51,646 nucleotides of DNA from Alphaproteobacteria bacterium (GTDB lineage: Bacteria > Pseudomonadota > Alphaproteobacteria > Caulobacterales > Hyphomonadaceae), in the NCBI GenBank assembly GCA_016125405.1, contig WGLW01000007.1, positions 1 to 51,646 of the forward strand. The letters are read 5' to 3'. The first letter of the stretch is position 1, and the number at the start of each line of letters is the position of its first letter. Of the stretch, positions 1 to 51,646 are shown in pieces. The notes below the pieces were generated by a model, which saw only the letters and a list, made by a program, of their open reading frames with translations, searched no databases and had not been told where the DNA came from. The translations under genes and the position numbers were made by a program.

Positions 1-281
1 ATCATCGCGGGCATGACGCAAGCGCCTTCACAGTCATATCGGGGTCGGCTCCCCTCTTCGAACAAGCACTGGCTTGGCGGAGTGATGGCTGTGTGGGCCG
101 AGCTTGCGCCTCTCATCGCGATGACCTGCGGATGGGTCTTCAACTGCTTCCAGCGTGATTGGCACACGCCGGAGACGTACGACGATCCCTCCCCCGAGCC
201 ACGCAACCATCAGGAGATCACACCGGCGGCGCCACACCGCCCAGCTTCCAAACATACCTGCGCACGCCCTCGCGTCCGCAT

Positions 282-299
282 CCCCGGCGAAGGCCGGGG
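282..299. repeat. REP-like palindrome, CCCCGGC-GAAG-GCCGGGG
   Basis: A perfect 7-bp stem (282-288 with 293-299) closes a GAAG tetraloop. From memory, this core (CCCCGGC..GCCGGGG after a CATC/GCATC flank) is a very common intergenic palindrome in Caulobacterales and sphingomonads. The copy number in this genome cannot be seen from one window. Confidence 0.6.
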
Positions 300-336
300 T
301 CCAGTTCTCTCGGCCTCCAGCTCCTCCTTCAAAGGA

Positions 337-363
337 CTCATCCTGAGCCTGTCGAAGGATGAG
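337..363. repeat. REP-like palindrome of the CATCCT-GAGCCTGTCGA-AGGATG class
   Basis: An 8-bp inverted repeat (CTCATCCT at 337-344, AGGATGAG at 356-363) surrounds GAGCCTGTCGA. I recognise it as the abundant alphaproteobacterial repeat whose chance translations contain peptides such as LRQAQDE, LSLSKDE or PEPVEG; all three appear in overlapping frames here. It lies 38 bp from a second palindrome class. Confidence 0.65.
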
Positions 364-565
364 CCGCAGGCACCCCCGCCGCCAACCTAGGCCGCGGACC
401 CACACCGAAACTTGCGCTCCCCGGATCCCCCTCCGGCGGAGGCGCCGCCACGTGCGCAATCGGCCGCAGATGAAATCCCATCCATCTGCGCCCGGCGAAA
501 TCACGCAACTCTTTGAACCCGGGCTCCGAAAGGCCATCATGGCCGCCGGTTAGTCTGGTGGAGCC

Positions 566-1678
566 ATGTCCGCGCTGGAAGCCGACCTCAAGGCCAACGC
601 CCGCGCGCTCGGCTTCGACGCCGCGCGGATCGCCAGCGTGCGCGACACATGGGCCGCCGGCGACCGGCTCGCCGCGTTCGTCGCCGACGGCCGCCATGGC
701 GACATGGCCTGGATGGAAGACACCCTCGCCCGCCGCAGCCATCCCCAGGCGATGTGGCCCGAAGCCCGCTCCGCCATTGTCGTCGCGATGAACTACGGCC
801 CGCGGCGCGACCCGATGGAGCAGGTCGCCCGCCGCGAAGAGGCCACCATCTCCGTCTACGCGCAGAACGCCGATTATCACGACGTGATGAAGAAGCGGCT
901 GAAGCGTCTCGCCGGAGACTTCGCCCGCCGCAGCGGCGCGCAGGTCAAGGTCTTCGTCGATACCGCACCGCTGATGGAAAAGCCGCTGGCCCAACTCGCC
1001 GGCCTCGGCTGGCAGGGCAAGCACACCAACCTGGTCAGCCGCGATTTCGGCTCATGGCTCTTCCTTGGCGTCATGCTGACCGACGCGAAGCTAACGGCCG
1101 ATACCGAGGAAACCGACACCTGCGGCACCTGCCGCGCCTGCCTCGACATCTGCCCGACGCAGGCCTTCCCCGCGCCCTACCAGATCGACGCCCGGCGCTG
1201 CATTTCCTATCTCACCATCGAACACGCCGGCCCGATCCCGCGCGAGTTCCGCGCCGCCATCGGCAACCGCATCTATGGCTGCGACGACTGCCTCGCCGTC
1301 TGCCCGTGGAACAAGTTCGCCTCCGCCGCGCGCGACGCCGCGTTTCATTCCAGACCCGAACTGGTTGCGCCATTGCTGGAAGAATTGTCGCAGCTGGATG
1401 ACGCCGGCTTCCGGGAAATCTTCGCCGGAAGCCCGATTAAACGGATCGGACGGGACCGGTTTGTACGAAATGTGATGGTCGCAATTGGAAATTCGGGCGC
1501 GACCCGACTCGCATCCGCGTGTAAGGATCGACTCAGCGATGCCTCGCCTCTGGTGCGCGGCGCCGCAGTCTGGGCGCTGGGCGCTCTGTCGCCCGACAGC
1601 TTCATTGGCGAACGCACGTCCCGCCGGCCGGCGGAAAGCGACGCCAGCGTGTGTGAGGAGTGGGATGCTGGACCATAA
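566..1678 (+). CDS. queG: Epoxyqueuosine reductase QueG
   Basis: Cobalamin- and iron-sulfur-dependent enzyme for the last step of queuosine synthesis, reducing epoxyqueuosine to queuosine in tRNA. The 370-residue protein has the DUF1730-type N-terminal half, then two 4Fe-4S motifs: C186-GT-C189-RA-C192-LDI-C196-P and C239-DD-C242-LAV-C246-P. A short HEAT-like tail follows (residues about 300-350, containing LVRGAAVWALGAL). Length and cysteine spacing fit the family (about 350-390 residues). The ATG at 566 follows GGTGGAG. The 3' end overlaps mtgA by 14 bp, suggesting translational coupling. Cytoplasmic. The assignment is firm. Confidence 0.95.
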   Translation: MSALEADLKANARALGFDAARIASVRDTWAAGDRLAAFVADGRHGDMAWMEDTLARRSHPQAMWPEARSAIVVAMNYGPRRDPMEQVARREEATISVYAQNADYHDVMKKRLKRLAGDFARRSGAQVKVFVDTAPLMEKPLAQLAGLGWQGKHTNLVSRDFGSWLFLGVMLTDAKLTADTEETDTCGTCRACLDICPTQAFPAPYQIDARRCISYLTIEHAGPIPREFRAAIGNRIYGCDDCLAVCPWNKFASAARDAAFHSRPELVAPLLEELSQLDDAGFREIFAGSPIKRIGRDRFVRNVMVAIGNSGATRLASACKDRLSDASPLVRGAAVWALGALSPDSFIGERTSRRPAESDASVCEEWDAGP

Positions 1679-2543
1679 GTCCGATGGGCCCCCCGGTTAC
1701 GACGACAGCGATGTCGAGGACGCCCTGTTCCACGACGCGCCGGCTGAGGAGACGCCCCCGGAAAGCGCAAGTTCAGGCGGCAGCGGCGGCGCGCTGGGCC
1801 GGTTCCGCGCGGGCGTGCGCGCCATGCCCGGCGGCGAAGGATATGGAAAGCCGGTCTGGCGCCGCGTCCTGGTGTTCCTCGTCAAATGGTCCGCGATCCT
1901 CGCCGCCGCCTTTCTCGTCCTCAGCTCGCTTGCCGTCTTCGTTGTCGGCTGGACCGGACCGCCGCCTACCTTCAACATGGCGCAGAAAGCCATGTCCGGC
2001 GTCGAGGTCCGCAAGACCTGGGTTCCGCTGAAGGACATCTCGGGCAACCTCGTGCGCGCCGTCATCTCGTCCGAGGACACGCGCTTCTGCGAACATCACG
2101 GCTTCGATTTCGAGGAAATCCAGAACGCCATGGATGAGGCGCAGGCTGGCGGCCGCGTGCGCGGCGCATCAACGATCTCCCAGCAGACGGCGAAGAACGT
2201 CTTCCTGTTCAACGGCGGCGGCTGGGTCCGCAAGGGCTTTGAAACCTGGTTCACCTTCCTGATCGAGAAGATGTGGTCCAAGGCGCGGATCATGGAGATC
2301 TATCTCAACGTCGCCGAATGGGGCGATGGGTACTACGGCGCCGAGGCGGCCGCGCAGGCCCGCTTCAAGGTGTCCGCGAAGGATCTCTCATCCCGTCAGG
2401 CCGCGCTCCTCGCAGCCGTCCTGCCGAGCCCGAACCGCTGGAAGGTCACGGGCAATTACGCCCAGCAGCGCGCCGGCAAGATCCAGACGGTGATGGGCGT
2501 CGTCCGCCGCGACGCACTCGACCGGTGCGCCATCGGCCGCTAG
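1665..2543 (+). CDS. mtgA: Monofunctional biosynthetic peptidoglycan transglycosylase MtgA
   Basis: GT51 enzyme that polymerises lipid II into glycan strands at the outer face of the inner membrane. The 292-residue protein has an acidic/glycine-rich cytoplasmic tail (about 1-60), one membrane segment (about 65-90) and the GT51 domain. Family motifs are visible: SSEDTRFCEHHG with catalytic-type E137, GASTISQQTAKN, and RIMEIYLNVAEWG. No transpeptidase domain follows, so this is the monofunctional form. The frame stays open upstream to 1485, but the ATG at 1665 has GAGGAG seven bases before it and gives the normal length; it lies inside the queG 3' end. Confidence 0.93.
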   Translation: MLDHKSDGPPGYDDSDVEDALFHDAPAEETPPESASSGGSGGALGRFRAGVRAMPGGEGYGKPVWRRVLVFLVKWSAILAAAFLVLSSLAVFVVGWTGPPPTFNMAQKAMSGVEVRKTWVPLKDISGNLVRAVISSEDTRFCEHHGFDFEEIQNAMDEAQAGGRVRGASTISQQTAKNVFLFNGGGWVRKGFETWFTFLIEKMWSKARIMEIYLNVAEWGDGYYGAEAAAQARFKVSAKDLSSRQAALLAAVLPSPNRWKVTGNYAQQRAGKIQTVMGVVRRDALDRCAIGR

Positions 2544-2551
2544 AGCCGGAT

Positions 2552-2590
2552 CGACATGATCGGACTCGCGTGGCGATACCGATCATGTCG
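2552..2590. terminator. Inverted repeat between the convergent mtgA and TPR genes
   Basis: A perfect 12-bp inverted repeat (CGACATGATCGG at 2552-2563, CCGATCATGTCG at 2579-2590) with a 15-bp loop sits between converging genes. There is no strong T-tract on either side. It is probably a bidirectional transcript-end hairpin, but a dispersed repeat cannot be excluded; the flanks carry CTAGAG on both sides (about 2541 and 2615). Confidence 0.5.
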
Positions 2591-2614
2591 GAAATCCGTC
2601 TCTAATCGAAAAAT

Positions 2615-3280
2615 CTAGAGCGCTGGATCGTCCGGCAGGCCCTTCTTGCGCCGCGCCTCGACGATACGGCCGCGCATCACCGCCGTGGGCACGTCGTGCG
2701 GCAGAAGCTTCCGCGCCTGCTTGATATCGCCTGCCGCCTCATCCAGCCGTCCGGCGCCGAGCTTTGCTTGCGCGCGCAGCCGGTAGGTCTCGCCGTCGCC
2801 GGGCGACAGTTTCATCGCCTGGTCGAGTTCCGATTGCGCGTCGGGCCACTTTTCCATCATCAGGAAGGCGCGGGCGCGATCCTTGTGCAGGTCCGCGTCG
2901 TCCGGCTTCAGCTTGATCGCATTCGCCAGCGTGACCACCGCAGCGTCCGGCGCGCCGGCGACCAGCCAGGCGTTGCCCGCCTGCGCCAGATAGATCTCAC
3001 GCTGTTCCAGGCTGCCGCCTTCCTTGGAATTGGCCAGCGTCTCCAGCCGCGCGGCTCCCTCGCCGGCCTGCCCGAGCGCGATTAGCGCCATCGCCGTGCA
3101 CTGCTGGGCGGGCGCGCTCTTGCCCTCGTAGAGCCACTTGATCCCGTCCTCGTAGGCGTCCTCGGGATCCTTGCCGATCTTCTCGACGCAGGCGTTGAGC
3201 CGCGCGGCCTCCGCCGTCGCGGCCGAATTGGCCTGGCCGAGCAGAAAGGGAGCGAGCAGCGAGACAGCGAGGGTGATCAT
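2615..3280 (-). CDS. Exported tetratricopeptide-repeat protein
   Basis: A 221-residue protein with an N-terminal hydrophobic export segment (MITLAVSLLAPFLLGQA, about 1-20) followed by TPR-like helix pairs across about 60-200. Segments such as PDDADLHKDRARAFLMMEKW, DAQSELDQAMKLSPGD and ETYRLRAQAKLGAGRLDEA show the TPR pattern. Such proteins are usually scaffolds; no enzymatic domain is seen, and the partner is unknown. The frame continues upstream to 3469, but the ATG at 3280 has a GGAG signal, creates the signal sequence and avoids overlap with the divergent SDR gene at 3406. Confidence 0.8.
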   Translation of the reverse strand: MITLAVSLLAPFLLGQANSAATAEAARLNACVEKIGKDPEDAYEDGIKWLYEGKSAPAQQCTAMALIALGQAGEGAARLETLANSKEGGSLEQREIYLAQAGNAWLVAGAPDAAVVTLANAIKLKPDDADLHKDRARAFLMMEKWPDAQSELDQAMKLSPGDGETYRLRAQAKLGAGRLDEAAGDIKQARKLLPHDVPTAVMRGRIVEARRKKGLPDDPAL

Positions 3281-3405
3281 GGTCTTCCTGCTCCCGCGCA
3301 AATGCGTCGAATCCTTGGCGCCAGCCGAGGTTTCCGCGGCAGGCCCTTGGCGCGCAGGCGCGTGATAGCCTATCGGCAGGGAAACCGGGCCGCGACAGGA
3401 CGCGC

Positions 3406-4245
3406 ATGACCCCAAATCGCCTTCTCGCCTTCGGCTGCGGCTATGTCGCGACCGCCCTGGCCCACTCATTGGCCGGGCGCGACGTCCCGTCGACCGGAAC
3501 GGCGCGCACCGCCGGGGCCGCCGAAGCCCTGGCGCGTCAGGGGATCGATCCTGTCATCTGGCCGGGCGATCCGTTTGCGCCGCCGCCCGGATCAGCCTGG
3601 CTGATCTCGGTTCCGCCAGACGAAGACGGCTGCCCGGTCTGTCGCAGCTTCGGATCGAACGCAGAGCAGGCGTCGTGGATTGGTTACCTCTCGACTACAG
3701 GCGTCTATGGCGATCTCGATGGCGGTTGGGCCTTCGAGGAAACCCCACGCAACCCGCTGAGCCGCGAAGCCGTCAACCGCGCCCGCGCCGAAGACCAGTG
3801 GCTAGCGGCCGGCGCGCAGGTGTTCCGGCTTCCCGGCATCTACGGCCCCGGGCGCTCGCAACTCGACCGCGTGCGCCAGCCGGGCGCCCGGCGGATCATC
3901 AAGCCCGGCCAGGTGTTCTCAAGGGCGCATCGGGACGACATCGCCGCCGCGCTTGAGGCGTCCATCGCGCGGCCTGATCCTGGCCGCATCTACAACATCT
4001 GCGACGACGAACCGGCGCCCGCCGACGAGGTGCTCGCTTACGCCGCCCGGCTTCTCGGCCTCGATCCGCCGCCCGCCGTCGCCTTCGAGGAGGCCGGCCT
4101 TTCGCCAGCCGCGCAGCGCTTCTACGCGGAGTGCAAGCGCGTCTCCAACGCCCGCGCCAAGGCGCAACTTGGCTGGACGCCGCGCTTTCCCACCTATCGC
4201 GAAGGTCTCGCCGCGATCCGTCAGGCGGAAACCGCATCCACCTGA
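3406..4245 (+). CDS. YeeZ-like SDR family NAD(P)-binding protein
   Basis: A 279-residue extended-SDR-like protein. Residues 5-16 (LLAFGCGYVATA) form the glycine-rich dinucleotide-binding turn in its GCGYVA variant. STTGVYGDLDGGW (about residues 100-115) is the region carrying the YGD motif of YeeZ-type proteins, and FRLPGIYGPGRS and IYNICDDEPAP are typical epimerase/SDR blocks. The classical YxxxK pair is not evident, as in other YeeZ-like proteins, so the reaction is unknown. The ATG at 3406 follows AGGA. The 3' end overlaps the converging hydrolase gene by 25 bp. Confidence 0.8.
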   Translation: MTPNRLLAFGCGYVATALAHSLAGRDVPSTGTARTAGAAEALARQGIDPVIWPGDPFAPPPGSAWLISVPPDEDGCPVCRSFGSNAEQASWIGYLSTTGVYGDLDGGWAFEETPRNPLSREAVNRARAEDQWLAAGAQVFRLPGIYGPGRSQLDRVRQPGARRIIKPGQVFSRAHRDDIAAALEASIARPDPGRIYNICDDEPAPADEVLAYAARLLGLDPPPAVAFEEAGLSPAAQRFYAECKRVSNARAKAQLGWTPRFPTYREGLAAIRQAETAST

Positions 4246-4997
4246 TCGGCCAGCGCCAGCGCTGAGCGGATCATCAGCGCAATATCCTGCGGCCGCGACA
4301 GCCGATGGTCGCCGTCCTTGACCAGCGTGAACGTCACCGCCTCGCCCGCAATGCGCTCGACGAGTTGCCGGGCGTAGCTCCATGGCACGTCTTCGTCGCG
4401 CCGCCCCTGAAGGATGGCGACCGGAATATCGAGGGCGATCGGACGGTCCATGATCTGCCAGTCGCGCCCCTCTTCGATCAGGCGGCGGGTGATCGGATAG
4501 CCTCCGGGATCGTAGGGCGAGGGCCGCGTCCATGCGCCCGCTTCCATGATCTGTTTCCTGACGGTCTCGTCGAAACCGGCCCACATCAGGCGTTCGGTGA
4601 AATCGGGCGCGGGCGCCAGCAACAGCAATCCCTTCACCCGCAGCGGACGGGCCAGCGCCGCAAGCAGCGCCATCCAGCCGCCCATGGACGAGCCGGCCAG
4701 CACCAGCGGTCCATCCGTCAGCTCATCGATCACCGAGAGGGCGTCGCTGCGCCAGCGCCCGACCGTGCCTTCCGCAAACGCCCCCTCGCTCTCGCCATGG
4801 CCGAAATAGTCGAAGCGCACGAAGGCCCGACCCGCGCTCGCCGCGGCGGCGTGCAGGCTGGACGCCTTCTCCCCCGCCATGTCGGAATGAAAGCCGCCGA
4901 GCCAGACGACCCCCGCGCGCCCCGGCTCGCCCGACGTGCGCCGGTAAGCGATGCGCGCGCCTTCGTGCTGGAAGAACTCTGACTTGTCGAACGGCAT
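4221..4997 (-). CDS. Alpha/beta hydrolase, ABHD10-like
   Basis: A 258-residue single-domain alpha/beta hydrolase without an export signal, so cytoplasmic. The nucleophile elbow is GSSMGG; the likely triad is completed by Asp in GRRDEDVPW and His in KDGDHRLS. GGFHSDMAGEKA and FDYFGHGES are typical of ABHD10/short carboxylesterase-type enzymes that act on acyl esters or thioesters. The true substrate is unknown. The ATG at 4997 gives the domain start; a longer frame to 5195 would overlap the divergent glycosyltransferase and adds no domain. Confidence 0.82.
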   Translation of the reverse strand: MPFDKSEFFQHEGARIAYRRTSGEPGRAGVVWLGGFHSDMAGEKASSLHAAAASAGRAFVRFDYFGHGESEGAFAEGTVGRWRSDALSVIDELTDGPLVLAGSSMGGWMALLAALARPLRVKGLLLLAPAPDFTERLMWAGFDETVRKQIMEAGAWTRPSPYDPGGYPITRRLIEEGRDWQIMDRPIALDIPVAILQGRRDEDVPWSYARQLVERIAGEAVTFTLVKDGDHRLSRPQDIALMIRSALALADQVDAVSA

Positions 4998-5086
4998 GCG
5001 ATTTTCCAACTGTTCCAAACCTGAACGTTTTGACGCTGGCTGAAAAGCGATTATCGCTCGCGGCGGCAACCTTGCTGCGGGGACGA

Positions 5087-6250
5087 ATGTCGCTTTCCGG
5101 ACGCACCATCCTTCAGGTGATACCTGATCTCGGCGCCGGCGGGGCCGAGCGCACCACCATAGAGATCGCCGAAGCCCTGACCGCCGAAGGCGCAACTGCG
5201 CTCGTGGTCAGCCGCGGCGGCCGGCTGGAGCGCGACCTCGCGAGGGCCGGCGGCGAACTGATCCGGATGGAAAACGCCGGCGCCAAGTCGCCACTCGCCC
5301 TCGCCGCGAACGCCAATGCGCTCGTGCGGATCGTCCGGCAACGCAAGGTGGACCTGATCCACGCCCGTTCCCGGGCGCCGGCCTGGACTGCGCTTTGGGC
5401 CGCGCGCCGCACCAAGCGGCCGTTCGTCACCACCTATCACGGCATCTACAACCGCAAGTCGGGCATGAAGCGGCTCTACAATTCCGTCATGGCGCGCGGC
5501 GACGTGGTGATCGCCAACTCCGAGTTCACCGCGGCCCACGTCCGCGCCGAACACCCGTTCGCTGCGGATCGGGTCGTGGCGATCCCGCGCGGCGTCGACA
5601 TTGCGAGATTTTCACCCGAGGCGGTCTCCGACGAGCGGCGCCGCGACCTCGCCTCGCTCTGGAAACTGGACAAGGAGGCCGGGGGCGTCCTGATCCTTCT
5701 TCCCGCGCGCCTTACAGGATGGAAAGGCCAGCGGGACGCCATTGCGGCGGCCGCTTTGCTGAATGCACGCGGCGTCAAGGGCTGGCGCATGGTGTTCGCG
5801 GGGGATGCGCAGGGCCGCGAATCCTACGAGCAGGGACTGAGAGAGCAGGTGCTCGGACAAGACCTGCAGGACAGAATCTCGATCGTGGGGCATTGTTCCG
5901 ACATGCCAGCCGCCTTCGCCCTGGCCGATATTGTGATCGCGCCCTCGCGCGAGCCGGAGGCGTTCGGCCGGGTTGCGGCCGAAGCCGGCGCGATGGCCCG
6001 CCCGGTGGTCGGCTCCGATATTGGCGGCCAGCGCGAGGTCATCGTTCAGGGCGAGACCGGCCTGCTGGTGAACCCCGGCCACGTCAATGCGCTCGCCGAG
6101 GCCATTTCAAGCCTGCTGGACCGGGGCGCGGAAGGCCGCGCCGCGCTGGGGGCCGCTGCGCAGCTACGCGTACGGGAGAAATTTACCACATCAGCCCTTC
6201 AGCGGGCGACGCTGGCCGTTTATGACAGGCTGATCGGTCAGACAGCATGA
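5087..6250 (+). CDS. Glycosyltransferase family 4
   Basis: A 387-residue GT-B glycosyltransferase. The N-terminal half has QVIPDLGAGGAERTTIEIA and HARSRAPAWTALWAARR; the C-terminal half has IPRGVDIARFSP, ARLTGWKGQ, and the sugar-nucleotide binding stretch EAFGRVAAEAGAMARPVV with GETGLLV. It probably adds a sugar to an envelope glycolipid such as LPS core on the cytoplasmic face of the inner membrane; donor and acceptor cannot be read. An ATG at 5030 is also in frame, but the one at 5087 follows GGGGA and starts the conserved region. It shares ATGA with the next gene at 6247-6250, so the two are translationally coupled. Confidence 0.87.
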   Translation: MSLSGRTILQVIPDLGAGGAERTTIEIAEALTAEGATALVVSRGGRLERDLARAGGELIRMENAGAKSPLALAANANALVRIVRQRKVDLIHARSRAPAWTALWAARRTKRPFVTTYHGIYNRKSGMKRLYNSVMARGDVVIANSEFTAAHVRAEHPFAADRVVAIPRGVDIARFSPEAVSDERRRDLASLWKLDKEAGGVLILLPARLTGWKGQRDAIAAAALLNARGVKGWRMVFAGDAQGRESYEQGLREQVLGQDLQDRISIVGHCSDMPAAFALADIVIAPSREPEAFGRVAAEAGAMARPVVGSDIGGQREVIVQGETGLLVNPGHVNALAEAISSLLDRGAEGRAALGAAAQLRVREKFTTSALQRATLAVYDRLIGQTA

Positions 6251-7509
6251 ATGATTTGAACGCTTTTACACCGCCTCCCAACCCGGGCGACACGCTGCGG
6301 CGCGTCCTCGTGATCAAGCTGGGCGCCATGGGCGACTTCATGCAGGCGTTAGGGGCGATGCGCGTCGTCCGGGCGACACACCCATCCGCACGCATCACGC
6401 TCCTCACCACCGAACCCTTCGCCGCCTTCGCCAAGGCGTGTCCGTATTTCGACATCGTCGAATCCGATGGCCGCCCGCGCGACCTGAAGGGCCGGTCAGA
6501 CCTGATCCGCCGCCTCCGCGCGGCGAACTACGACATGGTCTACGACTTTCAGAACAATGACCGCACGGCGCAGTATTTTGCCGGGCTGTCGGGGAAGAAG
6601 CCGCTCTGGTCGGGCGCCGCCAACGGGGCGTCGCACCAGCACCGGAATCCCAACCGCGCAGCCATGCACAACTTTGACCGTCTGGCCGAACAGCTGCGCC
6701 ATGCCGGCCTAGAGCCCAAGCCGCCGGGCGACCCGTCCGGCTGGATCGAGGGCCAGGACATCCTGCCCCATCTCGACTGGATCCGCCCGGCGTTCCGCGA
6801 CCCGCCCCGCTTCCAGCCGGAATTCTTCAACCTGCACGGCCCCTACATGCTGCTGATCCCGGGGTCGTCTGCGGACCACCCCGAAAAGCGCTGGCCGCTC
6901 GAGCGTTTCATCAAGCTGGCCAAGTGGTTTGCCGACATGGGCGTGACGCCCGTCGTCGTCGGCGCCAAGGCCGAAGGGGATATCGGCACCACCATCATCA
7001 AGGCGGAGCAGCGCGCCAAGAACATCATCGGCCGCACCGACCTGCTGCAACTCGCGACGCTCTCCGAGCGGGCGGTGCTGGCGATCGGCGGCGATACCGG
7101 CCCAATGCACCTGGCCGCGGCGGCCCGGACGCCCGGCGTCTGCCTGTTCGCCCAGCAATGGACCGAATCCCAGGAAAAGGAGCTGACGTCGGTCTGGAAC
7201 CCGCAAACCCGGCTTGGCCGCGCGGCGCCCCGGGGCGGGCCGATGATGATCCTCTACGCCGATACCGTCGACCAGATTGGCGTACGGGACGTCCAGCAGG
7301 CGGTTGTCATGCTTGGCGTGCTCCCCCAGGCCACGGTCCCACCTCTCCCGGCGCCGGAACCCGAGACGCAAACCGATGCAGCGACGCCAGCCGATCCTGA
7401 GGCGCCTGGCGAAGAAGCGCCCGGCCAAACATCCGTCCAGGCGACCGGCCAGACGCCCGACCTCGGCCCCAGCCGGGCGACGGACCTCACCGGAACAACA
7501 GATTCTTGA
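6247..7509 (+). CDS. Glycosyltransferase family 9 (heptosyltransferase-like)
   Basis: A 420-residue GT9 protein. KLGAMGDFMQALGAMR near the N-terminus and GGDTGPMHLAAAARTPGVCLF around residue 280 are the hallmark WaaC/WaaF/RfaQ-type motifs. The likely role is transfer of a heptose or related sugar to LPS core, using an ADP-activated donor. A long Pro/Ala/Thr-rich tail (about 360-420) has no family equivalent and looks disordered. It overlaps the upstream GT4 gene by four bases, so the two probably work on the same glycan. infC begins 60 bp downstream. Confidence 0.87.
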   Translation: MNDLNAFTPPPNPGDTLRRVLVIKLGAMGDFMQALGAMRVVRATHPSARITLLTTEPFAAFAKACPYFDIVESDGRPRDLKGRSDLIRRLRAANYDMVYDFQNNDRTAQYFAGLSGKKPLWSGAANGASHQHRNPNRAAMHNFDRLAEQLRHAGLEPKPPGDPSGWIEGQDILPHLDWIRPAFRDPPRFQPEFFNLHGPYMLLIPGSSADHPEKRWPLERFIKLAKWFADMGVTPVVVGAKAEGDIGTTIIKAEQRAKNIIGRTDLLQLATLSERAVLAIGGDTGPMHLAAAARTPGVCLFAQQWTESQEKELTSVWNPQTRLGRAAPRGGPMMILYADTVDQIGVRDVQQAVVMLGVLPQATVPPLPAPEPETQTDAATPADPEAPGEEAPGQTSVQATGQTPDLGPSRATDLTGTTDS

Positions 7510-7558
7510 ACAATTCCGCAGCTGCGGGCATACTCCCGCGCCTGCATTCAACTGACAT

Positions 7559-7572
7559 GGAGACCGGTCATA
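7559..7572 (+). promoter_or_regulatory. infC ribosome-binding site and ATA start codon
   Basis: GGAGA at 7559-7563 is followed six bases later by ATA at 7570-7572, in frame with the IF3 N-terminus. The next in-frame ATG is at 7687, inside the conserved N-domain. Only ATT at 7546 is another near-cognate choice, and it lacks a Shine-Dalgarno sequence. Rare infC start codons (AUU in E. coli) are the known basis of IF3 autoregulation, so a similar feedback is inferred. Confidence 0.75.
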
Positions 7573-8109
7573 GCTCGTCGACCCCAGGCGGCCCCCCCGC
7601 CCAAGAAAGAAGGCCCGCAGATCAACGAGGACATCCGCGCGCCACGCGTCCTTCTCATTGACGAGAAAGGCGAGAAACAGGGCGAAATGCCTGTCGAGGC
7701 CGCTCTCGACGCCGCCAGGGAAGCCGGGCTCGACCTGGTCATGGTGGCGCCCGACAATGACCCGCCCGTCGTCAAGATTTCCGACTATGGAAAGCAGCGC
7801 TTCGCCGAACAGAAGAAGCGCGCCGAAGCCCGCAAGAAGCAGAAGTCGGCCGATCTCAAGGAGATCAAGATGCGGCCGAACATCGACGTTCACGACTACC
7901 AGGTGAAGGGCAAGGCGATCCGCCGCTTCTTCGAGGAAGGCGACAAGGTGAAGATCACCATGCGCTTCCGCGGCCGGGAAATGGCCCACCAGCACCTCGG
8001 CATGGAATTGCTGGCCAAGGTGCGTGAGGAGTTCGCTGACGTCTCGAAGGTGGAATCCGAGCCCAAGCTCGAAGGCCGCCAGATGGTCATGGTGCTCTCG
8101 CCGCGCTGA
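7570..8109 (+). CDS. infC: Translation initiation factor IF-3 (ATA start)
   Basis: IF3 binds the 30S subunit, prevents premature 50S joining and proofreads the start codon. Read from ATA at 7570 the protein has 179 residues, normal for IF3 (about 170-180): a basic/proline-rich leader, [15 protein letters not shown], the N-domain, the linker rich in [12 protein letters not shown], and the C-domain with [37 protein letters not shown] and [12 protein letters not shown]. Starting at the first ATG (7687) would remove about 39 conserved residues. The gene follows GT9 by 60 bp; unusually, two unrelated genes separate it from rpmI-rplT. Confidence 0.93.
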
Positions 8110-8166
8110 TTGCCCGGATGGACGTGCGGCGCTTGCTGGCTGTGGACGGTGGTCTAGATCAGACGA

Positions 8167-8535
8167 ATGAACCGGTTCCTGACCTTCGTCGTTGTCCTGA
8201 CGCTTGCGGCCTGCTCGCGCTCGCCCGACCTGGCGGGGCCTTCCCCCGATCCCACCCCGCCGGGCGAGGAGGTCATTTCGACTGAAAGCGCCCTTTCAAC
8301 CCCGGAGCGGCGCGCGCCGCATGAAGGGTCCGTTCAATCGGACGAGGATAGCTGCAACAAGGCGGCGTATGTTTCGATCATCGGCAAGAGTGAGAAGGAC
8401 CCGATGGTCCCTCCCGCCAGCGCACTCGTCCGTCACATTCACCCTGGCGACCAGGTGACGATGGACTACCGGTCCGACCGTCTCGACATCGACATTGACG
8501 ACAAGGGCGTGATCACGGGCCTGCGCTGCGGCTGA
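8167..8535 (+). CDS. I78-family peptidase-inhibitor lipoprotein
   Basis: A 122-residue predicted lipoprotein. The signal peptide ends in a lipobox (LTLAAC, Cys about residue 16), then comes a Pro/Ser/Glu-rich linker (about 18-60). The C-terminal half matches the I78 pattern: a Cys in DSCNKAAYVSIIGKS, VRHIHPGDQVTMDYRSDRL, and DIDDKGVITGLRCG, with the two cysteines probably disulfide-bonded. I78 proteins inhibit secreted serine peptidases. The inhibitor assignment is by motif only and the target is unknown. The gene lies between infC and rpmI and is functionally out of place. Confidence 0.75.
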   Translation: MNRFLTFVVVLTLAACSRSPDLAGPSPDPTPPGEEVISTESALSTPERRAPHEGSVQSDEDSCNKAAYVSIIGKSEKDPMVPPASALVRHIHPGDQVTMDYRSDRLDIDIDDKGVITGLRCG

Positions 8536-8619
8536 TACGGGCTCAAAACCCGGGCAGGTGGGCTTTCCTCCCGGACAAACTGGGTTACAAACTGTCCATT
8601 ACGCTGGGAGAGGGACAGT

Positions 8620-9174
8620 ATGGATCGGTCCGAGGCCGCCCTTATCATCGTACCGATCGTGCTTATCGTGCTGGGCTTGAGGGTCTGGATGAGCACCCGG
8701 GCCCGCAAGCTCCGCGTCGAGCGCATGTGGGTCGGCCCTGCGATCTTCGTCTTCATCCTCGCCATATCCATCTACGACCAGCCCCCGCCGCCCGGCGTAT
8801 TATCCTGGACGGTGCTGGCGATCGCCGGCGCGCTCGGCGTCTTCATCGGCTTTTATCGCGGCCGGATGGTGCGGATCAGCATCGACATGGAGACGCACGC
8901 CCTGACCAGCCAGCAATCGCCGTGGGGAATGCTGATCTTTCTCGGCCTGATCGGGGCGCGTTACGGCATCCGCTTCGGCCTCAACGGCGCCCACGAGTTT
9001 GACGGCATACCGGTCTCGATCATCCTCGACGGCCTCACGGCCTTCTACGGCGGCAGCGTCATCGGCATGCGCTACGAGATGTGGCAGCGGGCCCAGAAAC
9101 TCCTGTCCGACGCACAGGCGGCGAAGGCCCACGGCGAAGCCGTGCCCGCCGAACTGAGCCAGGACCGGGCCTGA
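8620..9174 (+). CDS. CcdC-like (DUF1453) membrane protein
   Basis: A 184-residue inner-membrane protein with about four to five hydrophobic segments (about 5-22, 40-55, 62-80, 105-125 and 135-150) and a polar Ala/Glu-rich C-terminus. The RVWMSTRARKLRVERMWVGP block followed by RGRMVRISIDMETHALTSQQ resembles the DUF1453/CcdC family, whose function is poorly defined. The ATG at 8620 follows GAGAGGG. It sits between the I78 lipoprotein and rpmI on the same strand. Without a profile search the family call is tentative; integral membrane location is clear. Confidence 0.6.
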   Translation: MDRSEAALIIVPIVLIVLGLRVWMSTRARKLRVERMWVGPAIFVFILAISIYDQPPPPGVLSWTVLAIAGALGVFIGFYRGRMVRISIDMETHALTSQQSPWGMLIFLGLIGARYGIRFGLNGAHEFDGIPVSIILDGLTAFYGGSVIGMRYEMWQRAQKLLSDAQAAKAHGEAVPAELSQDRA

Positions 9175-9203
9175 CGATGCGCCAGGCCCGTTTCCCCGCG
9201 CCC

Positions 9204-9231
9204 TTGCTTTCAGGGCTTTCTTGCGTATAAC
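9204..9231 (+). promoter_or_regulatory. Possible sigma-70-type promoter for rpmI-rplT
   Basis: TTGCTT (9204-9209) and TATAAC (9226-9231) are separated by 16 bp, about 110 bp before the rpmI start. This would give the ribosomal protein pair its own promoter, consistent with its separation from infC. Sequence match only. Confidence 0.4.
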
Positions 9232-9339
9232 CCCCGCTTCCACACCGCCGGACGGGGCCAATGGCATGCCTCACCGGCCTATTTCAGGCGTCGCGCCGGG
9301 CGAAATCCCGGGTCGGTCTGTCGCCCCAGGAGAGATGAA

Positions 9340-9558
9340 ATGCCGAAGATGAAGACCACCAAGGCCGCTGCAAAGCGGTTCAAGATGACTGCAACCGGCA
9401 AGCTCAAACACGGCGTCGCCGGCAAACGTCACCGCCTGATCAGCCACAATGCGAAGTACATCCGCCAGAACCGCGGCACCGAGGTTATGGGCGACATGGA
9501 TGCTCCGCGCGTGATCAAGAAGTTCCTGCCCTACGCAAAGAAAAAAGCGTCGCGCTGA
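9340..9558 (+). CDS. rpmI: 50S ribosomal protein L35
   Basis: A 72-residue, strongly basic protein with the L35 signature MPKMKTTKAAAKRFKMTATGK and GVAGKRHRLISHNAKYIRQNRG. The C-terminal VIKKFLPYAKKKASR is also typical. It is a little longer than many L35 proteins (64-66 residues) because of the TEVMGDMDAPR segment. The ATG at 9340 follows AGGAGAG. It is followed 44 bp later by rplT, the usual order. Confidence 0.97.
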   Translation: MPKMKTTKAAAKRFKMTATGKLKHGVAGKRHRLISHNAKYIRQNRGTEVMGDMDAPRVIKKFLPYAKKKASR

Positions 9559-9602
9559 GCTTCACACCCCACATCCACTGATCAGAATTTCGGAGACAGT
9601 CC

Positions 9603-9965
9603 ATGCCACGCGCACGCGGTAAGGTTCCGGCCCACGCCCGGCACCGCAAAGTCATCAAGGCCGCCAAGGGTTATTACGGCCGCCGCAAGAACACCTTCCG
9701 CACGGCCCAGGCCGCTCTGGTCAAGGCCGGCACCAACGCCTTCAAGGGCCGCAAACAGAAGAAGCGGGATTTCCGCTCGCTCTGGATCATGCGCATCAAC
9801 GCCGCCGTCCGCTCGGTGGATTCAAGTCTCACCTACTCGCGCTTCATCGACGGCCTGAACAAGGCCGGCCTGGGCGTCGACCGCAAGGTGATGGCCGAAC
9901 TCGCCATGCACGAGCCCGCAGCGTTTACCGCCCTGGTGGAGAAGGCCCGGGCGGCGCTCGCTTAG
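9603..9965 (+). CDS. rplT: 50S ribosomal protein L20
   Basis: A 120-residue basic protein that binds 23S rRNA early in 50S assembly. [40 protein letters not shown] and [24 protein letters not shown]-type segments are diagnostic. Length is normal. The ATG at 9603 follows CGGAGAC. It is co-transcribed with rpmI; in many bacteria L20 represses this unit, but no leader structure could be confirmed by eye. Confidence 0.97.
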
Positions 9966-10059
9966 CGCTTACCTCCGACGTCTTTCTCCGCTAGTTCCGA
10001 CCCGGATTGCGATCGTGTCGCTGTATGCGACGTGTGAATCGTAATCCCAACCGTTGAAT

Positions 10060-10089
10060 CGAATAATTGCCCGCAGGGATGATTATTCG
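10060..10089 (+). promoter_or_regulatory. Hairpin in the pheS leader
   Basis: An 8-bp inverted repeat (CGAATAAT at 10060-10067, ATTATTCG at 10082-10089) lies in the 180-bp rplT-pheS gap, 57 bp before the pheS start. The AT-rich stem stands out from its GC-rich surroundings. No phenylalanine-rich leader peptide is encoded next to it, so classical attenuation is not supported; it may be an rplT transcript end or an operator. Confidence 0.35.
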
Positions 10090-10145
10090 GGGCGCGGGGC
10101 GGACTTGGGCCCCGTGCGACCTGACCACAGATGCACGAGGCCGAC

Positions 10146-11228
10146 ATGGCTGTTATTGACGACCTGCCCAAGATCGAGAGCGAAGCGGCGAAAGCCATCG
10201 CCGCCGCCGGAGATGAGGCGTCGCTCGAGTCGATCCGGGTCGCCGAGCTTGGCAAGAAGGGCCGCGTCTCGCTGCTGATGCGCGAACTGGGCGGCATGAC
10301 GCCCGAGCAGCGCACCACCGCCGGACCCGCCCTCAACGGCCTCAAGGACCGCCTCGGCGCCGCGATCAACGCCCGCAAGGCCGAACTCGAGGCCGCCGCG
10401 ATCAACGCCCGCCTCGAAACCGAGCGCGAGGACCTCACCCTGCCGCCGCGCCCGGAAGCCGTCGGCGCGCTGCATCCGGTGATGCAGGTGTTCGAGGAGC
10501 TGGCCGCGATCTTCGCCGACATGGGCTTCTCGGTCGCCGAGGGCCCGGACATCGAGGACGACTTCCACAACTTCACCGCGCTCAACTTCCCCGCCGGCCA
10601 TCCGGCGCGGGAGATGCACGACACCTTCTTCCTGAAGCCGGATGCGGAAGGCCAGCGCAAGGTGCTGCGCACCCACACCAGCCCGGTGCAGATCCGCACC
10701 ATGATGACCCAGGCGCCGCCAATCCGCGTCATCATCCCCGGCCGCGTCTATCGCAAGGACTGGGACGCCACGCACACGCCAATGTTCCACCAGATCGAGG
10801 GTCTGATGATCGACAAGTCCACGCACATGGGCCACCTGAAGACCTGCCTCACCGAGGCCTTCTCGCGCTTCTTCGAGGTGCCGACGGCGCAGTCGCGCCT
10901 GCGTCCGCACTACTTCCCCTTCACCGAACCCAGCGCCGAGATGGACATGCGCTGCGACCGTTCCGGCGGCGAGATCAAGGTCGGCGAAGGCAATGACTGG
11001 CTGGAGATTCTCGGCTGCGGGATGGTGCACCCCAACGTGCTGCGCAACTGCAATCTCGACCCGGAGGAATACCAGGGCTTCGCCTTCGGCCTCGGCGTCG
11101 ATCGCCTCGCCATGCTGAAATATGGCATGCCCGACCTGCGCCCCTATTTCGAAGCGGATGTCGACTGGATCAAACACTACGGCTTCAAACCCTGGCTATT
11201 GCCGACGGTGACCGGAGGGCTGTCGTGA
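10146..11228 (+). CDS. pheS: Phenylalanine--tRNA ligase alpha subunit
   Basis: Catalytic subunit of the alpha2-beta2 enzyme that charges tRNA-Phe. The 360-residue protein has an N-terminal coiled-coil (about 1-85) and a class II synthetase core: [19 protein letters not shown], motif 2 in [22 protein letters not shown], and motif 3 in [19 protein letters not shown]. The ATG at 10146 follows CGAGG by five bases and is preferred over the in-frame ATG at 10131. The beta subunit gene does not follow directly: 505 bp holding an opposite-strand gene intervene. Confidence 0.97.
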
Positions 11229-11239
11229 GCGCGCCAGCG

Positions 11240-11671
11240 TTAGGGGGCGTGGCTCTTCTGAACCGTCTGCCGCATCAGCTCGATCGATTGCGCCACGCTG
11301 ATCGTGTACACACCGCCATGTGCGTCATGCCATTGCTTATAGCCCTCTGCAAACAGGGGATCGGCAGGCCGCGGCTCCGCGGTGAGTTTGTCGATCGACG
11401 CGAGAAACGCTTGTTGTTCAAAGGGCTCGTGCCCGATCACGCCGCCAATCAGCCCATTACCAGCCCGAACGAATGGCACGCCGTGGACGCTGAGATGTAC
11501 CACGTCTTCGCCATCGATCTTCTCAAGCTTGCGGATCACGACACGCGATTCTTTGGACGGGGCGTCCTTGAAAGTCCAAACTTGGCCCACAGCCAGTCTG
11601 GGCGTCTGCGCGACGGCCGGCATGGACAGCGCCAGCATGAGACCCGTGATCAAGGCCGGTGTGGTTCGCAT
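11240..11671 (-). CDS. Small exported protein between pheS and pheT, function unknown
   Basis: A 143-residue protein with a clear signal peptide (MRTTPALITGLMLALSMPAVAQT; cleavage after AVA-Q, about residue 20). The mature part contains LAVGQVWTFKDAP, a polar beta-rich stretch EDVVHLSVHGVPFVR, and IGHEPFEQQAFLASIDKL. I do not recognise the family. The ATG at 11671 follows GAGGGGA; the open frame extends to a TTG at 11689. The gene is antisense-oriented inside the pheST unit, its stop only 12 bp from the pheS stop, so it must have its own promoter. Confidence 0.72.
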   Translation of the reverse strand: MRTTPALITGLMLALSMPAVAQTPRLAVGQVWTFKDAPSKESRVVIRKLEKIDGEDVVHLSVHGVPFVRAGNGLIGGVIGHEPFEQQAFLASIDKLTAEPRPADPLFAEGYKQWHDAHGGVYTISVAQSIELMRQTVQKSHAP

Positions 11672-11733
11672 GACATGGATTCCCCTCAACCTGTTCAGGC
11701 AAACACGCTAACTGCCAGGACCGGAGCACGCCA

Positions 11734-14232
11734 ATGAAATTCACCCTCTCCTGGCTGAAGGCCTATCTCGACACCGACGCGGACCTTGCGGCGATCATCG
11801 ACGCGATGACGCTGGCCGGTCTTGAAGTGGAGCATGTCCACGATCCGCGCGAGGCGTTGAAGCAATTCACCGTCTGCCGCATCGTTTCGGCGAAACAACA
11901 CCCCAACGCCGACAAACTTCAGGTCTGCCAGGTCGACACGGTCGACGGACCGAAGGAAATCGTCTGCGGCGGCCTCAATGCGCGGCCCGGCCTCGTCACC
12001 GCCTATGCGCCCATCGGCGCCTACATTCCCGGCTCCGGCATCACGCTGGTTCCCAAGCCGGTGCGCGGCGTCGTCTCCAACGGCATGCTGTGCTCCGGCG
12101 GCGAGATGGACGCCGACGAGGATCCCTTCCGCCTGCGTATCGCCCGTTTCGAGGACTGGCAGCCCCGCGCCCACGCGCTCGGCCTCACCGATGAGCAGGC
12201 CATTGCGGACGGCGGCATCATCGAACTGCCCGACGACCTCAAGGTCGGAACGCCCGTCGCCGACGCGCTGGGCGCGACCGACCCGGTGATCGACTTCGAG
12301 GTGACGCCCAACCGGCCCGACTGGCTTGGCGTTACCGGCATTGCGCGCGATCTCGCCGCCAAGGGCGTCGGCAAGTTCAAGCTGCCCAAGGTGGACGCCG
12401 TGAAAGGCAAGTTCCCCTGCCCGGTCAACGTCTCCACGCACGCGCCCGGCGCCTGCCCGGTATTCTACGGACGCCTGATCCGCGGCGTGAAGAACGGCCC
12501 ATCGCCGGACTGGATGCAGAAACGCCTCAAGGCGATCGGCATCAATCCGAAGAACATGCTGGTTGATGTCACCAACTATCTTTCCTTCGACCGCGCGCGT
12601 CCACTTCACGTCTACGATGCGGCCAAGCTCACGGGCGGCATTGTCGCCCGGCTGGGTGCTGCGACCGACAGCTTCGAGGCGCTGGACGGCAAGACCTATT
12701 CCGACCTCTCCGCGATGTGCGTCATAGCTGACGGATCCGGCGCCATCGGGCTTGGCGGCGTCATGGGCGGGACCTCGACCGGCGTCTCCATCGACACCAC
12801 CGACGTCTTCATCGAAGCCGCCTGGTTCGATCCCAACCGCACGGCGCGCACCGGACGCGCCACCGGCATCATTTCCGACGCCCGCTACCGCTACGAACGC
12901 GGCGTTGATCCACAATCCCAGCGCGACGGCATGGAGCTGGCGACGCGGCTCATCATGGAGACATGCGGCGGAGAGCCGTCCGAAGTCGTCATCGCGGGCG
13001 CCGACCCGGCGGCGCGAACGCCGGTGGACTTCAAGCCGCGCGACATGGCCCGTCTCACGGGTGTCAAGATGAAGCCGGCGCGCATGGCGTCGATCCTGCG
13101 CGATCTCGGCTTCGATCCCGGCAAGCCCGGCGCCAAGGACGAAAGCTGGACGGTCGCCGTGCCGACCTTCCGGCCGGACGTCGAAGGCTCGGCCGACCTC
13201 GTCGAGGAGCTGATCCGCATCGAGGGGTTTGACGCGCTGCCGGATGCGCCCCTGCCGCCGCTTGATAACGAACGCGAGTCGCGTGTCGTGGTGACGCCAT
13301 TGCAGAACCGCGTCCGCACCACACGCCGGGTGCTGGCCGCGCGCGGCTTCCTCGAAACCGTCACGTGGAGCTTCATGTCGCGTGAGAAGGCCGCGCTGGT
13401 GGTCGGCGGCAACGGCCTCAGCGATGCGCTGACCATCGACAACCCGATCGCCTCGGACCTCGACTACATGCGCCCCACGATGCTGGCCAACCTTGCCGAG
13501 GCGGCCCAGCGCAACGCCGACCATGGCGCGGAAGATGTCCGCCTGTTCGAGGCGGGTCCCGTCTATCTCAGCGACCAGCCTGACGGGCAGCACGCCCAGA
13601 TCGCCGCCGTCGTGCGCGCGAGCAAGGCGCGCAACTGGTCCGGCGCCGTCGCTGGCTATGACGCCTACGCCGCCAAGGCAGACCTCTTCGCGATGCTTGG
13701 CGCGCTCGACCAGCCGGGCGAGCGCTTCCAGATCGGCCCCGCCGCGGGCGCGCACTGGCACCCCGGCCGCGCCGGAACGCTGAAGCTCGGACCGAAACTG
13801 ACGGTCGCCGCCTTCGGGGAACTCCACCCAGGCTTCCTCAAGGCGTTGCGCGTCGATGGCCCGGTGATCGCGCTGGAGCTTTACCTGGACGCCATACCTG
13901 CGGCGAAGGCCAAGGCAGGCAAGACGAAGCCCCTGCTCGACAAGGCGGACCTCACGCCGATCCGCCGCGACTTCGCCTTCGTGGTCGAGGAGACGGTCAG
14001 CGCCGGCGACATCCTGCGCGCCGCGGCCAAGGCCGATCCCAAGCTGATCACCGCCGCGAAAGTCTTCGACGTCTACCGCGGCGCGGGCGTCGGCGAGGGT
14101 AAGAAATCCGTCGCCATCGAAATCACCATCCAGCCGCGCGGCGAAGCCCTGAAGGACGCCGAGATCGAAAAGATTGCGGGCTCCGTCGTGGCGGCGGTCG
14201 CAAAGGCCACCGGCGGCGTGTTGCGAGGCTAG
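11734..14232 (+). CDS. pheT: Phenylalanine--tRNA ligase beta subunit
   Basis: Structural and editing subunit of PheRS; 832 residues, normal length. The order is complete: N-terminal core (MKFTLSWLKAYLDTDADL), the tRNA-binding OB/EMAP-like domain (KQHPNADKLQVCQVDTVDG and YAPIGAYIPGSG, about 50-145), B3/4 editing region (GINPKNMLVDVTNYLSFDRARPLHVYDAAKL), B5 domain, the inactive synthetase-like core, and a C-terminal ferredoxin-fold anticodon-binding domain starting near PIRRDFAFVV. The ATG at 11734 has GGAG upstream. Expression must be independent of, or read through, the antisense gene that separates it from pheS. Confidence 0.97.
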   Translation: MKFTLSWLKAYLDTDADLAAIIDAMTLAGLEVEHVHDPREALKQFTVCRIVSAKQHPNADKLQVCQVDTVDGPKEIVCGGLNARPGLVTAYAPIGAYIPGSGITLVPKPVRGVVSNGMLCSGGEMDADEDPFRLRIARFEDWQPRAHALGLTDEQAIADGGIIELPDDLKVGTPVADALGATDPVIDFEVTPNRPDWLGVTGIARDLAAKGVGKFKLPKVDAVKGKFPCPVNVSTHAPGACPVFYGRLIRGVKNGPSPDWMQKRLKAIGINPKNMLVDVTNYLSFDRARPLHVYDAAKLTGGIVARLGAATDSFEALDGKTYSDLSAMCVIADGSGAIGLGGVMGGTSTGVSIDTTDVFIEAAWFDPNRTARTGRATGIISDARYRYERGVDPQSQRDGMELATRLIMETCGGEPSEVVIAGADPAARTPVDFKPRDMARLTGVKMKPARMASILRDLGFDPGKPGAKDESWTVAVPTFRPDVEGSADLVEELIRIEGFDALPDAPLPPLDNERESRVVVTPLQNRVRTTRRVLAARGFLETVTWSFMSREKAALVVGGNGLSDALTIDNPIASDLDYMRPTMLANLAEAAQRNADHGAEDVRLFEAGPVYLSDQPDGQHAQIAAVVRASKARNWSGAVAGYDAYAAKADLFAMLGALDQPGERFQIGPAAGAHWHPGRAGTLKLGPKLTVAAFGELHPGFLKALRVDGPVIALELYLDAIPAAKAKAGKTKPLLDKADLTPIRRDFAFVVEETVSAGDILRAAAKADPKLITAAKVFDVYRGAGVGEGKKSVAIEITIQPRGEALKDAEIEKIAGSVVAAVAKATGGVLRG

Positions 14233-14238
14233 CGTCAG

Positions 14239-14270
14239 AAAAAAGGCCAGTCCGGAAACCGGACTGGCCT
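14239..14270 (-). terminator. Intrinsic terminator between pheT and a convergent gene
   Basis: A perfect 12-bp stem (AGGCCAGTCCGG at 14244-14255, CCGGACTGGCCT at 14259-14270) closes an AAA loop. Six A residues at 14239-14244 read as a T-tract on the minus strand, making it a textbook terminator for the minus-strand gene ending at 14294. The stem can also stop pheT transcripts. Confidence 0.88.
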
Positions 14271-14293
14271 GATTTCGCCGAACGCTGGAAAGG

Positions 14294-15472
14294 CTATTCG
14301 CCTTCCTTGTCGATAGCCGTGTCGCGCCCCTTGGAGTCGGCCCGCAGGATGCCCGGCAGCGCGTAGTTACCTTCATGGCAGGCGTACTCGTAGACGCGCT
14401 CCCTGGACTTGCGCAGCGGAATCTCGCCGGTCCAGGTTTGCGTGTAGTAGACGGGATCCTCGACCGAGAACTGGTAGTCGATCACCTCGTCCGAAACGCG
14501 GCGGAATTTCTCGACGACCCTGCCTTTCGGAGAGATCGGAAAAGCGCCGACCTGAAGCTGGGTAGGATTGAGATTGCGCGTCTCGACCACCAGCGTGTCG
14601 CCTTCCCAGTGCGCGATGGAATCGCCGAACCACTGCTTCACCGAGTCCGGAAGCGCTGCTTTCTTCGCCCCCGGCCGGTCGATGCGGATGATGCGCGCAT
14701 CGTGGTTCATCTCGACGTCGATCATCAGATTGTCCGGCGTCTGCACGATCTGGTAGTTGTTGTTGTACATCGCATTGTTGAGCGGCGGCCCCGCCTGGCT
14801 GCCGAACGAAGCAAGACAGCGCTCACCGACCGGGCGGATCTCCGGCCCCGTGTTGTTGATCTGGCGAACCGACGCCATGCGATTGCCGCGCAATGACCGC
14901 CCTTCCTTAGAGAAAGGCACCTGCCCGTTTTCCGGCGACGTGATCCAGGATGACCGCCACTCAGTGTTGACCTTGGCCCACTCCGAACCGGGATCGATCC
15001 AGAAGGCGTTGTAGCCAGCCTGGGTGTTGCCGTCGGTGAAGACGCCCGCATTCGGATCTGTGCGTTTCTGGCTGTCCTCGGCTGATTTGGTATAGCCCGC
15101 GCGCTCGGTAGCGCCGGCAACCTGTTCCGGCGGGATCACCAGCGTCTTGACGCCCACGCCCGCGTTGCGTCCGTTGCCGCGCGTCATCGTGGTAAGCGAC
15201 GCCGAGGACCACACGCCCTGAAGGTCCGGGTGGCCGTCGGCGGTGCGCGGCGGTTTGTAGTTCGGGTCCCAGGGTTTGAGGTCCTTGAAGAACGGTATCG
15301 GACTTTCGTAGGACCTCGTCCCGGCGATCGTTTTCGGGCCTTCGACCGGCGCACTGGAATCCGCAAAGCCCACGCCAGAGTTCGGCTGGATTTGCTGCGC
15401 GGTCGCTGGCGCGCCAGCGGCCAGAAGAAAACCCAGGGCCGCCACCGAGGCGGTCGCCATGAATTTGGTCAT
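14294..15472 (-). CDS. Secreted 'PDxQGVW...YACHEGNY' family protein, paralogue 1
   Basis: A 392-residue exported protein (signal MTKFMATASVAALGFLLAAG, AxA site ATA-QQ near residue 26). It shares a whole-length pattern with the genes at 36268, 49181 and 50250: PPRTxDGxPDxQGVW near the mature N-terminus, GERCL, MIDVEMNHDARIIRI, FGDSIAHWEGDTLVVET, a beta-rich C-terminal half, and the invariant end YEYACHEGNYALPGIL. The family is common in alphaproteobacteria and acidobacteria as I recall, but I know no function. The ATG at 15472 follows AGGGAACGG. The RusA-like gene lies upstream on the same strand. Confidence 0.85.
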   Translation of the reverse strand: MTKFMATASVAALGFLLAAGAPATAQQIQPNSGVGFADSSAPVEGPKTIAGTRSYESPIPFFKDLKPWDPNYKPPRTADGHPDLQGVWSSASLTTMTRGNGRNAGVGVKTLVIPPEQVAGATERAGYTKSAEDSQKRTDPNAGVFTDGNTQAGYNAFWIDPGSEWAKVNTEWRSSWITSPENGQVPFSKEGRSLRGNRMASVRQINNTGPEIRPVGERCLASFGSQAGPPLNNAMYNNNYQIVQTPDNLMIDVEMNHDARIIRIDRPGAKKAALPDSVKQWFGDSIAHWEGDTLVVETRNLNPTQLQVGAFPISPKGRVVEKFRRVSDEVIDYQFSVEDPVYYTQTWTGEIPLRKSRERVYEYACHEGNYALPGILRADSKGRDTAIDKEGE

Positions 15473-15596
15473 TGTTTCCGTTCCCTTTATCGTTCCCGGG
15501 CGGGTTGGTCCCGCCTCCGATGTCGTTCGATAAACGCCGCGCGATGCTAATTCCGTTTCCACTGGGTGTCGAATGTCGCGGGGGGGACCGCAGGCC

Positions 15597-15995
15597 TCAC
15601 GGATGCGCGGGAGGACCGGACGGCGGAACAATCGGCCAGAGCCGCATCTCAACACCCTCGCGATCCGCCTGACTGCGCTCGACCAGCAGGCGGGCGACCT
15701 GCGCGTCATCGTGAAACGCCACGCCGCAGACACTGTCCAGCATCGCCTTGGCGAGATTGTCGAGGTCCATGTGCGGCGGGTCGCCGGTGAACTGCATCAC
15801 GATATGAACGGAAAAGTCGCCCCATTTGGGACGGACAGCGATCTCCTTCCGGAAGAACTCGCGCAGAAGGGGCTTGTAGTATTTCGCCTGTGTGGTGAGC
15901 CCGTCGACCCAGACTTCAAGACCCCCGCTACCGTCCAGGCGCGCACGCACCTTGCCGGAGCGCGTCCACTGCGGGCCGGGATCAGCGTCGGGCAT
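15597..15995 (-). CDS. RusA-family Holliday junction resolvase-like nuclease
   Basis: A 132-residue protein whose C-terminal half carries the RusA signature: HMDLDNLAKAMLDSV, then FHDDAQVARLLVERS. The aspartates of DLDN, LD and DD are the expected metal ligands for cutting four-way junctions. RusA is usually prophage-encoded, but no phage genes are nearby; this copy sits between fumC (divergent) and a secreted-protein gene. The ATG at 15995 follows AAGGA. Active-site residues look intact, so it is probably functional; whether it replaces or supplements RuvC cannot be told here. Confidence 0.82.
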   Translation of the reverse strand: MPDADPGPQWTRSGKVRARLDGSGGLEVWVDGLTTQAKYYKPLLREFFRKEIAVRPKWGDFSVHIVMQFTGDPPHMDLDNLAKAMLDSVCGVAFHDDAQVARLLVERSQADREGVEMRLWPIVPPSGPPAHP

Positions 15996-16204
15996 GCGGT
16001 GTCCTTCTTGCGGCCCCTTCCCGAACTGGCTGGGGAATGATCCGGGCAGGTCGGCTTCCAGACCGATGTTTTTCGAAATTCAGGCTCGCGCATCGGGTAT
16101 GGAGCGCCCCTCCGCCCCATTGATCCAGTCCGCTTTGGGGTCTAGTTCCCGCCCCGGACGGGATCAACCCGCTCGCCCGCTCGAACACACCCGGAAGGAC
16201 CGAC

Positions 16205-17599
16205 ATGGCCGGCAAGACCCGCACCGAGACCGACACATTCGGCCCCATCGAGGTGGCGGCGGACCGGTACTGGGGCGCCCAGGCCCAGCGTTCGCTGGGC
16301 AACTTCAAGATCGGCTGGGAAAAGCAGCCCGCCCCGATCATCCGCGCCCTCGGCGTCGTCAAGCGCGCCGCCGCGGAGGCCAACATCGAGCTCGGAAAGC
16401 TCGACCCCAAACTGGGCAAGACGATCATCGCCGCCGCCCAGGAAGTGATCGACGGCAAGCTCAACGACCACTTCCCGCTGGTCGTCTGGCAGACCGGCTC
16501 CGGCACGCAGTCGAACATGAACGCCAACGAGGTGATCTCGAACCGCGCCATCGAAATGCTGGGCGGTGTCATGGGCTCGAAGAAGCCGGTTCACCCGAAC
16601 GACCACGTCAACATGAGCCAGTCGTCCAACGACACCTTCCCGACGGCCATGCACATCGCCTGCGCCGAACAGATTTCCTCCGACCTGCTGCCCGCGCTCG
16701 AACATCTTCTGGCGGCGCTCAAGGCCAAGTCGACGGAATGGAAGAAGATCATCAAGATCGGCCGCACGCACACGCAGGATGCGACCCCGCTGACGCTGGG
16801 CCAGGAATTCTCGGGCTATGCGCGGCAGGTCGAACTCGGCATCCAGCGCATCAAGTCAACACTGCCGCTGCTGATGGAGCTTGCGCAGGGCGGCACAGCC
16901 GTCGGCACGGGCCTCAACGCGCCCAAAGGCTTCGACAAACTGGTCGCGGCCAAGATCGCGGCCATCACCGGGCTGGCCTTCAAGACGGCGCCCAACAAGT
17001 TCGAGGCGCTGGCCGCACACGACGCCATGGTCATGAGCCACGGCGCGATCACCACGGTCGCCGCCTCGCTGTTCAAGATCGCGCAGGACATCCGCTTCCT
17101 CGGGTCGGGCCCTCGCGCCGGCCTCGGCGAACTGGCGCTGCCGGAAAACGAGCCCGGCTCGTCGATCATGCCCGGCAAGGTGAACCCCACCCAGTGCGAG
17201 GCGATGACCCAGGTCTGCATTCACATCATGGGCAATAACGCAGCCCTCGCCTTTGCAGACAGCCAGGGCAATTTCGAACTCAACGTCTACAATCCGATGA
17301 TGGCCTACAACTTCCTGCAGTCCGTGCGGCTGATGTCGGATGCGGCGATCAGCTTCACCGATCATTGCGTCGTCGGCATCCAGCCGCGTCTCGACAACAT
17401 CAAGCACGGTGTCGAACGCTCCTTGATGCTGGTGACGGCCCTGAACGAACGGCTGGGCTACGATATCTGCGCCAAGATCGCCAAGACCGCGCACAAGAAC
17501 GGCACCACGCTGCGCGAGGAGGCGGTCGGCGGCGGCTATCTCACCAACGCCGAATTCGACAAGATTGTTCGTCCGGAAAACATGATAGGGCCGAAATAG
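16205..17599 (+). CDS. fumC: Fumarate hydratase class II
   Basis: Iron-independent fumarase of the TCA cycle, converting fumarate to L-malate; homotetramer in the cytoplasm. The 464-residue protein has [23 protein letters not shown] at the start, [32 protein letters not shown], and the superfamily signature around S319-S320 ([16 protein letters not shown]). The C-terminal [11 protein letters not shown] helix is also typical. The ATG at 16205 follows GGAAGGA. The downstream hydrolase starts 49 bp later and may be co-transcribed. Confidence 0.97.
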
Positions 17600-17647
17600 G
17601 GTCGCATTTCCCGCACTCTCTTTGCGCCGATTGAGTGGAGGGGCGGC

Positions 17648-19108
17648 GTGTCATTTCTGGATATGGTTTTTCTCGGCGCGAGCCTGGCCGTGCCGGCATG
17701 GTGGATTCTGGCGCCGGACTGGAAACGGCCGCTGCTGCGGATCGCGCCAGCGGGGCTGGTTGGTCTTGCAATCATCCAGCTCGCGCTCGAGGACTTCTAC
17801 TGGCAGCTTGTCCCGGCCTATCTCGTTCTCGCAGTGGTCGTGGTGCTGTCCGTCGTTCCGCGGCTTGAGGTCAGGGGATTTGCCCGCTGGGCGGGCAAGG
17901 CCGGCCTCGTCCTCCTGATGCTCGCGGCCATCGCACCGTGGACGATGTTCCTGCCGGTTCCGGCACTCCCGCGCCCGGAAGGGCCTTACGCTGTGGGAAC
18001 GGAAACGTTCCGATGGATCGACACGCAGCGTGACGAACCATCGACCGAAGACCCGTCGGACCACCGAAACGTGATCGTTCAGGCCTGGTACCCGGCAGCG
18101 GACAACTCAAAAGGCCGACATTCCGTCTACATTGACGGTCTTGGCCACCTGCCCCCAAGCATCTCGCTGCTGCCCAGCTTCCTGATGGCGCATTTCGGGC
18201 ACATCGACACGCACGGGATCGTCGACGCCCCCGTATCCAACACGCAAGCGGAATGGCCCGTCATCATCTTCATGCCCGGCTACGGAGCGCCGAGGGCGTT
18301 CTACACCGGGCTCGTGTCAAACCTCGCCAGCAAGGGCTACATCGTTCTCGCCCTCGATCATCCCTATGAATCTGCGGTGACAAAGTTGGCCGACGGACGC
18401 ATAGCGACAACCGTCGAGCACTTCGACAAGAATGACCCCGACCGCACCCGGTTCATGGAGGGTCGTCTCAATTTGCGCATCGGAGATGTCCGCTTCGCGA
18501 TCGACCAGATGGCCCGGCCCGGCGCCTTTGGTCCACGGCTATCCGGTCGCCTCGACGCCAGCCACATCGCGGCCGCGGGGCACTCATTGGGCGGCGCGAC
18601 AGCGGCTGCGGCGATGGACCGTGACCCGCGCATCAAGGCGGCGGTGAACGTCGATGGCACGCTCTATGGCGGATTGTCCGGCGACGTGTCGCCACGGCCT
18701 TTTCTTCTGGTCGAAAGCGATCATTCAGAAACACCGCACTCCGACAGATATGAGACAGGCAATGCGAAGTTCTTCCAGCAGTTCAGGGGCGGCGACTACC
18801 GGTTTGAACTGACACATGCGAACCACTTCAGCTTTACGGACGCCTTGTTGTTCCTCTCGCCGCCCGCCCGCTTCGCCGCCTCCTTTCTCATCGGCGGCGG
18901 TCGCGGCGCCGTTGATACCCAGCGCACCACGGCGGACATTCTTGCGGCCTTCCTCGCGGGGCCACTCGGCGGAGACCCGCAGGATGCAAGCTCCGTCGCG
19001 GGCCAGCACCCGGGCATCGTCAATCGCCCCTTGCAAGGCGATGCATTCCCGTCCACCCAGCCCGACAGCCTTCCAAATTCATCGACATCTACAACGCCGC
19101 AGCGATAA
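17648..19108 (+). CDS. Membrane-anchored alpha/beta hydrolase, PAF-acetylhydrolase/dienelactone hydrolase type
   Basis: A 486-residue protein. The first about 110 residues form three or four hydrophobic helices (within about 3-20, 30-45, 55-70 and 80-100), followed by a periplasmic or cytosolic hydrolase domain. VIIFMPGYGAPRAFYTGLVSNLASKG forms the oxyanion strand and AAGHSLGGATAAAAMDRD the nucleophile elbow; LVESDHSETPHSD and LTHANHFSFTD supply Asp and His candidates. The pattern resembles PAF-AH p-II/lipase proteins that hydrolyse short or oxidised acyl esters. Translation starts at GTG 17648 after GGAGGGG. The C-terminus is Ser/Thr/Pro-rich. Confidence 0.78.
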   Translation: MSFLDMVFLGASLAVPAWWILAPDWKRPLLRIAPAGLVGLAIIQLALEDFYWQLVPAYLVLAVVVVLSVVPRLEVRGFARWAGKAGLVLLMLAAIAPWTMFLPVPALPRPEGPYAVGTETFRWIDTQRDEPSTEDPSDHRNVIVQAWYPAADNSKGRHSVYIDGLGHLPPSISLLPSFLMAHFGHIDTHGIVDAPVSNTQAEWPVIIFMPGYGAPRAFYTGLVSNLASKGYIVLALDHPYESAVTKLADGRIATTVEHFDKNDPDRTRFMEGRLNLRIGDVRFAIDQMARPGAFGPRLSGRLDASHIAAAGHSLGGATAAAAMDRDPRIKAAVNVDGTLYGGLSGDVSPRPFLLVESDHSETPHSDRYETGNAKFFQQFRGGDYRFELTHANHFSFTDALLFLSPPARFAASFLIGGGRGAVDTQRTTADILAAFLAGPLGGDPQDASSVAGQHPGIVNRPLQGDAFPSTQPDSLPNSSTSTTPQR

Positions 19109-19117
19109 ACTCCGTAC

Positions 19118-20881
19118 ATGCCCTACACTGCACCGCTCGATCAGATTGCCCTGACGCTCCGCACCGTGGCCCGGCTGGGTGACTTGGCCGCCACGGGGGC
19201 CTTCCCGAACTTCGACGCGGACCTTGTCGAGCCCATCCTTGAAGAGGCCGCCAAGCTCGCGCGCGATGTCGTCGCTCCGGTCAACGCGCAGGGCCACAAG
19301 ACTGGCGCAAAGCTTGGACCCGACGGTGTAACGGCCGCCCCAGGCCTGAAGAACGTCTACGCTGCCTATCGTGAGGGTGGATGGATGGGACTGCCCTTTC
19401 CCGAGCAATGGGGCGGACAGGGCCTGCCGCGCGTTCTGTCGCTGGCCGTCATGGAAATGCTGCAGGGGGCGAATGCCTCCTTCGCGCTTTGTCCGATGCT
19501 GTCTCTGGGCGCCGTCGAAGCGCTGCTGGCGCACGGCGACGAGGCGCAGAAGACAACCTATCTGCCGAAGCTGGTCTCCGGCGAATGGACCGGCACGATG
19601 AACCTCACCGAGCCCCAGGCCGGCTCGGACGTCGGCGCGCTGAAGACAAAGGCTATCCCGAATGGCGACGGCAGTTATGCGATCACCGGGCAGAAGATCT
19701 TTATCACCTGGGGCGATCACGATGTGGCCGAGAACATCGTCCACCTCGTGCTGGCGCGGCTGCCCGACGCTCCGGAGGGATCGCGCGGCGTCTCCCTGTT
19801 CCTCGCGCCCAAATTCCTGGTCAACGCCGACGGCTCGCTCGGCGAACGCAACAAGGTTCGCTGCATCGGCCTTGAGCACAAGATGGGGATCCACGCCTCG
19901 CCGACCTGTGTGATGGAATACGATGGCGCGACAGGCTGGCTGATCGGCGGTCCCAACAAGGGCCTCGCCGCCATGTTCACGATGATGAATTCGGCCCGGG
20001 TCAACGTCGGCACGCAGGGCGTCGGGATCGCCGAGGCGGCGCGCCAGGCGGCGCTCGCCTATGCCCGCGACCGCAAACAGGGCGCAGCGCCCGGCGTTGA
20101 CAGTGCGGCGCCGATCATCCTGCATCCCGACATTCGCCGCATGCTCATGAATATGGAAGCCTCGGTGCAGGCCGCGCGGTCTATCTGCTACGCCTGCGCC
20201 GCCGCTGCCGACCTGGCCGAACACGCATCCGATCCCGCCGTTCGCGCCGCGGCGAAACTCCGTGAAGACCTGCTGACGCCGATGGCGAAAGCGTGGTCGA
20301 CGGACAAGGCGGTCGAAGTGTCGAACACTGCCGTGCAGATCCATGGCGGCATGGGCTTCATGGGCGAGACTGACGCCGCGCAGTATTATCTCGATGCGCG
20401 GATCACGCCGATCTACGAGGGCACGAACGGCATACAGGCGATCGACCTGGTCGGGCGGAAGCTGTCCATGGGTGGCGGCGGGGCAATGTCGGCAATGCTG
20501 GACGATATCCGTGCAACGGCGCGAGAGGCGCGCAACGCCAACCATCCGCATCTCGTGGCGATCGCCGACCGGCTGGATGCGGCGGCGGCGGCGCTCGGCG
20601 AGGCCACGACATGGATGGCCGCAGCCATGAAGGACAAACGCGAAACCGCGTTGGGCGGCGCCACAGCGTATGCCCGGTTGGCTGGGAATGTCGTCGGCGG
20701 CTATTTCCTTACCCGGTCCGCGATCGACGAACTCAAGACCGACGGCCCGCTGCGCGACCGCGCAATTGGTCTCGCCCGGTTCTACGCCGAAGAGACGCTC
20801 TCGCGCGCGCCCGGATCGGTGGCCGGCATCTCGTCAGCCGCCGAAGCGCTGACCGACACCGCGGATCTCATCCTGGGCTGA
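19118..20881 (+). CDS. DmdC-like acyl-CoA dehydrogenase with C-terminal domain
   Basis: A 587-residue FAD enzyme of the long acyl-CoA dehydrogenase class: extra N-terminal helix domain, the standard three ACAD domains, and a C-terminal extension. Landmarks are GEWTGTMNLTEPQAGSDVGALKT (about 155-180), GQKIFITWGDHD, the ACAD arm ending in TPIYEGTNGIQAIDLVGRKL with E434 as the likely catalytic base, and the tail starting near 460. This architecture is that of DmdC (3-methylmercaptopropionyl-CoA dehydrogenase) and its many paralogues, most acting on other acyl-CoAs; no dmdB or dmdD neighbours are present. Its last 14 bp overlap the convergent ABC gene. Confidence 0.85.
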   Translation: MPYTAPLDQIALTLRTVARLGDLAATGAFPNFDADLVEPILEEAAKLARDVVAPVNAQGHKTGAKLGPDGVTAAPGLKNVYAAYREGGWMGLPFPEQWGGQGLPRVLSLAVMEMLQGANASFALCPMLSLGAVEALLAHGDEAQKTTYLPKLVSGEWTGTMNLTEPQAGSDVGALKTKAIPNGDGSYAITGQKIFITWGDHDVAENIVHLVLARLPDAPEGSRGVSLFLAPKFLVNADGSLGERNKVRCIGLEHKMGIHASPTCVMEYDGATGWLIGGPNKGLAAMFTMMNSARVNVGTQGVGIAEAARQAALAYARDRKQGAAPGVDSAAPIILHPDIRRMLMNMEASVQAARSICYACAAAADLAEHASDPAVRAAAKLREDLLTPMAKAWSTDKAVEVSNTAVQIHGGMGFMGETDAAQYYLDARITPIYEGTNGIQAIDLVGRKLSMGGGGAMSAMLDDIRATAREARNANHPHLVAIADRLDAAAAALGEATTWMAAAMKDKRETALGGATAYARLAGNVVGGYFLTRSAIDELKTDGPLRDRAIGLARFYAEETLSRAPGSVAGISSAAEALTDTADLILG

Positions 20882-21914
20882 CCGCGCGGTCGTCATTGTC
20901 GAACACCATGATCCTGGCGCGATCTATGAAGGCGTTCAGCATCATGCCCGGGGCGACAGCAGCAATGCTGTCCGATCGCCGCGCCAGCCACGTTTCACCG
21001 GCAAAGTGGATTCTCAGATAATTCCGCCCGCCAGCGACCTCCTCGCCATCGGACCGCACGGCGAACCGCAGCGCTCTGTCGTCGGGCCGGTCAAGCACCA
21101 GATCGTCGGGCCTGAAGGCCAGGGTGCAGCGACCATAGGGCGGCATCGCAACGCCTTCGGGCACGGCGAAGGTAGAACCGTCTCCAAGGCGGCATGCCCC
21201 GAGATCGATCTGTATGGCAAGCGTATTCAGTCGCGGGTCGGTGGTCGCCGCGGCCGCTCGAAGGCAGGACGGTTGCGCCAGAACCTCCGCCGCTGGCCCG
21301 GCTTGAACAACCTCTCCCAGCCCCAGCACGATGATCTGGCTGCCGATCGCCAGCGCCTCGTCCGTGGCGCCAGCTGCAAGAACGACGATCGCCGTGCTGT
21401 CCGCAAACATCGCCGGCAGGTCCGCCAGGAGATGTTCGCGCGCCGACTGGGCCAACCCCTCGGTCGGAGCATCCAGAAGGACCACCCGCGCGCCCGACGC
21501 CAGCGCGCAGCCGACGGCGAGGCGAATCCGGTCCTCAAGTGCGAGCGCTTTTGTTCGGGTCTCGAGTTTTCCCCTCAGTCCGACTCGATCGGCGATCCCC
21601 GCGAGGCTCGCGCCGTTGCCCCCTGCCTTCACTAACTCCTTTGCCACGGTCCGGCCGGACGGCGGCCAGCCGTCCCGGCCGATCAGGGCAAGGTGCGGCG
21701 CCTTGAGTTTATTCGCCTTCATGTCGCGCCCAGCCAGACGGACCTCGCCAGAAAGGGGGCGCTCGGCCCCGCACAGCAACCTCAGCAGGCTGGATCGCCC
21801 AGCGCGCGAAAGCCCCAGCACCGCGCTGGGTGTTCCGGCGGTGAATGTCAGAGTGGCGTTCCGGAGGATCGGTTCCCGGTTGGCGACGAGAGACACGGAT
21901 ATCAGTTCCAGCAT
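20868..21914 (-). CDS. ABC-transporter ATPase-like protein with eroded nucleotide-binding motifs
   Basis: A 348-residue protein shaped like a UgpC/MalK-type ATPase: an N-terminal ABC domain (about 1-230) and a C-terminal TOBE-like beta domain (about 235-345; TLAFRPDDLVL). The key motifs are degraded. Walker A is GLSRAGRSS, with Arg in place of the phosphate-binding Lys. No LSGGQ is recognisable, only LALEDRIRLAVG. Walker B is VVLLDAPTEGL, with Ala in place of the catalytic Glu. It resembles the weaker partner of paired ABC ATPases, but no second ATPase or permease lies nearby. The ATG at 21914 begins the domain; the frame is open to 22019. Confidence 0.75.
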   Translation of the reverse strand: MLELISVSLVANREPILRNATLTFTAGTPSAVLGLSRAGRSSLLRLLCGAERPLSGEVRLAGRDMKANKLKAPHLALIGRDGWPPSGRTVAKELVKAGGNGASLAGIADRVGLRGKLETRTKALALEDRIRLAVGCALASGARVVLLDAPTEGLAQSAREHLLADLPAMFADSTAIVVLAAGATDEALAIGSQIIVLGLGEVVQAGPAAEVLAQPSCLRAAAATTDPRLNTLAIQIDLGACRLGDGSTFAVPEGVAMPPYGRCTLAFRPDDLVLDRPDDRALRFAVRSDGEEVAGGRNYLRIHFAGETWLARRSDSIAAVAPGMMLNAFIDRARIMVFDNDDRAVSPG

Positions 21915-22051
21915 CACCCGCCCGCCACTCCTCGCCGCCGCAAAACTGCTTCGGCCACGCGGCATTATCGGGCGGTAGCTCTCGCCGTCAAACCGACTTG
22001 CCTGCCGCCGGGAGCGCACCAGATTGACAGGCGCGGCGGAAAGCCGCCTCG

Positions 22052-22065
22052 GGGCTGATCAGCCC
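22052..22065. promoter_or_regulatory. Perfect 14-bp palindrome in a divergent promoter region
   Basis: GGGCTGATCAGCCC is perfectly self-complementary. It lies in the 309-bp gap between the ABC-like gene (start 21914) and the MacA-type adaptor (start 22224), 159 bp before the latter. It could be an operator for either divergent gene, but no regulator is encoded nearby. Apart from this palindrome and small GC-rich hairpins, I see nothing else in the gap. Confidence 0.3.
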
Positions 22066-22223
22066 GAAAGACCCCGTGCCTAAAGGCGCGGCAGGTTTGC
22101 GACAGCCTGTTACACCTTTGAATTTTCCGTGAGAGCACGACGGAAAGTCGGCGTCCGTTCATTTAATTCAGCGTATAACAGAGCGGGTTAGCGCGGGTGC
22201 GCTGCCGGGTCGGAAGGCTGAAC

Positions 22224-23912
22224 ATGAACAAGAAACTGATCGCGGCCGTCGCCGGCGTCGCCATCGTGGTTGTCGGCGGTTTTGCTGTCGCGGCGACCAG
22301 TGGATCCGGCGGCAAGACCGGCGCCTATGCGTTCGACACCGCGACGGTTGAGCGTGGCGATGTATCGCGCGTTATCTCGGCCTCAGGCGCCGTCCAGCCG
22401 TTGACCAAAGTTGACGTTGGTTCGGAGGTGTCCGGCAAAATCGTCAAACTGAACGTGGACTTCAACTCGAAGGTCAAGAAGGACGAGGTCCTCGCCGTCG
22501 TCGACCCGTCGAGTTTCCAGTCGACTGTCGATCAGGCGAAGGCCGCTCTGCTCCAATCGAAGGCGCAGGTCGCGAACGCCAAATCGAGCATTGAGCATTC
22601 GAAGGTCGCGCTGGATATCGCCGAGAAAAACTGGAAGCGCCAGAAAACGCTCTACGACCAGCAAGCGATTTCCCAGCAGGCTTGGGAACAGGCCGACCAG
22701 ACCTACAAGTTCGCTCAACTGCAACTCGATAGCGACAACGTATCGCTGCAATCGGCCAACGCTGGTCTCGCGCGCTCCCAGGCGACACTCGACGACGCTC
22801 TCGTGAAACTCGGAAAGACCCAGATCCGCTCGCCGATCGACGGTGTCGTCATCTCCCGCGCCGTCGATGTCGGCCAGACCGTGCAGTCGTCCATGACTGT
22901 CGCCAAGTTCTTCACGATCGCCGAGGATCTGTCGCAGATCCAGATCGAGGCCTCCGTCGTCGAAAGCGACATCGGCGGCATTGATCCCGGCGACCCGGCG
23001 ACCTTTACGGTCGACGCCTTTCCGGGTGAACGCTTCCAGGGTCAGGTGACACAAGTCCGCCAGCTCGGCGCCGAGCAGGCTAACGTCGTCACCTATACCG
23101 TGATCGTCCGGGCGCAGAACCGGGGCGGAAAGCTGCTGCCAGGCATGACCGCCAATGCGGAAATAACAGCCGACCGCGCGGAGAATGTCCTGCGTATCGC
23201 CAATGATGCGACGCGATTCCAGCCTCCGCGCGAATTGCAGCAAGCGCTTGGCGCGAACAAGAGCGGCCAGCCCAGCGGCGCTCAGGGCGGCGCGCAAGCC
23301 GTGTCGATGGCCGGCGGCCCGGGCGGCGCGCCAGGAGCTGGCGGCGGCCAACGGGGTGGGCGCGGTGGCTTCGGCAACCCTTCCAGCGAGTGGCTGAAGG
23401 AGATCGGCGTCGACGACGCACGCGTCCAGAAAATCTCCGCAGAGATGCAATCTGAAATGGAGAAGGTGCGCGCATCAATCCAGCGTCCGCAGCAGGGCAA
23501 CCAGCCCTTGGGCGGCGGCGGTTTTGGTCCGCCCGCCAGCATCATGCAGCAGCAGGCGATGCAGCAAATGCGCACAAAGATGCAACAGACGATGGACGCT
23601 GTGATGAAGCGCAACCTCACGTCGGATGAGTTCGACGCCTTCAGCGCAAAGCGCGCCGAAGCCCAGTCCCAAAAGCGGGTTGTCGCCTATACCGTGGACG
23701 CCAAGGGAGCGCTCGAACGCCACATGCTGACGCTTGGCGTGTCGGACGGCAACTATTCGGTGATCGTTCGCGGCGCCAAGGAGGGCGACAAGTTCGTCAC
23801 CAAGGCGCGGCCTGCTGGCGGATCCAAGAAGGCCAAAGTCGCTGACGCGCCCCCGGCTGGTCAGTCCCCGCTGACGCCCTCCTCCCTCGGTCGTTCGGTC
23901 CGCAACGGGTAA
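22224..23912 (+). CDS. macA: MacA-type periplasmic adaptor with a large helical insert
   Basis: Periplasmic adaptor linking the MacB-type ABC transporter to the outer-membrane channel. At 562 residues it is much longer than usual MacA (about 370-400). It has an N-terminal membrane anchor (about 4-26), a lipoyl half-motif (VGSEVSGKIVKLNVDFNSKVKKDEVLAVVD), a long hairpin coiled-coil (about 95-185), the second lipoyl half (KTQIRSPIDGVVISRAVDVGQTV) and a beta-barrel. Residues about 335-480 are an insertion: Gly/Gln/Met-rich linkers around two helical stretches. The membrane-proximal domain resumes at VVAYTVDAKGALERHMLTLG. The ATG at 22224 follows GGAAGG. First gene of a four-gene efflux operon; substrate unknown. 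Confidence 0.85.
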   Translation: MNKKLIAAVAGVAIVVVGGFAVAATSGSGGKTGAYAFDTATVERGDVSRVISASGAVQPLTKVDVGSEVSGKIVKLNVDFNSKVKKDEVLAVVDPSSFQSTVDQAKAALLQSKAQVANAKSSIEHSKVALDIAEKNWKRQKTLYDQQAISQQAWEQADQTYKFAQLQLDSDNVSLQSANAGLARSQATLDDALVKLGKTQIRSPIDGVVISRAVDVGQTVQSSMTVAKFFTIAEDLSQIQIEASVVESDIGGIDPGDPATFTVDAFPGERFQGQVTQVRQLGAEQANVVTYTVIVRAQNRGGKLLPGMTANAEITADRAENVLRIANDATRFQPPRELQQALGANKSGQPSGAQGGAQAVSMAGGPGGAPGAGGGQRGGRGGFGNPSSEWLKEIGVDDARVQKISAEMQSEMEKVRASIQRPQQGNQPLGGGGFGPPASIMQQQAMQQMRTKMQQTMDAVMKRNLTSDEFDAFSAKRAEAQSQKRVVAYTVDAKGALERHMLTLGVSDGNYSVIVRGAKEGDKFVTKARPAGGSKKAKVADAPPAGQSPLTPSSLGRSVRNG

Positions 23913-23952
23913 GGCCTGTCCGGGCGGCGGCTGCAAGCGACTGGAAAACGCG

Positions 23953-24675
23953 ATGACCGAAGAAAGAGCGATCATCTCCTGCCGTGACCTGACCAAGGTC
24001 TATGTGATGGGAGACCAGAAGGTGCATGCCTTGCGCGGCGTCTCGCTGGATATTCATGCGGGCGAGTTCGTCGCCATCATGGGTCCCTCGGGATCCGGCA
24101 AGTCCTCGCTCATGAACCTGATCGGCGCTCTCGACCGGCCGACGGGCGGCGAGATGTGGATCAACGGCAAGGAGCTCTCCCGCATGGCCCGCGACGAACT
24201 GGCGGACCTGCGGAATGAAACGCTGGGTTTCGTATTTCAGCAGTTCAACCTGCTCAGCCGGCAGGACGCCCTGGCCAACGTCAAACTGCCGCTGCGGTAT
24301 TCACGCGGCGATGCTGGCGATCTCGATGCGCGCGCCAAGGAATGCCTTGAGATGGTGAAGCTGGGCGACCGGCTGGATCACCGCCCGATGCAGCTTTCAG
24401 GTGGCCAGCAGCAGCGCGTCGCCATCGCGCGCGCGCTTGTGAACCGTCCGCGGATCATTCTCGCGGACGAGCCGACCGGAGCGCTCGACACCAAGACGAC
24501 CGCTGAAATCATGGAACTTCTGACCGATCTGAATACCAAGGGCATCACGGTCGTCCTTGTCACGCACGAGCCGGAAGTGGCCGAATACGCGACTCGGCAG
24601 ATCCATTTCCGCGACGGACAGATCGAGAGCGATCTTGCCAATGTGCCGCCCTCGCGGGCTGCGGCTGGAGGCTGA
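23953..24675 (+). CDS. MacB/LolD-type ABC transporter ATP-binding protein
   Basis: A 240-residue ABC ATPase with intact motifs: Walker A GPSGSGKSS (about residue 43), Q-loop FVFQQFNLLSRQDAL, signature LSGGQQQRVAIARAL (from residue 149), Walker B IILADEPTGALD and H-loop VTHE. It belongs to the MacB/LolD class that powers mechanotransmission rather than import. It follows the adaptor by 40 bp and is separated from the permease by two bases. In E. coli MacB this domain is fused to the permease; here it is a separate protein. Confidence 0.92.
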   Translation: MTEERAIISCRDLTKVYVMGDQKVHALRGVSLDIHAGEFVAIMGPSGSGKSSLMNLIGALDRPTGGEMWINGKELSRMARDELADLRNETLGFVFQQFNLLSRQDALANVKLPLRYSRGDAGDLDARAKECLEMVKLGDRLDHRPMQLSGGQQQRVAIARALVNRPRIILADEPTGALDTKTTAEIMELLTDLNTKGITVVLVTHEPEVAEYATRQIHFRDGQIESDLANVPPSRAAAGG

Positions 24676-24677
24676 CC

Positions 24678-25916
24678 ATGCGAATGGGCGTTGCGACGAC
24701 CTCGGCGGTCGAGGCTCTCATCTCCAACCCAATGCGAAGCCTGCTGACCATGCTGGGCATCATCATCGGCGTCGCCTCGGTTATGGTGATGATGTCGATC
24801 GGCGAAGGCGCGCGCGCCCAGATTGACGCGCAGATATCGAGCATCGGCACAAATCTGCTCACGCTTCAGCCTGGGGGCCTTCGCCGTGGCGGGCGCTCGA
24901 TGGGCATGGGCTTCGCGAGGCCGTTTTCGGAAAGCGATGTCGCCGCCGTCGCGGCGCAGCCCTTTGTCGAGGCGGCGACCGGCGTGCTCAACGGATCCGT
25001 CACGGCCGTTTCCGAAACAAGCAACTGGGCGACATCCGTCCAGGGGGGCAATGCGGATTTCTTTAACGTCAACAACTGGCATACGGATATCGGTCGCGAG
25101 TTTAACGCTCAGGAGGCTCAGTCCGGCTCCGCCGTCGTCGTGGTCGGTCGCACGGTGGTGACCAATCTGTTCCCTAACGCCGAACCCTCGGACGTGATCG
25201 GCCAGCGCATCCGGCTCAACGCCGTGCCGGTCGAGATCATCGGGGTTCTCGAATCCAAGGGATCCGCAGCAGGCGGACAGGACCGTGATGACACCATTAT
25301 CGCGCCCATAACCATGGTGCGGAACCGCATAACCGGGGGCAACAAATGGGTCGCCCGCCACGTCTCGCGCATCCAGTTCCTGGTGCAGGACGGCTACGAT
25401 GTGCAGCAGGCGCAGGATGAAACCTCCAGCATGATCCGCGAGAGGCGGCGCATCCAGCCGGGCGATGCTGATAATTTCATGGTTATTAACTTTGCTGACA
25501 TCATAAAACAGCGTGCAGCAACGACGAACACCATGAGCATGCTTCTGGCATTTACCGCTGCGGTCACGCTGATCGTGGGCGGGGTGGGCGTGATGAACAT
25601 CATGCTTGTTGCGGTAACGGAACGAACCCGCGAAATCGGCCTCCGCATGGCCATCGGCGCGCGTGGCGGGGACATTCTGGTCCAGTTTCTGGTTGAAGCC
25701 GTGGCGCTTTGCACGACCGGCGGCGTAATCGGCCTCGCGATCGGCTGGATCGGCTCGTTCGTTTTCGCGAAAGTTGGTGGGTGGCCAATGTCGGTCAGCC
25801 CGATCATTATCGCGACCGCACTCGGAGCTGCGGCGTCAGTGGGTCTCATCTTCGGCTTCTTCCCGGCCCGGCGGGCCGCCCAGCTCGATCCAATTCAGGC
25901 TCTGCGTCATGATTGA
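24678..25916 (+). CDS. MacB-type ABC transporter permease (FtsX fold)
   Basis: A 412-residue permease with one N-terminal helix (SNPMRSLLTMLGIIIGVASVMVMMSIG, about 14-40), a large periplasmic domain (about 45-290) and three C-terminal helices (about 293-320, 340-365 and 375-398), the MacB/FtsX topology. The TM2 region VTLIVGGVGVMNIMLVAVTERTREIGLRMAIGA is diagnostic. Together with the adaptor and NodT-like channel it should form a tripartite pump expelling a substrate from the periplasm or outer leaflet. The stop overlaps the next gene's start by 8 bp. Confidence 0.92.
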   Translation: MRMGVATTSAVEALISNPMRSLLTMLGIIIGVASVMVMMSIGEGARAQIDAQISSIGTNLLTLQPGGLRRGGRSMGMGFARPFSESDVAAVAAQPFVEAATGVLNGSVTAVSETSNWATSVQGGNADFFNVNNWHTDIGREFNAQEAQSGSAVVVVGRTVVTNLFPNAEPSDVIGQRIRLNAVPVEIIGVLESKGSAAGGQDRDDTIIAPITMVRNRITGGNKWVARHVSRIQFLVQDGYDVQQAQDETSSMIRERRRIQPGDADNFMVINFADIIKQRAATTNTMSMLLAFTAAVTLIVGGVGVMNIMLVAVTERTREIGLRMAIGARGGDILVQFLVEAVALCTTGGVIGLAIGWIGSFVFAKVGGWPMSVSPIIIATALGAAASVGLIFGFFPARRAAQLDPIQALRHD

Positions 25917-27372
25917 TAAGAAGACTTTCCTCCGCGCCTCCTCCGCGGGTGTTCTGGCCACATTCGCTGCTGGCTGCGGCCATTTGCCGATAGCCAAACC
26001 GGCATTCGAAGCGATGGAAACACAACGCGCCGGCATGCCGACAGACTGGACTGTGGCGCCGATGACGGGCGACGCGTCTTCAGTGCTCGCAGACTACAGT
26101 GTCTTCGGCGACAAGCAGCTTTCCGCCTACATCCAGGAAGCGCTGGAAAACAATCGCACCCTGCGCGCCACGATGGAAAACGTGAACCAGTCGCGCGCGT
26201 TGCTGAAACAGACGAAGGCCGGTCTGTGGCCCTCGCTGAAAGCATCCGTCGGCGCAACGGAATCCCGACCGACCAACGATTTCGGCAATGAGTCCGATCT
26301 CTACACCTTTGGCGTGACCGGCGCCTATTCGGTCGATATCATGGGCTCGCTGGACGCATCGGTGAGGGCCTCGGCCGCCGGTCTGAGGTCCACCGAGGCG
26401 ACCTACGAACTTGCCCGTCGCCAGCTGGCCGCAACCGTGGCGCGGGCCTACTTCGCCGTCATCGAGCAGCGCCAGCAACTCGATCTGACACGCCGCACGC
26501 TGGCGCGCGCGCAGGACACGTTCCGCATCACGCAGACCCGTTTCGACGCTGGAGCAGTCGCCCGCGACGAACTGGTGCTCGGCCAGTCCAGCCTCGCCTC
26601 CAGCGAAGCATCGATCATCGCGCAGGAAGCATCCGTGCGTTCGGCGATCCGTGCGCTGGAATCAGCGCTGGGACGCTTTCCGCAACAGAAGGCGCAGGTC
26701 GCTACCGACTTGCCCGCCACACCGCCCTCGCCTCCGCTGGGCCTTCCGGAACTTACCATTCGCGCCCGGCCCGATGTGGTGGCGGCCGAGTACAACCTCA
26801 TTCAGACCTTCGGCAATACGCGCGTCGTGCACCTGACGCCATGGCCGCAGCTCAACGCAAATCTCGGACTTGCGCTCAACAACACGACAACGACGTCGAC
26901 GAGCGGCCTGTTCGATTTCGACAATCTCGCCTTCACCATCGGCGCAACGCTGGCGCAAACGATCTTCGATGGCGGCGCCATCCAGGGCCGGATCGAAGCG
27001 GCCGACGCCCAGCAACGTTCCGCGCTTGAGCGTTACGGCCAGACGGTGATCGACGCCTATGGCAACATCGTCAGCGCCATCGACGCTTTGAACACGTTGC
27101 AGGCCCGCGACAAGAGCCTGCAGACGGCCTCCGACGCGGCCAAGGAATCCCTTCGCCTCGCCGAACTTCGCTACAACGAGGGCAGCCAGTCCCTGCTCGA
27201 CCTGATCAGCGTGCGTGACCGCGCCGACTCCGCCGAGAGCCAGCTGATCGCCAACCGGCGCTCGATCCTCGAACAATGGATCGTGCTGCATCTGGCGCTG
27301 GGCGGGGATCCCACCAAGCCGACGCCGCTGGCCACGCTCGCGGCGACCGCCGAAGGCGCGAAGAAGAAGTAA
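25909..27372 (+). CDS. TolC/NodT-family outer-membrane efflux lipoprotein
   Basis: A 487-residue outer-membrane factor. The N-terminus MIDKKTFLRASSAGVLATFAAGC gives a lipobox-like FAAGC, with Cys23 as the acylation site, as in NodT-type channels. Two OEP repeats follow, with helical hairpins such as TYELARRQLAATVARAYFAVIEQRQQLDLTRRTLARAQ and SALERYGQTVIDAYGNIVSAIDAL. It completes the adaptor-ATPase-permease operon as the exit duct. The ATG at 25909 overlaps the permease 3' end; the frame extends upstream inside that gene without relevance. It could also serve the RND pair at 37939-42292, which lacks its own channel. Confidence 0.9.
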   Translation: MIDKKTFLRASSAGVLATFAAGCGHLPIAKPAFEAMETQRAGMPTDWTVAPMTGDASSVLADYSVFGDKQLSAYIQEALENNRTLRATMENVNQSRALLKQTKAGLWPSLKASVGATESRPTNDFGNESDLYTFGVTGAYSVDIMGSLDASVRASAAGLRSTEATYELARRQLAATVARAYFAVIEQRQQLDLTRRTLARAQDTFRITQTRFDAGAVARDELVLGQSSLASSEASIIAQEASVRSAIRALESALGRFPQQKAQVATDLPATPPSPPLGLPELTIRARPDVVAAEYNLIQTFGNTRVVHLTPWPQLNANLGLALNNTTTTSTSGLFDFDNLAFTIGATLAQTIFDGGAIQGRIEAADAQQRSALERYGQTVIDAYGNIVSAIDALNTLQARDKSLQTASDAAKESLRLAELRYNEGSQSLLDLISVRDRADSAESQLIANRRSILEQWIVLHLALGGDPTKPTPLATLAATAEGAKKK

Positions 27373-27468
27373 CCTCGCGCAAGACCCGCCCCCGGTTGAC
27401 CGCCTGAACGCGCCGACTAGTCTCCGCTCGGCCGCGCGAGGGGCGCGATCGATCACAAGGGGGCGTCC

Positions 27469-29286
27469 ATGAGAAAAATTCTGCTCGCTGGCGCGGCTGC
27501 CTGCGCCCTGGCGCTCGCCGGCTGCAGCGGTTCTGGAAACACCGGAGCCGCAGCGAACAAACCCACTGTCGCCGATGCGGACAAGTTCCTGGCGGACGCC
27601 GAAAGCCAGCTCGGCGACATGTACGAATACGCCTCTCACACGGCCTGGGTGAACGAGAACTTCATCACCTACGACACCGACTGGCTGAATTCCCGCGCCA
27701 GTTCGGAAGTCACACAGCTTGGCGTCAAGCTCGCGGTCGAAAGCGAGAAGTTCAAGGGCCTCGACCTGCCTCAGGACGAGCAACGCAAGATCATGAAACT
27801 GCGCACAGCCAGCGTCATGCCCTCGCCGTCCGGAGACAAGAAAGTTGCCGACGAGCTGGCGACCATCACCACGCGGATGCAGAGCGAATACGGCGCCGGC
27901 AAGTTCACCGTCGACGGCAAGGCGCTGAACCTCGAAGAACTCTCCAACATCGTCGGCGAATCGCGGGACCCTGCGAAGCTGAAGCAGGTCTGGGAGGGCT
28001 GGCGGACGGTTTCGCCGCCGATGAAGGCCGACTACGCCCGCATGGTGGAGATCGGCAACCAGGGCGCCCAGGAACTGGGCTTCAAGAACATCGCCGACAT
28101 GTGGCTGTCGACCTACGACATGCCGCCCGACCAGATGGAGCAGACCGTCGAGAAACTCTGGACCCAGGTCCAGCCGCTCTACACGGAGCTGCACTGCTAC
28201 GTGCGCACCCGCCTGAACCAGAAATACGGCGACGCGGTGCAACCGAAGACGGGCCCGATCCGGGCCGACCTGCTCGGCAATATGTGGGCGCAGGACTGGA
28301 GCAATATCTATCCGCTGGTTGCGCCCAGGGCGTCCGACCCCGGGTACGACCTCACCAGCATCCTCAAGGCCAAGGGCTATGACGCGATGAAAATGGTGAA
28401 GACTGGCGAGGGCTTTTACACCTCGCTGGGCTTCGACCCGCTGCCCAAGACGTTCTGGGAGCGGTCATTGATTACCCGGCCTCGCGACCGCGAGGTTGTC
28501 TGCCACGCCTCGGCCTGGGACATCGATAATGTCGACGACATTCGCATCAAGATGTGCACGCAGGTCAACGCGGAAGACTTCCAGACGGTCCACCACGAGC
28601 TGGGCCACAATTTCTACCAGCGCGCCTACGACAAGCAGGACATCCTGTTCCGCGACGGCGCAAACGACGGCTTCCACGAAGCTATCGGCGATTTCATCGC
28701 ACTCTCCGTCACGCCGGAATATCTCAAGCAGCTCGGCCTGATTTCGAAAGTCCCCGGCCCGGATGCCGATATCGGGCTTCTGATGAACCGCGCGCTGGAA
28801 AAGGTCGCCTTCCTGCCGTTCGGCCTGCGCATCGACAAATGGCGCTGGCAGGTCTTCCGCGGCCAGACAACACCGGACCAGTACAACGACGCGTGGTGGG
28901 CGCTGGCGAAACAGTATCAGGGCATCGTTCCGCCCGGCCCTCGCCCCGCCGATGCATTCGACCCGGGCGCAAAATTCCACATTGCGGCCAACACGCCGTA
29001 TCTGCGGTATTTCCTGTCCTACATCCTGCAGTTCCAGTTCCAGAAGGCGGCATGCGAGCAGGCTGGATGGACCGGGCCGCTGCATCGCTGCTCGATCTAC
29101 GGCAACAAGGAAGTCGGCGCGAAGTTCAAGACAATGCTGGAGATGGGCGCCAGCAAACCCTGGCCTGATGCGCTGGAGGCGTTTACCGGCACGCGCGAAA
29201 TCGACGGCACAGCGATGGTCGATTATTTCGCACCGCTGATGACCTACCTGAAACAGCAGAACGAAGGTCAAAGCTGCGGCTGGTAG
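27469..29286 (+). CDS. M2-family (ACE-like) zinc peptidyl-dipeptidase lipoprotein
   Basis: A 605-residue metallopeptidase related to angiotensin-converting enzyme, removing C-terminal dipeptides from peptides. The signal peptide ends in lipobox LAGC (Cys about residue 19). The zinc site is H376-E377-L-G-H380 within HHELGHNFYQ, with the third ligand E404 in FHEAIGDF, 24 residues after H380, exactly the ACE spacing. LPFGLRIDKWRWQVFRG and PYLRYFLSYILQFQFQKAAC are also M2 blocks. Location should be periplasm, attached to a membrane. A possible promoter (TTGACC at 27396, TAGTCT at 27418) lies upstream. The bacterial role is probably peptide catabolism. Confidence 0.93.
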   Translation: MRKILLAGAAACALALAGCSGSGNTGAAANKPTVADADKFLADAESQLGDMYEYASHTAWVNENFITYDTDWLNSRASSEVTQLGVKLAVESEKFKGLDLPQDEQRKIMKLRTASVMPSPSGDKKVADELATITTRMQSEYGAGKFTVDGKALNLEELSNIVGESRDPAKLKQVWEGWRTVSPPMKADYARMVEIGNQGAQELGFKNIADMWLSTYDMPPDQMEQTVEKLWTQVQPLYTELHCYVRTRLNQKYGDAVQPKTGPIRADLLGNMWAQDWSNIYPLVAPRASDPGYDLTSILKAKGYDAMKMVKTGEGFYTSLGFDPLPKTFWERSLITRPRDREVVCHASAWDIDNVDDIRIKMCTQVNAEDFQTVHHELGHNFYQRAYDKQDILFRDGANDGFHEAIGDFIALSVTPEYLKQLGLISKVPGPDADIGLLMNRALEKVAFLPFGLRIDKWRWQVFRGQTTPDQYNDAWWALAKQYQGIVPPGPRPADAFDPGAKFHIAANTPYLRYFLSYILQFQFQKAACEQAGWTGPLHRCSIYGNKEVGAKFKTMLEMGASKPWPDALEAFTGTREIDGTAMVDYFAPLMTYLKQQNEGQSCGW

Positions 29287-29412
29287 GCGGACAAGCGAGT
29301 GGTTACCGGCGCCTTAACGGGATCGACGAAAATTCCCACCAACCTGTTATGCGCTTGTAAACCAAGCTGAACGAACCTTGTCCGGTTGATCCCACCTTGG
29401 GGGACGGACAAG

Positions 29413-30174
29413 ATGATTTCCGGCGCTCTTGGAAGCATTGCCGTGATGTTCTGCCTCGGATGTTCGGGGCTAAGCACGCCGGGTACCGACGTCGTCCAGA
29501 TCGACATGGGGCCCGTGTCGGGCAGCCATGCCTATGTGACCCGGTCGGACAGCAGCTACGCCGACAACGACTTTGGCGCCAGCGACGCACAGACCTTTCG
29601 CCTGCCCTTGAGGGTTGGCAACGCGTTCAGCCCGAGCAACTGGGCCCAGCCGGAGCAGGCCGGTCGTTTCAAGCAACTCGACCTTTCGACGCCGCTGCCG
29701 CTTCGCCTGCACGAAGGCGACAACATCTCGGCCGAGGTGGCCTTCGCAGCCTCCGGCAAACGCACAGGACTTGGCCTGGACCTTCAGGTCGCCCCGCGCG
29801 CGCAATTCCAGCGCAACAGAGCCGGCAACAATATCGCCAATGTGGGCGGCGAGGTCCGGGTCGGACGCGGACTTGCCGATCGCGATCTTCGCGACACCGA
29901 CGCAAGGGCGCCGGCATGGTATTTCTTCGTCGGCGCCGACAATCAGGCGCTGGTCTGGAACACGGCCGACCATCAAAGCCTGAGCGGCGTCACACTGCGC
30001 GACCAGGTGACCGTTGGCGACATGCAGGCGGGCCTTGCATGGTCGACCTCAGGCAACAGCCAGATGTCGCTTGGACTGGTGCAGCGCAAGATATCCTTTG
30101 CAGGCCTGACAGGCGCGCGGAAGGTTTCCAGCCGCGAGAGTTTCGTGGCGTTCAGTTTCACCAAGCGCTACTAG
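29413..30174 (+). CDS. LpxR-like (DUF2219-type) outer-membrane beta-barrel protein
   Basis: A 253-residue exported protein (signal MISGALGSIAVMFCLGCSG; the LGC may be a lipobox). The rest is beta-rich with alternating patterns. The C-terminal half, APAWYFFVGADNQALVWNT, followed by VTVGDMQAGLAW and SMSLGLVQRKISFAG-type strands and ending in FVAFSFTKRY (terminal aromatic), resembles LpxR family proteins that remove 3'-acyloxyacyl groups from lipid A. Catalytic residues could not be identified with certainty, and the N-terminal half is short, so enzymatic activity is doubtful. The ATG at 29413 follows a GGGGGACGG signal. Confidence 0.55.
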   Translation: MISGALGSIAVMFCLGCSGLSTPGTDVVQIDMGPVSGSHAYVTRSDSSYADNDFGASDAQTFRLPLRVGNAFSPSNWAQPEQAGRFKQLDLSTPLPLRLHEGDNISAEVAFAASGKRTGLGLDLQVAPRAQFQRNRAGNNIANVGGEVRVGRGLADRDLRDTDARAPAWYFFVGADNQALVWNTADHQSLSGVTLRDQVTVGDMQAGLAWSTSGNSQMSLGLVQRKISFAGLTGARKVSSRESFVAFSFTKRY

Positions 30175-30205
30175 GATCGAACACGCCGCCTGCGGGCGCG
30201 GACCA

Positions 30206-31444
30206 TTATCGTGTGAACAAGCGGTCGGCGGTCCAGGCCTGCATCGGGGCCGGCTCAGGCACCGCGGGCCATATCTCCTTCGACGACATTTGCGTAACCC
30301 CGATCGCGCTGAGCCTGATTGCCAGATCGCGCGAGAACGGCCCGTCCACAAAGAAGGGCTTCTTTTGGCCGGCCGCCAGAGCCACGGCCGTACGGGCGCG
30401 GGCCAGCAGGTCTTGTTGGGGTGCGGAGCAGCCCGGTCCCGTCGGCGCCGGCGGCAGGCAGAACCCGACGGAAGAGGCGTTCGACTGCAGCAGGGTCAGC
30501 ATGTCCGGTTCGTTCCAGACCGCGCCGACGGCAACGTACGACACCGCCCGGCGAAGCTGGTTGATGACGTCCTCGAGATAGATCCGCGGAAATCCCGGCG
30601 TGACGCCGCAAATCCTGATGGCGCGAAAACGCAGGAGATCGCGGTCCAGTTGCTCCAGCGCGCGGACGATTTTTGCCCGCGTCGGACCGTTGGTCAGGCT
30701 CGTGACGTGGAGTTTCGTCGTGATCCGCGCCCGCATGCCGTTGGAAACCAGGGAGCGCAGCGCCTCGTCGGAATGTTTCAACGCGGCGATATCGAGATGG
30801 GCCAGACTGGGCAGCCGTCCCGCGATGGGCTCGAAACGGTAGCCGGGGATGCTTTTGCCGGTCGAACGGACGACGCCGGCGCACTTGTAGCCAACCACCG
30901 CCTCGCCACGCACGTCCCATTCGGGCTCGAACAGCCAGTTGATGTCCGACGGATCGGGCGCCCTGAGCTGAACAGCGTCCGGAGAAACATCGACTTCCGC
31001 CTGATTGAGCACACTTGAAAGCTCTGCCAGCGGCACCTCGCGCGTCTCGACCACAAAGCGCGGAGACAGCTCGGCGCCTTCCTCGCCAAGAAAGAATTCG
31101 TTCAGACCGTGCGTCAGGGAGAGCGCCTCGATTTCAGCCTCCCGGCCGCCGATCGACCCGAAGACAACGAGAAAGCCGTCGCCCCCGCGAACCAGCAGAT
31201 CGCCCTCCCCCAGGCGCTTCAGAATGTATTCGTGCGCCGCCAGCCTGACCCGGTCACGATGGACCGGCCAGTCTGCCCCGTAGGCCGCCTGAATTTCCTC
31301 AAGCCCGATGACGCGAAACTGCGCGACATCGAGAGACGGGCGCTCACGTGCGATCCGCCGCAAGGTTGCGGCAAGGGATTCGACGTTCGGCGCGGTTGCG
31401 ACAGCGGTCAAAACGATGAGCTCCAACGATCGGTGTGGAGGCAC
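30206..31444 (-). CDS. Degenerate GGDEF-like (possibly GGDEF-EAL-derived) cytoplasmic protein
   Basis: A 412-residue soluble protein without signal or membrane segments. Residues about 75-105 (LKRLGEGDLLVRGGDGFLVVFG) look like a GGDEF half-site in which GG[DE]EF has become GGDGF. The C-terminal half has an alternating alpha/beta pattern (ALEQLDRDLLRFRAIRI, DVINQLRRAVSYVAVGAVW) that could be an eroded EAL barrel, but no EAL motif or metal ligands remain. Neither c-di-GMP synthesis nor hydrolysis is expected; a structural or receptor role is possible. It starts with GTG at 31444 and a weak ribosome-binding site. The family call is tentative. Confidence 0.6.
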   Translation of the reverse strand: MPPHRSLELIVLTAVATAPNVESLAATLRRIARERPSLDVAQFRVIGLEEIQAAYGADWPVHRDRVRLAAHEYILKRLGEGDLLVRGGDGFLVVFGSIGGREAEIEALSLTHGLNEFFLGEEGAELSPRFVVETREVPLAELSSVLNQAEVDVSPDAVQLRAPDPSDINWLFEPEWDVRGEAVVGYKCAGVVRSTGKSIPGYRFEPIAGRLPSLAHLDIAALKHSDEALRSLVSNGMRARITTKLHVTSLTNGPTRAKIVRALEQLDRDLLRFRAIRICGVTPGFPRIYLEDVINQLRRAVSYVAVGAVWNEPDMLTLLQSNASSVGFCLPPAPTGPGCSAPQQDLLARARTAVALAAGQKKPFFVDGPFSRDLAIRLSAIGVTQMSSKEIWPAVPEPAPMQAWTADRLFTR

Positions 31445-31661
31445 GATCCCACAGGAGTGTTTGGCGGCGGTTAATTTTGAGAGCCCTTTTGTTCATTTCC
31501 GGGGCGTTTCACGAGGCCAAACGGCAAAACGGAGCGCCGACCGGTTCAGCAGAATTGCTGGCGCGCACCGATTTCGTTCCTTGAAAGCTCTGTGGCGTCC
31601 AGCCCCGCCAGGCGCTACTGAATCTCGAAGCGCCAGCGGGCGCCAGGCTCAGGACGCGGCA

Positions 31662-32057
31662 ATGGCTGCCTTCATTGATCACGTCTCCATTCCTGTTGCG
31701 GATATTCAGGCTGCCGCCATCTTTTACGATCCCGTGCTCGCAACCCTCGGCTTGATGCGCCGTAAGGAGCGCGAGGGGGCGATCGGATATGGGCCGGACC
31801 CTGTCGCTCCGCCTGTTTTCTGGATTCTCGCACGAGCAGCATATGGCTCCGCGAATGCCGGCGTCGGCTTGCATGTCAGCTTTCGCGCGAAGGATCGCGG
31901 CGAGGTTCATGCTTTCCATGAAACCGCTCTTCGCATGGGCGGTACGGACGCCGGCCGGCCCGGACCCCGCCCGCAGTACACCGCCGGGTTCTACGGTTGC
32001 TTCATTCTCGATCCCGACGGGTACAAGATCGAGGCCGTCGTGCGGGAAGCCCTCTAG
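31662..32057 (+). CDS. VOC-superfamily (glyoxalase/dioxygenase fold) protein
   Basis: A 131-residue single-domain VOC protein. FIDHVSIPVADIQAAAIFYDPVLATLGL at the N-terminus and FYGCFILDPDGYKIEAVV at the C-terminus are the paired beta-alpha-beta-beta-beta modules. Possible metal ligands are H7, the His in GLHVSFRAKD and the Glu in KIEAV. Such small proteins act as lyases, dioxygenases or binding proteins; the substrate cannot be predicted. The ATG at 31662 follows AGGA. The 217-bp gap to the divergent GGDEF-like gene presumably holds both promoters. The stop overlaps the convergent gene by four bases. Confidence 0.85.
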   Translation: MAAFIDHVSIPVADIQAAAIFYDPVLATLGLMRRKEREGAIGYGPDPVAPPVFWILARAAYGSANAGVGLHVSFRAKDRGEVHAFHETALRMGGTDAGRPGPRPQYTAGFYGCFILDPDGYKIEAVVREAL

Positions 32058-32833
32058 TCCCTGATATCCCTGCGCATGTCCGCGTTCAGCGCGTCCAGCC
32101 TGATGTTGACCCGGTCGGCATCTGGCGGCGACAAGCGTCCGCCGCGATGCGGCAGCGCGGCTTCGTCATCGGTGATCAGCCGCAGCGTCCCGAGCAACCG
32201 GTCGGCTTCATGATGCGTGATCCGATGGTCGCGTTCATTGTCCAGGATGCGCCGCCGGATGTGATCCTCACGATCGCGGATGTCATACCGGTCGTAGCGA
32301 TCGCGGTCGTCGTAACGGCCAGACCTTTCCTCCACCGCGATCCATCGACCATCCGGTTCGTAGTAGCCGTCGACTTCCGGCGGAACCCATCGGCCGCCTT
32401 CATCATAGTAGCCGCGATGCCCCGCATTCGCAGTCGCCACCACCCAGGTCCCTCGCGAGTCGTAATATCCGTTGGGTGCGCCTTCGACCCACCTGCCGTC
32501 GCGGTCGAAATATCCCCGCGCAGCAGAGCGGTCGACCGCGTTGACATGCCAACGGCCGTCATTGTCGTAATATCCGTACGCATGCTGGCAGTCCGTTTGC
32601 CCCTTAGACAACTGATTGCCGATCAGCGCCCCGCCCAATCCGCCAACGACGGCGCCGGTGGTCTTGTCGCCGTGGCCTGCAACTGAAGCGCCAAGAGCGG
32701 CGCCCAATCCGCCCCCCACAAGCGTACCAGCCAATCGGTTCTTCTGCTGCTGTTCACATGATGTCTGAGCGGACGCGATTGCCGGAAATGTCAGAGCGAT
32801 CGCGATTCCCGCGGCCAATACTGTGCTGCGCAT
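32054..32833 (-). CDS. Glycine-zipper 2TM protein with GYYD..GRW repeats
   Basis: A 259-residue exported protein (signal MRSTVLAAGIAIALTFPAIASA). Residues about 35-78 form a glycine-zipper 2TM segment (GTLVGGGLGAALGASVAG, then TGAVVGGLGGALIGNQLS), seen in outer-membrane-associated proteins. Then come five copies of a GY[YF][DE]xxG[RT]W motif, starting near residues 87, 107, 122, 141 and 156. A charged stretch rich in D, R and Y (about 170-200) precedes a helical tail. The aromatic repeats may bind polysaccharide or peptidoglycan, which is inference. The ATG at 32833 follows AGGA. Confidence 0.75.
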   Translation of the reverse strand: MRSTVLAAGIAIALTFPAIASAQTSCEQQQKNRLAGTLVGGGLGAALGASVAGHGDKTTGAVVGGLGGALIGNQLSKGQTDCQHAYGYYDNDGRWHVNAVDRSAARGYFDRDGRWVEGAPNGYYDSRGTWVVATANAGHRGYYDEGGRWVPPEVDGYYEPDGRWIAVEERSGRYDDRDRYDRYDIRDREDHIRRRILDNERDHRITHHEADRLLGTLRLITDDEAALPHRGGRLSPPDADRVNIRLDALNADMRRDIRD

Positions 32834-33017
32834 GAGTGTTCATCCTGATTGCGCGCCGCCTTGCGGGCGCTGACAGTTGAACACGCTTGCGTTCACCCGG
32901 TTCCGCCATGGGTGTAGAGAACCGCCACAGAACGGCATGGATACCTGTCACACTTGCCGCTTACATGACTGGCGCTGCGGTGCGTGGGGCCACGCACTAT
33001 TTTGGGAGACCGCTTGA

Positions 33018-34529
33018 ATGCTGCGACGCGACATACGGTTGGCCTGCGCCGTCTTCCTTGCGCTTGCTCTGTCAGGCTGCGCGACACGCGACCTCTCGCC
33101 ACCGCGCCAGGATCAACACCGCGAGATCGTCCTTTCCGGCGACCTGACCCGCACCGACCACCAGACCTATCGCGAGCTTCCCTTCAACGTGCCGCAAGGC
33201 GTGACGCGCATCACCATCGAACTGAGCTACGACCACGACCAGCACACGGTGATCGATCTCGGTCTGCGGGATCCGGCCGGACAGCGCGGATGGAGCGGCG
33301 GCAACAAATCCTGCATCGTCATCGGTGTCGATGACGCCACACCGTCCTATCGCGCCGGACCCATTCTGCCAGGCGTATGGACGCTTGTGCTGGGCGTGCC
33401 CAACATCCGCGAGGGCGTGCGCGCGCATTTCACCGCGACCGTGACGCTTGACGGCGATCATTCCTGGCGGCCGCCCTCGGCCTTTCTCGACGCGCCGGTT
33501 TCGCTCGAGCCAGGCTGGCGTCGCGGCGACTTCCACATGCACACCGGACACAGCGACGCCAGTTGCGACAACGACGACGGCAAGCGCATCCCCTGCCCGG
33601 TCATCCGCACGCTGGAAGCCGCAAAGCATGCCGGGCTCGATTTCATCGCCATCACCGATCACAATACGCTGACGCAGGCCGAGGTGATGCGCGAACTGCA
33701 ACCCGCCTTCCCGCACCTCCTGCTCATTCCCGGCGAAGAGATCACGACCTTCCACGGCCACGCCAACGCCCTTGGTCTGTCTTCGCCCGTTGATTTTCAA
33801 CTCGGATCAAAACGGCTTCCCGCGCTCGGCAAACTGCTCGATGAGGTCGACGCGCAGGGCGGGCTGCTCTCGATAAACCATCCCGGCCAGCCGTCCGGCG
33901 AGGACTGCATGGGATGCGGCTGGACGGTGGCGGACACCGACTATGCGCGTATCGCCGCCATCGAGGCGGTGAACGGCGGAAGCGTGCGGGCCGGAAAGAC
34001 GGAGGGACCGACATCCGGCATAGCCTTCTGGGAGGCGCGGCTGGACGCAGGCTTCCACATCACGGCGATAGGCGGCAGCGACAATCACGATGCAACCGAC
34101 TGGACGGGGCGGCGGCAATCTCCGGTCGGCGTCCCCACCACCGTGGTGTGGACCCAGGACCTCTCGCAACGCGGCGTTCTTGCCGGCGTGCGCTCGGGCC
34201 GCGTCTTTGTAGACCTGGCGCCCGATCCCGCGCATCGTCTTGAGGTCACGGCGACAGCCGGCGCGCAAAACGTGACGATGGGCGGCGAGTTGGAACTTGG
34301 CCCCGGCGAAAAGGCCCAATTCGACGCAACGGCCTCCGGCGCGCCGGGAAGCCGGATCGAGATCGTTTCGCATGGCCTGTCGCTGCTGGATGGAGGCGGG
34401 ACCGCGACAGGATCGGCGACATTCCAGCTGGAGCCGAACGCCCCGAACGGCTGGATCCGCGCCAACGTGCGAAATGCGGACGGGCGCCTGATCATGCTGG
34501 GCAACCCGGTCTATGTCCGCTTGCGATAG
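33018..34529 (+). CDS. CehA/McbA-family PHP-domain metallohydrolase lipoprotein
   Basis: A 503-residue exported protein with lipobox ALSGC (about residue 18). An N-terminal beta-sandwich (about 35-150) precedes a PHP domain with metal-binding motifs FHMHTGHSD (H173, H175) and ITDHNT (D214, H215), plus PGEEITTFHGHANALG and a C-terminal GGSDNHD. CehA/McbA enzymes hydrolyse carbamates such as carbaryl, but most homologues are phosphoesterase-like with unknown substrates. The C-terminal about 100 residues are beta-rich. All likely metal ligands are present, so activity is plausible in the periplasm. Confidence 0.87.
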   Translation: MLRRDIRLACAVFLALALSGCATRDLSPPRQDQHREIVLSGDLTRTDHQTYRELPFNVPQGVTRITIELSYDHDQHTVIDLGLRDPAGQRGWSGGNKSCIVIGVDDATPSYRAGPILPGVWTLVLGVPNIREGVRAHFTATVTLDGDHSWRPPSAFLDAPVSLEPGWRRGDFHMHTGHSDASCDNDDGKRIPCPVIRTLEAAKHAGLDFIAITDHNTLTQAEVMRELQPAFPHLLLIPGEEITTFHGHANALGLSSPVDFQLGSKRLPALGKLLDEVDAQGGLLSINHPGQPSGEDCMGCGWTVADTDYARIAAIEAVNGGSVRAGKTEGPTSGIAFWEARLDAGFHITAIGGSDNHDATDWTGRRQSPVGVPTTVVWTQDLSQRGVLAGVRSGRVFVDLAPDPAHRLEVTATAGAQNVTMGGELELGPGEKAQFDATASGAPGSRIEIVSHGLSLLDGGGTATGSATFQLEPNAPNGWIRANVRNADGRLIMLGNPVYVRLR

Positions 34530-34656
34530 GTTTGCGGCGCGGACACCCATCACAAAGCCTTGATGCTGCGCCCCGCCCTTGCCTGATCCCCGCCGGCCCT
34601 CATAGGGTTCGCGCCGTTGGCACGGCGGAAGAGCCATGCCCCTCAGGGAGAGAGAC

Positions 34657-35358
34657 ATGAAACGGCTTGCCCTCGTACTCGCAGCGTCGGTCGCCCTTGG
34701 CGCCGGCGCGGCTTCGGCCCAGACCGTCGCCAGCATCAACCACCAGGGAATGGATCCTGCTTCCGGCAAGGCGCCGACAGAAGCGGTGATCATGTTCCAC
34801 GGCTATACGCAGTCCGGCGAGGCGATGAAGCCCGTCGCGGAAGCGCTGGCGGCCCGCCTGCCGAATGCGGTCTTCATCTTCGACAACGCGCCGAACCCGA
34901 TCCGCAACGGCTTCTCGTGGTACGACATGCAGGGCGACAACGCCGCCTCAAAGGCAGCCGCCAAGGATCTCGCCACCGGTCTCGTGAAAACCGTGGAAGA
35001 CACCTGGAAGATCAAACCCGACCACATCGTCGCCGTCGGCTTCAGCCAGGGCGGCGGCATGGCGCTGGACGCCGGCATCTGCACGCCGACCCCGGTCAAG
35101 GCGGTGGTGTCGCTCGCGGGCGTTCTCGAATCCGCTTGCGACAAGCCGAAGGGCGCCAAGGCGACCAACATCCTGATCGTGCGCAACGATGGCGACCCCC
35201 TGGTCAAGGAACCGCTGATCGTGAAATTCGAGGAGGCCGTGAAGGGCGCTGGCTACACCTCGAAGCGCGAGACGGTTGAGGGCACGACGCACTGGCCCTC
35301 CGCCAACGGCATCAAGATGGCCGAAGACTTCGTCGTCAAACAACTCGGCGGCAAGTAA
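34657..35358 (+). CDS. Secreted phospholipase/carboxylesterase-family hydrolase
   Basis: A 233-residue alpha/beta hydrolase with a signal peptide (MKRLALVLAASVALGAGAASAQ). The fold resembles bacterial carboxylesterase/acyl-protein thioesterase: EAVIMFHGYTQSGEAMKPVAEALA (oxyanion region), nucleophile elbow GFSQGGGMA with S130, Asp in NDGDPLV and His in GTTHWPS. Substrates are likely small carboxylic or acyl esters in the periplasm. The ATG at 34657 follows AGGGAGAG; an in-frame ATG seven codons upstream is less likely because it would break the signal peptide. Confidence 0.85.
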   Translation: MKRLALVLAASVALGAGAASAQTVASINHQGMDPASGKAPTEAVIMFHGYTQSGEAMKPVAEALAARLPNAVFIFDNAPNPIRNGFSWYDMQGDNAASKAAAKDLATGLVKTVEDTWKIKPDHIVAVGFSQGGGMALDAGICTPTPVKAVVSLAGVLESACDKPKGAKATNILIVRNDGDPLVKEPLIVKFEEAVKGAGYTSKRETVEGTTHWPSANGIKMAEDFVVKQLGGK

Positions 35359-35367
35359 GCTTCCGCC

Positions 35368-35398
35368 GGGGCCGCCGCCCCTGAATGGCGGCGGTCCC
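35368..35398 (+). terminator. GC-rich hairpin after the esterase gene
   Basis: A 12-bp stem with one G-T pair (GGGGCCGCCGCC at 35368-35379, GGCGGCGGTCCC at 35387-35398) begins 10 bp after the stop codon of the esterase gene. There is no T-tract, so it may act as an RNA-protecting stem or a Rho-dependent stop. Confidence 0.5.
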
Positions 35399-35501
35399 GC
35401 GCGCGCTTGACTGACTGTCCAATCTGGGGGTCATTCCACCCAGTATATCGGCGGCCGGGAGACATCCATCTGGCCAGCGGACAGGAAACCCGGGGGAAGC
35501 C

Positions 35502-36176
35502 ATGACGCGTCTGATTGCGGCGATGCTGGTCATCGCCAGCGGCGTGTTTCTCTTTTTCGCGCTGACCCAGCCCATTGTCACGTCTCGGATGGTCAGTCTC
35601 AACCAGATCATCCGGGTCGTGTACCCGATGCAGGCGTTCGTCGAGAGCAAGCAACCCAAACCCGCCGCAGACGGATCAGCGCCCGCCTCGCCCGCCCCCG
35701 ACGTTTCGCCTGAGGCCTATGAGCGGTCGCTGAAGGGCTTCGAGGCCCTGTTCACCGGCATGGTCCTGAAAACCGACGCCGCGAAGAAGAACTTCGAGGA
35801 GCTGACCAAACCGCAGGGCTACACTGCATGGCAGAGCTCACAGGTGCTCTACAACGCCGGCGACAAGGTGTCGGCCACCGCGATCATCGCCTTCAGCATC
35901 GTCTACCCGGTGCTCAAGACGATCGCGCTCATGGTTCTGATCCTGCTCAACGTCACGCCGAAGACGGCGCTCAAACTGGCGGAATTCACCCATAAATACA
36001 CGATGCTCGACGTCTTTGTGGCGGCCGTGACGGTCGTATCCGTATCGACGCAGAAGCTTCTTGTGATCCACACGGGCATCGCGATCTGGTGGTATGTGGG
36101 TTACCTCGTCACCGGCTTTGCGGCGGTCATGGTTCTCGCCCGAAGGCGCGCGCCGGCGCCCAGCGAAATGCCTTGA
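35502..36176 (+). CDS. PqiA-like inner-membrane protein
   Basis: A 224-residue integral membrane protein. The first helix (MTRLIAAMLVIASGVFLFFAL) is followed by a soluble loop (about 40-115), then three helices (about 125-150, 168-185 and 190-212). FTHKYTMLDVFVAAVTVV resembles the WSMLDVF motif of paraquat-inducible protein A, and the overall layout fits a PqiA domain. No zinc-ribbon cysteines and no adjacent MCE (PqiB) gene are present. The assignment to PqiA is by this motif only; membrane location is certain. Confidence 0.6.
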   Translation: MTRLIAAMLVIASGVFLFFALTQPIVTSRMVSLNQIIRVVYPMQAFVESKQPKPAADGSAPASPAPDVSPEAYERSLKGFEALFTGMVLKTDAAKKNFEELTKPQGYTAWQSSQVLYNAGDKVSATAIIAFSIVYPVLKTIALMVLILLNVTPKTALKLAEFTHKYTMLDVFVAAVTVVSVSTQKLLVIHTGIAIWWYVGYLVTGFAAVMVLARRRAPAPSEMP

Positions 36177-36267
36177 AACACTTGATCGAGAGATGACTGG
36201 CCTCGACGCCGACGGGACCTTCCGTTACGGGCGTTGAAGGATCAGGCCGGACCTGGAGGGAACCGAC

Positions 36268-37407
36268 ATGACAACGAAACTCGGTGCACTGCTAATGGCT
36301 GCGACCGCCCTCGCGCTCGCCTCGCCGTGGGCGCAAGCCCAATCGATCGAGGGCAACCCAAACGCAACGGTGATTCCGAAGAACACGATCGCTGGCCCCG
36401 ACTACAAACCGCCGCGCACCGCCTGGGGCGTCGTGAACCTGCAGGGTCTCTGGACCAACGCCACACTGACCACGCTGGAACGCCCCAAGGAGTATGGCGA
36501 CAACCTGGTCATGTCGCCCGAGGAAGTCAGGAAAATAGAAGGGGCCGATGCCGCCGAAGTCGCCGACGGCCAGAAAGCCACCGATCCCAACGCCAAGGTC
36601 ACCGATCTGCCCGTCAATTGCGGACGCGGCTTCACCGGCGTCAACTGCGGGTACAACAGCTTCTGGGTCGACCCCGGCAAGACAGTCATGCGGATCAACG
36701 GCGAACCGCGCACATCCTTCCTGGTCGAGCCCAAGGATGGACGCCTGCCGCCACTGACGCCCGAAGGCCAGAAGGCGCGGGCCGCGATGTACGCCCAGTT
36801 TCGCAGCAACCGGCCCGGCATGGCGCGCGGCGACAATCCGGAATCGATGACGCTCGCCGAACGCTGCCTCAAGGATTTCGGCTCGTCCTCCGGTCCGCCG
36901 ATGATGCCCCTGCTCTACAACAACACCTATCAGATCGTGCAGACGCCCAATGACGTCATGATCCTCACCGAAATGGTGCACGACGCACGCATCGTGCACA
37001 TCAGCCAGGATCATCAACACACCCGCCCGGCAGTCATCGAACAATGGATGGGCGATGCGATCGGCTGGTATGAGGGCGATACGCTGGTGGTTGAGACCAC
37101 CAACTTCCGTCCCGGCCAGGGTTTCCGTGGGGCGCCGGAGAACTCGAAACTCATCGAGCGCTTCAAGCGGATCAACAACACGCAGATCGACTACTCGTTC
37201 GAGATCAACGCCCCGGAAACCTTCACCGCGCCGATCAAGGCGGAAATCGCCATGAACGCGACGAAGGGCCCGCTCTACGAGTATGCCTGCCACGAAGGCA
37301 ACTACGCCCTGCCGCACATCCTCGCCGGCAACCGCAAGGCGGATCGCGAGCGGGCCGAAGCCGAGGCCAAGGCGCCCAGGGCGAAAAAGACCGCGCTCAA
37401 GAACTGA
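36268..37407 (+). CDS. Secreted 'PDxQGVW...YACHEGNY' family protein, paralogue 2
   Basis: A 379-residue exported protein (signal MTTKLGALLMAATALALASP, cleavage near AQA-Q). It aligns along its length with the protein at 14294: YKPPRTAWGVVNLQGLW (a divergent form of the PDGxPDxQGVW block), GYNSFWVDPG, AERCLKDFGSSSGPP, YNNTYQIVQTPNDVMI, HDARIVHI, MGDAIGWYEGDTLVVETTNF and YEYACHEGNYALPHIL. It carries two extra cysteines (NCGRGFTGVNCGYN) that may form a disulfide. A basic Lys/Arg-rich tail ends the protein. The ATG at 36268 follows GGAGGG. Function unknown. Confidence 0.85.
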   Translation: MTTKLGALLMAATALALASPWAQAQSIEGNPNATVIPKNTIAGPDYKPPRTAWGVVNLQGLWTNATLTTLERPKEYGDNLVMSPEEVRKIEGADAAEVADGQKATDPNAKVTDLPVNCGRGFTGVNCGYNSFWVDPGKTVMRINGEPRTSFLVEPKDGRLPPLTPEGQKARAAMYAQFRSNRPGMARGDNPESMTLAERCLKDFGSSSGPPMMPLLYNNTYQIVQTPNDVMILTEMVHDARIVHISQDHQHTRPAVIEQWMGDAIGWYEGDTLVVETTNFRPGQGFRGAPENSKLIERFKRINNTQIDYSFEINAPETFTAPIKAEIAMNATKGPLYEYACHEGNYALPHILAGNRKADRERAEAEAKAPRAKKTALKN

Positions 37408-37938
37408 CCCTACCCGCCCCGCCCGGCCGTGGATCGCCGCGCTTCACGGCCGGCCTGACCTGCGGCACCGGGCTGGAGGTCCATTGGCAGATCGGCCCGT
37501 CGCTGGGGCCGAACGGGCGATGGGGTCCCGCGGGATTTGGGTGGTTGGACGCCCAGCGCCACACGGTCCCGCCCAGACGCCAAAACCGGCAGCAGGCATG
37601 AGGAAATTTGCACCGGCGCCTATCTGCGCGCCCCAGGCGCAATCGGACGAGGCATCACAGCGAATTGAACCGGCATACCCCCGCCATTAGCCCTTGAGCG
37701 TTGACCGTTTTTCAAGCTCGGTCAGATATGGTCCCGGACTGGCCACCAGACGAAATTTCGCCGTTTCCGCCGGGCAAAACCGCTAATCTCGCCCAGCCAT
37801 CAGAATGTCGCGATTTCGTGTTGGTGTTCACGCGACGGACAGGGCCGTTGCGGTGCGTTGGAAATACCGCTTGCCCGGCGACCACGAGCGTGGTCGTGGA
37901 CGCTAGCAGCGTGTAATCTGAGACTTGGAGTAGTGTTG
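37408..37938. other. 531-bp intergenic region without a supported gene
   Basis: No convincing ORF. It holds a 9-bp-stem hairpin (CCGGCCGTG at 37423-37431, CACGGCCGG at 37445-37453), which may end the upstream transcript, and the palindrome at 37881-37894. The last 200 bases are less GC-rich and should contain the promoter of the RND operon; no clear -35/-10 pair could be chosen. Confidence 0.5.
37881..37894. promoter_or_regulatory. Possible operator upstream of the RND efflux operon
   Basis: ACCACG-AG-CGTGGT, 44 bp before the adaptor start codon, is an inverted repeat with 6-bp arms. Overlapping it, CCACGA (37882-37887) pairs with TCGTGG (37894-37899). RND operons are often repressed by TetR-type regulators binding such sites, but no regulator gene is adjacent. 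Confidence 0.35.
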
Positions 37939-39144
37939 ATGGCGTCAGCCAAGCCGAAACTTGCTGTTATCGCTGCCGTGATCGCAGTCGTGATCCTGGG
38001 CGGCGGAGCAGCATTCATCGCCCTGCACAAGCCGGATGCGGGCGCCAAATCGGCCTCGGCTGCCGGAGCGCACCGTGCCGGTCCGCCAGGGCGTGGCGGA
38101 CGCGGCGGCGGCGCCGTGGGCGTCGTGGCGGTTCCCGCAGAGCTGCGCGAGTTCTCCAGCCAGGTCGAGGCCCTCGGCACGCTGGCGCCGAGGGAGCAGG
38201 TGGTGCTGTCGGTCAACGCGGCTGACCGCGTGACCAGCGTCAATTTCGAGGACGGCCAGCGGGTCAAAAAGGGACAGGTGCTCCTCACGATCAAGAGCGA
38301 CGAGGAACAGGCGCAGCTCGAACAGGCCAAGGCCACGGCGGCGGATGCGCTTGAAACCTATAACCGCAACCTGCGTCTCTCCGCCAACCAGGCGATCAGC
38401 CAGGCTGATCTGGACAAGTCCAGGGCCGCGACCGATAGCGCGGCGGCGAATGTGCGCTCGCTCCAAGCGCGCCTCAGCGACCACATTCTCCTGGCGCCGT
38501 TCGACGGCGTGCTCGGGTTCCGGAAGGTGAGCCTGGGAGCTTATGTTTCTCTGGGGCAGCCGGTGGCGACCCTGGTCGATGACAGTGAAATGCGTCTCGA
38601 ATTCGGCGTTCCCTCGATCTACCTCAGCCGGATCGCTCCGGGCGTGAAGATCGAGGCCCGGACGGCGGACGTGCCCGACCGCATATTCCACGGAACGCTG
38701 ACCAGCATCGACAACGCGATCGATCCGGTGACGCGCGCCGTGAAGGTGCGGGCCACCCTTCCCAACAAGGATGGGGTGTTGAAGTCCGGCATGTTCATGA
38801 CGGTCGATCTGATGCCGCAACCCCACCAGGGCCTTGCCATTCCGGAAATCTCGATCGTGGCTGAGGGATCGGACAATTTCGTCTACGTGGTTGATGAAAC
38901 CCGCCAGCCCGCCGTCGCGGTGAAGACCGCGGTAACGGTCGGCATTCGCGAAAAAGGCACCCTCGAAATCACCGACGGCCTGCACCCGGGCGATCTCGTG
39001 GTCACGGACGGCGTTCTCAAAGTCCGGGCGGATGGTCCGGTCAAGGTGCTCAGCCGGCAGAGGACGGCTGAACCCGTTCAGGCTGGCGACGCCCGCGTGG
39101 CGGTGGGTGAAGGACCTTCTGGCGCCGTCGACCTGAGGCAATAG
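37939..39144 (+). CDS. RND efflux periplasmic adaptor subunit
   Basis: A 401-residue membrane-fusion protein with an N-terminal anchor (KLAVIAAVIAVVILGGGAAFIAL, about 8-30), a Gly/Arg-rich linker, a lipoyl half-motif (VLSVNAADRVTSVNFEDGQRVKKGQVLL), a short coiled-coil (about 115-165), the second lipoyl half (LLAPFDGVLGFRKVSLGAYV), a beta-barrel and a membrane-proximal domain. It connects the RND pump to an outer-membrane channel. The ATG at 37939 follows GGAG and is preferred to an earlier in-frame ATG at 37858. The permease gene begins four bases after its stop. Confidence 0.9.
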   Translation: MASAKPKLAVIAAVIAVVILGGGAAFIALHKPDAGAKSASAAGAHRAGPPGRGGRGGGAVGVVAVPAELREFSSQVEALGTLAPREQVVLSVNAADRVTSVNFEDGQRVKKGQVLLTIKSDEEQAQLEQAKATAADALETYNRNLRLSANQAISQADLDKSRAATDSAAANVRSLQARLSDHILLAPFDGVLGFRKVSLGAYVSLGQPVATLVDDSEMRLEFGVPSIYLSRIAPGVKIEARTADVPDRIFHGTLTSIDNAIDPVTRAVKVRATLPNKDGVLKSGMFMTVDLMPQPHQGLAIPEISIVAEGSDNFVYVVDETRQPAVAVKTAVTVGIREKGTLEITDGLHPGDLVVTDGVLKVRADGPVKVLSRQRTAEPVQAGDARVAVGEGPSGAVDLRQ

Positions 39145-39148
39145 CGCC

Positions 39149-42100
39149 ATGTTCCTTTCGGACACCTCGATCAAGCGGCCGGTGCTCGCATCGGTCTTCG
39201 GTCTCCTGCTGATCGCGATCGGCCTCGTTTCGGCGAGCCGCCTGCCCCTGCGGGAATATCCCAATATCGACCCGCCGATCGTGACCATCCGGACCAGCTA
39301 TCCGGGCGCGTCCGCCAACGTCATCGAGAACCGCATCACCCAGGTCATCGAAGACCGGGTCGCGGGTATCGCCGGCATCAACTACATCAACTCCACATCC
39401 GTCGACGGCGCCTCGTTCGTCTCGATCGAATTCGACATTTCGCGCGACCTGGATTCCGCCGCCAACGACGTTCGCGACCGTGTCTCCGGCATCCTGCGCA
39501 ACCTGCCCGTCAACGCGGACCCGCCGGACGTGCAAAAAGCCGACAACAGCGAAGAAGTCGTGCTTTGGCTCACCCTCACCAGCGACACCCGATCGCCCGT
39601 CGAGCTGACCGACTTCGCCGAAAGCTACATCTCCGACCGCTTCTCCTCGATCAACGGCGTCGCCCGTGTTCAGGAGGGCGGCAACCGTACGCCCGCCATG
39701 CGTGTCTGGCTCAATCGCCGCGCCATGGCCGCGCGCGGCCTGACAGTCGCAGACCTGCAGCGCGCGATGCAGCAGGAAAACGTCGAAACGCCTGCGGGCA
39801 GCATCCAGTCCCAGGACCTTGTCTATACCGCCCGCATCAGCCGCGCGTTCCGAACGGCGGACGATTTCGCCAACATGGTGGTCAAGAAGGGCGATGACGG
39901 CGTCGTCGTCCATCTGGGCGACGTGGCGCGTATCGAGTTCGGCGCCGAGGAAGATCGGAACATCTTCCGCGGAAACGGCGTGCCCATGGTCGGCATCGGC
40001 ATCATCAAGCAGTCGACCGCCAACGTGGTGCAGGTGGCGCATGACGCCCGGATCCGGGCCGACGAGGTCGCCGCGTCCCTGCCCAAGGACATGCACCTCG
40101 GCATCGCGTTCGACACGTCGATCTACGTGCAGTCTTCCGTCAAGGAAGTGATCAAGACGCTCACGATTGCGATTGTGCTGGTTGTCGGCGTCATCTTCCT
40201 CTTCCTTGGCAGCCTACGGGCAACCGTCGTTCCGGCCGTCACGGTTCCAATCTGCCTCATCGCAACATTCAGCGTTCTTTATGGCCTCGGGCTGTCGATC
40301 AACCTGCTGACCCTGCTCGCGCTGGTCATGGCGATCGGCCTCGTCGTCGACGATGCGATCGTCGTGCTGGAAAACATTCACCGACGCATCGAGGAAGAAG
40401 GGGAAACGCCGCTTGTCGCCGCCTTCCGCGGCACGCGCCAGGTCGGCTTTGCGGTGCTGGCGACCACCATGGTGCTGATCTCGGTCTTCGTGCCGATCAC
40501 CTTCATGCAGGGCCAGATGGGCCGCCTGTTTTCCGAATTCGCCATCGCGATCGCCGCGGCGATCGCCTTCTCGATGCTGGTGGCGCTCACGCTTTCGCCC
40601 ATGCTCGCGTCGAAACTGCTCAAGCCCCGCGAGGATCACCGGACGAAGGCTTCGCGCGGGCTGGCCTATCAGGTGGACCGGTTCTTCGTCGGACTGCGCG
40701 CCGGCTATGGCAGCGTCTACGACGCAACCGTCAAACGCCCCATCGCGGTTGCGATCGGCGCGGCGGCTTTGGTCGCCGGCAGCTTCTGGCTCTACACGCA
40801 GATTCCGGCGGAATACACGCCCCAGGAGGATCGCGGCCAGTTCCAGATCATGGTCAACGGGCCAGAGGGCGCTTCCTTCAGCTACATGTCGAAATACATG
40901 GACGAGATCGAAGCGCGCCTGATGCCGCTGGTTGGCAATGGCGAGATCGAGCGTATTTCCGTGCAGGCGCCGGGCTTCGGCGGCGGCAGCAGCGGTTTCA
41001 GCAACGGGCGGGTTTCCGTCATGCTGACCGACTGGGGCAAGCGCCGCAACGGCTTCAAGATCATGCAGGAAGTGAACGCCAAGGTTCAGGATCTTCCGGG
41101 CGTGCGGGCCTTCGCCTCCATGCCCTCGGCTTTCGGACGCGGCAGCAACCAGCCGATCCAGTTCGTCATCGGCGGCCCGTCATACGAAATCCTGCGCCAG
41201 TGGCGCGACACGTTCCTCGATGCGATCCGCAAAGACAATCCGGGGATCAGCAACATCGACTACGACTACAAGGAAACGCAGCAGCAATATAACGTGACGG
41301 TCGACTACAATCGCGCCGCCGATCTCGGCGTCACCGTCAGCGAAATCGGCTCCACCATGCAAACCATGATGGGCTCGCTGCGCGTGGGCACGTTCCTCGA
41401 GAACGGGCGCGAGCATTACGTCATCTTCGAAGGCGACCGGTCCGAACAGGCGACGCCCAACGACATCCAGAACATCTATGTCCGCTCCTCGCGCACGCAG
41501 CAGCTCATTCCGCTGTCGAACCTCGTCAAGATCGAATCCCAGGCCGACAGCCGCCGGCTGAACCGCTACAACCGGGTGCGGGCCATCACGATTTCGGCGA
41601 CCCTCGATCCGGGCGTCTCGATCGGAACAGCGCTCGACAAGATGGAGGCCACTGCGCGGCGCGTGCTGCCGGCCGAGGCCGTGATCGACTACAAAGGCCA
41701 GTCGCTCGACTACAAGCGCGCAGGCTCGTCCATCACTTTCGTCTTCGCCTTCGGCATCCTTGTCGTCTTCCTGGTGCTGGCGGCCCAGTTCGAAAGCTGG
41801 ATCCACCCCTTCGTCATCATGCTGTGCGTGCCCGCCACGATCGGCGGCGGCTTGCTGGGCATCTACCTGACCGGAAACACGCTCAACATCTATAGCCAGA
41901 TCGGCCTCATCATGCTGGTCGGGCTTGCAGCCAAGAACGGCATTCTGATCGTCGAATTCGCGAACCAGCTGCGCGACCAGGGCGTCGAATTCAACGCGGC
42001 CCTTCGCGAAGCCGCCCTGACGCGGTTCCGACCGATCCTGATGACCAGCCTCACCGCCATCGCTGGCGCCCTGCCGCTCATCTTCTCGGAAGGCGCGGGC

Positions 42101-42292
42101 TCCGAAACCCGCTCGGTTATCGGCGTTGTGATCTTCTTCGGCGTGACGGCCGCAACCGGGGTGACGCTTGTCCTGGTTCCCGCGGCCTACTCGCTGCTGG
42201 CCCGCCGCACGGGCAGCCCGCGCGACGTCGAGCGCAGGCTGGCCAAGGAAGAACGCGACAGCCCCGATGCAGGCCTGGCGCCGGCCGAGTGA
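39149..42292 (+). CDS. RND (HAE-1 type) efflux permease
   Basis: A 1047-residue AcrB/MexB-class proton-driven exporter, full length. It starts with SDTSIKRPVLASVFGLLLIAIG and has two repeats of six helices with large periplasmic loops. The TM4 proton-relay pair D401-D402 lies in MAIGLVVDDAIVVLENIHRR, matching AcrB D407-D408. FVPITFMQGQMGRLFSEFAIAIA and the TM10-11 region IGLIMLVGLAAKNGILIVEFANQLR are typical. Substrate range cannot be inferred. No outer-membrane factor follows, so it must share one, perhaps the NodT-like protein at 25909. The 3' end overlaps the convergent TauE gene by 106 bp. Confidence 0.95.
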   Translation: MFLSDTSIKRPVLASVFGLLLIAIGLVSASRLPLREYPNIDPPIVTIRTSYPGASANVIENRITQVIEDRVAGIAGINYINSTSVDGASFVSIEFDISRDLDSAANDVRDRVSGILRNLPVNADPPDVQKADNSEEVVLWLTLTSDTRSPVELTDFAESYISDRFSSINGVARVQEGGNRTPAMRVWLNRRAMAARGLTVADLQRAMQQENVETPAGSIQSQDLVYTARISRAFRTADDFANMVVKKGDDGVVVHLGDVARIEFGAEEDRNIFRGNGVPMVGIGIIKQSTANVVQVAHDARIRADEVAASLPKDMHLGIAFDTSIYVQSSVKEVIKTLTIAIVLVVGVIFLFLGSLRATVVPAVTVPICLIATFSVLYGLGLSINLLTLLALVMAIGLVVDDAIVVLENIHRRIEEEGETPLVAAFRGTRQVGFAVLATTMVLISVFVPITFMQGQMGRLFSEFAIAIAAAIAFSMLVALTLSPMLASKLLKPREDHRTKASRGLAYQVDRFFVGLRAGYGSVYDATVKRPIAVAIGAAALVAGSFWLYTQIPAEYTPQEDRGQFQIMVNGPEGASFSYMSKYMDEIEARLMPLVGNGEIERISVQAPGFGGGSSGFSNGRVSVMLTDWGKRRNGFKIMQEVNAKVQDLPGVRAFASMPSAFGRGSNQPIQFVIGGPSYEILRQWRDTFLDAIRKDNPGISNIDYDYKETQQQYNVTVDYNRAADLGVTVSEIGSTMQTMMGSLRVGTFLENGREHYVIFEGDRSEQATPNDIQNIYVRSSRTQQLIPLSNLVKIESQADSRRLNRYNRVRAITISATLDPGVSIGTALDKMEATARRVLPAEAVIDYKGQSLDYKRAGSSITFVFAFGILVVFLVLAAQFESWIHPFVIMLCVPATIGGGLLGIYLTGNTLNIYSQIGLIMLVGLAAKNGILIVEFANQLRDQGVEFNAALREAALTRFRPILMTSLTAIAGALPLIFSEGAGSETRSVIGVVIFFGVTAATGVTLVLVPAAYSLLARRTGSPRDVERRLAKEERDSPDAGLAPAE

Positions 42293-43053
42293 TCGCCGTC
42301 ACCCGGCCGGAACAGCGCCGCCGCGCGTGACCCGACCAGGGCGACGCCGGACAGGAACAGCATCGCCAGAACCACCCGCCGGAACGCGCGCTGGTCCAAC
42401 CGGCGAAACACCAGTGTTCCCAGCACCACCGGGATTGCCAGAGCCGGCGCGATGATCGCGAACATCTGCAAGGCGCGCCCGGTGATCACGCCACCGGCGA
42501 CGACATAGCTCGCCAGCGTCATGACGTGCATGGAGATGTTGAAGCCCAGCATGACGCCGCGCTGGGTATCCTTGTCCCAGCCCCGCAGCGTGCACCACAG
42601 CGTCGGCACGCCGCCTGCGAGCCCGCCTATGCCGCCAAGCACGCCACCTACCCAGCCGATCGCTGCGTCCGCCCAGCGCCCGCCCCAGCGCAAGGCCAGT
42701 CGGTCGGGCGCGAATAGCATCCCCGGGCAGTAGAGCAGCAGGAATATGCCCAGCCCGAGCTTGAAGCCGCCAGGATCGAGCACGCGCAGCAGCATGACGC
42801 CGAGCGGCACTCCGACAATCCCGCCAAGAATGAAGGGAGCGGCGCGCCGCGGCTGGATCCCCCTCCACAGCATCGGCAAGGCGAGCAGCTGACCGATCAA
42901 CGAGCCGAACACCGCCATGGGCGCCGCGATCTGCGGATCGACCGCCCAGGCCCACACGCTGAGTGCGACCAGGGCAAAGGCGAAGCCCGAAAGCCCCTGC
43001 ACGAAGCCCGCAGCGACGGCCCCGCCCACCACGATGGCGAGTTCCGACGTCAT
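42187..43053 (-). CDS. TauE/SafE-family membrane transporter
   Basis: A 288-residue integral membrane protein with about eight helices. GAVAAGFVQGLSGFAFALVAL near the start and GWVGGVLGGIGGLAGGVPTLWCTLRG in the middle are the two glycine-rich repeats of the TauE/SafE family, proposed anion (sulfite/sulfonate-type) exporters. The membrane domain ends near residue 250. The last about 37 residues form a polar Ser/Arg/Gly-rich tail encoded antisense to the end of the RND permease gene. The ATG at 43053 is clear. Substrate unknown; no sulfur-metabolism neighbours. Confidence 0.85.
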   Translation of the reverse strand: MTSELAIVVGGAVAAGFVQGLSGFAFALVALSVWAWAVDPQIAAPMAVFGSLIGQLLALPMLWRGIQPRRAAPFILGGIVGVPLGVMLLRVLDPGGFKLGLGIFLLLYCPGMLFAPDRLALRWGGRWADAAIGWVGGVLGGIGGLAGGVPTLWCTLRGWDKDTQRGVMLGFNISMHVMTLASYVVAGGVITGRALQMFAIIAPALAIPVVLGTLVFRRLDQRAFRRVVLAMLFLSGVALVGSRAAALFRPGDGDHSAGARPASGLSRSSLASLRSTSRGLPVRRASSE

Positions 43054-43080
43054 CCGCAGATCGAATGCCGCAAAAGCTTG

Positions 43081-43105
43081 AAGGGCGGGCTCATGGCCCG
43101 CCCTT
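43081..43105 (-). terminator. Hairpin terminator after the serine-hydrolase gene
   Basis: A 10-bp perfect stem (AAGGGCGGGC at 43081-43090, GCCCGCCCTT at 43096-43105) with a 5-base loop lies just after the stop of the minus-strand serine hydrolase (43111). On that strand it is followed by the T-containing run CAAGCTTTTG. It also separates this gene from TauE. Confidence 0.7.
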
Positions 43106-43110
43106 CCCGG

Positions 43111-44415
43111 CTATTTCTGCAGGGCGTCGTAGATCCAGTTGCGGTTCTTGCGCTGGTATTCGCCCAGCAGCCTGCGGTCCTGGATCATCCACACCATGAA
43201 CAGGTCGTTCTTGGGATCATACCACCACTCGGTCCCGGCGATGCCGTTCCAGGAGAACGTGCCATTGCCCGGGCGCTGTTTGGTGTCGTCGATCACCAGC
43301 GACATGGCGAGACCGAAGCCCATCCCCTGTCCAGGGAAGAACAGACCGGCCTTGCGAATCTCCGGCGTCGTCTGATCGACCAGCATCTTGTCGACCGTCT
43401 CGGGCTTGAGGATCTGCACGCCCCTGTAGGTGCCGTGGTTGGCCAGCATCAGAACGAAACGGAGATAATCTTCCGCCGTCGACGATATGCCGCCGCCACC
43501 CTGCATGTAGGGCGTTACCTGCGTGTAGTCGTAATAGAGCGACACGCCGGAGATGCTCGCGTCCTTGTCCTGCGACTGGGCGAAGCGAGCGCTTTTCGAC
43601 GCCGGCTGGAAGAAGTCCGTATCGGTCATGCCGAGCGGACCGGTGACGCGTTCCTTCACGGCTTCGCGAAGGGTCTTGCCGGAAACCTGCTCGATCACGC
43701 CGCCCAGCACGTCGAGGCCATGCGAATAGTTCCAGGCCGTGCCCGGCTCCGCGATCAGCGGAAGTTTCGCAACCACCTGTTCCGCCCAGACCTTGGCCGG
43801 AAGGTCGGTGCGCATCTCGCCGCCCTCGGCCCAGATCTTGGAGATCGGCAGGTTGGGCTGGATGAAGGAATAGATCAGGCCCGACGTATGACTCATCAGC
43901 TGGCGAACCAGGATCGGCTTGGTCGCCGGAACTTCCGTCCCGTCCTTCTGGTAGACCTTCACGTTGGCGAACGCCGGCAGGTATTTCGACACCGGCGCGT
44001 CGAGATCGAGCTTGCCCTCCTCGACATAGGTCATCGCGGTGACGGCGACGATCGGCTTGGTCATCGAGAAGACACGGAAGATGGTCTCGTCCGACATGGG
44101 CGTCGTCTGGCCGGGACCCTGGACGCCAAATCCATGCGCATAGCCAACCTTGCCGTGCCGGCCGACCAGCAGGTACGCGCCCGGAATCTTGCCTGAAGCG
44201 ACGTCCGCATCGACCGCCGTGGTGATTTCGGAGAGTTTCGCGGGATCAAATCCCAGTGAGGCCGGATCGGCCATCACCAGCGACGAGGTGTTCGGATCGG
44301 CCACTTTGGCCTTTCCGCCCGCCATCGGTCCGTTCGCGCAGCCCGCCATCACGAGCGCCGCCGCAAGGGCGGTCAGGCCGATGCGCGCGGCCCCAAGCAT
44401 CCTGTCTGGCTTCAC
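43111..44415 (-). CDS. Beta-lactamase-fold serine hydrolase lipoprotein
   Basis: A 434-residue exported serine hydrolase of the class C beta-lactamase/EstB type. The signal peptide ends in lipobox VMAGC (Cys about residue 22). The active-site S-x-x-K is S117-M-T-K120 in FRVFSMTKPIVAV. The second motif is WNYSHG, with Y-S-H where beta-lactamases have Y-x-N. QLMSHTSGLIY is also typical. Such proteins are esterases or D-amino-acid peptidases more often than beta-lactamases. I choose the GTG at 44415, which follows AAGGGAGAC; the open frame upstream to 44808 covers the divergent cytochrome gene and is spurious. Confidence 0.88.
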   Translation of the reverse strand: MKPDRMLGAARIGLTALAAALVMAGCANGPMAGGKAKVADPNTSSLVMADPASLGFDPAKLSEITTAVDADVASGKIPGAYLLVGRHGKVGYAHGFGVQGPGQTTPMSDETIFRVFSMTKPIVAVTAMTYVEEGKLDLDAPVSKYLPAFANVKVYQKDGTEVPATKPILVRQLMSHTSGLIYSFIQPNLPISKIWAEGGEMRTDLPAKVWAEQVVAKLPLIAEPGTAWNYSHGLDVLGGVIEQVSGKTLREAVKERVTGPLGMTDTDFFQPASKSARFAQSQDKDASISGVSLYYDYTQVTPYMQGGGGISSTAEDYLRFVLMLANHGTYRGVQILKPETVDKMLVDQTTPEIRKAGLFFPGQGMGFGLAMSLVIDDTKQRPGNGTFSWNGIAGTEWWYDPKNDLFMVWMIQDRRLLGEYQRKNRNWIYDALQK

Positions 44416-44626
44416 GTTTGTCTCCCTTGAAACCCCTGTTCCCGGGCGAAACGCCGGGTTTTCCGTTCCATTGTCTAGTGCATCCGAAGCGGCTTCGCCT
44501 ATCGTTTTCGAGCCTGGACCGCATTCCATTTCCGACCCGGCCGTCGTGCGCCTCGCGCAGATATGTGCGACACCGGGTTCGTCGCGCCATGGGGAGGTCA
44601 GGTCTATCCTGAAGGCAAGCAAGGCA

Positions 44627-44636
44627 TTGTATACAA
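44627..44636. promoter_or_regulatory. TTGTATACAA palindrome upstream of the cytochrome c gene
   Basis: A perfect 10-bp palindrome, 60 bp before the cytochrome start and in the gap shared with the divergent serine hydrolase. It resembles the TNGTATACNA half-site pattern used by FCD-type GntR regulators. No such regulator is encoded in the window, so the assignment is speculative; the AT-rich patch could also belong to a promoter. Confidence 0.35.
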
Positions 44637-44695
44637 AATCTGTCTGCGGTACGTAATTTCTGGTACGGCGGACGCCGAAAGCCGAGGGAAGAAAC

Positions 44696-45199
44696 ATGAT
44701 CCGAACCGCCACTGGCCTCGCGCTGGCCGCCCTGCTCGCCGCCTGTTCGCCGAACGCCGCCGCGCCGAACGCCTCGGCGCCGGCCGCCAGCGCCGACAAC
44801 GCTGACAAGACGCCCTACAAGATCGATTTCGAGATCAAGGACGTCATGGACAACGTTATTGACTTCGCCGCCGACAACATGTGGGCGAAACAGGGCTGGG
44901 ACGTTGATGAAAAGGGCGAGCACCCCCTGTTCCCGACAACCGAGGAAGAATGGGCCAACGCGGCCAAGGAAACGGCGACGCTCGCCGAAGCCGCCAATCT
45001 GCTGATGCTGCCCGGCCGCGCGGTCGACAACGACCGCTGGATCAAGCAGGCGACCAAGCTCCACGAGGCCGCGATGGAGGAATACCGGGCCATCAAGGCG
45101 CGCGACACGGAAAAGATGTTCTCCGTCGGCAGCGAGATCTTCATCGTCTGCCGGGACTGTCACGCCATGTACATCCTGGGGGAAGAACCGCCGAAATAG
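44696..45199 (+). CDS. Class II (c'-like) cytochrome c lipoprotein
   Basis: A 167-residue predicted lipoprotein (signal MIRTATGLALAALLAAC, Cys about 17) with an Ala/Pro/Asn linker and a four-helix-bundle-like mature part. The single heme motif C152-RD-C155-H156 lies near the C-terminus, the class II (cytochrome c') position, in EIFIVCRDCHAMYILGEE. A sixth ligand is not obvious; a high-spin heme is possible. Attached to a membrane, it could shuttle electrons. It immediately precedes the A1-B1 membrane-protein pair on the same strand (152 bp), which suggests a functional link. The ATG at 44696 follows GAGGGAAG. Confidence 0.87.
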   Translation: MIRTATGLALAALLAACSPNAAAPNASAPAASADNADKTPYKIDFEIKDVMDNVIDFAADNMWAKQGWDVDEKGEHPLFPTTEEEWANAAKETATLAEAANLLMLPGRAVDNDRWIKQATKLHEAAMEEYRAIKARDTEKMFSVGSEIFIVCRDCHAMYILGEEPPK

Positions 45200-45351
45200 C
45201 CCGTCCCGCCGGCGTGATCGCGCGAATGTGAGCGCCGTCCATCATGCGGCGATTGTGCCGCCTTGCCGGACTGTCAGGGCGCGCTAGTAATGCTTGAAAA
45301 ATGCCTTGGGGGGCGACTCGCCCGCCCTTGCGTCAGGGGAGCCGGCCAACA

Positions 45352-46110
45352 TTGTTCCACGAATTCTTCAGATGGCTCCAGGAGGATCTGGGCCGAACCG
45401 ACACGGCTGATTCCTGGAGCCTCCAGTTTCACGGTTCGCTGAACCTGTGGGGCCTCACCGAAGGCACGCACGTGATGACGCTGGTGCTCTTCGCCGGCAC
45501 GATCTTCCTCGTCGACCTTCGCCTCCTCGGCGTCGCCTTCAAGTCGGTGCCGTTCTCCAAGCTGAACGACAAGATCCTGCCGCTCACGGTCGCCGGCTTC
45601 ATCATCATGATCGTGACGGGCGTGATCCTCTTCCTCGCCAAGCCGCTGGACTACTACCACTCGGTCTGGTTCCGCACGAAGATGATCTTCCTGGTCATCG
45701 CGTCGCTCAACATCTTCTGGTTCCACTTCAAGGTTCAGAAGAACCAGGAAGAGTGGGACACGGCCGAAAACCCCCCGCGCGCGGCCCGTATATCGGCTGC
45801 GATCTCGATCACCAGCTGGACGATCATCATCCTGTGCGGACGTTTCATCGCCTACAACTGGTTCGACTGCGACAAGCTGGGCGCCTACGTCCAGGGCTAT
45901 GCCGAGCGGCACCAGGCGATCGGCGAGACCTTCTTCAAAGGCCTTTATTCCTACGGCGAATGCGCCTCGATGATGAAGGTGCCCGACGCGGTGCAAGCCG
46001 CGCAGGACGCGGCGCCCGCCGCCGAACCATCACCTCCCCCGGACACGCCGCCAGCGGAGGGGACACCCGCCGAGCCGACGCCAGCTGAAACTCAGGGCGA
46101 GGGGAACTGA
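45352..46110 (+). CDS. Integral membrane protein A1 of the duplicated A-B module
   Basis: A 252-residue inner-membrane protein with four main helices (within about 30-55, 73-95, 105-125 and 145-170). Conserved features shared with A2 (47605) are WGLTEGTHVMTLVLFAG, VDLRLLGVAFKSVPFSKLNDK, AKPLDYYHSVWFRTKMIFL, NIFWFHFKV and CGRFIAYNWFDC; histidines in EGTH, YYH and WFH could bind heme or quinone. The family resembles DUF6644/DUF2214-type proteins of unknown function, from memory. A Pro/Ala/Glu-rich tail follows. I choose TTG at 45352 because A2 starts at the equivalent codon; an ATG at 45301 is the alternative. B1 begins four bases after its stop. Confidence 0.75.
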   Translation: MFHEFFRWLQEDLGRTDTADSWSLQFHGSLNLWGLTEGTHVMTLVLFAGTIFLVDLRLLGVAFKSVPFSKLNDKILPLTVAGFIIMIVTGVILFLAKPLDYYHSVWFRTKMIFLVIASLNIFWFHFKVQKNQEEWDTAENPPRAARISAAISITSWTIIILCGRFIAYNWFDCDKLGAYVQGYAERHQAIGETFFKGLYSYGECASMMKVPDAVQAAQDAAPAAEPSPPPDTPPAEGTPAEPTPAETQGEGN

Positions 46111-46113
46111 TCC

Positions 46114-47376
46114 ATGAACTTCCACGCGATCTTTCCTCTCATGGATCCATGGGTGAAGAACCTCGCCTTCGCGTTCCCCGCGTGGATCGTGAAGCCGTCG
46201 ATCTGGATCTTCGCCGTCCTCGAGTCCTTCCACCTCCTCGGTCTCGCGATGCTGGGCGGATGCGCGCTGATCCTCGGCATGCGCATGATGGGCGTTCTGC
46301 TATCAAGCGTGCCGGTCCCCACCGTCGCGCGTACGCTGCGCCTCTGGTTCAACATTGGCGTCGCCCTGGTGCTGGGCACCGGCATCGTGATCGGCATGTC
46401 GAACGCCGAAAAGCTCTACGACAGTCCGGCCTTCCTCCTGAAAATGCTGTCAATGTTCGCCGCGCTGATCTTCAGCTACGGCGTCGTCACCTACTTCACC
46501 AACGAACAGGAAAACGCCGTTACGCCAGCAAAGATATGGGCGTCTGTCGCAGCCAATTTCTGGTTCCTCTGCGCTCTGGGCCTTCTGTTCGCAGGCCATT
46601 CGTTTACCGCACTCGCGCTGGTGCTGGTTGGCGGCGTCGCGGCGGCGGCCCCAAAGGGAACGTCGCGCTCGCCCGTGCTCTGGGTGCTGGGCGCGGGCAT
46701 TCTCGCCACGCTCGCGATGAACTTCCTGCCGATCCCGGTTTTCTACGACGCGCCGAAGCTCGACGCGGCGGGACAACCGATCCTCGGCGCGGAAGGCAAG
46801 CCCGTCGAGACCATGCACTTCTTCTGGGAGTTCCTGAAGCACGACACCAAGCTGGGCATGGCCGGCTTCATAACCGTGATTCTGTCCGAGGCTCTGCGCG
46901 CCGTCACGATGATGCGGATCTGGCGCTCGGAAACGCAGACGGAAGCGGCGTCGGTGACTTTCAGCTTCGCGACTGCGCTCTGGGTTGCGTCGGTATGGGT
47001 GTTCGCCTTCTCCACCGGCGTGAACCCCGGCACGTTCCACCTCGTCTGCGCCCTCTTCCTGGTCGCGATGGGCATCGGCGGCTTCCGCACCCGCGTGACG
47101 CTCGGCGCCGCCGTGGCCACGCTCGTGGTCGCCGTGGCGATCGTCACCTACGGCTTCTTCCCGGTTCAGGAGGACTACGATACCTTCATGTCCATCAACA
47201 AATGGGCCATGCGGGTGATCGCTGTGGTGCTGGTTGCCGTGCTCGGCTGGGAAATGTTCAGCGCCAACAGCAAAGCCAACAAGGACGCGCCATCGGTCGT
47301 CAAGCTGGTCGGCCTGTTCTCACTCCTTGCCTGGATCACGGTCGCAGCGGGCGGGCGGTGGATCGGCCTCAGCTGA
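46114..47376 (+). CDS. Integral membrane protein B1 of the duplicated A-B module
   Basis: A 420-residue membrane protein with about ten to eleven helices. The N-terminal part (FAVLESFHLLGLAMLGGCALILGMRMMGV, then GVALVLGTGIVIGMSNAEKLYDSPAFLLKML) aligns with protein A, and the C-terminus AWITVAAGGRWIGLS matches A's last helix, so A and B look like ancient duplicates. NPGTFHLV supplies another conserved His. Compared with B2 it carries about 135 extra residues (about 145-285) with further helices and a polar loop containing VETMHFFWEFLKHDTKLGM. It is coupled to A1 by a 3-bp gap. Function unknown; membrane electron transfer or quinone/heme binding is inferred. Confidence 0.8.
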   Translation: MNFHAIFPLMDPWVKNLAFAFPAWIVKPSIWIFAVLESFHLLGLAMLGGCALILGMRMMGVLLSSVPVPTVARTLRLWFNIGVALVLGTGIVIGMSNAEKLYDSPAFLLKMLSMFAALIFSYGVVTYFTNEQENAVTPAKIWASVAANFWFLCALGLLFAGHSFTALALVLVGGVAAAAPKGTSRSPVLWVLGAGILATLAMNFLPIPVFYDAPKLDAAGQPILGAEGKPVETMHFFWEFLKHDTKLGMAGFITVILSEALRAVTMMRIWRSETQTEAASVTFSFATALWVASVWVFAFSTGVNPGTFHLVCALFLVAMGIGGFRTRVTLGAAVATLVVAVAIVTYGFFPVQEDYDTFMSINKWAMRVIAVVLVAVLGWEMFSANSKANKDAPSVVKLVGLFSLLAWITVAAGGRWIGLS

Positions 47377-47403
47377 TCCAGCCATAGCGCGAAAGCTACT
47401 CAC

Positions 47404-47436
47404 AAAAGCCCCGGCGTCCTGTGCGCCGGGGCTTTT
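47404..47436 (+). terminator. Intrinsic terminator between the two A-B modules
   Basis: A perfect 13-bp stem (AAAAGCCCCGGCG at 47404-47416, CGCCGGGGCTTTT at 47424-47436) with a 7-base loop, followed by CGTTT. It lies 27 bp after the B1 stop and should end the cytochrome-A1-B1 transcript, making A2-B2 a separate unit. Confidence 0.9.
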
Positions 47437-47470
47437 CGTTTCGACCGATTGGTCAAAATACTTTGCATTC

Positions 47471-47500
47471 CGTGATCCGCCGTGATCGGCCGTGATCAGC
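47471..47500. repeat. Three tandem 10-bp repeats, CGTGATCNGC
   Basis: CGTGATCCGC, CGTGATCGGC and CGTGATCAGC follow one another without gaps; only the eighth base varies. A 10-bp period places each copy on the same face of the helix, suggesting a cooperative protein-binding array. It sits between the B1 terminator and the A2 gene, about 105 bp before the A2 start. Confidence 0.7.
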
Positions 47501-47504
47501 CGGT

Positions 47505-47518
47505 TTGATCTAGGCCAA
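47505..47518 (+). promoter_or_regulatory. Partial FNR/FixK-like box upstream of A2-B2
   Basis: TTGAT-CTAG-GCCAA matches the FNR/FixK consensus TTGAT-N4-ATCAA perfectly in the left half and in three of five positions in the right half. It ends 86 bp before the A2 start codon, a reasonable distance for an activator site. Such control would fit an oxygen-responsive redox module; the weak right half makes this tentative. Confidence 0.3.
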
Positions 47519-47604
47519 ATCGCAGGCGGCTTTCGCAACGACTCTCAGCCGGAAACAGCCGTGCGCAAGGACGCGCGGGGCGCGGGCAGGAGAGGAATAT
47601 CCGG

Positions 47605-48270
47605 GTGCTTCACGATTTTTTCCGATGGATTCAGGAAACGCTGGGAGCAACCGCCAGCGCCGAATCCTGGAGCCAGCAATTTCGCGGCTCGCTTAATCTC
47701 TGGGGCATCACCGAAGGCACGCACGTCTTGACGCTGATGGTGTTTGCCGGATCGATCTGGCTCGTCGATCTTCGCCTGATGGGCGTCGCCTTCAAGTCAA
47801 CGCCCTTCTCGAAGCTCAACGACAAGGTCCTGCCCTATACGGTTGTCTCCTTCGCCGTCCTGATCGTGACCGGCATTGCCCTCTTCCTCGCCAAGCCCGT
47901 GGACTATTATCATAACGTCTGGTTCCGGGCGAAAATGATCTTCCTGATCATCGCGGCGCTCAACATCTTCTGGTTCCACGTCAAGGTGCAGAAGAACGAG
48001 GCCGAATGGGACGAGGCGGACAAGCCGCCGACCAGTGCGCGCCTCTCGGGGGCGATCTCTCTTTCCTCCTGGGTGATCGTGATCATCCTTGGACGGTTCA
48101 TCGCATACAACTGGTATGATTGCGGCAAGCCCTTGCCAGGCTTTGTGAACTGGTTCGCGGAATGCGCTTCCACCCCCTCCGGCATCGTCACAGCGGATGC
48201 GGCCCCGCCACTCGTCTTTCCCGCTTCTGGCGCCGAATCCTCCACATCCCAACTTGCTCAGGGGCGCTGA
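47605..48270 (+). CDS. Integral membrane protein A2 of the duplicated A-B module
   Basis: A 221-residue paralogue of A1, starting at GTG 47605 after GGAGAGGAA (VLHDFFRWIQETLG). Its four helices and conserved motifs match A1: WGITEGTHVLTLMVFAG, VDLRLMGVAFKSTPFSKLNDK, AKPVDYYHNVWFRAKMIFL, NIFWFHVKV and LGRFIAYNWYDC. All three histidines are kept. It lacks the long Pro/Ala-rich tail of A1. B2 follows three bases after its stop. Upstream it has its own presumed promoter region with a 10-bp repeat array. Function unknown, as for A1. Confidence 0.8.
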   Translation: MLHDFFRWIQETLGATASAESWSQQFRGSLNLWGITEGTHVLTLMVFAGSIWLVDLRLMGVAFKSTPFSKLNDKVLPYTVVSFAVLIVTGIALFLAKPVDYYHNVWFRAKMIFLIIAALNIFWFHVKVQKNEAEWDEADKPPTSARLSGAISLSSWVIVIILGRFIAYNWYDCGKPLPGFVNWFAECASTPSGIVTADAAPPLVFPASGAESSTSQLAQGR

Positions 48271-48273
48271 ACC

Positions 48274-49104
48274 ATGGATTTCCATGCCCTCTTTCCGCAA
48301 ATGCAGGATTCGGTCGCGAGCCTGCCGAACGTATTCCCGGCCTCGCTGCTGAAGAACACCCAATGGGGATTTGCGGCCGTCGAAGCCGTCCATCTCCTCG
48401 CACTCGGCCTGCTTGGCGGATGCGTGCTCTTTTTGAACCTCCGCCTCCTGGGCGTCGGCGTCACCAGCGAAACGCCGGCAGGCGTCGAACGTCAGCTGCG
48501 TCCCTGGCTCTATCTTGGCGTGGCGGGCGTGCTGCTGAGCGGCGTTCTCATCGGCATGCTTAACCCCGAAAAACTGTTCACCAGTCCTGCCTTCTTCGCG
48601 AAAATGATCGCGATGGTCGCGGCGCTGATCTTCAGCTTCGGCGTCACGAACGCCGTTGCAAGCTCGCAAGGGCGCGTGTCACCCGGCGTGATGGCCGCAG
48701 CGATTGCAGCGTTCGCGCTGTGGCTTTGGTCAATGGGCGTCTTTTCCCTCTCATCGGGAACCAACCCCGGCACATTCCATCTGGTCGTCGCCGGATACGT
48801 GATCCTGTTCGCCTTCGGACAAAGAACGCGAATCCTCGCCCTGATCGCGTCCCTGGGCCTTATGCTTGCGGACCTCGTCATCACCTACGGCGTTATCGGT
48901 CTCGACCGCGACTACGACGGGTTCATGTCGACCACCAAACTCTTCGTCGAGATCGCGGCGCTGGTTCTGGTGGCGTTGCTTGGCTTCGAGATCGCTACGG
49001 GCAAGCAGGCCGATACAGGCAAACCCGCCAAACTGATCGCGGTCTTCTCGATCCTGAGCTGGGTGACCGTGGCGGCGGCCGGGCGGTGGATCGGACTGAG
49101 CTGA
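48274..49104 (+). CDS. Integral membrane protein B2 of the duplicated A-B module
   Basis: A 276-residue paralogue of B1 with about eight helices. It begins MDFHALFPQMQDSVASL (compare MNFHAIFPLMDPWVKNL in B1), keeps VEAVHLLALGLLGGCVLFLNLRLLGVG, NPEKLFTSPAFFAKM, GTNPGTFHLVVAG, DYDGFMSTTKLF and the terminal SWVTVAAAGRWIGLS. It lacks the about 135-residue middle segment of B1 cleanly, without loss of frame, so it is a compact version rather than a broken gene. Coupled to A2 by a 3-bp gap. Function unknown. Confidence 0.8.
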   Translation: MDFHALFPQMQDSVASLPNVFPASLLKNTQWGFAAVEAVHLLALGLLGGCVLFLNLRLLGVGVTSETPAGVERQLRPWLYLGVAGVLLSGVLIGMLNPEKLFTSPAFFAKMIAMVAALIFSFGVTNAVASSQGRVSPGVMAAAIAAFALWLWSMGVFSLSSGTNPGTFHLVVAGYVILFAFGQRTRILALIASLGLMLADLVITYGVIGLDRDYDGFMSTTKLFVEIAALVLVALLGFEIATGKQADTGKPAKLIAVFSILSWVTVAAAGRWIGLS

Positions 49105-49134
49105 TCGCCCGTCCGCTTCCGCAGAGGCCGGTCT

Positions 49135-49180
49135 GGCCCTGGCGCCTGTCACGGAGACGCCTGACACGGGCGCCAGGGCC
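49135..49180. terminator. Bidirectional hairpin between B2 and a convergent gene
   Basis: GGCCCTGGCGCC at 49135-49146 pairs perfectly with GGCGCCAGGGCC at 49169-49180, and TGTC/GACA extend the stem after a small bulge. The hairpin lies between the B2 stop (49104) and the stop of the minus-strand gene at 49181. No T-tract is present on the plus side, so efficiency is uncertain. Confidence 0.65.
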
Positions 49181-50185
49181 CTATTGTTCCGCAGTGGAGC
49201 CGGAAGCGCGCCGTTCGGTCATGCGAGCGCCCTTGAGGATGTCAGCGAGGCCGTAATTGCCCTCGTGGCATGCGAACTCATACGTCCGCTCATCAGAGCG
49301 CAGCATCGAATACTCCGCCAGCCATGGCCGCGCATAGATCGCAGGATCCACCACCGTGAACTGATAGAGCAATTCGTCGTCGGAAACGCGCGAGAACCGT
49401 TCGACGACCTTCGAATCCGGCCCAATCAGAATTGGCCGCCCGACGCCAATCGATAGCCGGTAGCCGTCGTCAGGCCGAAAGCCCGTGGTCTCCACCACCA
49501 GTGTGTCGCCGTCCCAATGCGCCACGGACTCACCGAGGAACGTTCGAATCTCTGATGGCCCCGGCTTGCCGCCGATGCGAATGATCCGCGTCTCCCCGCC
49601 CGCCTCGCTCCAGATCACCACGTCATCCTTCGTTTGAACGATGCGCCGCGCCATGTTGATCGCCCAGGTCGTCATCAGAGGCGCCTGCCCCATGCCGGCC
49701 AGACAGCGCTCCCAGGTCAGGCGCTGTTCGGGCCCGTCCGACAGGGCGCCTGAGAACTGCTTGCGGAACTCGACCTGGCGCGCCGTCACCAGCTTGAGAG
49801 CTTCCGGTGTATAGGGCAGCAGGCCATCGGCAGGTTCGACAATCTGCCGGGTGCGGTATTCCCCCTTCACGCGGGCGAGCGAATGGCTGTCGGGATCGAC
49901 AGCCTCCGGATCGAGCCCAGCCTCTCCCAGGGCGCGCGCTGCGCGCCGGATCAGGGCGACCAGCTGCTTCTCGCGATCCGGGCTGACGACAAGATCGTTT
50001 CCAAGCGCCTTTTCGACCGGCGTCAGAAACCTGTACGACCAGACGCCCTGGAAATCCGGCCGGCCATCTGGCGTCCGCGGCGGCTGGTAGCCCGAATTGA
50101 CGGGCGCCGGCGGCGGCTCAGCCAGCGAGGAAGCGGCCGAAACAGCGAAAGCCGCCGCCAGCCCTGCCCAGAGCCATGAACGCAT
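49181..50185 (-). CDS. Secreted 'PDxQGVW...YACHEGNY' family protein, paralogue 3
   Basis: A 334-residue exported protein (signal MRSWLWAGLAAAFAVSAASS), the shortest family member here. It has YQPPRTPDGRPDFQGVWSY, TWERCLAGMGQAPL, RRIVQTKDDVVI, ETRIIRI (the HDA of HDARIIRI is not kept), LGESVAHWDGDTLVVETTGF and YEFACHEGNYGLADIL. The Asp/His-rich central block of paralogues 1, 2 and 4 is the least conserved part. The ATG at 50185 has GGAG upstream; the open frame to 50584 lies inside the next paralogue's antisense-free region and adds no homology. It follows paralogue 4 by 64 bp on the same strand, probably one operon. Confidence 0.83.
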   Translation of the reverse strand: MRSWLWAGLAAAFAVSAASSLAEPPPAPVNSGYQPPRTPDGRPDFQGVWSYRFLTPVEKALGNDLVVSPDREKQLVALIRRAARALGEAGLDPEAVDPDSHSLARVKGEYRTRQIVEPADGLLPYTPEALKLVTARQVEFRKQFSGALSDGPEQRLTWERCLAGMGQAPLMTTWAINMARRIVQTKDDVVIWSEAGGETRIIRIGGKPGPSEIRTFLGESVAHWDGDTLVVETTGFRPDDGYRLSIGVGRPILIGPDSKVVERFSRVSDDELLYQFTVVDPAIYARPWLAEYSMLRSDERTYEFACHEGNYGLADILKGARMTERRASGSTAEQ

Positions 50186-50249
50186 GCGCCGCTCCGATCC
50201 GGTCCTGGGGCCAGTATGTCCCACGGAGCGGACCAGAGCGAGAGCGGCC

Positions 50250-51290
50250 CTATTCCCCGTCGGCGTTGACGACCGTGTGTATGCCCTTCCGGTCGTCTGC
50301 CCGGGCGCCCGCGAGGATGCCGGGCAGCGAGTAATTGCCCTCATGGCAGGCGTATTCGTAGACCGGCCCGTCCGAACGGCGCAGCGGCATCTCCGCCTTC
50401 CACACCTGCGTGAAGATCTTGGGATCGTCGACCTGGAACTGGTAGAGGATTTCGTCCGGTCCAACCCGCGTGAAACGCTCGGTGATCTTGGCGTCCTCGG
50501 AAATGTAGAAGGTGACGTTGGTGTTGGTTCGCAGGCTCTCCTGCGGATGCATGCTGACGGTTTCGACCACCAGCGTGTCGCCATCCCACCAGCCGATGGA
50601 ATCGCCCATCCAGCGCCGCATCGCCGGCGGCTGGTGCTTGCCGCCTATCCTTATGATGCGTGCGTCGTGGTTCATCTCGACGTCGATCATCAGCGCGTTC
50701 TTCGTCTGAACGAACTGGTACTGGTTGTTGTAGAGCACGTTGATCATCGGCGGCCCGGCGCTCGAGCCGTAGCCAACAACGCAACGTTCGCCCAGCGGAC
50801 GAATTTCCGGGCCGTCAAACGTCGTCCGGCGGCGCATCAGATCGTCCTGATAGATTTTCCGGCCCGCCGCGCTGTAGGGAATTTTCCCGTCCGGCGGATC
50901 GACCACCCACGATGTCCTGTATTCGCCGTTGACGACCCCGATTGTGGTGCCGGCATCGATATAGACATTGTTGTAGCCGCCAACGCCGCGTCCGGCAGGC
51001 GGCGCGCCGCTGTTGGGGTCGGTCCGCATACGGCCGGCGGCGGTCCGCTCCGCCGTGCGCCTGGCGATCGCATCCGCCTGGTCCTTCGTGATGGTCGGAC
51101 CCTTGAACTGCGACGGGCGCTCGAGCGTTGTCAGTGACCCATTGGTCCAGACGCCCTGAAAATCCGGATGGCCATCGGGCGTGCGTGGCGGCTCATAAGC
51201 TGCGGCCGCCTGCGCAACGGCCGGTCCGGCGGCGCACGCCAGCGCGGCGGCCAGCATTGTTGATACGATCAGGGCGCGTGCGGACATCAT
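50250..51290 (-). CDS. Secreted 'PDxQGVW...YACHEGNY' family protein, paralogue 4
   Basis: A 346-residue exported protein (signal MMSARALIVSTMLAAALACA, cleavage near AVA-Q). It shows the most complete family pattern: YEPPRTPDGHPDFQGVWTN, GYNNVYIDAG, GERCVVGYGSSAGPP, YNNQYQFVQTKNALMIDVEM, NHDARIIRIGG, MGDSIGWWDGDTLVVETV, YQFQVDDPKIFTQVWKAE and YEYACHEGNYSLPGIL. The ATG at 51290 is preceded by GGAGGAG. It is the upstream gene of a pair with paralogue 3. A beta-propeller or beta-sandwich fold is guessed from the repeated WxGDTLVVET-like strands; function unknown. Confidence 0.85.
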   Translation of the reverse strand: MMSARALIVSTMLAAALACAAGPAVAQAAAAYEPPRTPDGHPDFQGVWTNGSLTTLERPSQFKGPTITKDQADAIARRTAERTAAGRMRTDPNSGAPPAGRGVGGYNNVYIDAGTTIGVVNGEYRTSWVVDPPDGKIPYSAAGRKIYQDDLMRRRTTFDGPEIRPLGERCVVGYGSSAGPPMINVLYNNQYQFVQTKNALMIDVEMNHDARIIRIGGKHQPPAMRRWMGDSIGWWDGDTLVVETVSMHPQESLRTNTNVTFYISEDAKITERFTRVGPDEILYQFQVDDPKIFTQVWKAEMPLRRSDGPVYEYACHEGNYSLPGILAGARADDRKGIHTVVNADGE

Positions 51291-51428
51291 GGTCTCCTCC
51301 CGGCGCGGACGTTTCGCGGTCCGTCTTTCCTTGCCGGGATCATCGGCGTCTCCGCCGAGTCATTCAAGCCGCATGGAGGCCCTGCCCTTCACATCGCAGC
51401 GATGCGCGGACCTCGCGCCTGTCCACCC

Positions 51429-51466
51429 CAAAAAGCAAAACCCGCCGCCGGATGTCCGGCGACGGG
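51429..51466 (-). terminator. Intrinsic terminator of the partial gene at the right end
   Basis: An 11-bp stem with one G-T pair (51441-51451 with 51456-51466) is followed on the minus strand by TTTTGCTTTTT (51439-51429). It lies 33 bp beyond the stop codon of the minus-strand partial gene. Confidence 0.85.
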
Positions 51467-51498
51467 CTTGCTGGTTCAAATAGCAGTCGTGACGAGGA

Positions 51499-51646
51499 TC
51501 AGCTCGACGTCGCGCTGCACTTTTCTTCCTGACCGCCTTCGGAGGAGTCGGCGCCATCGCGCGGCGCGCCGGTTCCCGAGGAGCCCACGAACAGTTTGCA
51601 GCCGTTCGGGAAGGTGATGTCACGGCCGTTGGCCTTGCAGGTGCGG
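51499..51646 (-). CDS. 3' end of a cysteine-containing protein gene (5' end outside the window)
   Basis: The last 48 codons of a minus-strand gene are visible, reading RTCKANGRDITFPNGCKLF, then a Gly/Ser/Asp/Glu-rich stretch and EKCSATSS before TGA at 51499-51501. Three cysteines, two of them flanking a short RDITFPNG turn, suggest a small disulfide-stabilised exported protein. The family is not recognised and the start lies beyond the window. Support for coding comes from the terminator just downstream and the sensible composition. Confidence 0.6.
   Translation of the reverse strand, partial: RTCKANGRDITFPNGCKLFVGSSGTGAPRDGADSSEGGQEEKCSATSS

Follow-up and report, generated by a model that had tools for sequence, protein, structure and literature searches.

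A duplicated pair of DUF6644 membrane proteins that may belong to a CopC-CopD-like metal module

Two neighbouring pairs of membrane protein genes in an Alphaproteobacteria bacterium of the Hyphomonadaceae, A1-B1 and A2-B2, encode members of DUF6644, a family whose general partner is the secreted protein family DUF6152. The A and B proteins may constitute the membrane half, and DUF6152 the secreted half, of a CopC-CopD-like two-compartment metal module, probably for copper, a reading to which we give a probability of about 45%. The module points to undescribed copper or electron handling at the cell membrane. No paper that names either DUF6644 or DUF6152 turned up in a literature search. The DUF6644 assignment supports a preliminary description of this DNA, which had proposed an uncharacterised membrane module. 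The window, meaning the whole stretch of DNA that was analysed, is positions 1-51,646 of contig WGLW01000007.1 (assembly GCA_016125405.1), and it contains the following features.

43111..44400, - strand, serine hydrolase, recurrent divergent neighbour (PF00144, 226 bits)
44696..45199, + strand, c'-type (class II) cytochrome c, predicted lipoprotein (from the sequence and the profile of its relatives)
45352..46110, + strand, A1, DUF6644 membrane protein, first copy, TTG start (PF20349, 42.6 bits)
46114..47376, + strand, B1, DUF6644 membrane protein, first copy, with insert (PF20349, 67 bits)
46549..46968, + strand, B1 insert of 140 residues (from an alignment of nine B proteins)
47402..47439, + strand, terminator hairpin between A1-B1 and A2-B2, followed by a short T-rich stretch (from folding)
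47605..48270, + strand, A2, DUF6644 membrane protein, GTG start, four long predicted helices (PF20349, 49.3 bits)
48274..49104, + strand, B2, DUF6644 membrane protein, eight long predicted helices (PF20349, 69.3 bits)
49181..50185, - strand, 'DFQGVW' secreted protein of a recurrent family (Cluster 0; no Pfam or NCBIfam match)
50250..51257, - strand, second 'DFQGVW' protein, the last gene before the contig end at 51646

The sequence has the gene order that was claimed for it, a cytochrome c lipoprotein followed by A1-B1, a terminator hairpin and A2-B2, and the window coordinates likewise give the claimed A-B gap of 3 bp in both copies. The hairpin has a folding energy of -27 kcal/mol (z -5.4), none of 200 shuffled sequences being equally stable, and a terminator-like site is separately listed at 47416. 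The name 'DFQGVW' is a label coined in the present analysis.

All four proteins score above the curated DUF6644 (PF20349) cut-off of 27 bits. The A proteins have four predicted membrane helices and the B proteins eight, and A2 and B2 are related to each other (29% identity, E 2e-5). A1 is 69% identical to A2 over 186 columns; B1 and B2 share two matching blocks of 132 columns, with identities of 49% and 45%. A recent duplication of A-B is rejected because in the tree A2 groups with the L061 orthologue (support 100/99) and A1 does not. The 140-residue insert is present in B1 alone among the nine aligned B proteins. That it is a further DUF6644 unit is unsupported, as a 154-residue piece reached at best E 0.02 against other A and B proteins. 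The conserved membrane histidine of the preliminary description is H40, which is invariant in 42/42 A and 35/35 B proteins. In addition, H40, G90 and K110 are present in all 28 phylum-level DUF6644 members, which were chosen without motif selection. The histidine in the second half of B, H169, is not invariant, since only 23 of the 35 B proteins have it. From loop charges and a natural fusion protein described below, we put the N-side of TM1 at the periplasm, and H40 is therefore placed there also. Structure models were obtained for A2 (mean pLDDT 62.9) and B2 (mean pLDDT 86.2, pTM 0.81); Foldseek searches of the PDB with both gave no match with E up to 0.001.

Which genes accompany DUF6644 beyond the window? 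DUF6152 is found in 18 of 20 phylum-level DUF6644 regions. In a sample of 398 genomes of the phylum, DUF6644 is present in 29 and DUF6152 in 42; all 29 DUF6644 genomes, eight of them matching only below the curated cut-off, have DUF6152, versus 13 of the 369 others (Fisher 2.6e-34). The two lie within 5 kb of each other in 26 of these 29 genomes. Within the family of the window's genome, DUF6152 is present in 21 of 30 paired regions. Five of the nine regions missing it, including the window, end at contig ends on that side; of the other four, L050, L052 and L058 have flanking DNA to the left and right, and L049 to a single side.

At the predicted signal cleavage site the DUF6152 proteins read alanine followed by His-His, and a Pro-His is conserved as well. 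Alanine precedes HH in 44/44 pattern matches among 46 DUF6152 hits, and the remaining two have AAA before HH, with GPH. The pattern itself demanded HH and PH, so the 43/43 DUF6152 counts are conditioned on it; a 20-row alignment, its rows hand-picked from profile hits, needed no motif. Among proteins with a crude signal call, AxA followed by HH was seen in 17/17 DUF6152 proteins, 0/58 other proteins and 0/22 'DFQGVW' proteins, and a single histidine after the crude signal site in 2 of the 58 others. The secreted form, as judged from the predicted cleavage site, probably begins with two histidines. A DUF6152 paralogue in the window's genome (C16, L161) has neither HH nor the NPH motif. The Pfam model of DUF6152 is 98 positions long, and its profile found no match below E 0.08 in the PDB. 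DUF6152 is rejected as a CopC homologue (profile comparison E 0.34).

By profile comparison, the nearest characterised relatives found for DUF6644 are CopD and HemJ. DUF6644 against CopD gave a probability of 94% and E 1.1e-7 over 131 columns (reverse direction 90%, E 1.4e-6), and against HemJ 91% and E 1.3e-6, versus E 0.12 or worse for RND, FtsX-type and HupE controls in the same comparison. The invariant histidine in TM1 and lysine in TM3 of DUF6644 are in register in both alignments. The CopD and HemJ profiles match each other poorly (E 0.03). This motif-free profile set supersedes our earlier alignments, which were motif-picked or thin and dependent on direction (HemJ E 9e-5 to 0.094, DUF2214 E 3e-5 to 0.12; one-sequence CopD profile E 6e-4 to 0.41). 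An earlier control comparison of HemJ with HupE, which lies outside the motif-free set, reached E 0.023. At the level of single proteins, the Pfam CopD model (PF05425) matches none of A1, B1, A2 and B2 at E up to 1. HemJ (UPF0093), a protoporphyrinogen oxidase, has the same TM1 histidine and TM3 lysine, but A1 and A2 score far under its cut-off (16 and 15.5 bits versus 34.2) and B1 and B2 have no match. The window's genome encodes a separate HemJ.

In the copper reading, secreted DUF6152, with its His-His start and Pro-His, would have a histidine-brace-like site that captures a metal ion, copper being the most probable. This ion would be exchanged with DUF6644, whose four-helix units are of the CopD/HemJ type. 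The exchange, in whichever direction, may pass through three conserved features near the periplasmic face, the TM1 histidine, the TM3 lysine and a Gly-Arg of TM4. A, with one unit, and B, with two, are probably paired subunits. Additions in the lineage of the window would be the c'-type cytochrome lipoprotein, the secreted 'DFQGVW' proteins and sometimes HupE/UreJ-2. The arrangement resembles CopC-CopD and YcnJ, in which a multi-helix membrane protein that has a conserved histidine is accompanied by, or joined in one chain to, a secreted protein with N-terminal and internal histidines. It differs in that profile comparison shows no homology of DUF6152 to CopC and the CopC partner gene is absent at the locus. 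In one genome, a single protein (in L153) joins a signal peptide and HH-DUF6152 to a 'DFQGVW' domain and DUF6644. This triple fusion parallels Bacillus subtilis YcnJ, but has the 'DFQGVW' domain intervening. The function of YcnJ is reported to require both the copper site of its CopC domain and a membrane histidine of CopD (PMC13344008). The genes of L139, L151 and L153 were read as open reading frames.

HupE/UreJ-2 genes occur inside some of the loci, and those listed have A before HDV in 10/10. The N-terminal-histidine domains on HupE/UreJ-2 are reported to bind copper best among metals in vitro (PMC12537917). The Anglerases (Ang-1/Ang-2) with HupE/UreJ-2, and YcnI (DUF1775), are described as similar combinations of N-terminal-histidine secreted copper proteins and a membrane permease (PMC12537917, PMC8424229), but their families are different from DUF6152 and DUF6644, and the main text of PMC12537917 names neither of these two. 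The present module turns two families of unknown function into one testable unit, an N-terminal-histidine secreted protein and a CopD/HemJ-type membrane protein. It supplies natural pairs of small size, as well as a naturally fused protein, for studying copper movement by CopD-type proteins, and is suited to asking whether the CopD/HemJ-type fold carries haem, metal or both.

The cytochrome carries a lipobox-like sequence, LAAC, and a single CRDCH motif close to its C-terminus. Both cysteines and the histidine of CxxCH are invariant in 25/25 aligned relatives. The class II assignment made previously appears to hold at the level of the family: a profile of the 25 relatives matches cytochrome c' structures (E 1.4e-4), and 23 of them match PF01322 at E up to 1, with 9e-5 as the best value. 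The cytochrome of the window itself has no such match. One phylum-level relative scores 20.6 bits against the PF01322 cut-off of 26.5. Adjacent A-B genes are present in 30 of 35 same-family regions, giving 31 pairs, of which 14 have a gap of exactly 3 bp; gaps below zero depend on choosing the longest possible start. The preliminary description had taken a lack of co-occurrence of the cytochrome with A-B as evidence against itself. Co-occurrence is found, since the cytochrome is upstream of A-B in 27 of the 30 paired same-family regions, but it is rare beyond the family, in only 2 of the 20 phylum-level regions. The 'DFQGVW' family is present in 28 and the serine hydrolase in 25 of the 35 same-family regions. 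A PDB profile search with the 'DFQGVW' proteins gave nothing useful. Across these loci DUF6644 is arranged as a pair of four-helix and eight-helix genes, as two four-helix genes or alone.

How does the copper reading fare against its rivals? It is weakened because lysine and arginine are poor copper ligands, with haem propionates fitting equally well; because quinoprotein and esterase neighbours fit catabolism; and because three CopC-CopD pairs are already encoded in the genome, with their CopC genes on other contigs. No match to a copper-named family was seen among the neighbours scanned. The redox or quinone-linked function proposed at the outset is unsupported in its original form but persists as a serious rival; CopD and HemJ, as relatives of DUF6644, suit the handling of copper no worse than they suit a quinone-linked complex. 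Here DUF6644 would bind haem b via H40, much as HemJ is said to do with haem, and would carry electrons between the quinone pool and periplasmic carriers, namely the c'-type cytochrome, quinoprotein-cytochromes and a metal in DUF6152. We consider this unlikely on balance, but the strongest of the alternatives: the HemJ profile match lines up the histidine and the lysine, one paper describes HemJ in its title as a b-type haem protein, quinoprotein/cytochrome c fusions lie nearby, and the cytochrome is found more often than DUF6152 in the same-family paired regions fetched. Each unit, however, has just one invariant histidine, and a 2020 review calls the cofactors of HemJ unknown (PMC7242693). 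Foldseek gave no significant match to quinone or haem subunits, those of the NrfD/PsrC type included, the best match being 2vpw_C (E 0.19, TM 0.24). Moreover, in 10 of the 20 phylum-level regions, DUF6152 and DUF6644 are the only ones present among the families searched for, with no cytochrome.

The same ten regions speak against DUF6152 being a histidine-brace oxidase or oxygenase, with DUF6644 and the cytochrome feeding or draining electrons, in a periplasmic catabolic cluster with TonB receptors, esterases, quinoproteins and 'DFQGVW' proteins. Esterases of three Pfam families and TonB receptors do recur near the larger clusters, quinoprotein genes are found in 4 of the 20 phylum-level regions, and histidine-brace copper sites are described as capable of being oxygenases (PMC10952591). 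DUF6152 is small, though, and the PDB profile search detected no enzyme relationship, and we regard such an enzyme as very improbable. Equally small is the chance that the same capture principle serves the assembly or homeostasis of another metal (zinc, nickel) or of secreted metalloenzymes. One gene run does go on from DUF6644 to ZnuA and ABC-transporter genes, and PMC12537917 describes HupE/UreJ-2 as nickel permeases, but zinc genes appeared in just a single region, with neighbours scanned by Pfam in six of the 20 phylum-level regions, and copper was the metal best bound by the HupE/UreJ-2 domains. Improbable too, if slightly less so, is a combination in which DUF6152 is a new histidine-brace copper class and DUF6644 its haem-b-bearing partner, import and electron transfer being one device. 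If true, periplasmic copper would be reduced or oxidised by membrane electrons, via the c'-type cytochrome in the window's lineage.

The uncharacterised family DUF2214 (PF09980) matches A2 under its cut-off (25.6 bits versus 34.1, E 1.3e-5). In the motif-free set one direction of its comparison was still no better than E 6.4e-4, and DUF2214 shares an HN..F.AK stretch with DUF6644.

Within a 3.86-Mb genome, the window makes up one entire contig of 51646 bases and carries two pairs of membrane protein genes, A1-B1 and A2-B2. All four exceed the cut-off for DUF6644 (PF20349), and the six DUF6644 matches in the whole genome (E <= 0.001) lie within them. The preliminary description had placed these genes and an upstream cytochrome gene as listed below, with A and B strictly paired; the positions are confirmed, and a 3 bp gap separates A from B in both copies, with a hairpin between the pairs.

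Cytochrome, A-B genes and hairpin in the window
44696-45199, cytochrome lipoprotein gene
45352-46110, A1, DUF6644 membrane protein
46114-47376, B1, DUF6644 membrane protein
47402-47439, hairpin between the two A-B pairs (-27 kcal/mol, z -5.4, 0 of 200 shuffles as stable)
47605-48270, A2, DUF6644 membrane protein
48274-49104, B2, DUF6644 membrane protein

Sequence comparison shows A2 and B2 to be mutually related. AlphaFold models have four long helices for A (mean pLDDT 62.9) and eight for B (mean pLDDT 86.2), so the B chain is probably two four-helix units joined. No significant fold match was found by Foldseek with either model. B1 contains a 140-residue insert (46549-46968) that none of the eight further B proteins in the alignment shares; by eye it has hydrophobic stretches, and it has no clear relative among the A and B proteins. 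Is the tandem arrangement a recent duplication? This is ruled out, because A2 joins its orthologue from the same-family region L061 (support 100/99), A1 falls outside that grouping and the B1 branch is long. Among 35 same-family regions (the window and 34 from 28 other DUF6644 genomes, among 105 genomes of the family), the window is the sole one to contain two A-B pairs.

The relatives of DUF6644 were sought by hhalign using a motif-free alignment. CopD was matched at 94% (E 1.1e-7, 131 columns; 90%, 1.4e-6 in reverse), HemJ at 91% (E 1.3e-6; 83%, 9.4e-6 in reverse) and DUF2214 at 82% (E 1.1e-5; 28% in reverse); the RND, FtsX-type and HupE controls in the same run gave E 0.12 or worse. Our own CopD and HemJ profiles matched each other only at E 0.03, even though many HemJ genes are picked up by Pfam's model of CopD. 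In the printed CopD and HemJ alignments the DUF6644 histidine and lysine are aligned. These are among the most conserved residues: H40, G90 and K110 are present in 28/28 phylum-level members chosen by Pfam match only, R57 and F107 in 27/28, and W156 and Gly163 in all 27 having a residue there. Likewise, H40, R57, G90 and K110 occur in 42/42 A and 35/35 B proteins of another set (77 in all). From helix limits and topology, we infer that H40 and K110, together with the terminal Gly-Arg, are situated close to the same end of the bundle, the periplasmic one.

The general partner of DUF6644 is the secreted DUF6152 (PF19649). Two phylum searches over 398 genomes, with identical handles wherever common to both lists, found DUF6644 in 29 genomes (21 above the curated cut-off) and DUF6152 in 42, all above cut-off; 12 taxonomic families are represented. 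All 29 DUF6644 genomes also have DUF6152 (Fisher 2.6e-34, a p-value that is overstated since related genomes are not independent). In 26/29 genomes the two matches share a contig and are no more than 5 kb apart, and in 18/29 the distance is under 200 bp, the three exceptions to the 5-kb range being G393 (31 kb), G411 (different contigs) and the window's own genome. DUF6152 adjoins DUF6644, or is a few genes off, in 18 of 20 phylum-level regions fetched out of 28 other DUF6644 genomes; it was not found in L135 and L138.

Within the family, DUF6152 is present in 24/35 regions, including 21 of the 30 with an adjacent A-B pair. In nine paired regions it was not seen: a contig end truncates the relevant side in five of them (the window, L047, L053, L056 and L057), whereas L049, L050, L052 and L058 show no such truncation. 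The position of DUF6152 in relatives coincides with the window contig end, 51646. The expected continuation is at the end of contig C9 of the same genome: two genes similar to the ABC and FtsX-like genes of relatives (likeness from the sequence start only), a 'DFQGVW' family protein and DUF6152. Judged by gene order, C9 is likely the continuation of the window. The DUF6152 gene runs to the contig end on both C9 and C38 of this genome (regions L159 and L158).

The 'DFQGVW' proteins, our label for a recurrent secreted family, number four in the window.

'DFQGVW' family secreted proteins in the window
14294-15472, minus strand
36295-37407, plus strand
49181-50185, minus strand, no match in Pfam or NCBIfam scans
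50250-51257, minus strand, no match in Pfam or NCBIfam scans

Other genomes have as many as six copies close to the A-B locus, and two cysteines are invariant in 14 aligned members. In one phylum-level region a single 570-residue frame (L153:8469-10178, minus strand) carries a signal sequence and three domains: DUF6152 at residues 8-103, one of 'DFQGVW' type at 221-391 and a DUF6644 unit at 418-569 (19.1 bits in Pfam, below the cut-off of 27, and E 1.6e-33 with our own profile). The frame is followed by a second DUF6644 gene. Although found in one genome, this fusion suggests joint action of the three families; it also puts the N-side of the bundle formed by DUF6644 at the periplasm. Loop charges agree with this orientation (K+R per sequence: loop 1 2.55, loop 2 0.88, loop 3 3.33, N-terminus 1.55, C-terminus 1.90). 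In the same genus, L151:9175-10320 (minus strand) fuses DUF6152 and the 'DFQGVW' domain and nothing else.

DUF6152 has a characteristic histidine pattern. HH...[N/P]PH fits 44/46 profile hits, with Ala directly before HH in 44/44; the other two read AAA|HH...GPH. A|HH and PH are invariant in a 20-row alignment. After a crude signal-peptide call, AxA|HH is present in 17/17 DUF6152, 0/58 other and 0/22 'DFQGVW' proteins. A fourth DUF6152 of the window genome (contig C16), away from DUF6644, lacks both the HH and NPH motifs, which counts against the pattern. In L062-L064 and L069-L075, HupE/UreJ-2 genes between the cytochrome and A open with a signal-like stretch that finishes in A|HDV, and so may encode an N-terminal histidine that has no domain of its own; A|HDV is found in 10/10 printed HupE/UreJ-2 proteins of A-B loci, with the L061 protein outside the count.

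The layout resembles CopC-CopD in that a secreted N-terminal-histidine protein adjoins a membrane bundle whose histidine is conserved, and in that the two also occur naturally fused. His follows the likely signal in 15/16 printed CopC rows by eye (strict pattern, 6/16). The DUF6152 profile failed to align with that of CopC (E 0.34), and homology to CopC was rejected. According to PMC13344008, the function of Bacillus subtilis YcnJ under copper starvation depends on both the Cu site of CopC and a histidine of CopD, and PMC8424229 and PMC12537917 describe copper binding by further proteins with an N-terminal histidine that are encoded next to permeases or fused to them. On these analogies we propose, with a probability of about 0.45, that DUF6152 would capture a metal, most likely copper, which would be exchanged between DUF6152 and DUF6644.

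The redox or quinone-linked module of the preliminary description bears on the main alternative, in which DUF6644 would work with haem or quinone. This is less likely than the metal reading, but it remains a strong rival: Lys and Arg are suited to haem, the title of a listed reference describes HemJ as a b-type haem protein, and in this lineage the linkage of the cytochrome to A-B is tight; against it, a 2020 review calls the HemJ cofactors unknown (PMC7242693). The preliminary description's assignment of the cytochrome to class II is supported at the family level: a profile from 25 relatives matches solved cytochromes c' at E 1.4e-4, and 23/25 match PF01322 at E <= 1 (best 9e-5). The window protein by itself, however, has no Pfam cytochrome match, and single-protein scores are weak. 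Co-occurrence with A-B in other genomes was borne out within the family, with the gene upstream on the same strand in 27/30 paired regions (all except L049, L052 and L058). It is 36-201 bp off in 17 of them; in the remaining 10 the distance is about 1.3 kb and spans a HupE/UreJ-2 gene plus one further small protein. The cytochrome family is present in 2/20 phylum-level regions, L136 and L139. A further reading, at long odds and prompted by esterase, quinoprotein and TonB-receptor neighbours, is a copper oxygenase that has an electron supply to itself.

We classify the module as membrane proteins of the CopD superfamily whose secreted partner is new and not CopC. Literature searches for 'DUF6644' and for 'DUF6152' found no paper containing either name, and both are absent from the main text of the N-terminal-histidine metalloprotein paper (PMC12537917).

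Several neighbourhoods are more elaborate. L139:2688-14379 has DUF6152, two 'DFQGVW', two DUF6644 and a cytochrome c' gene on one strand, flanked by TonB receptors. In L134:5220-12249, a run of DUF6152, 'DFQGVW', an alpha/beta hydrolase and two DUF6644 genes is continued without a break by genes for DUF6162, ZnuA and ABC transporters. The window genome itself has three neighbouring CopC-CopD gene pairs, on contigs C16, C23 and C45.
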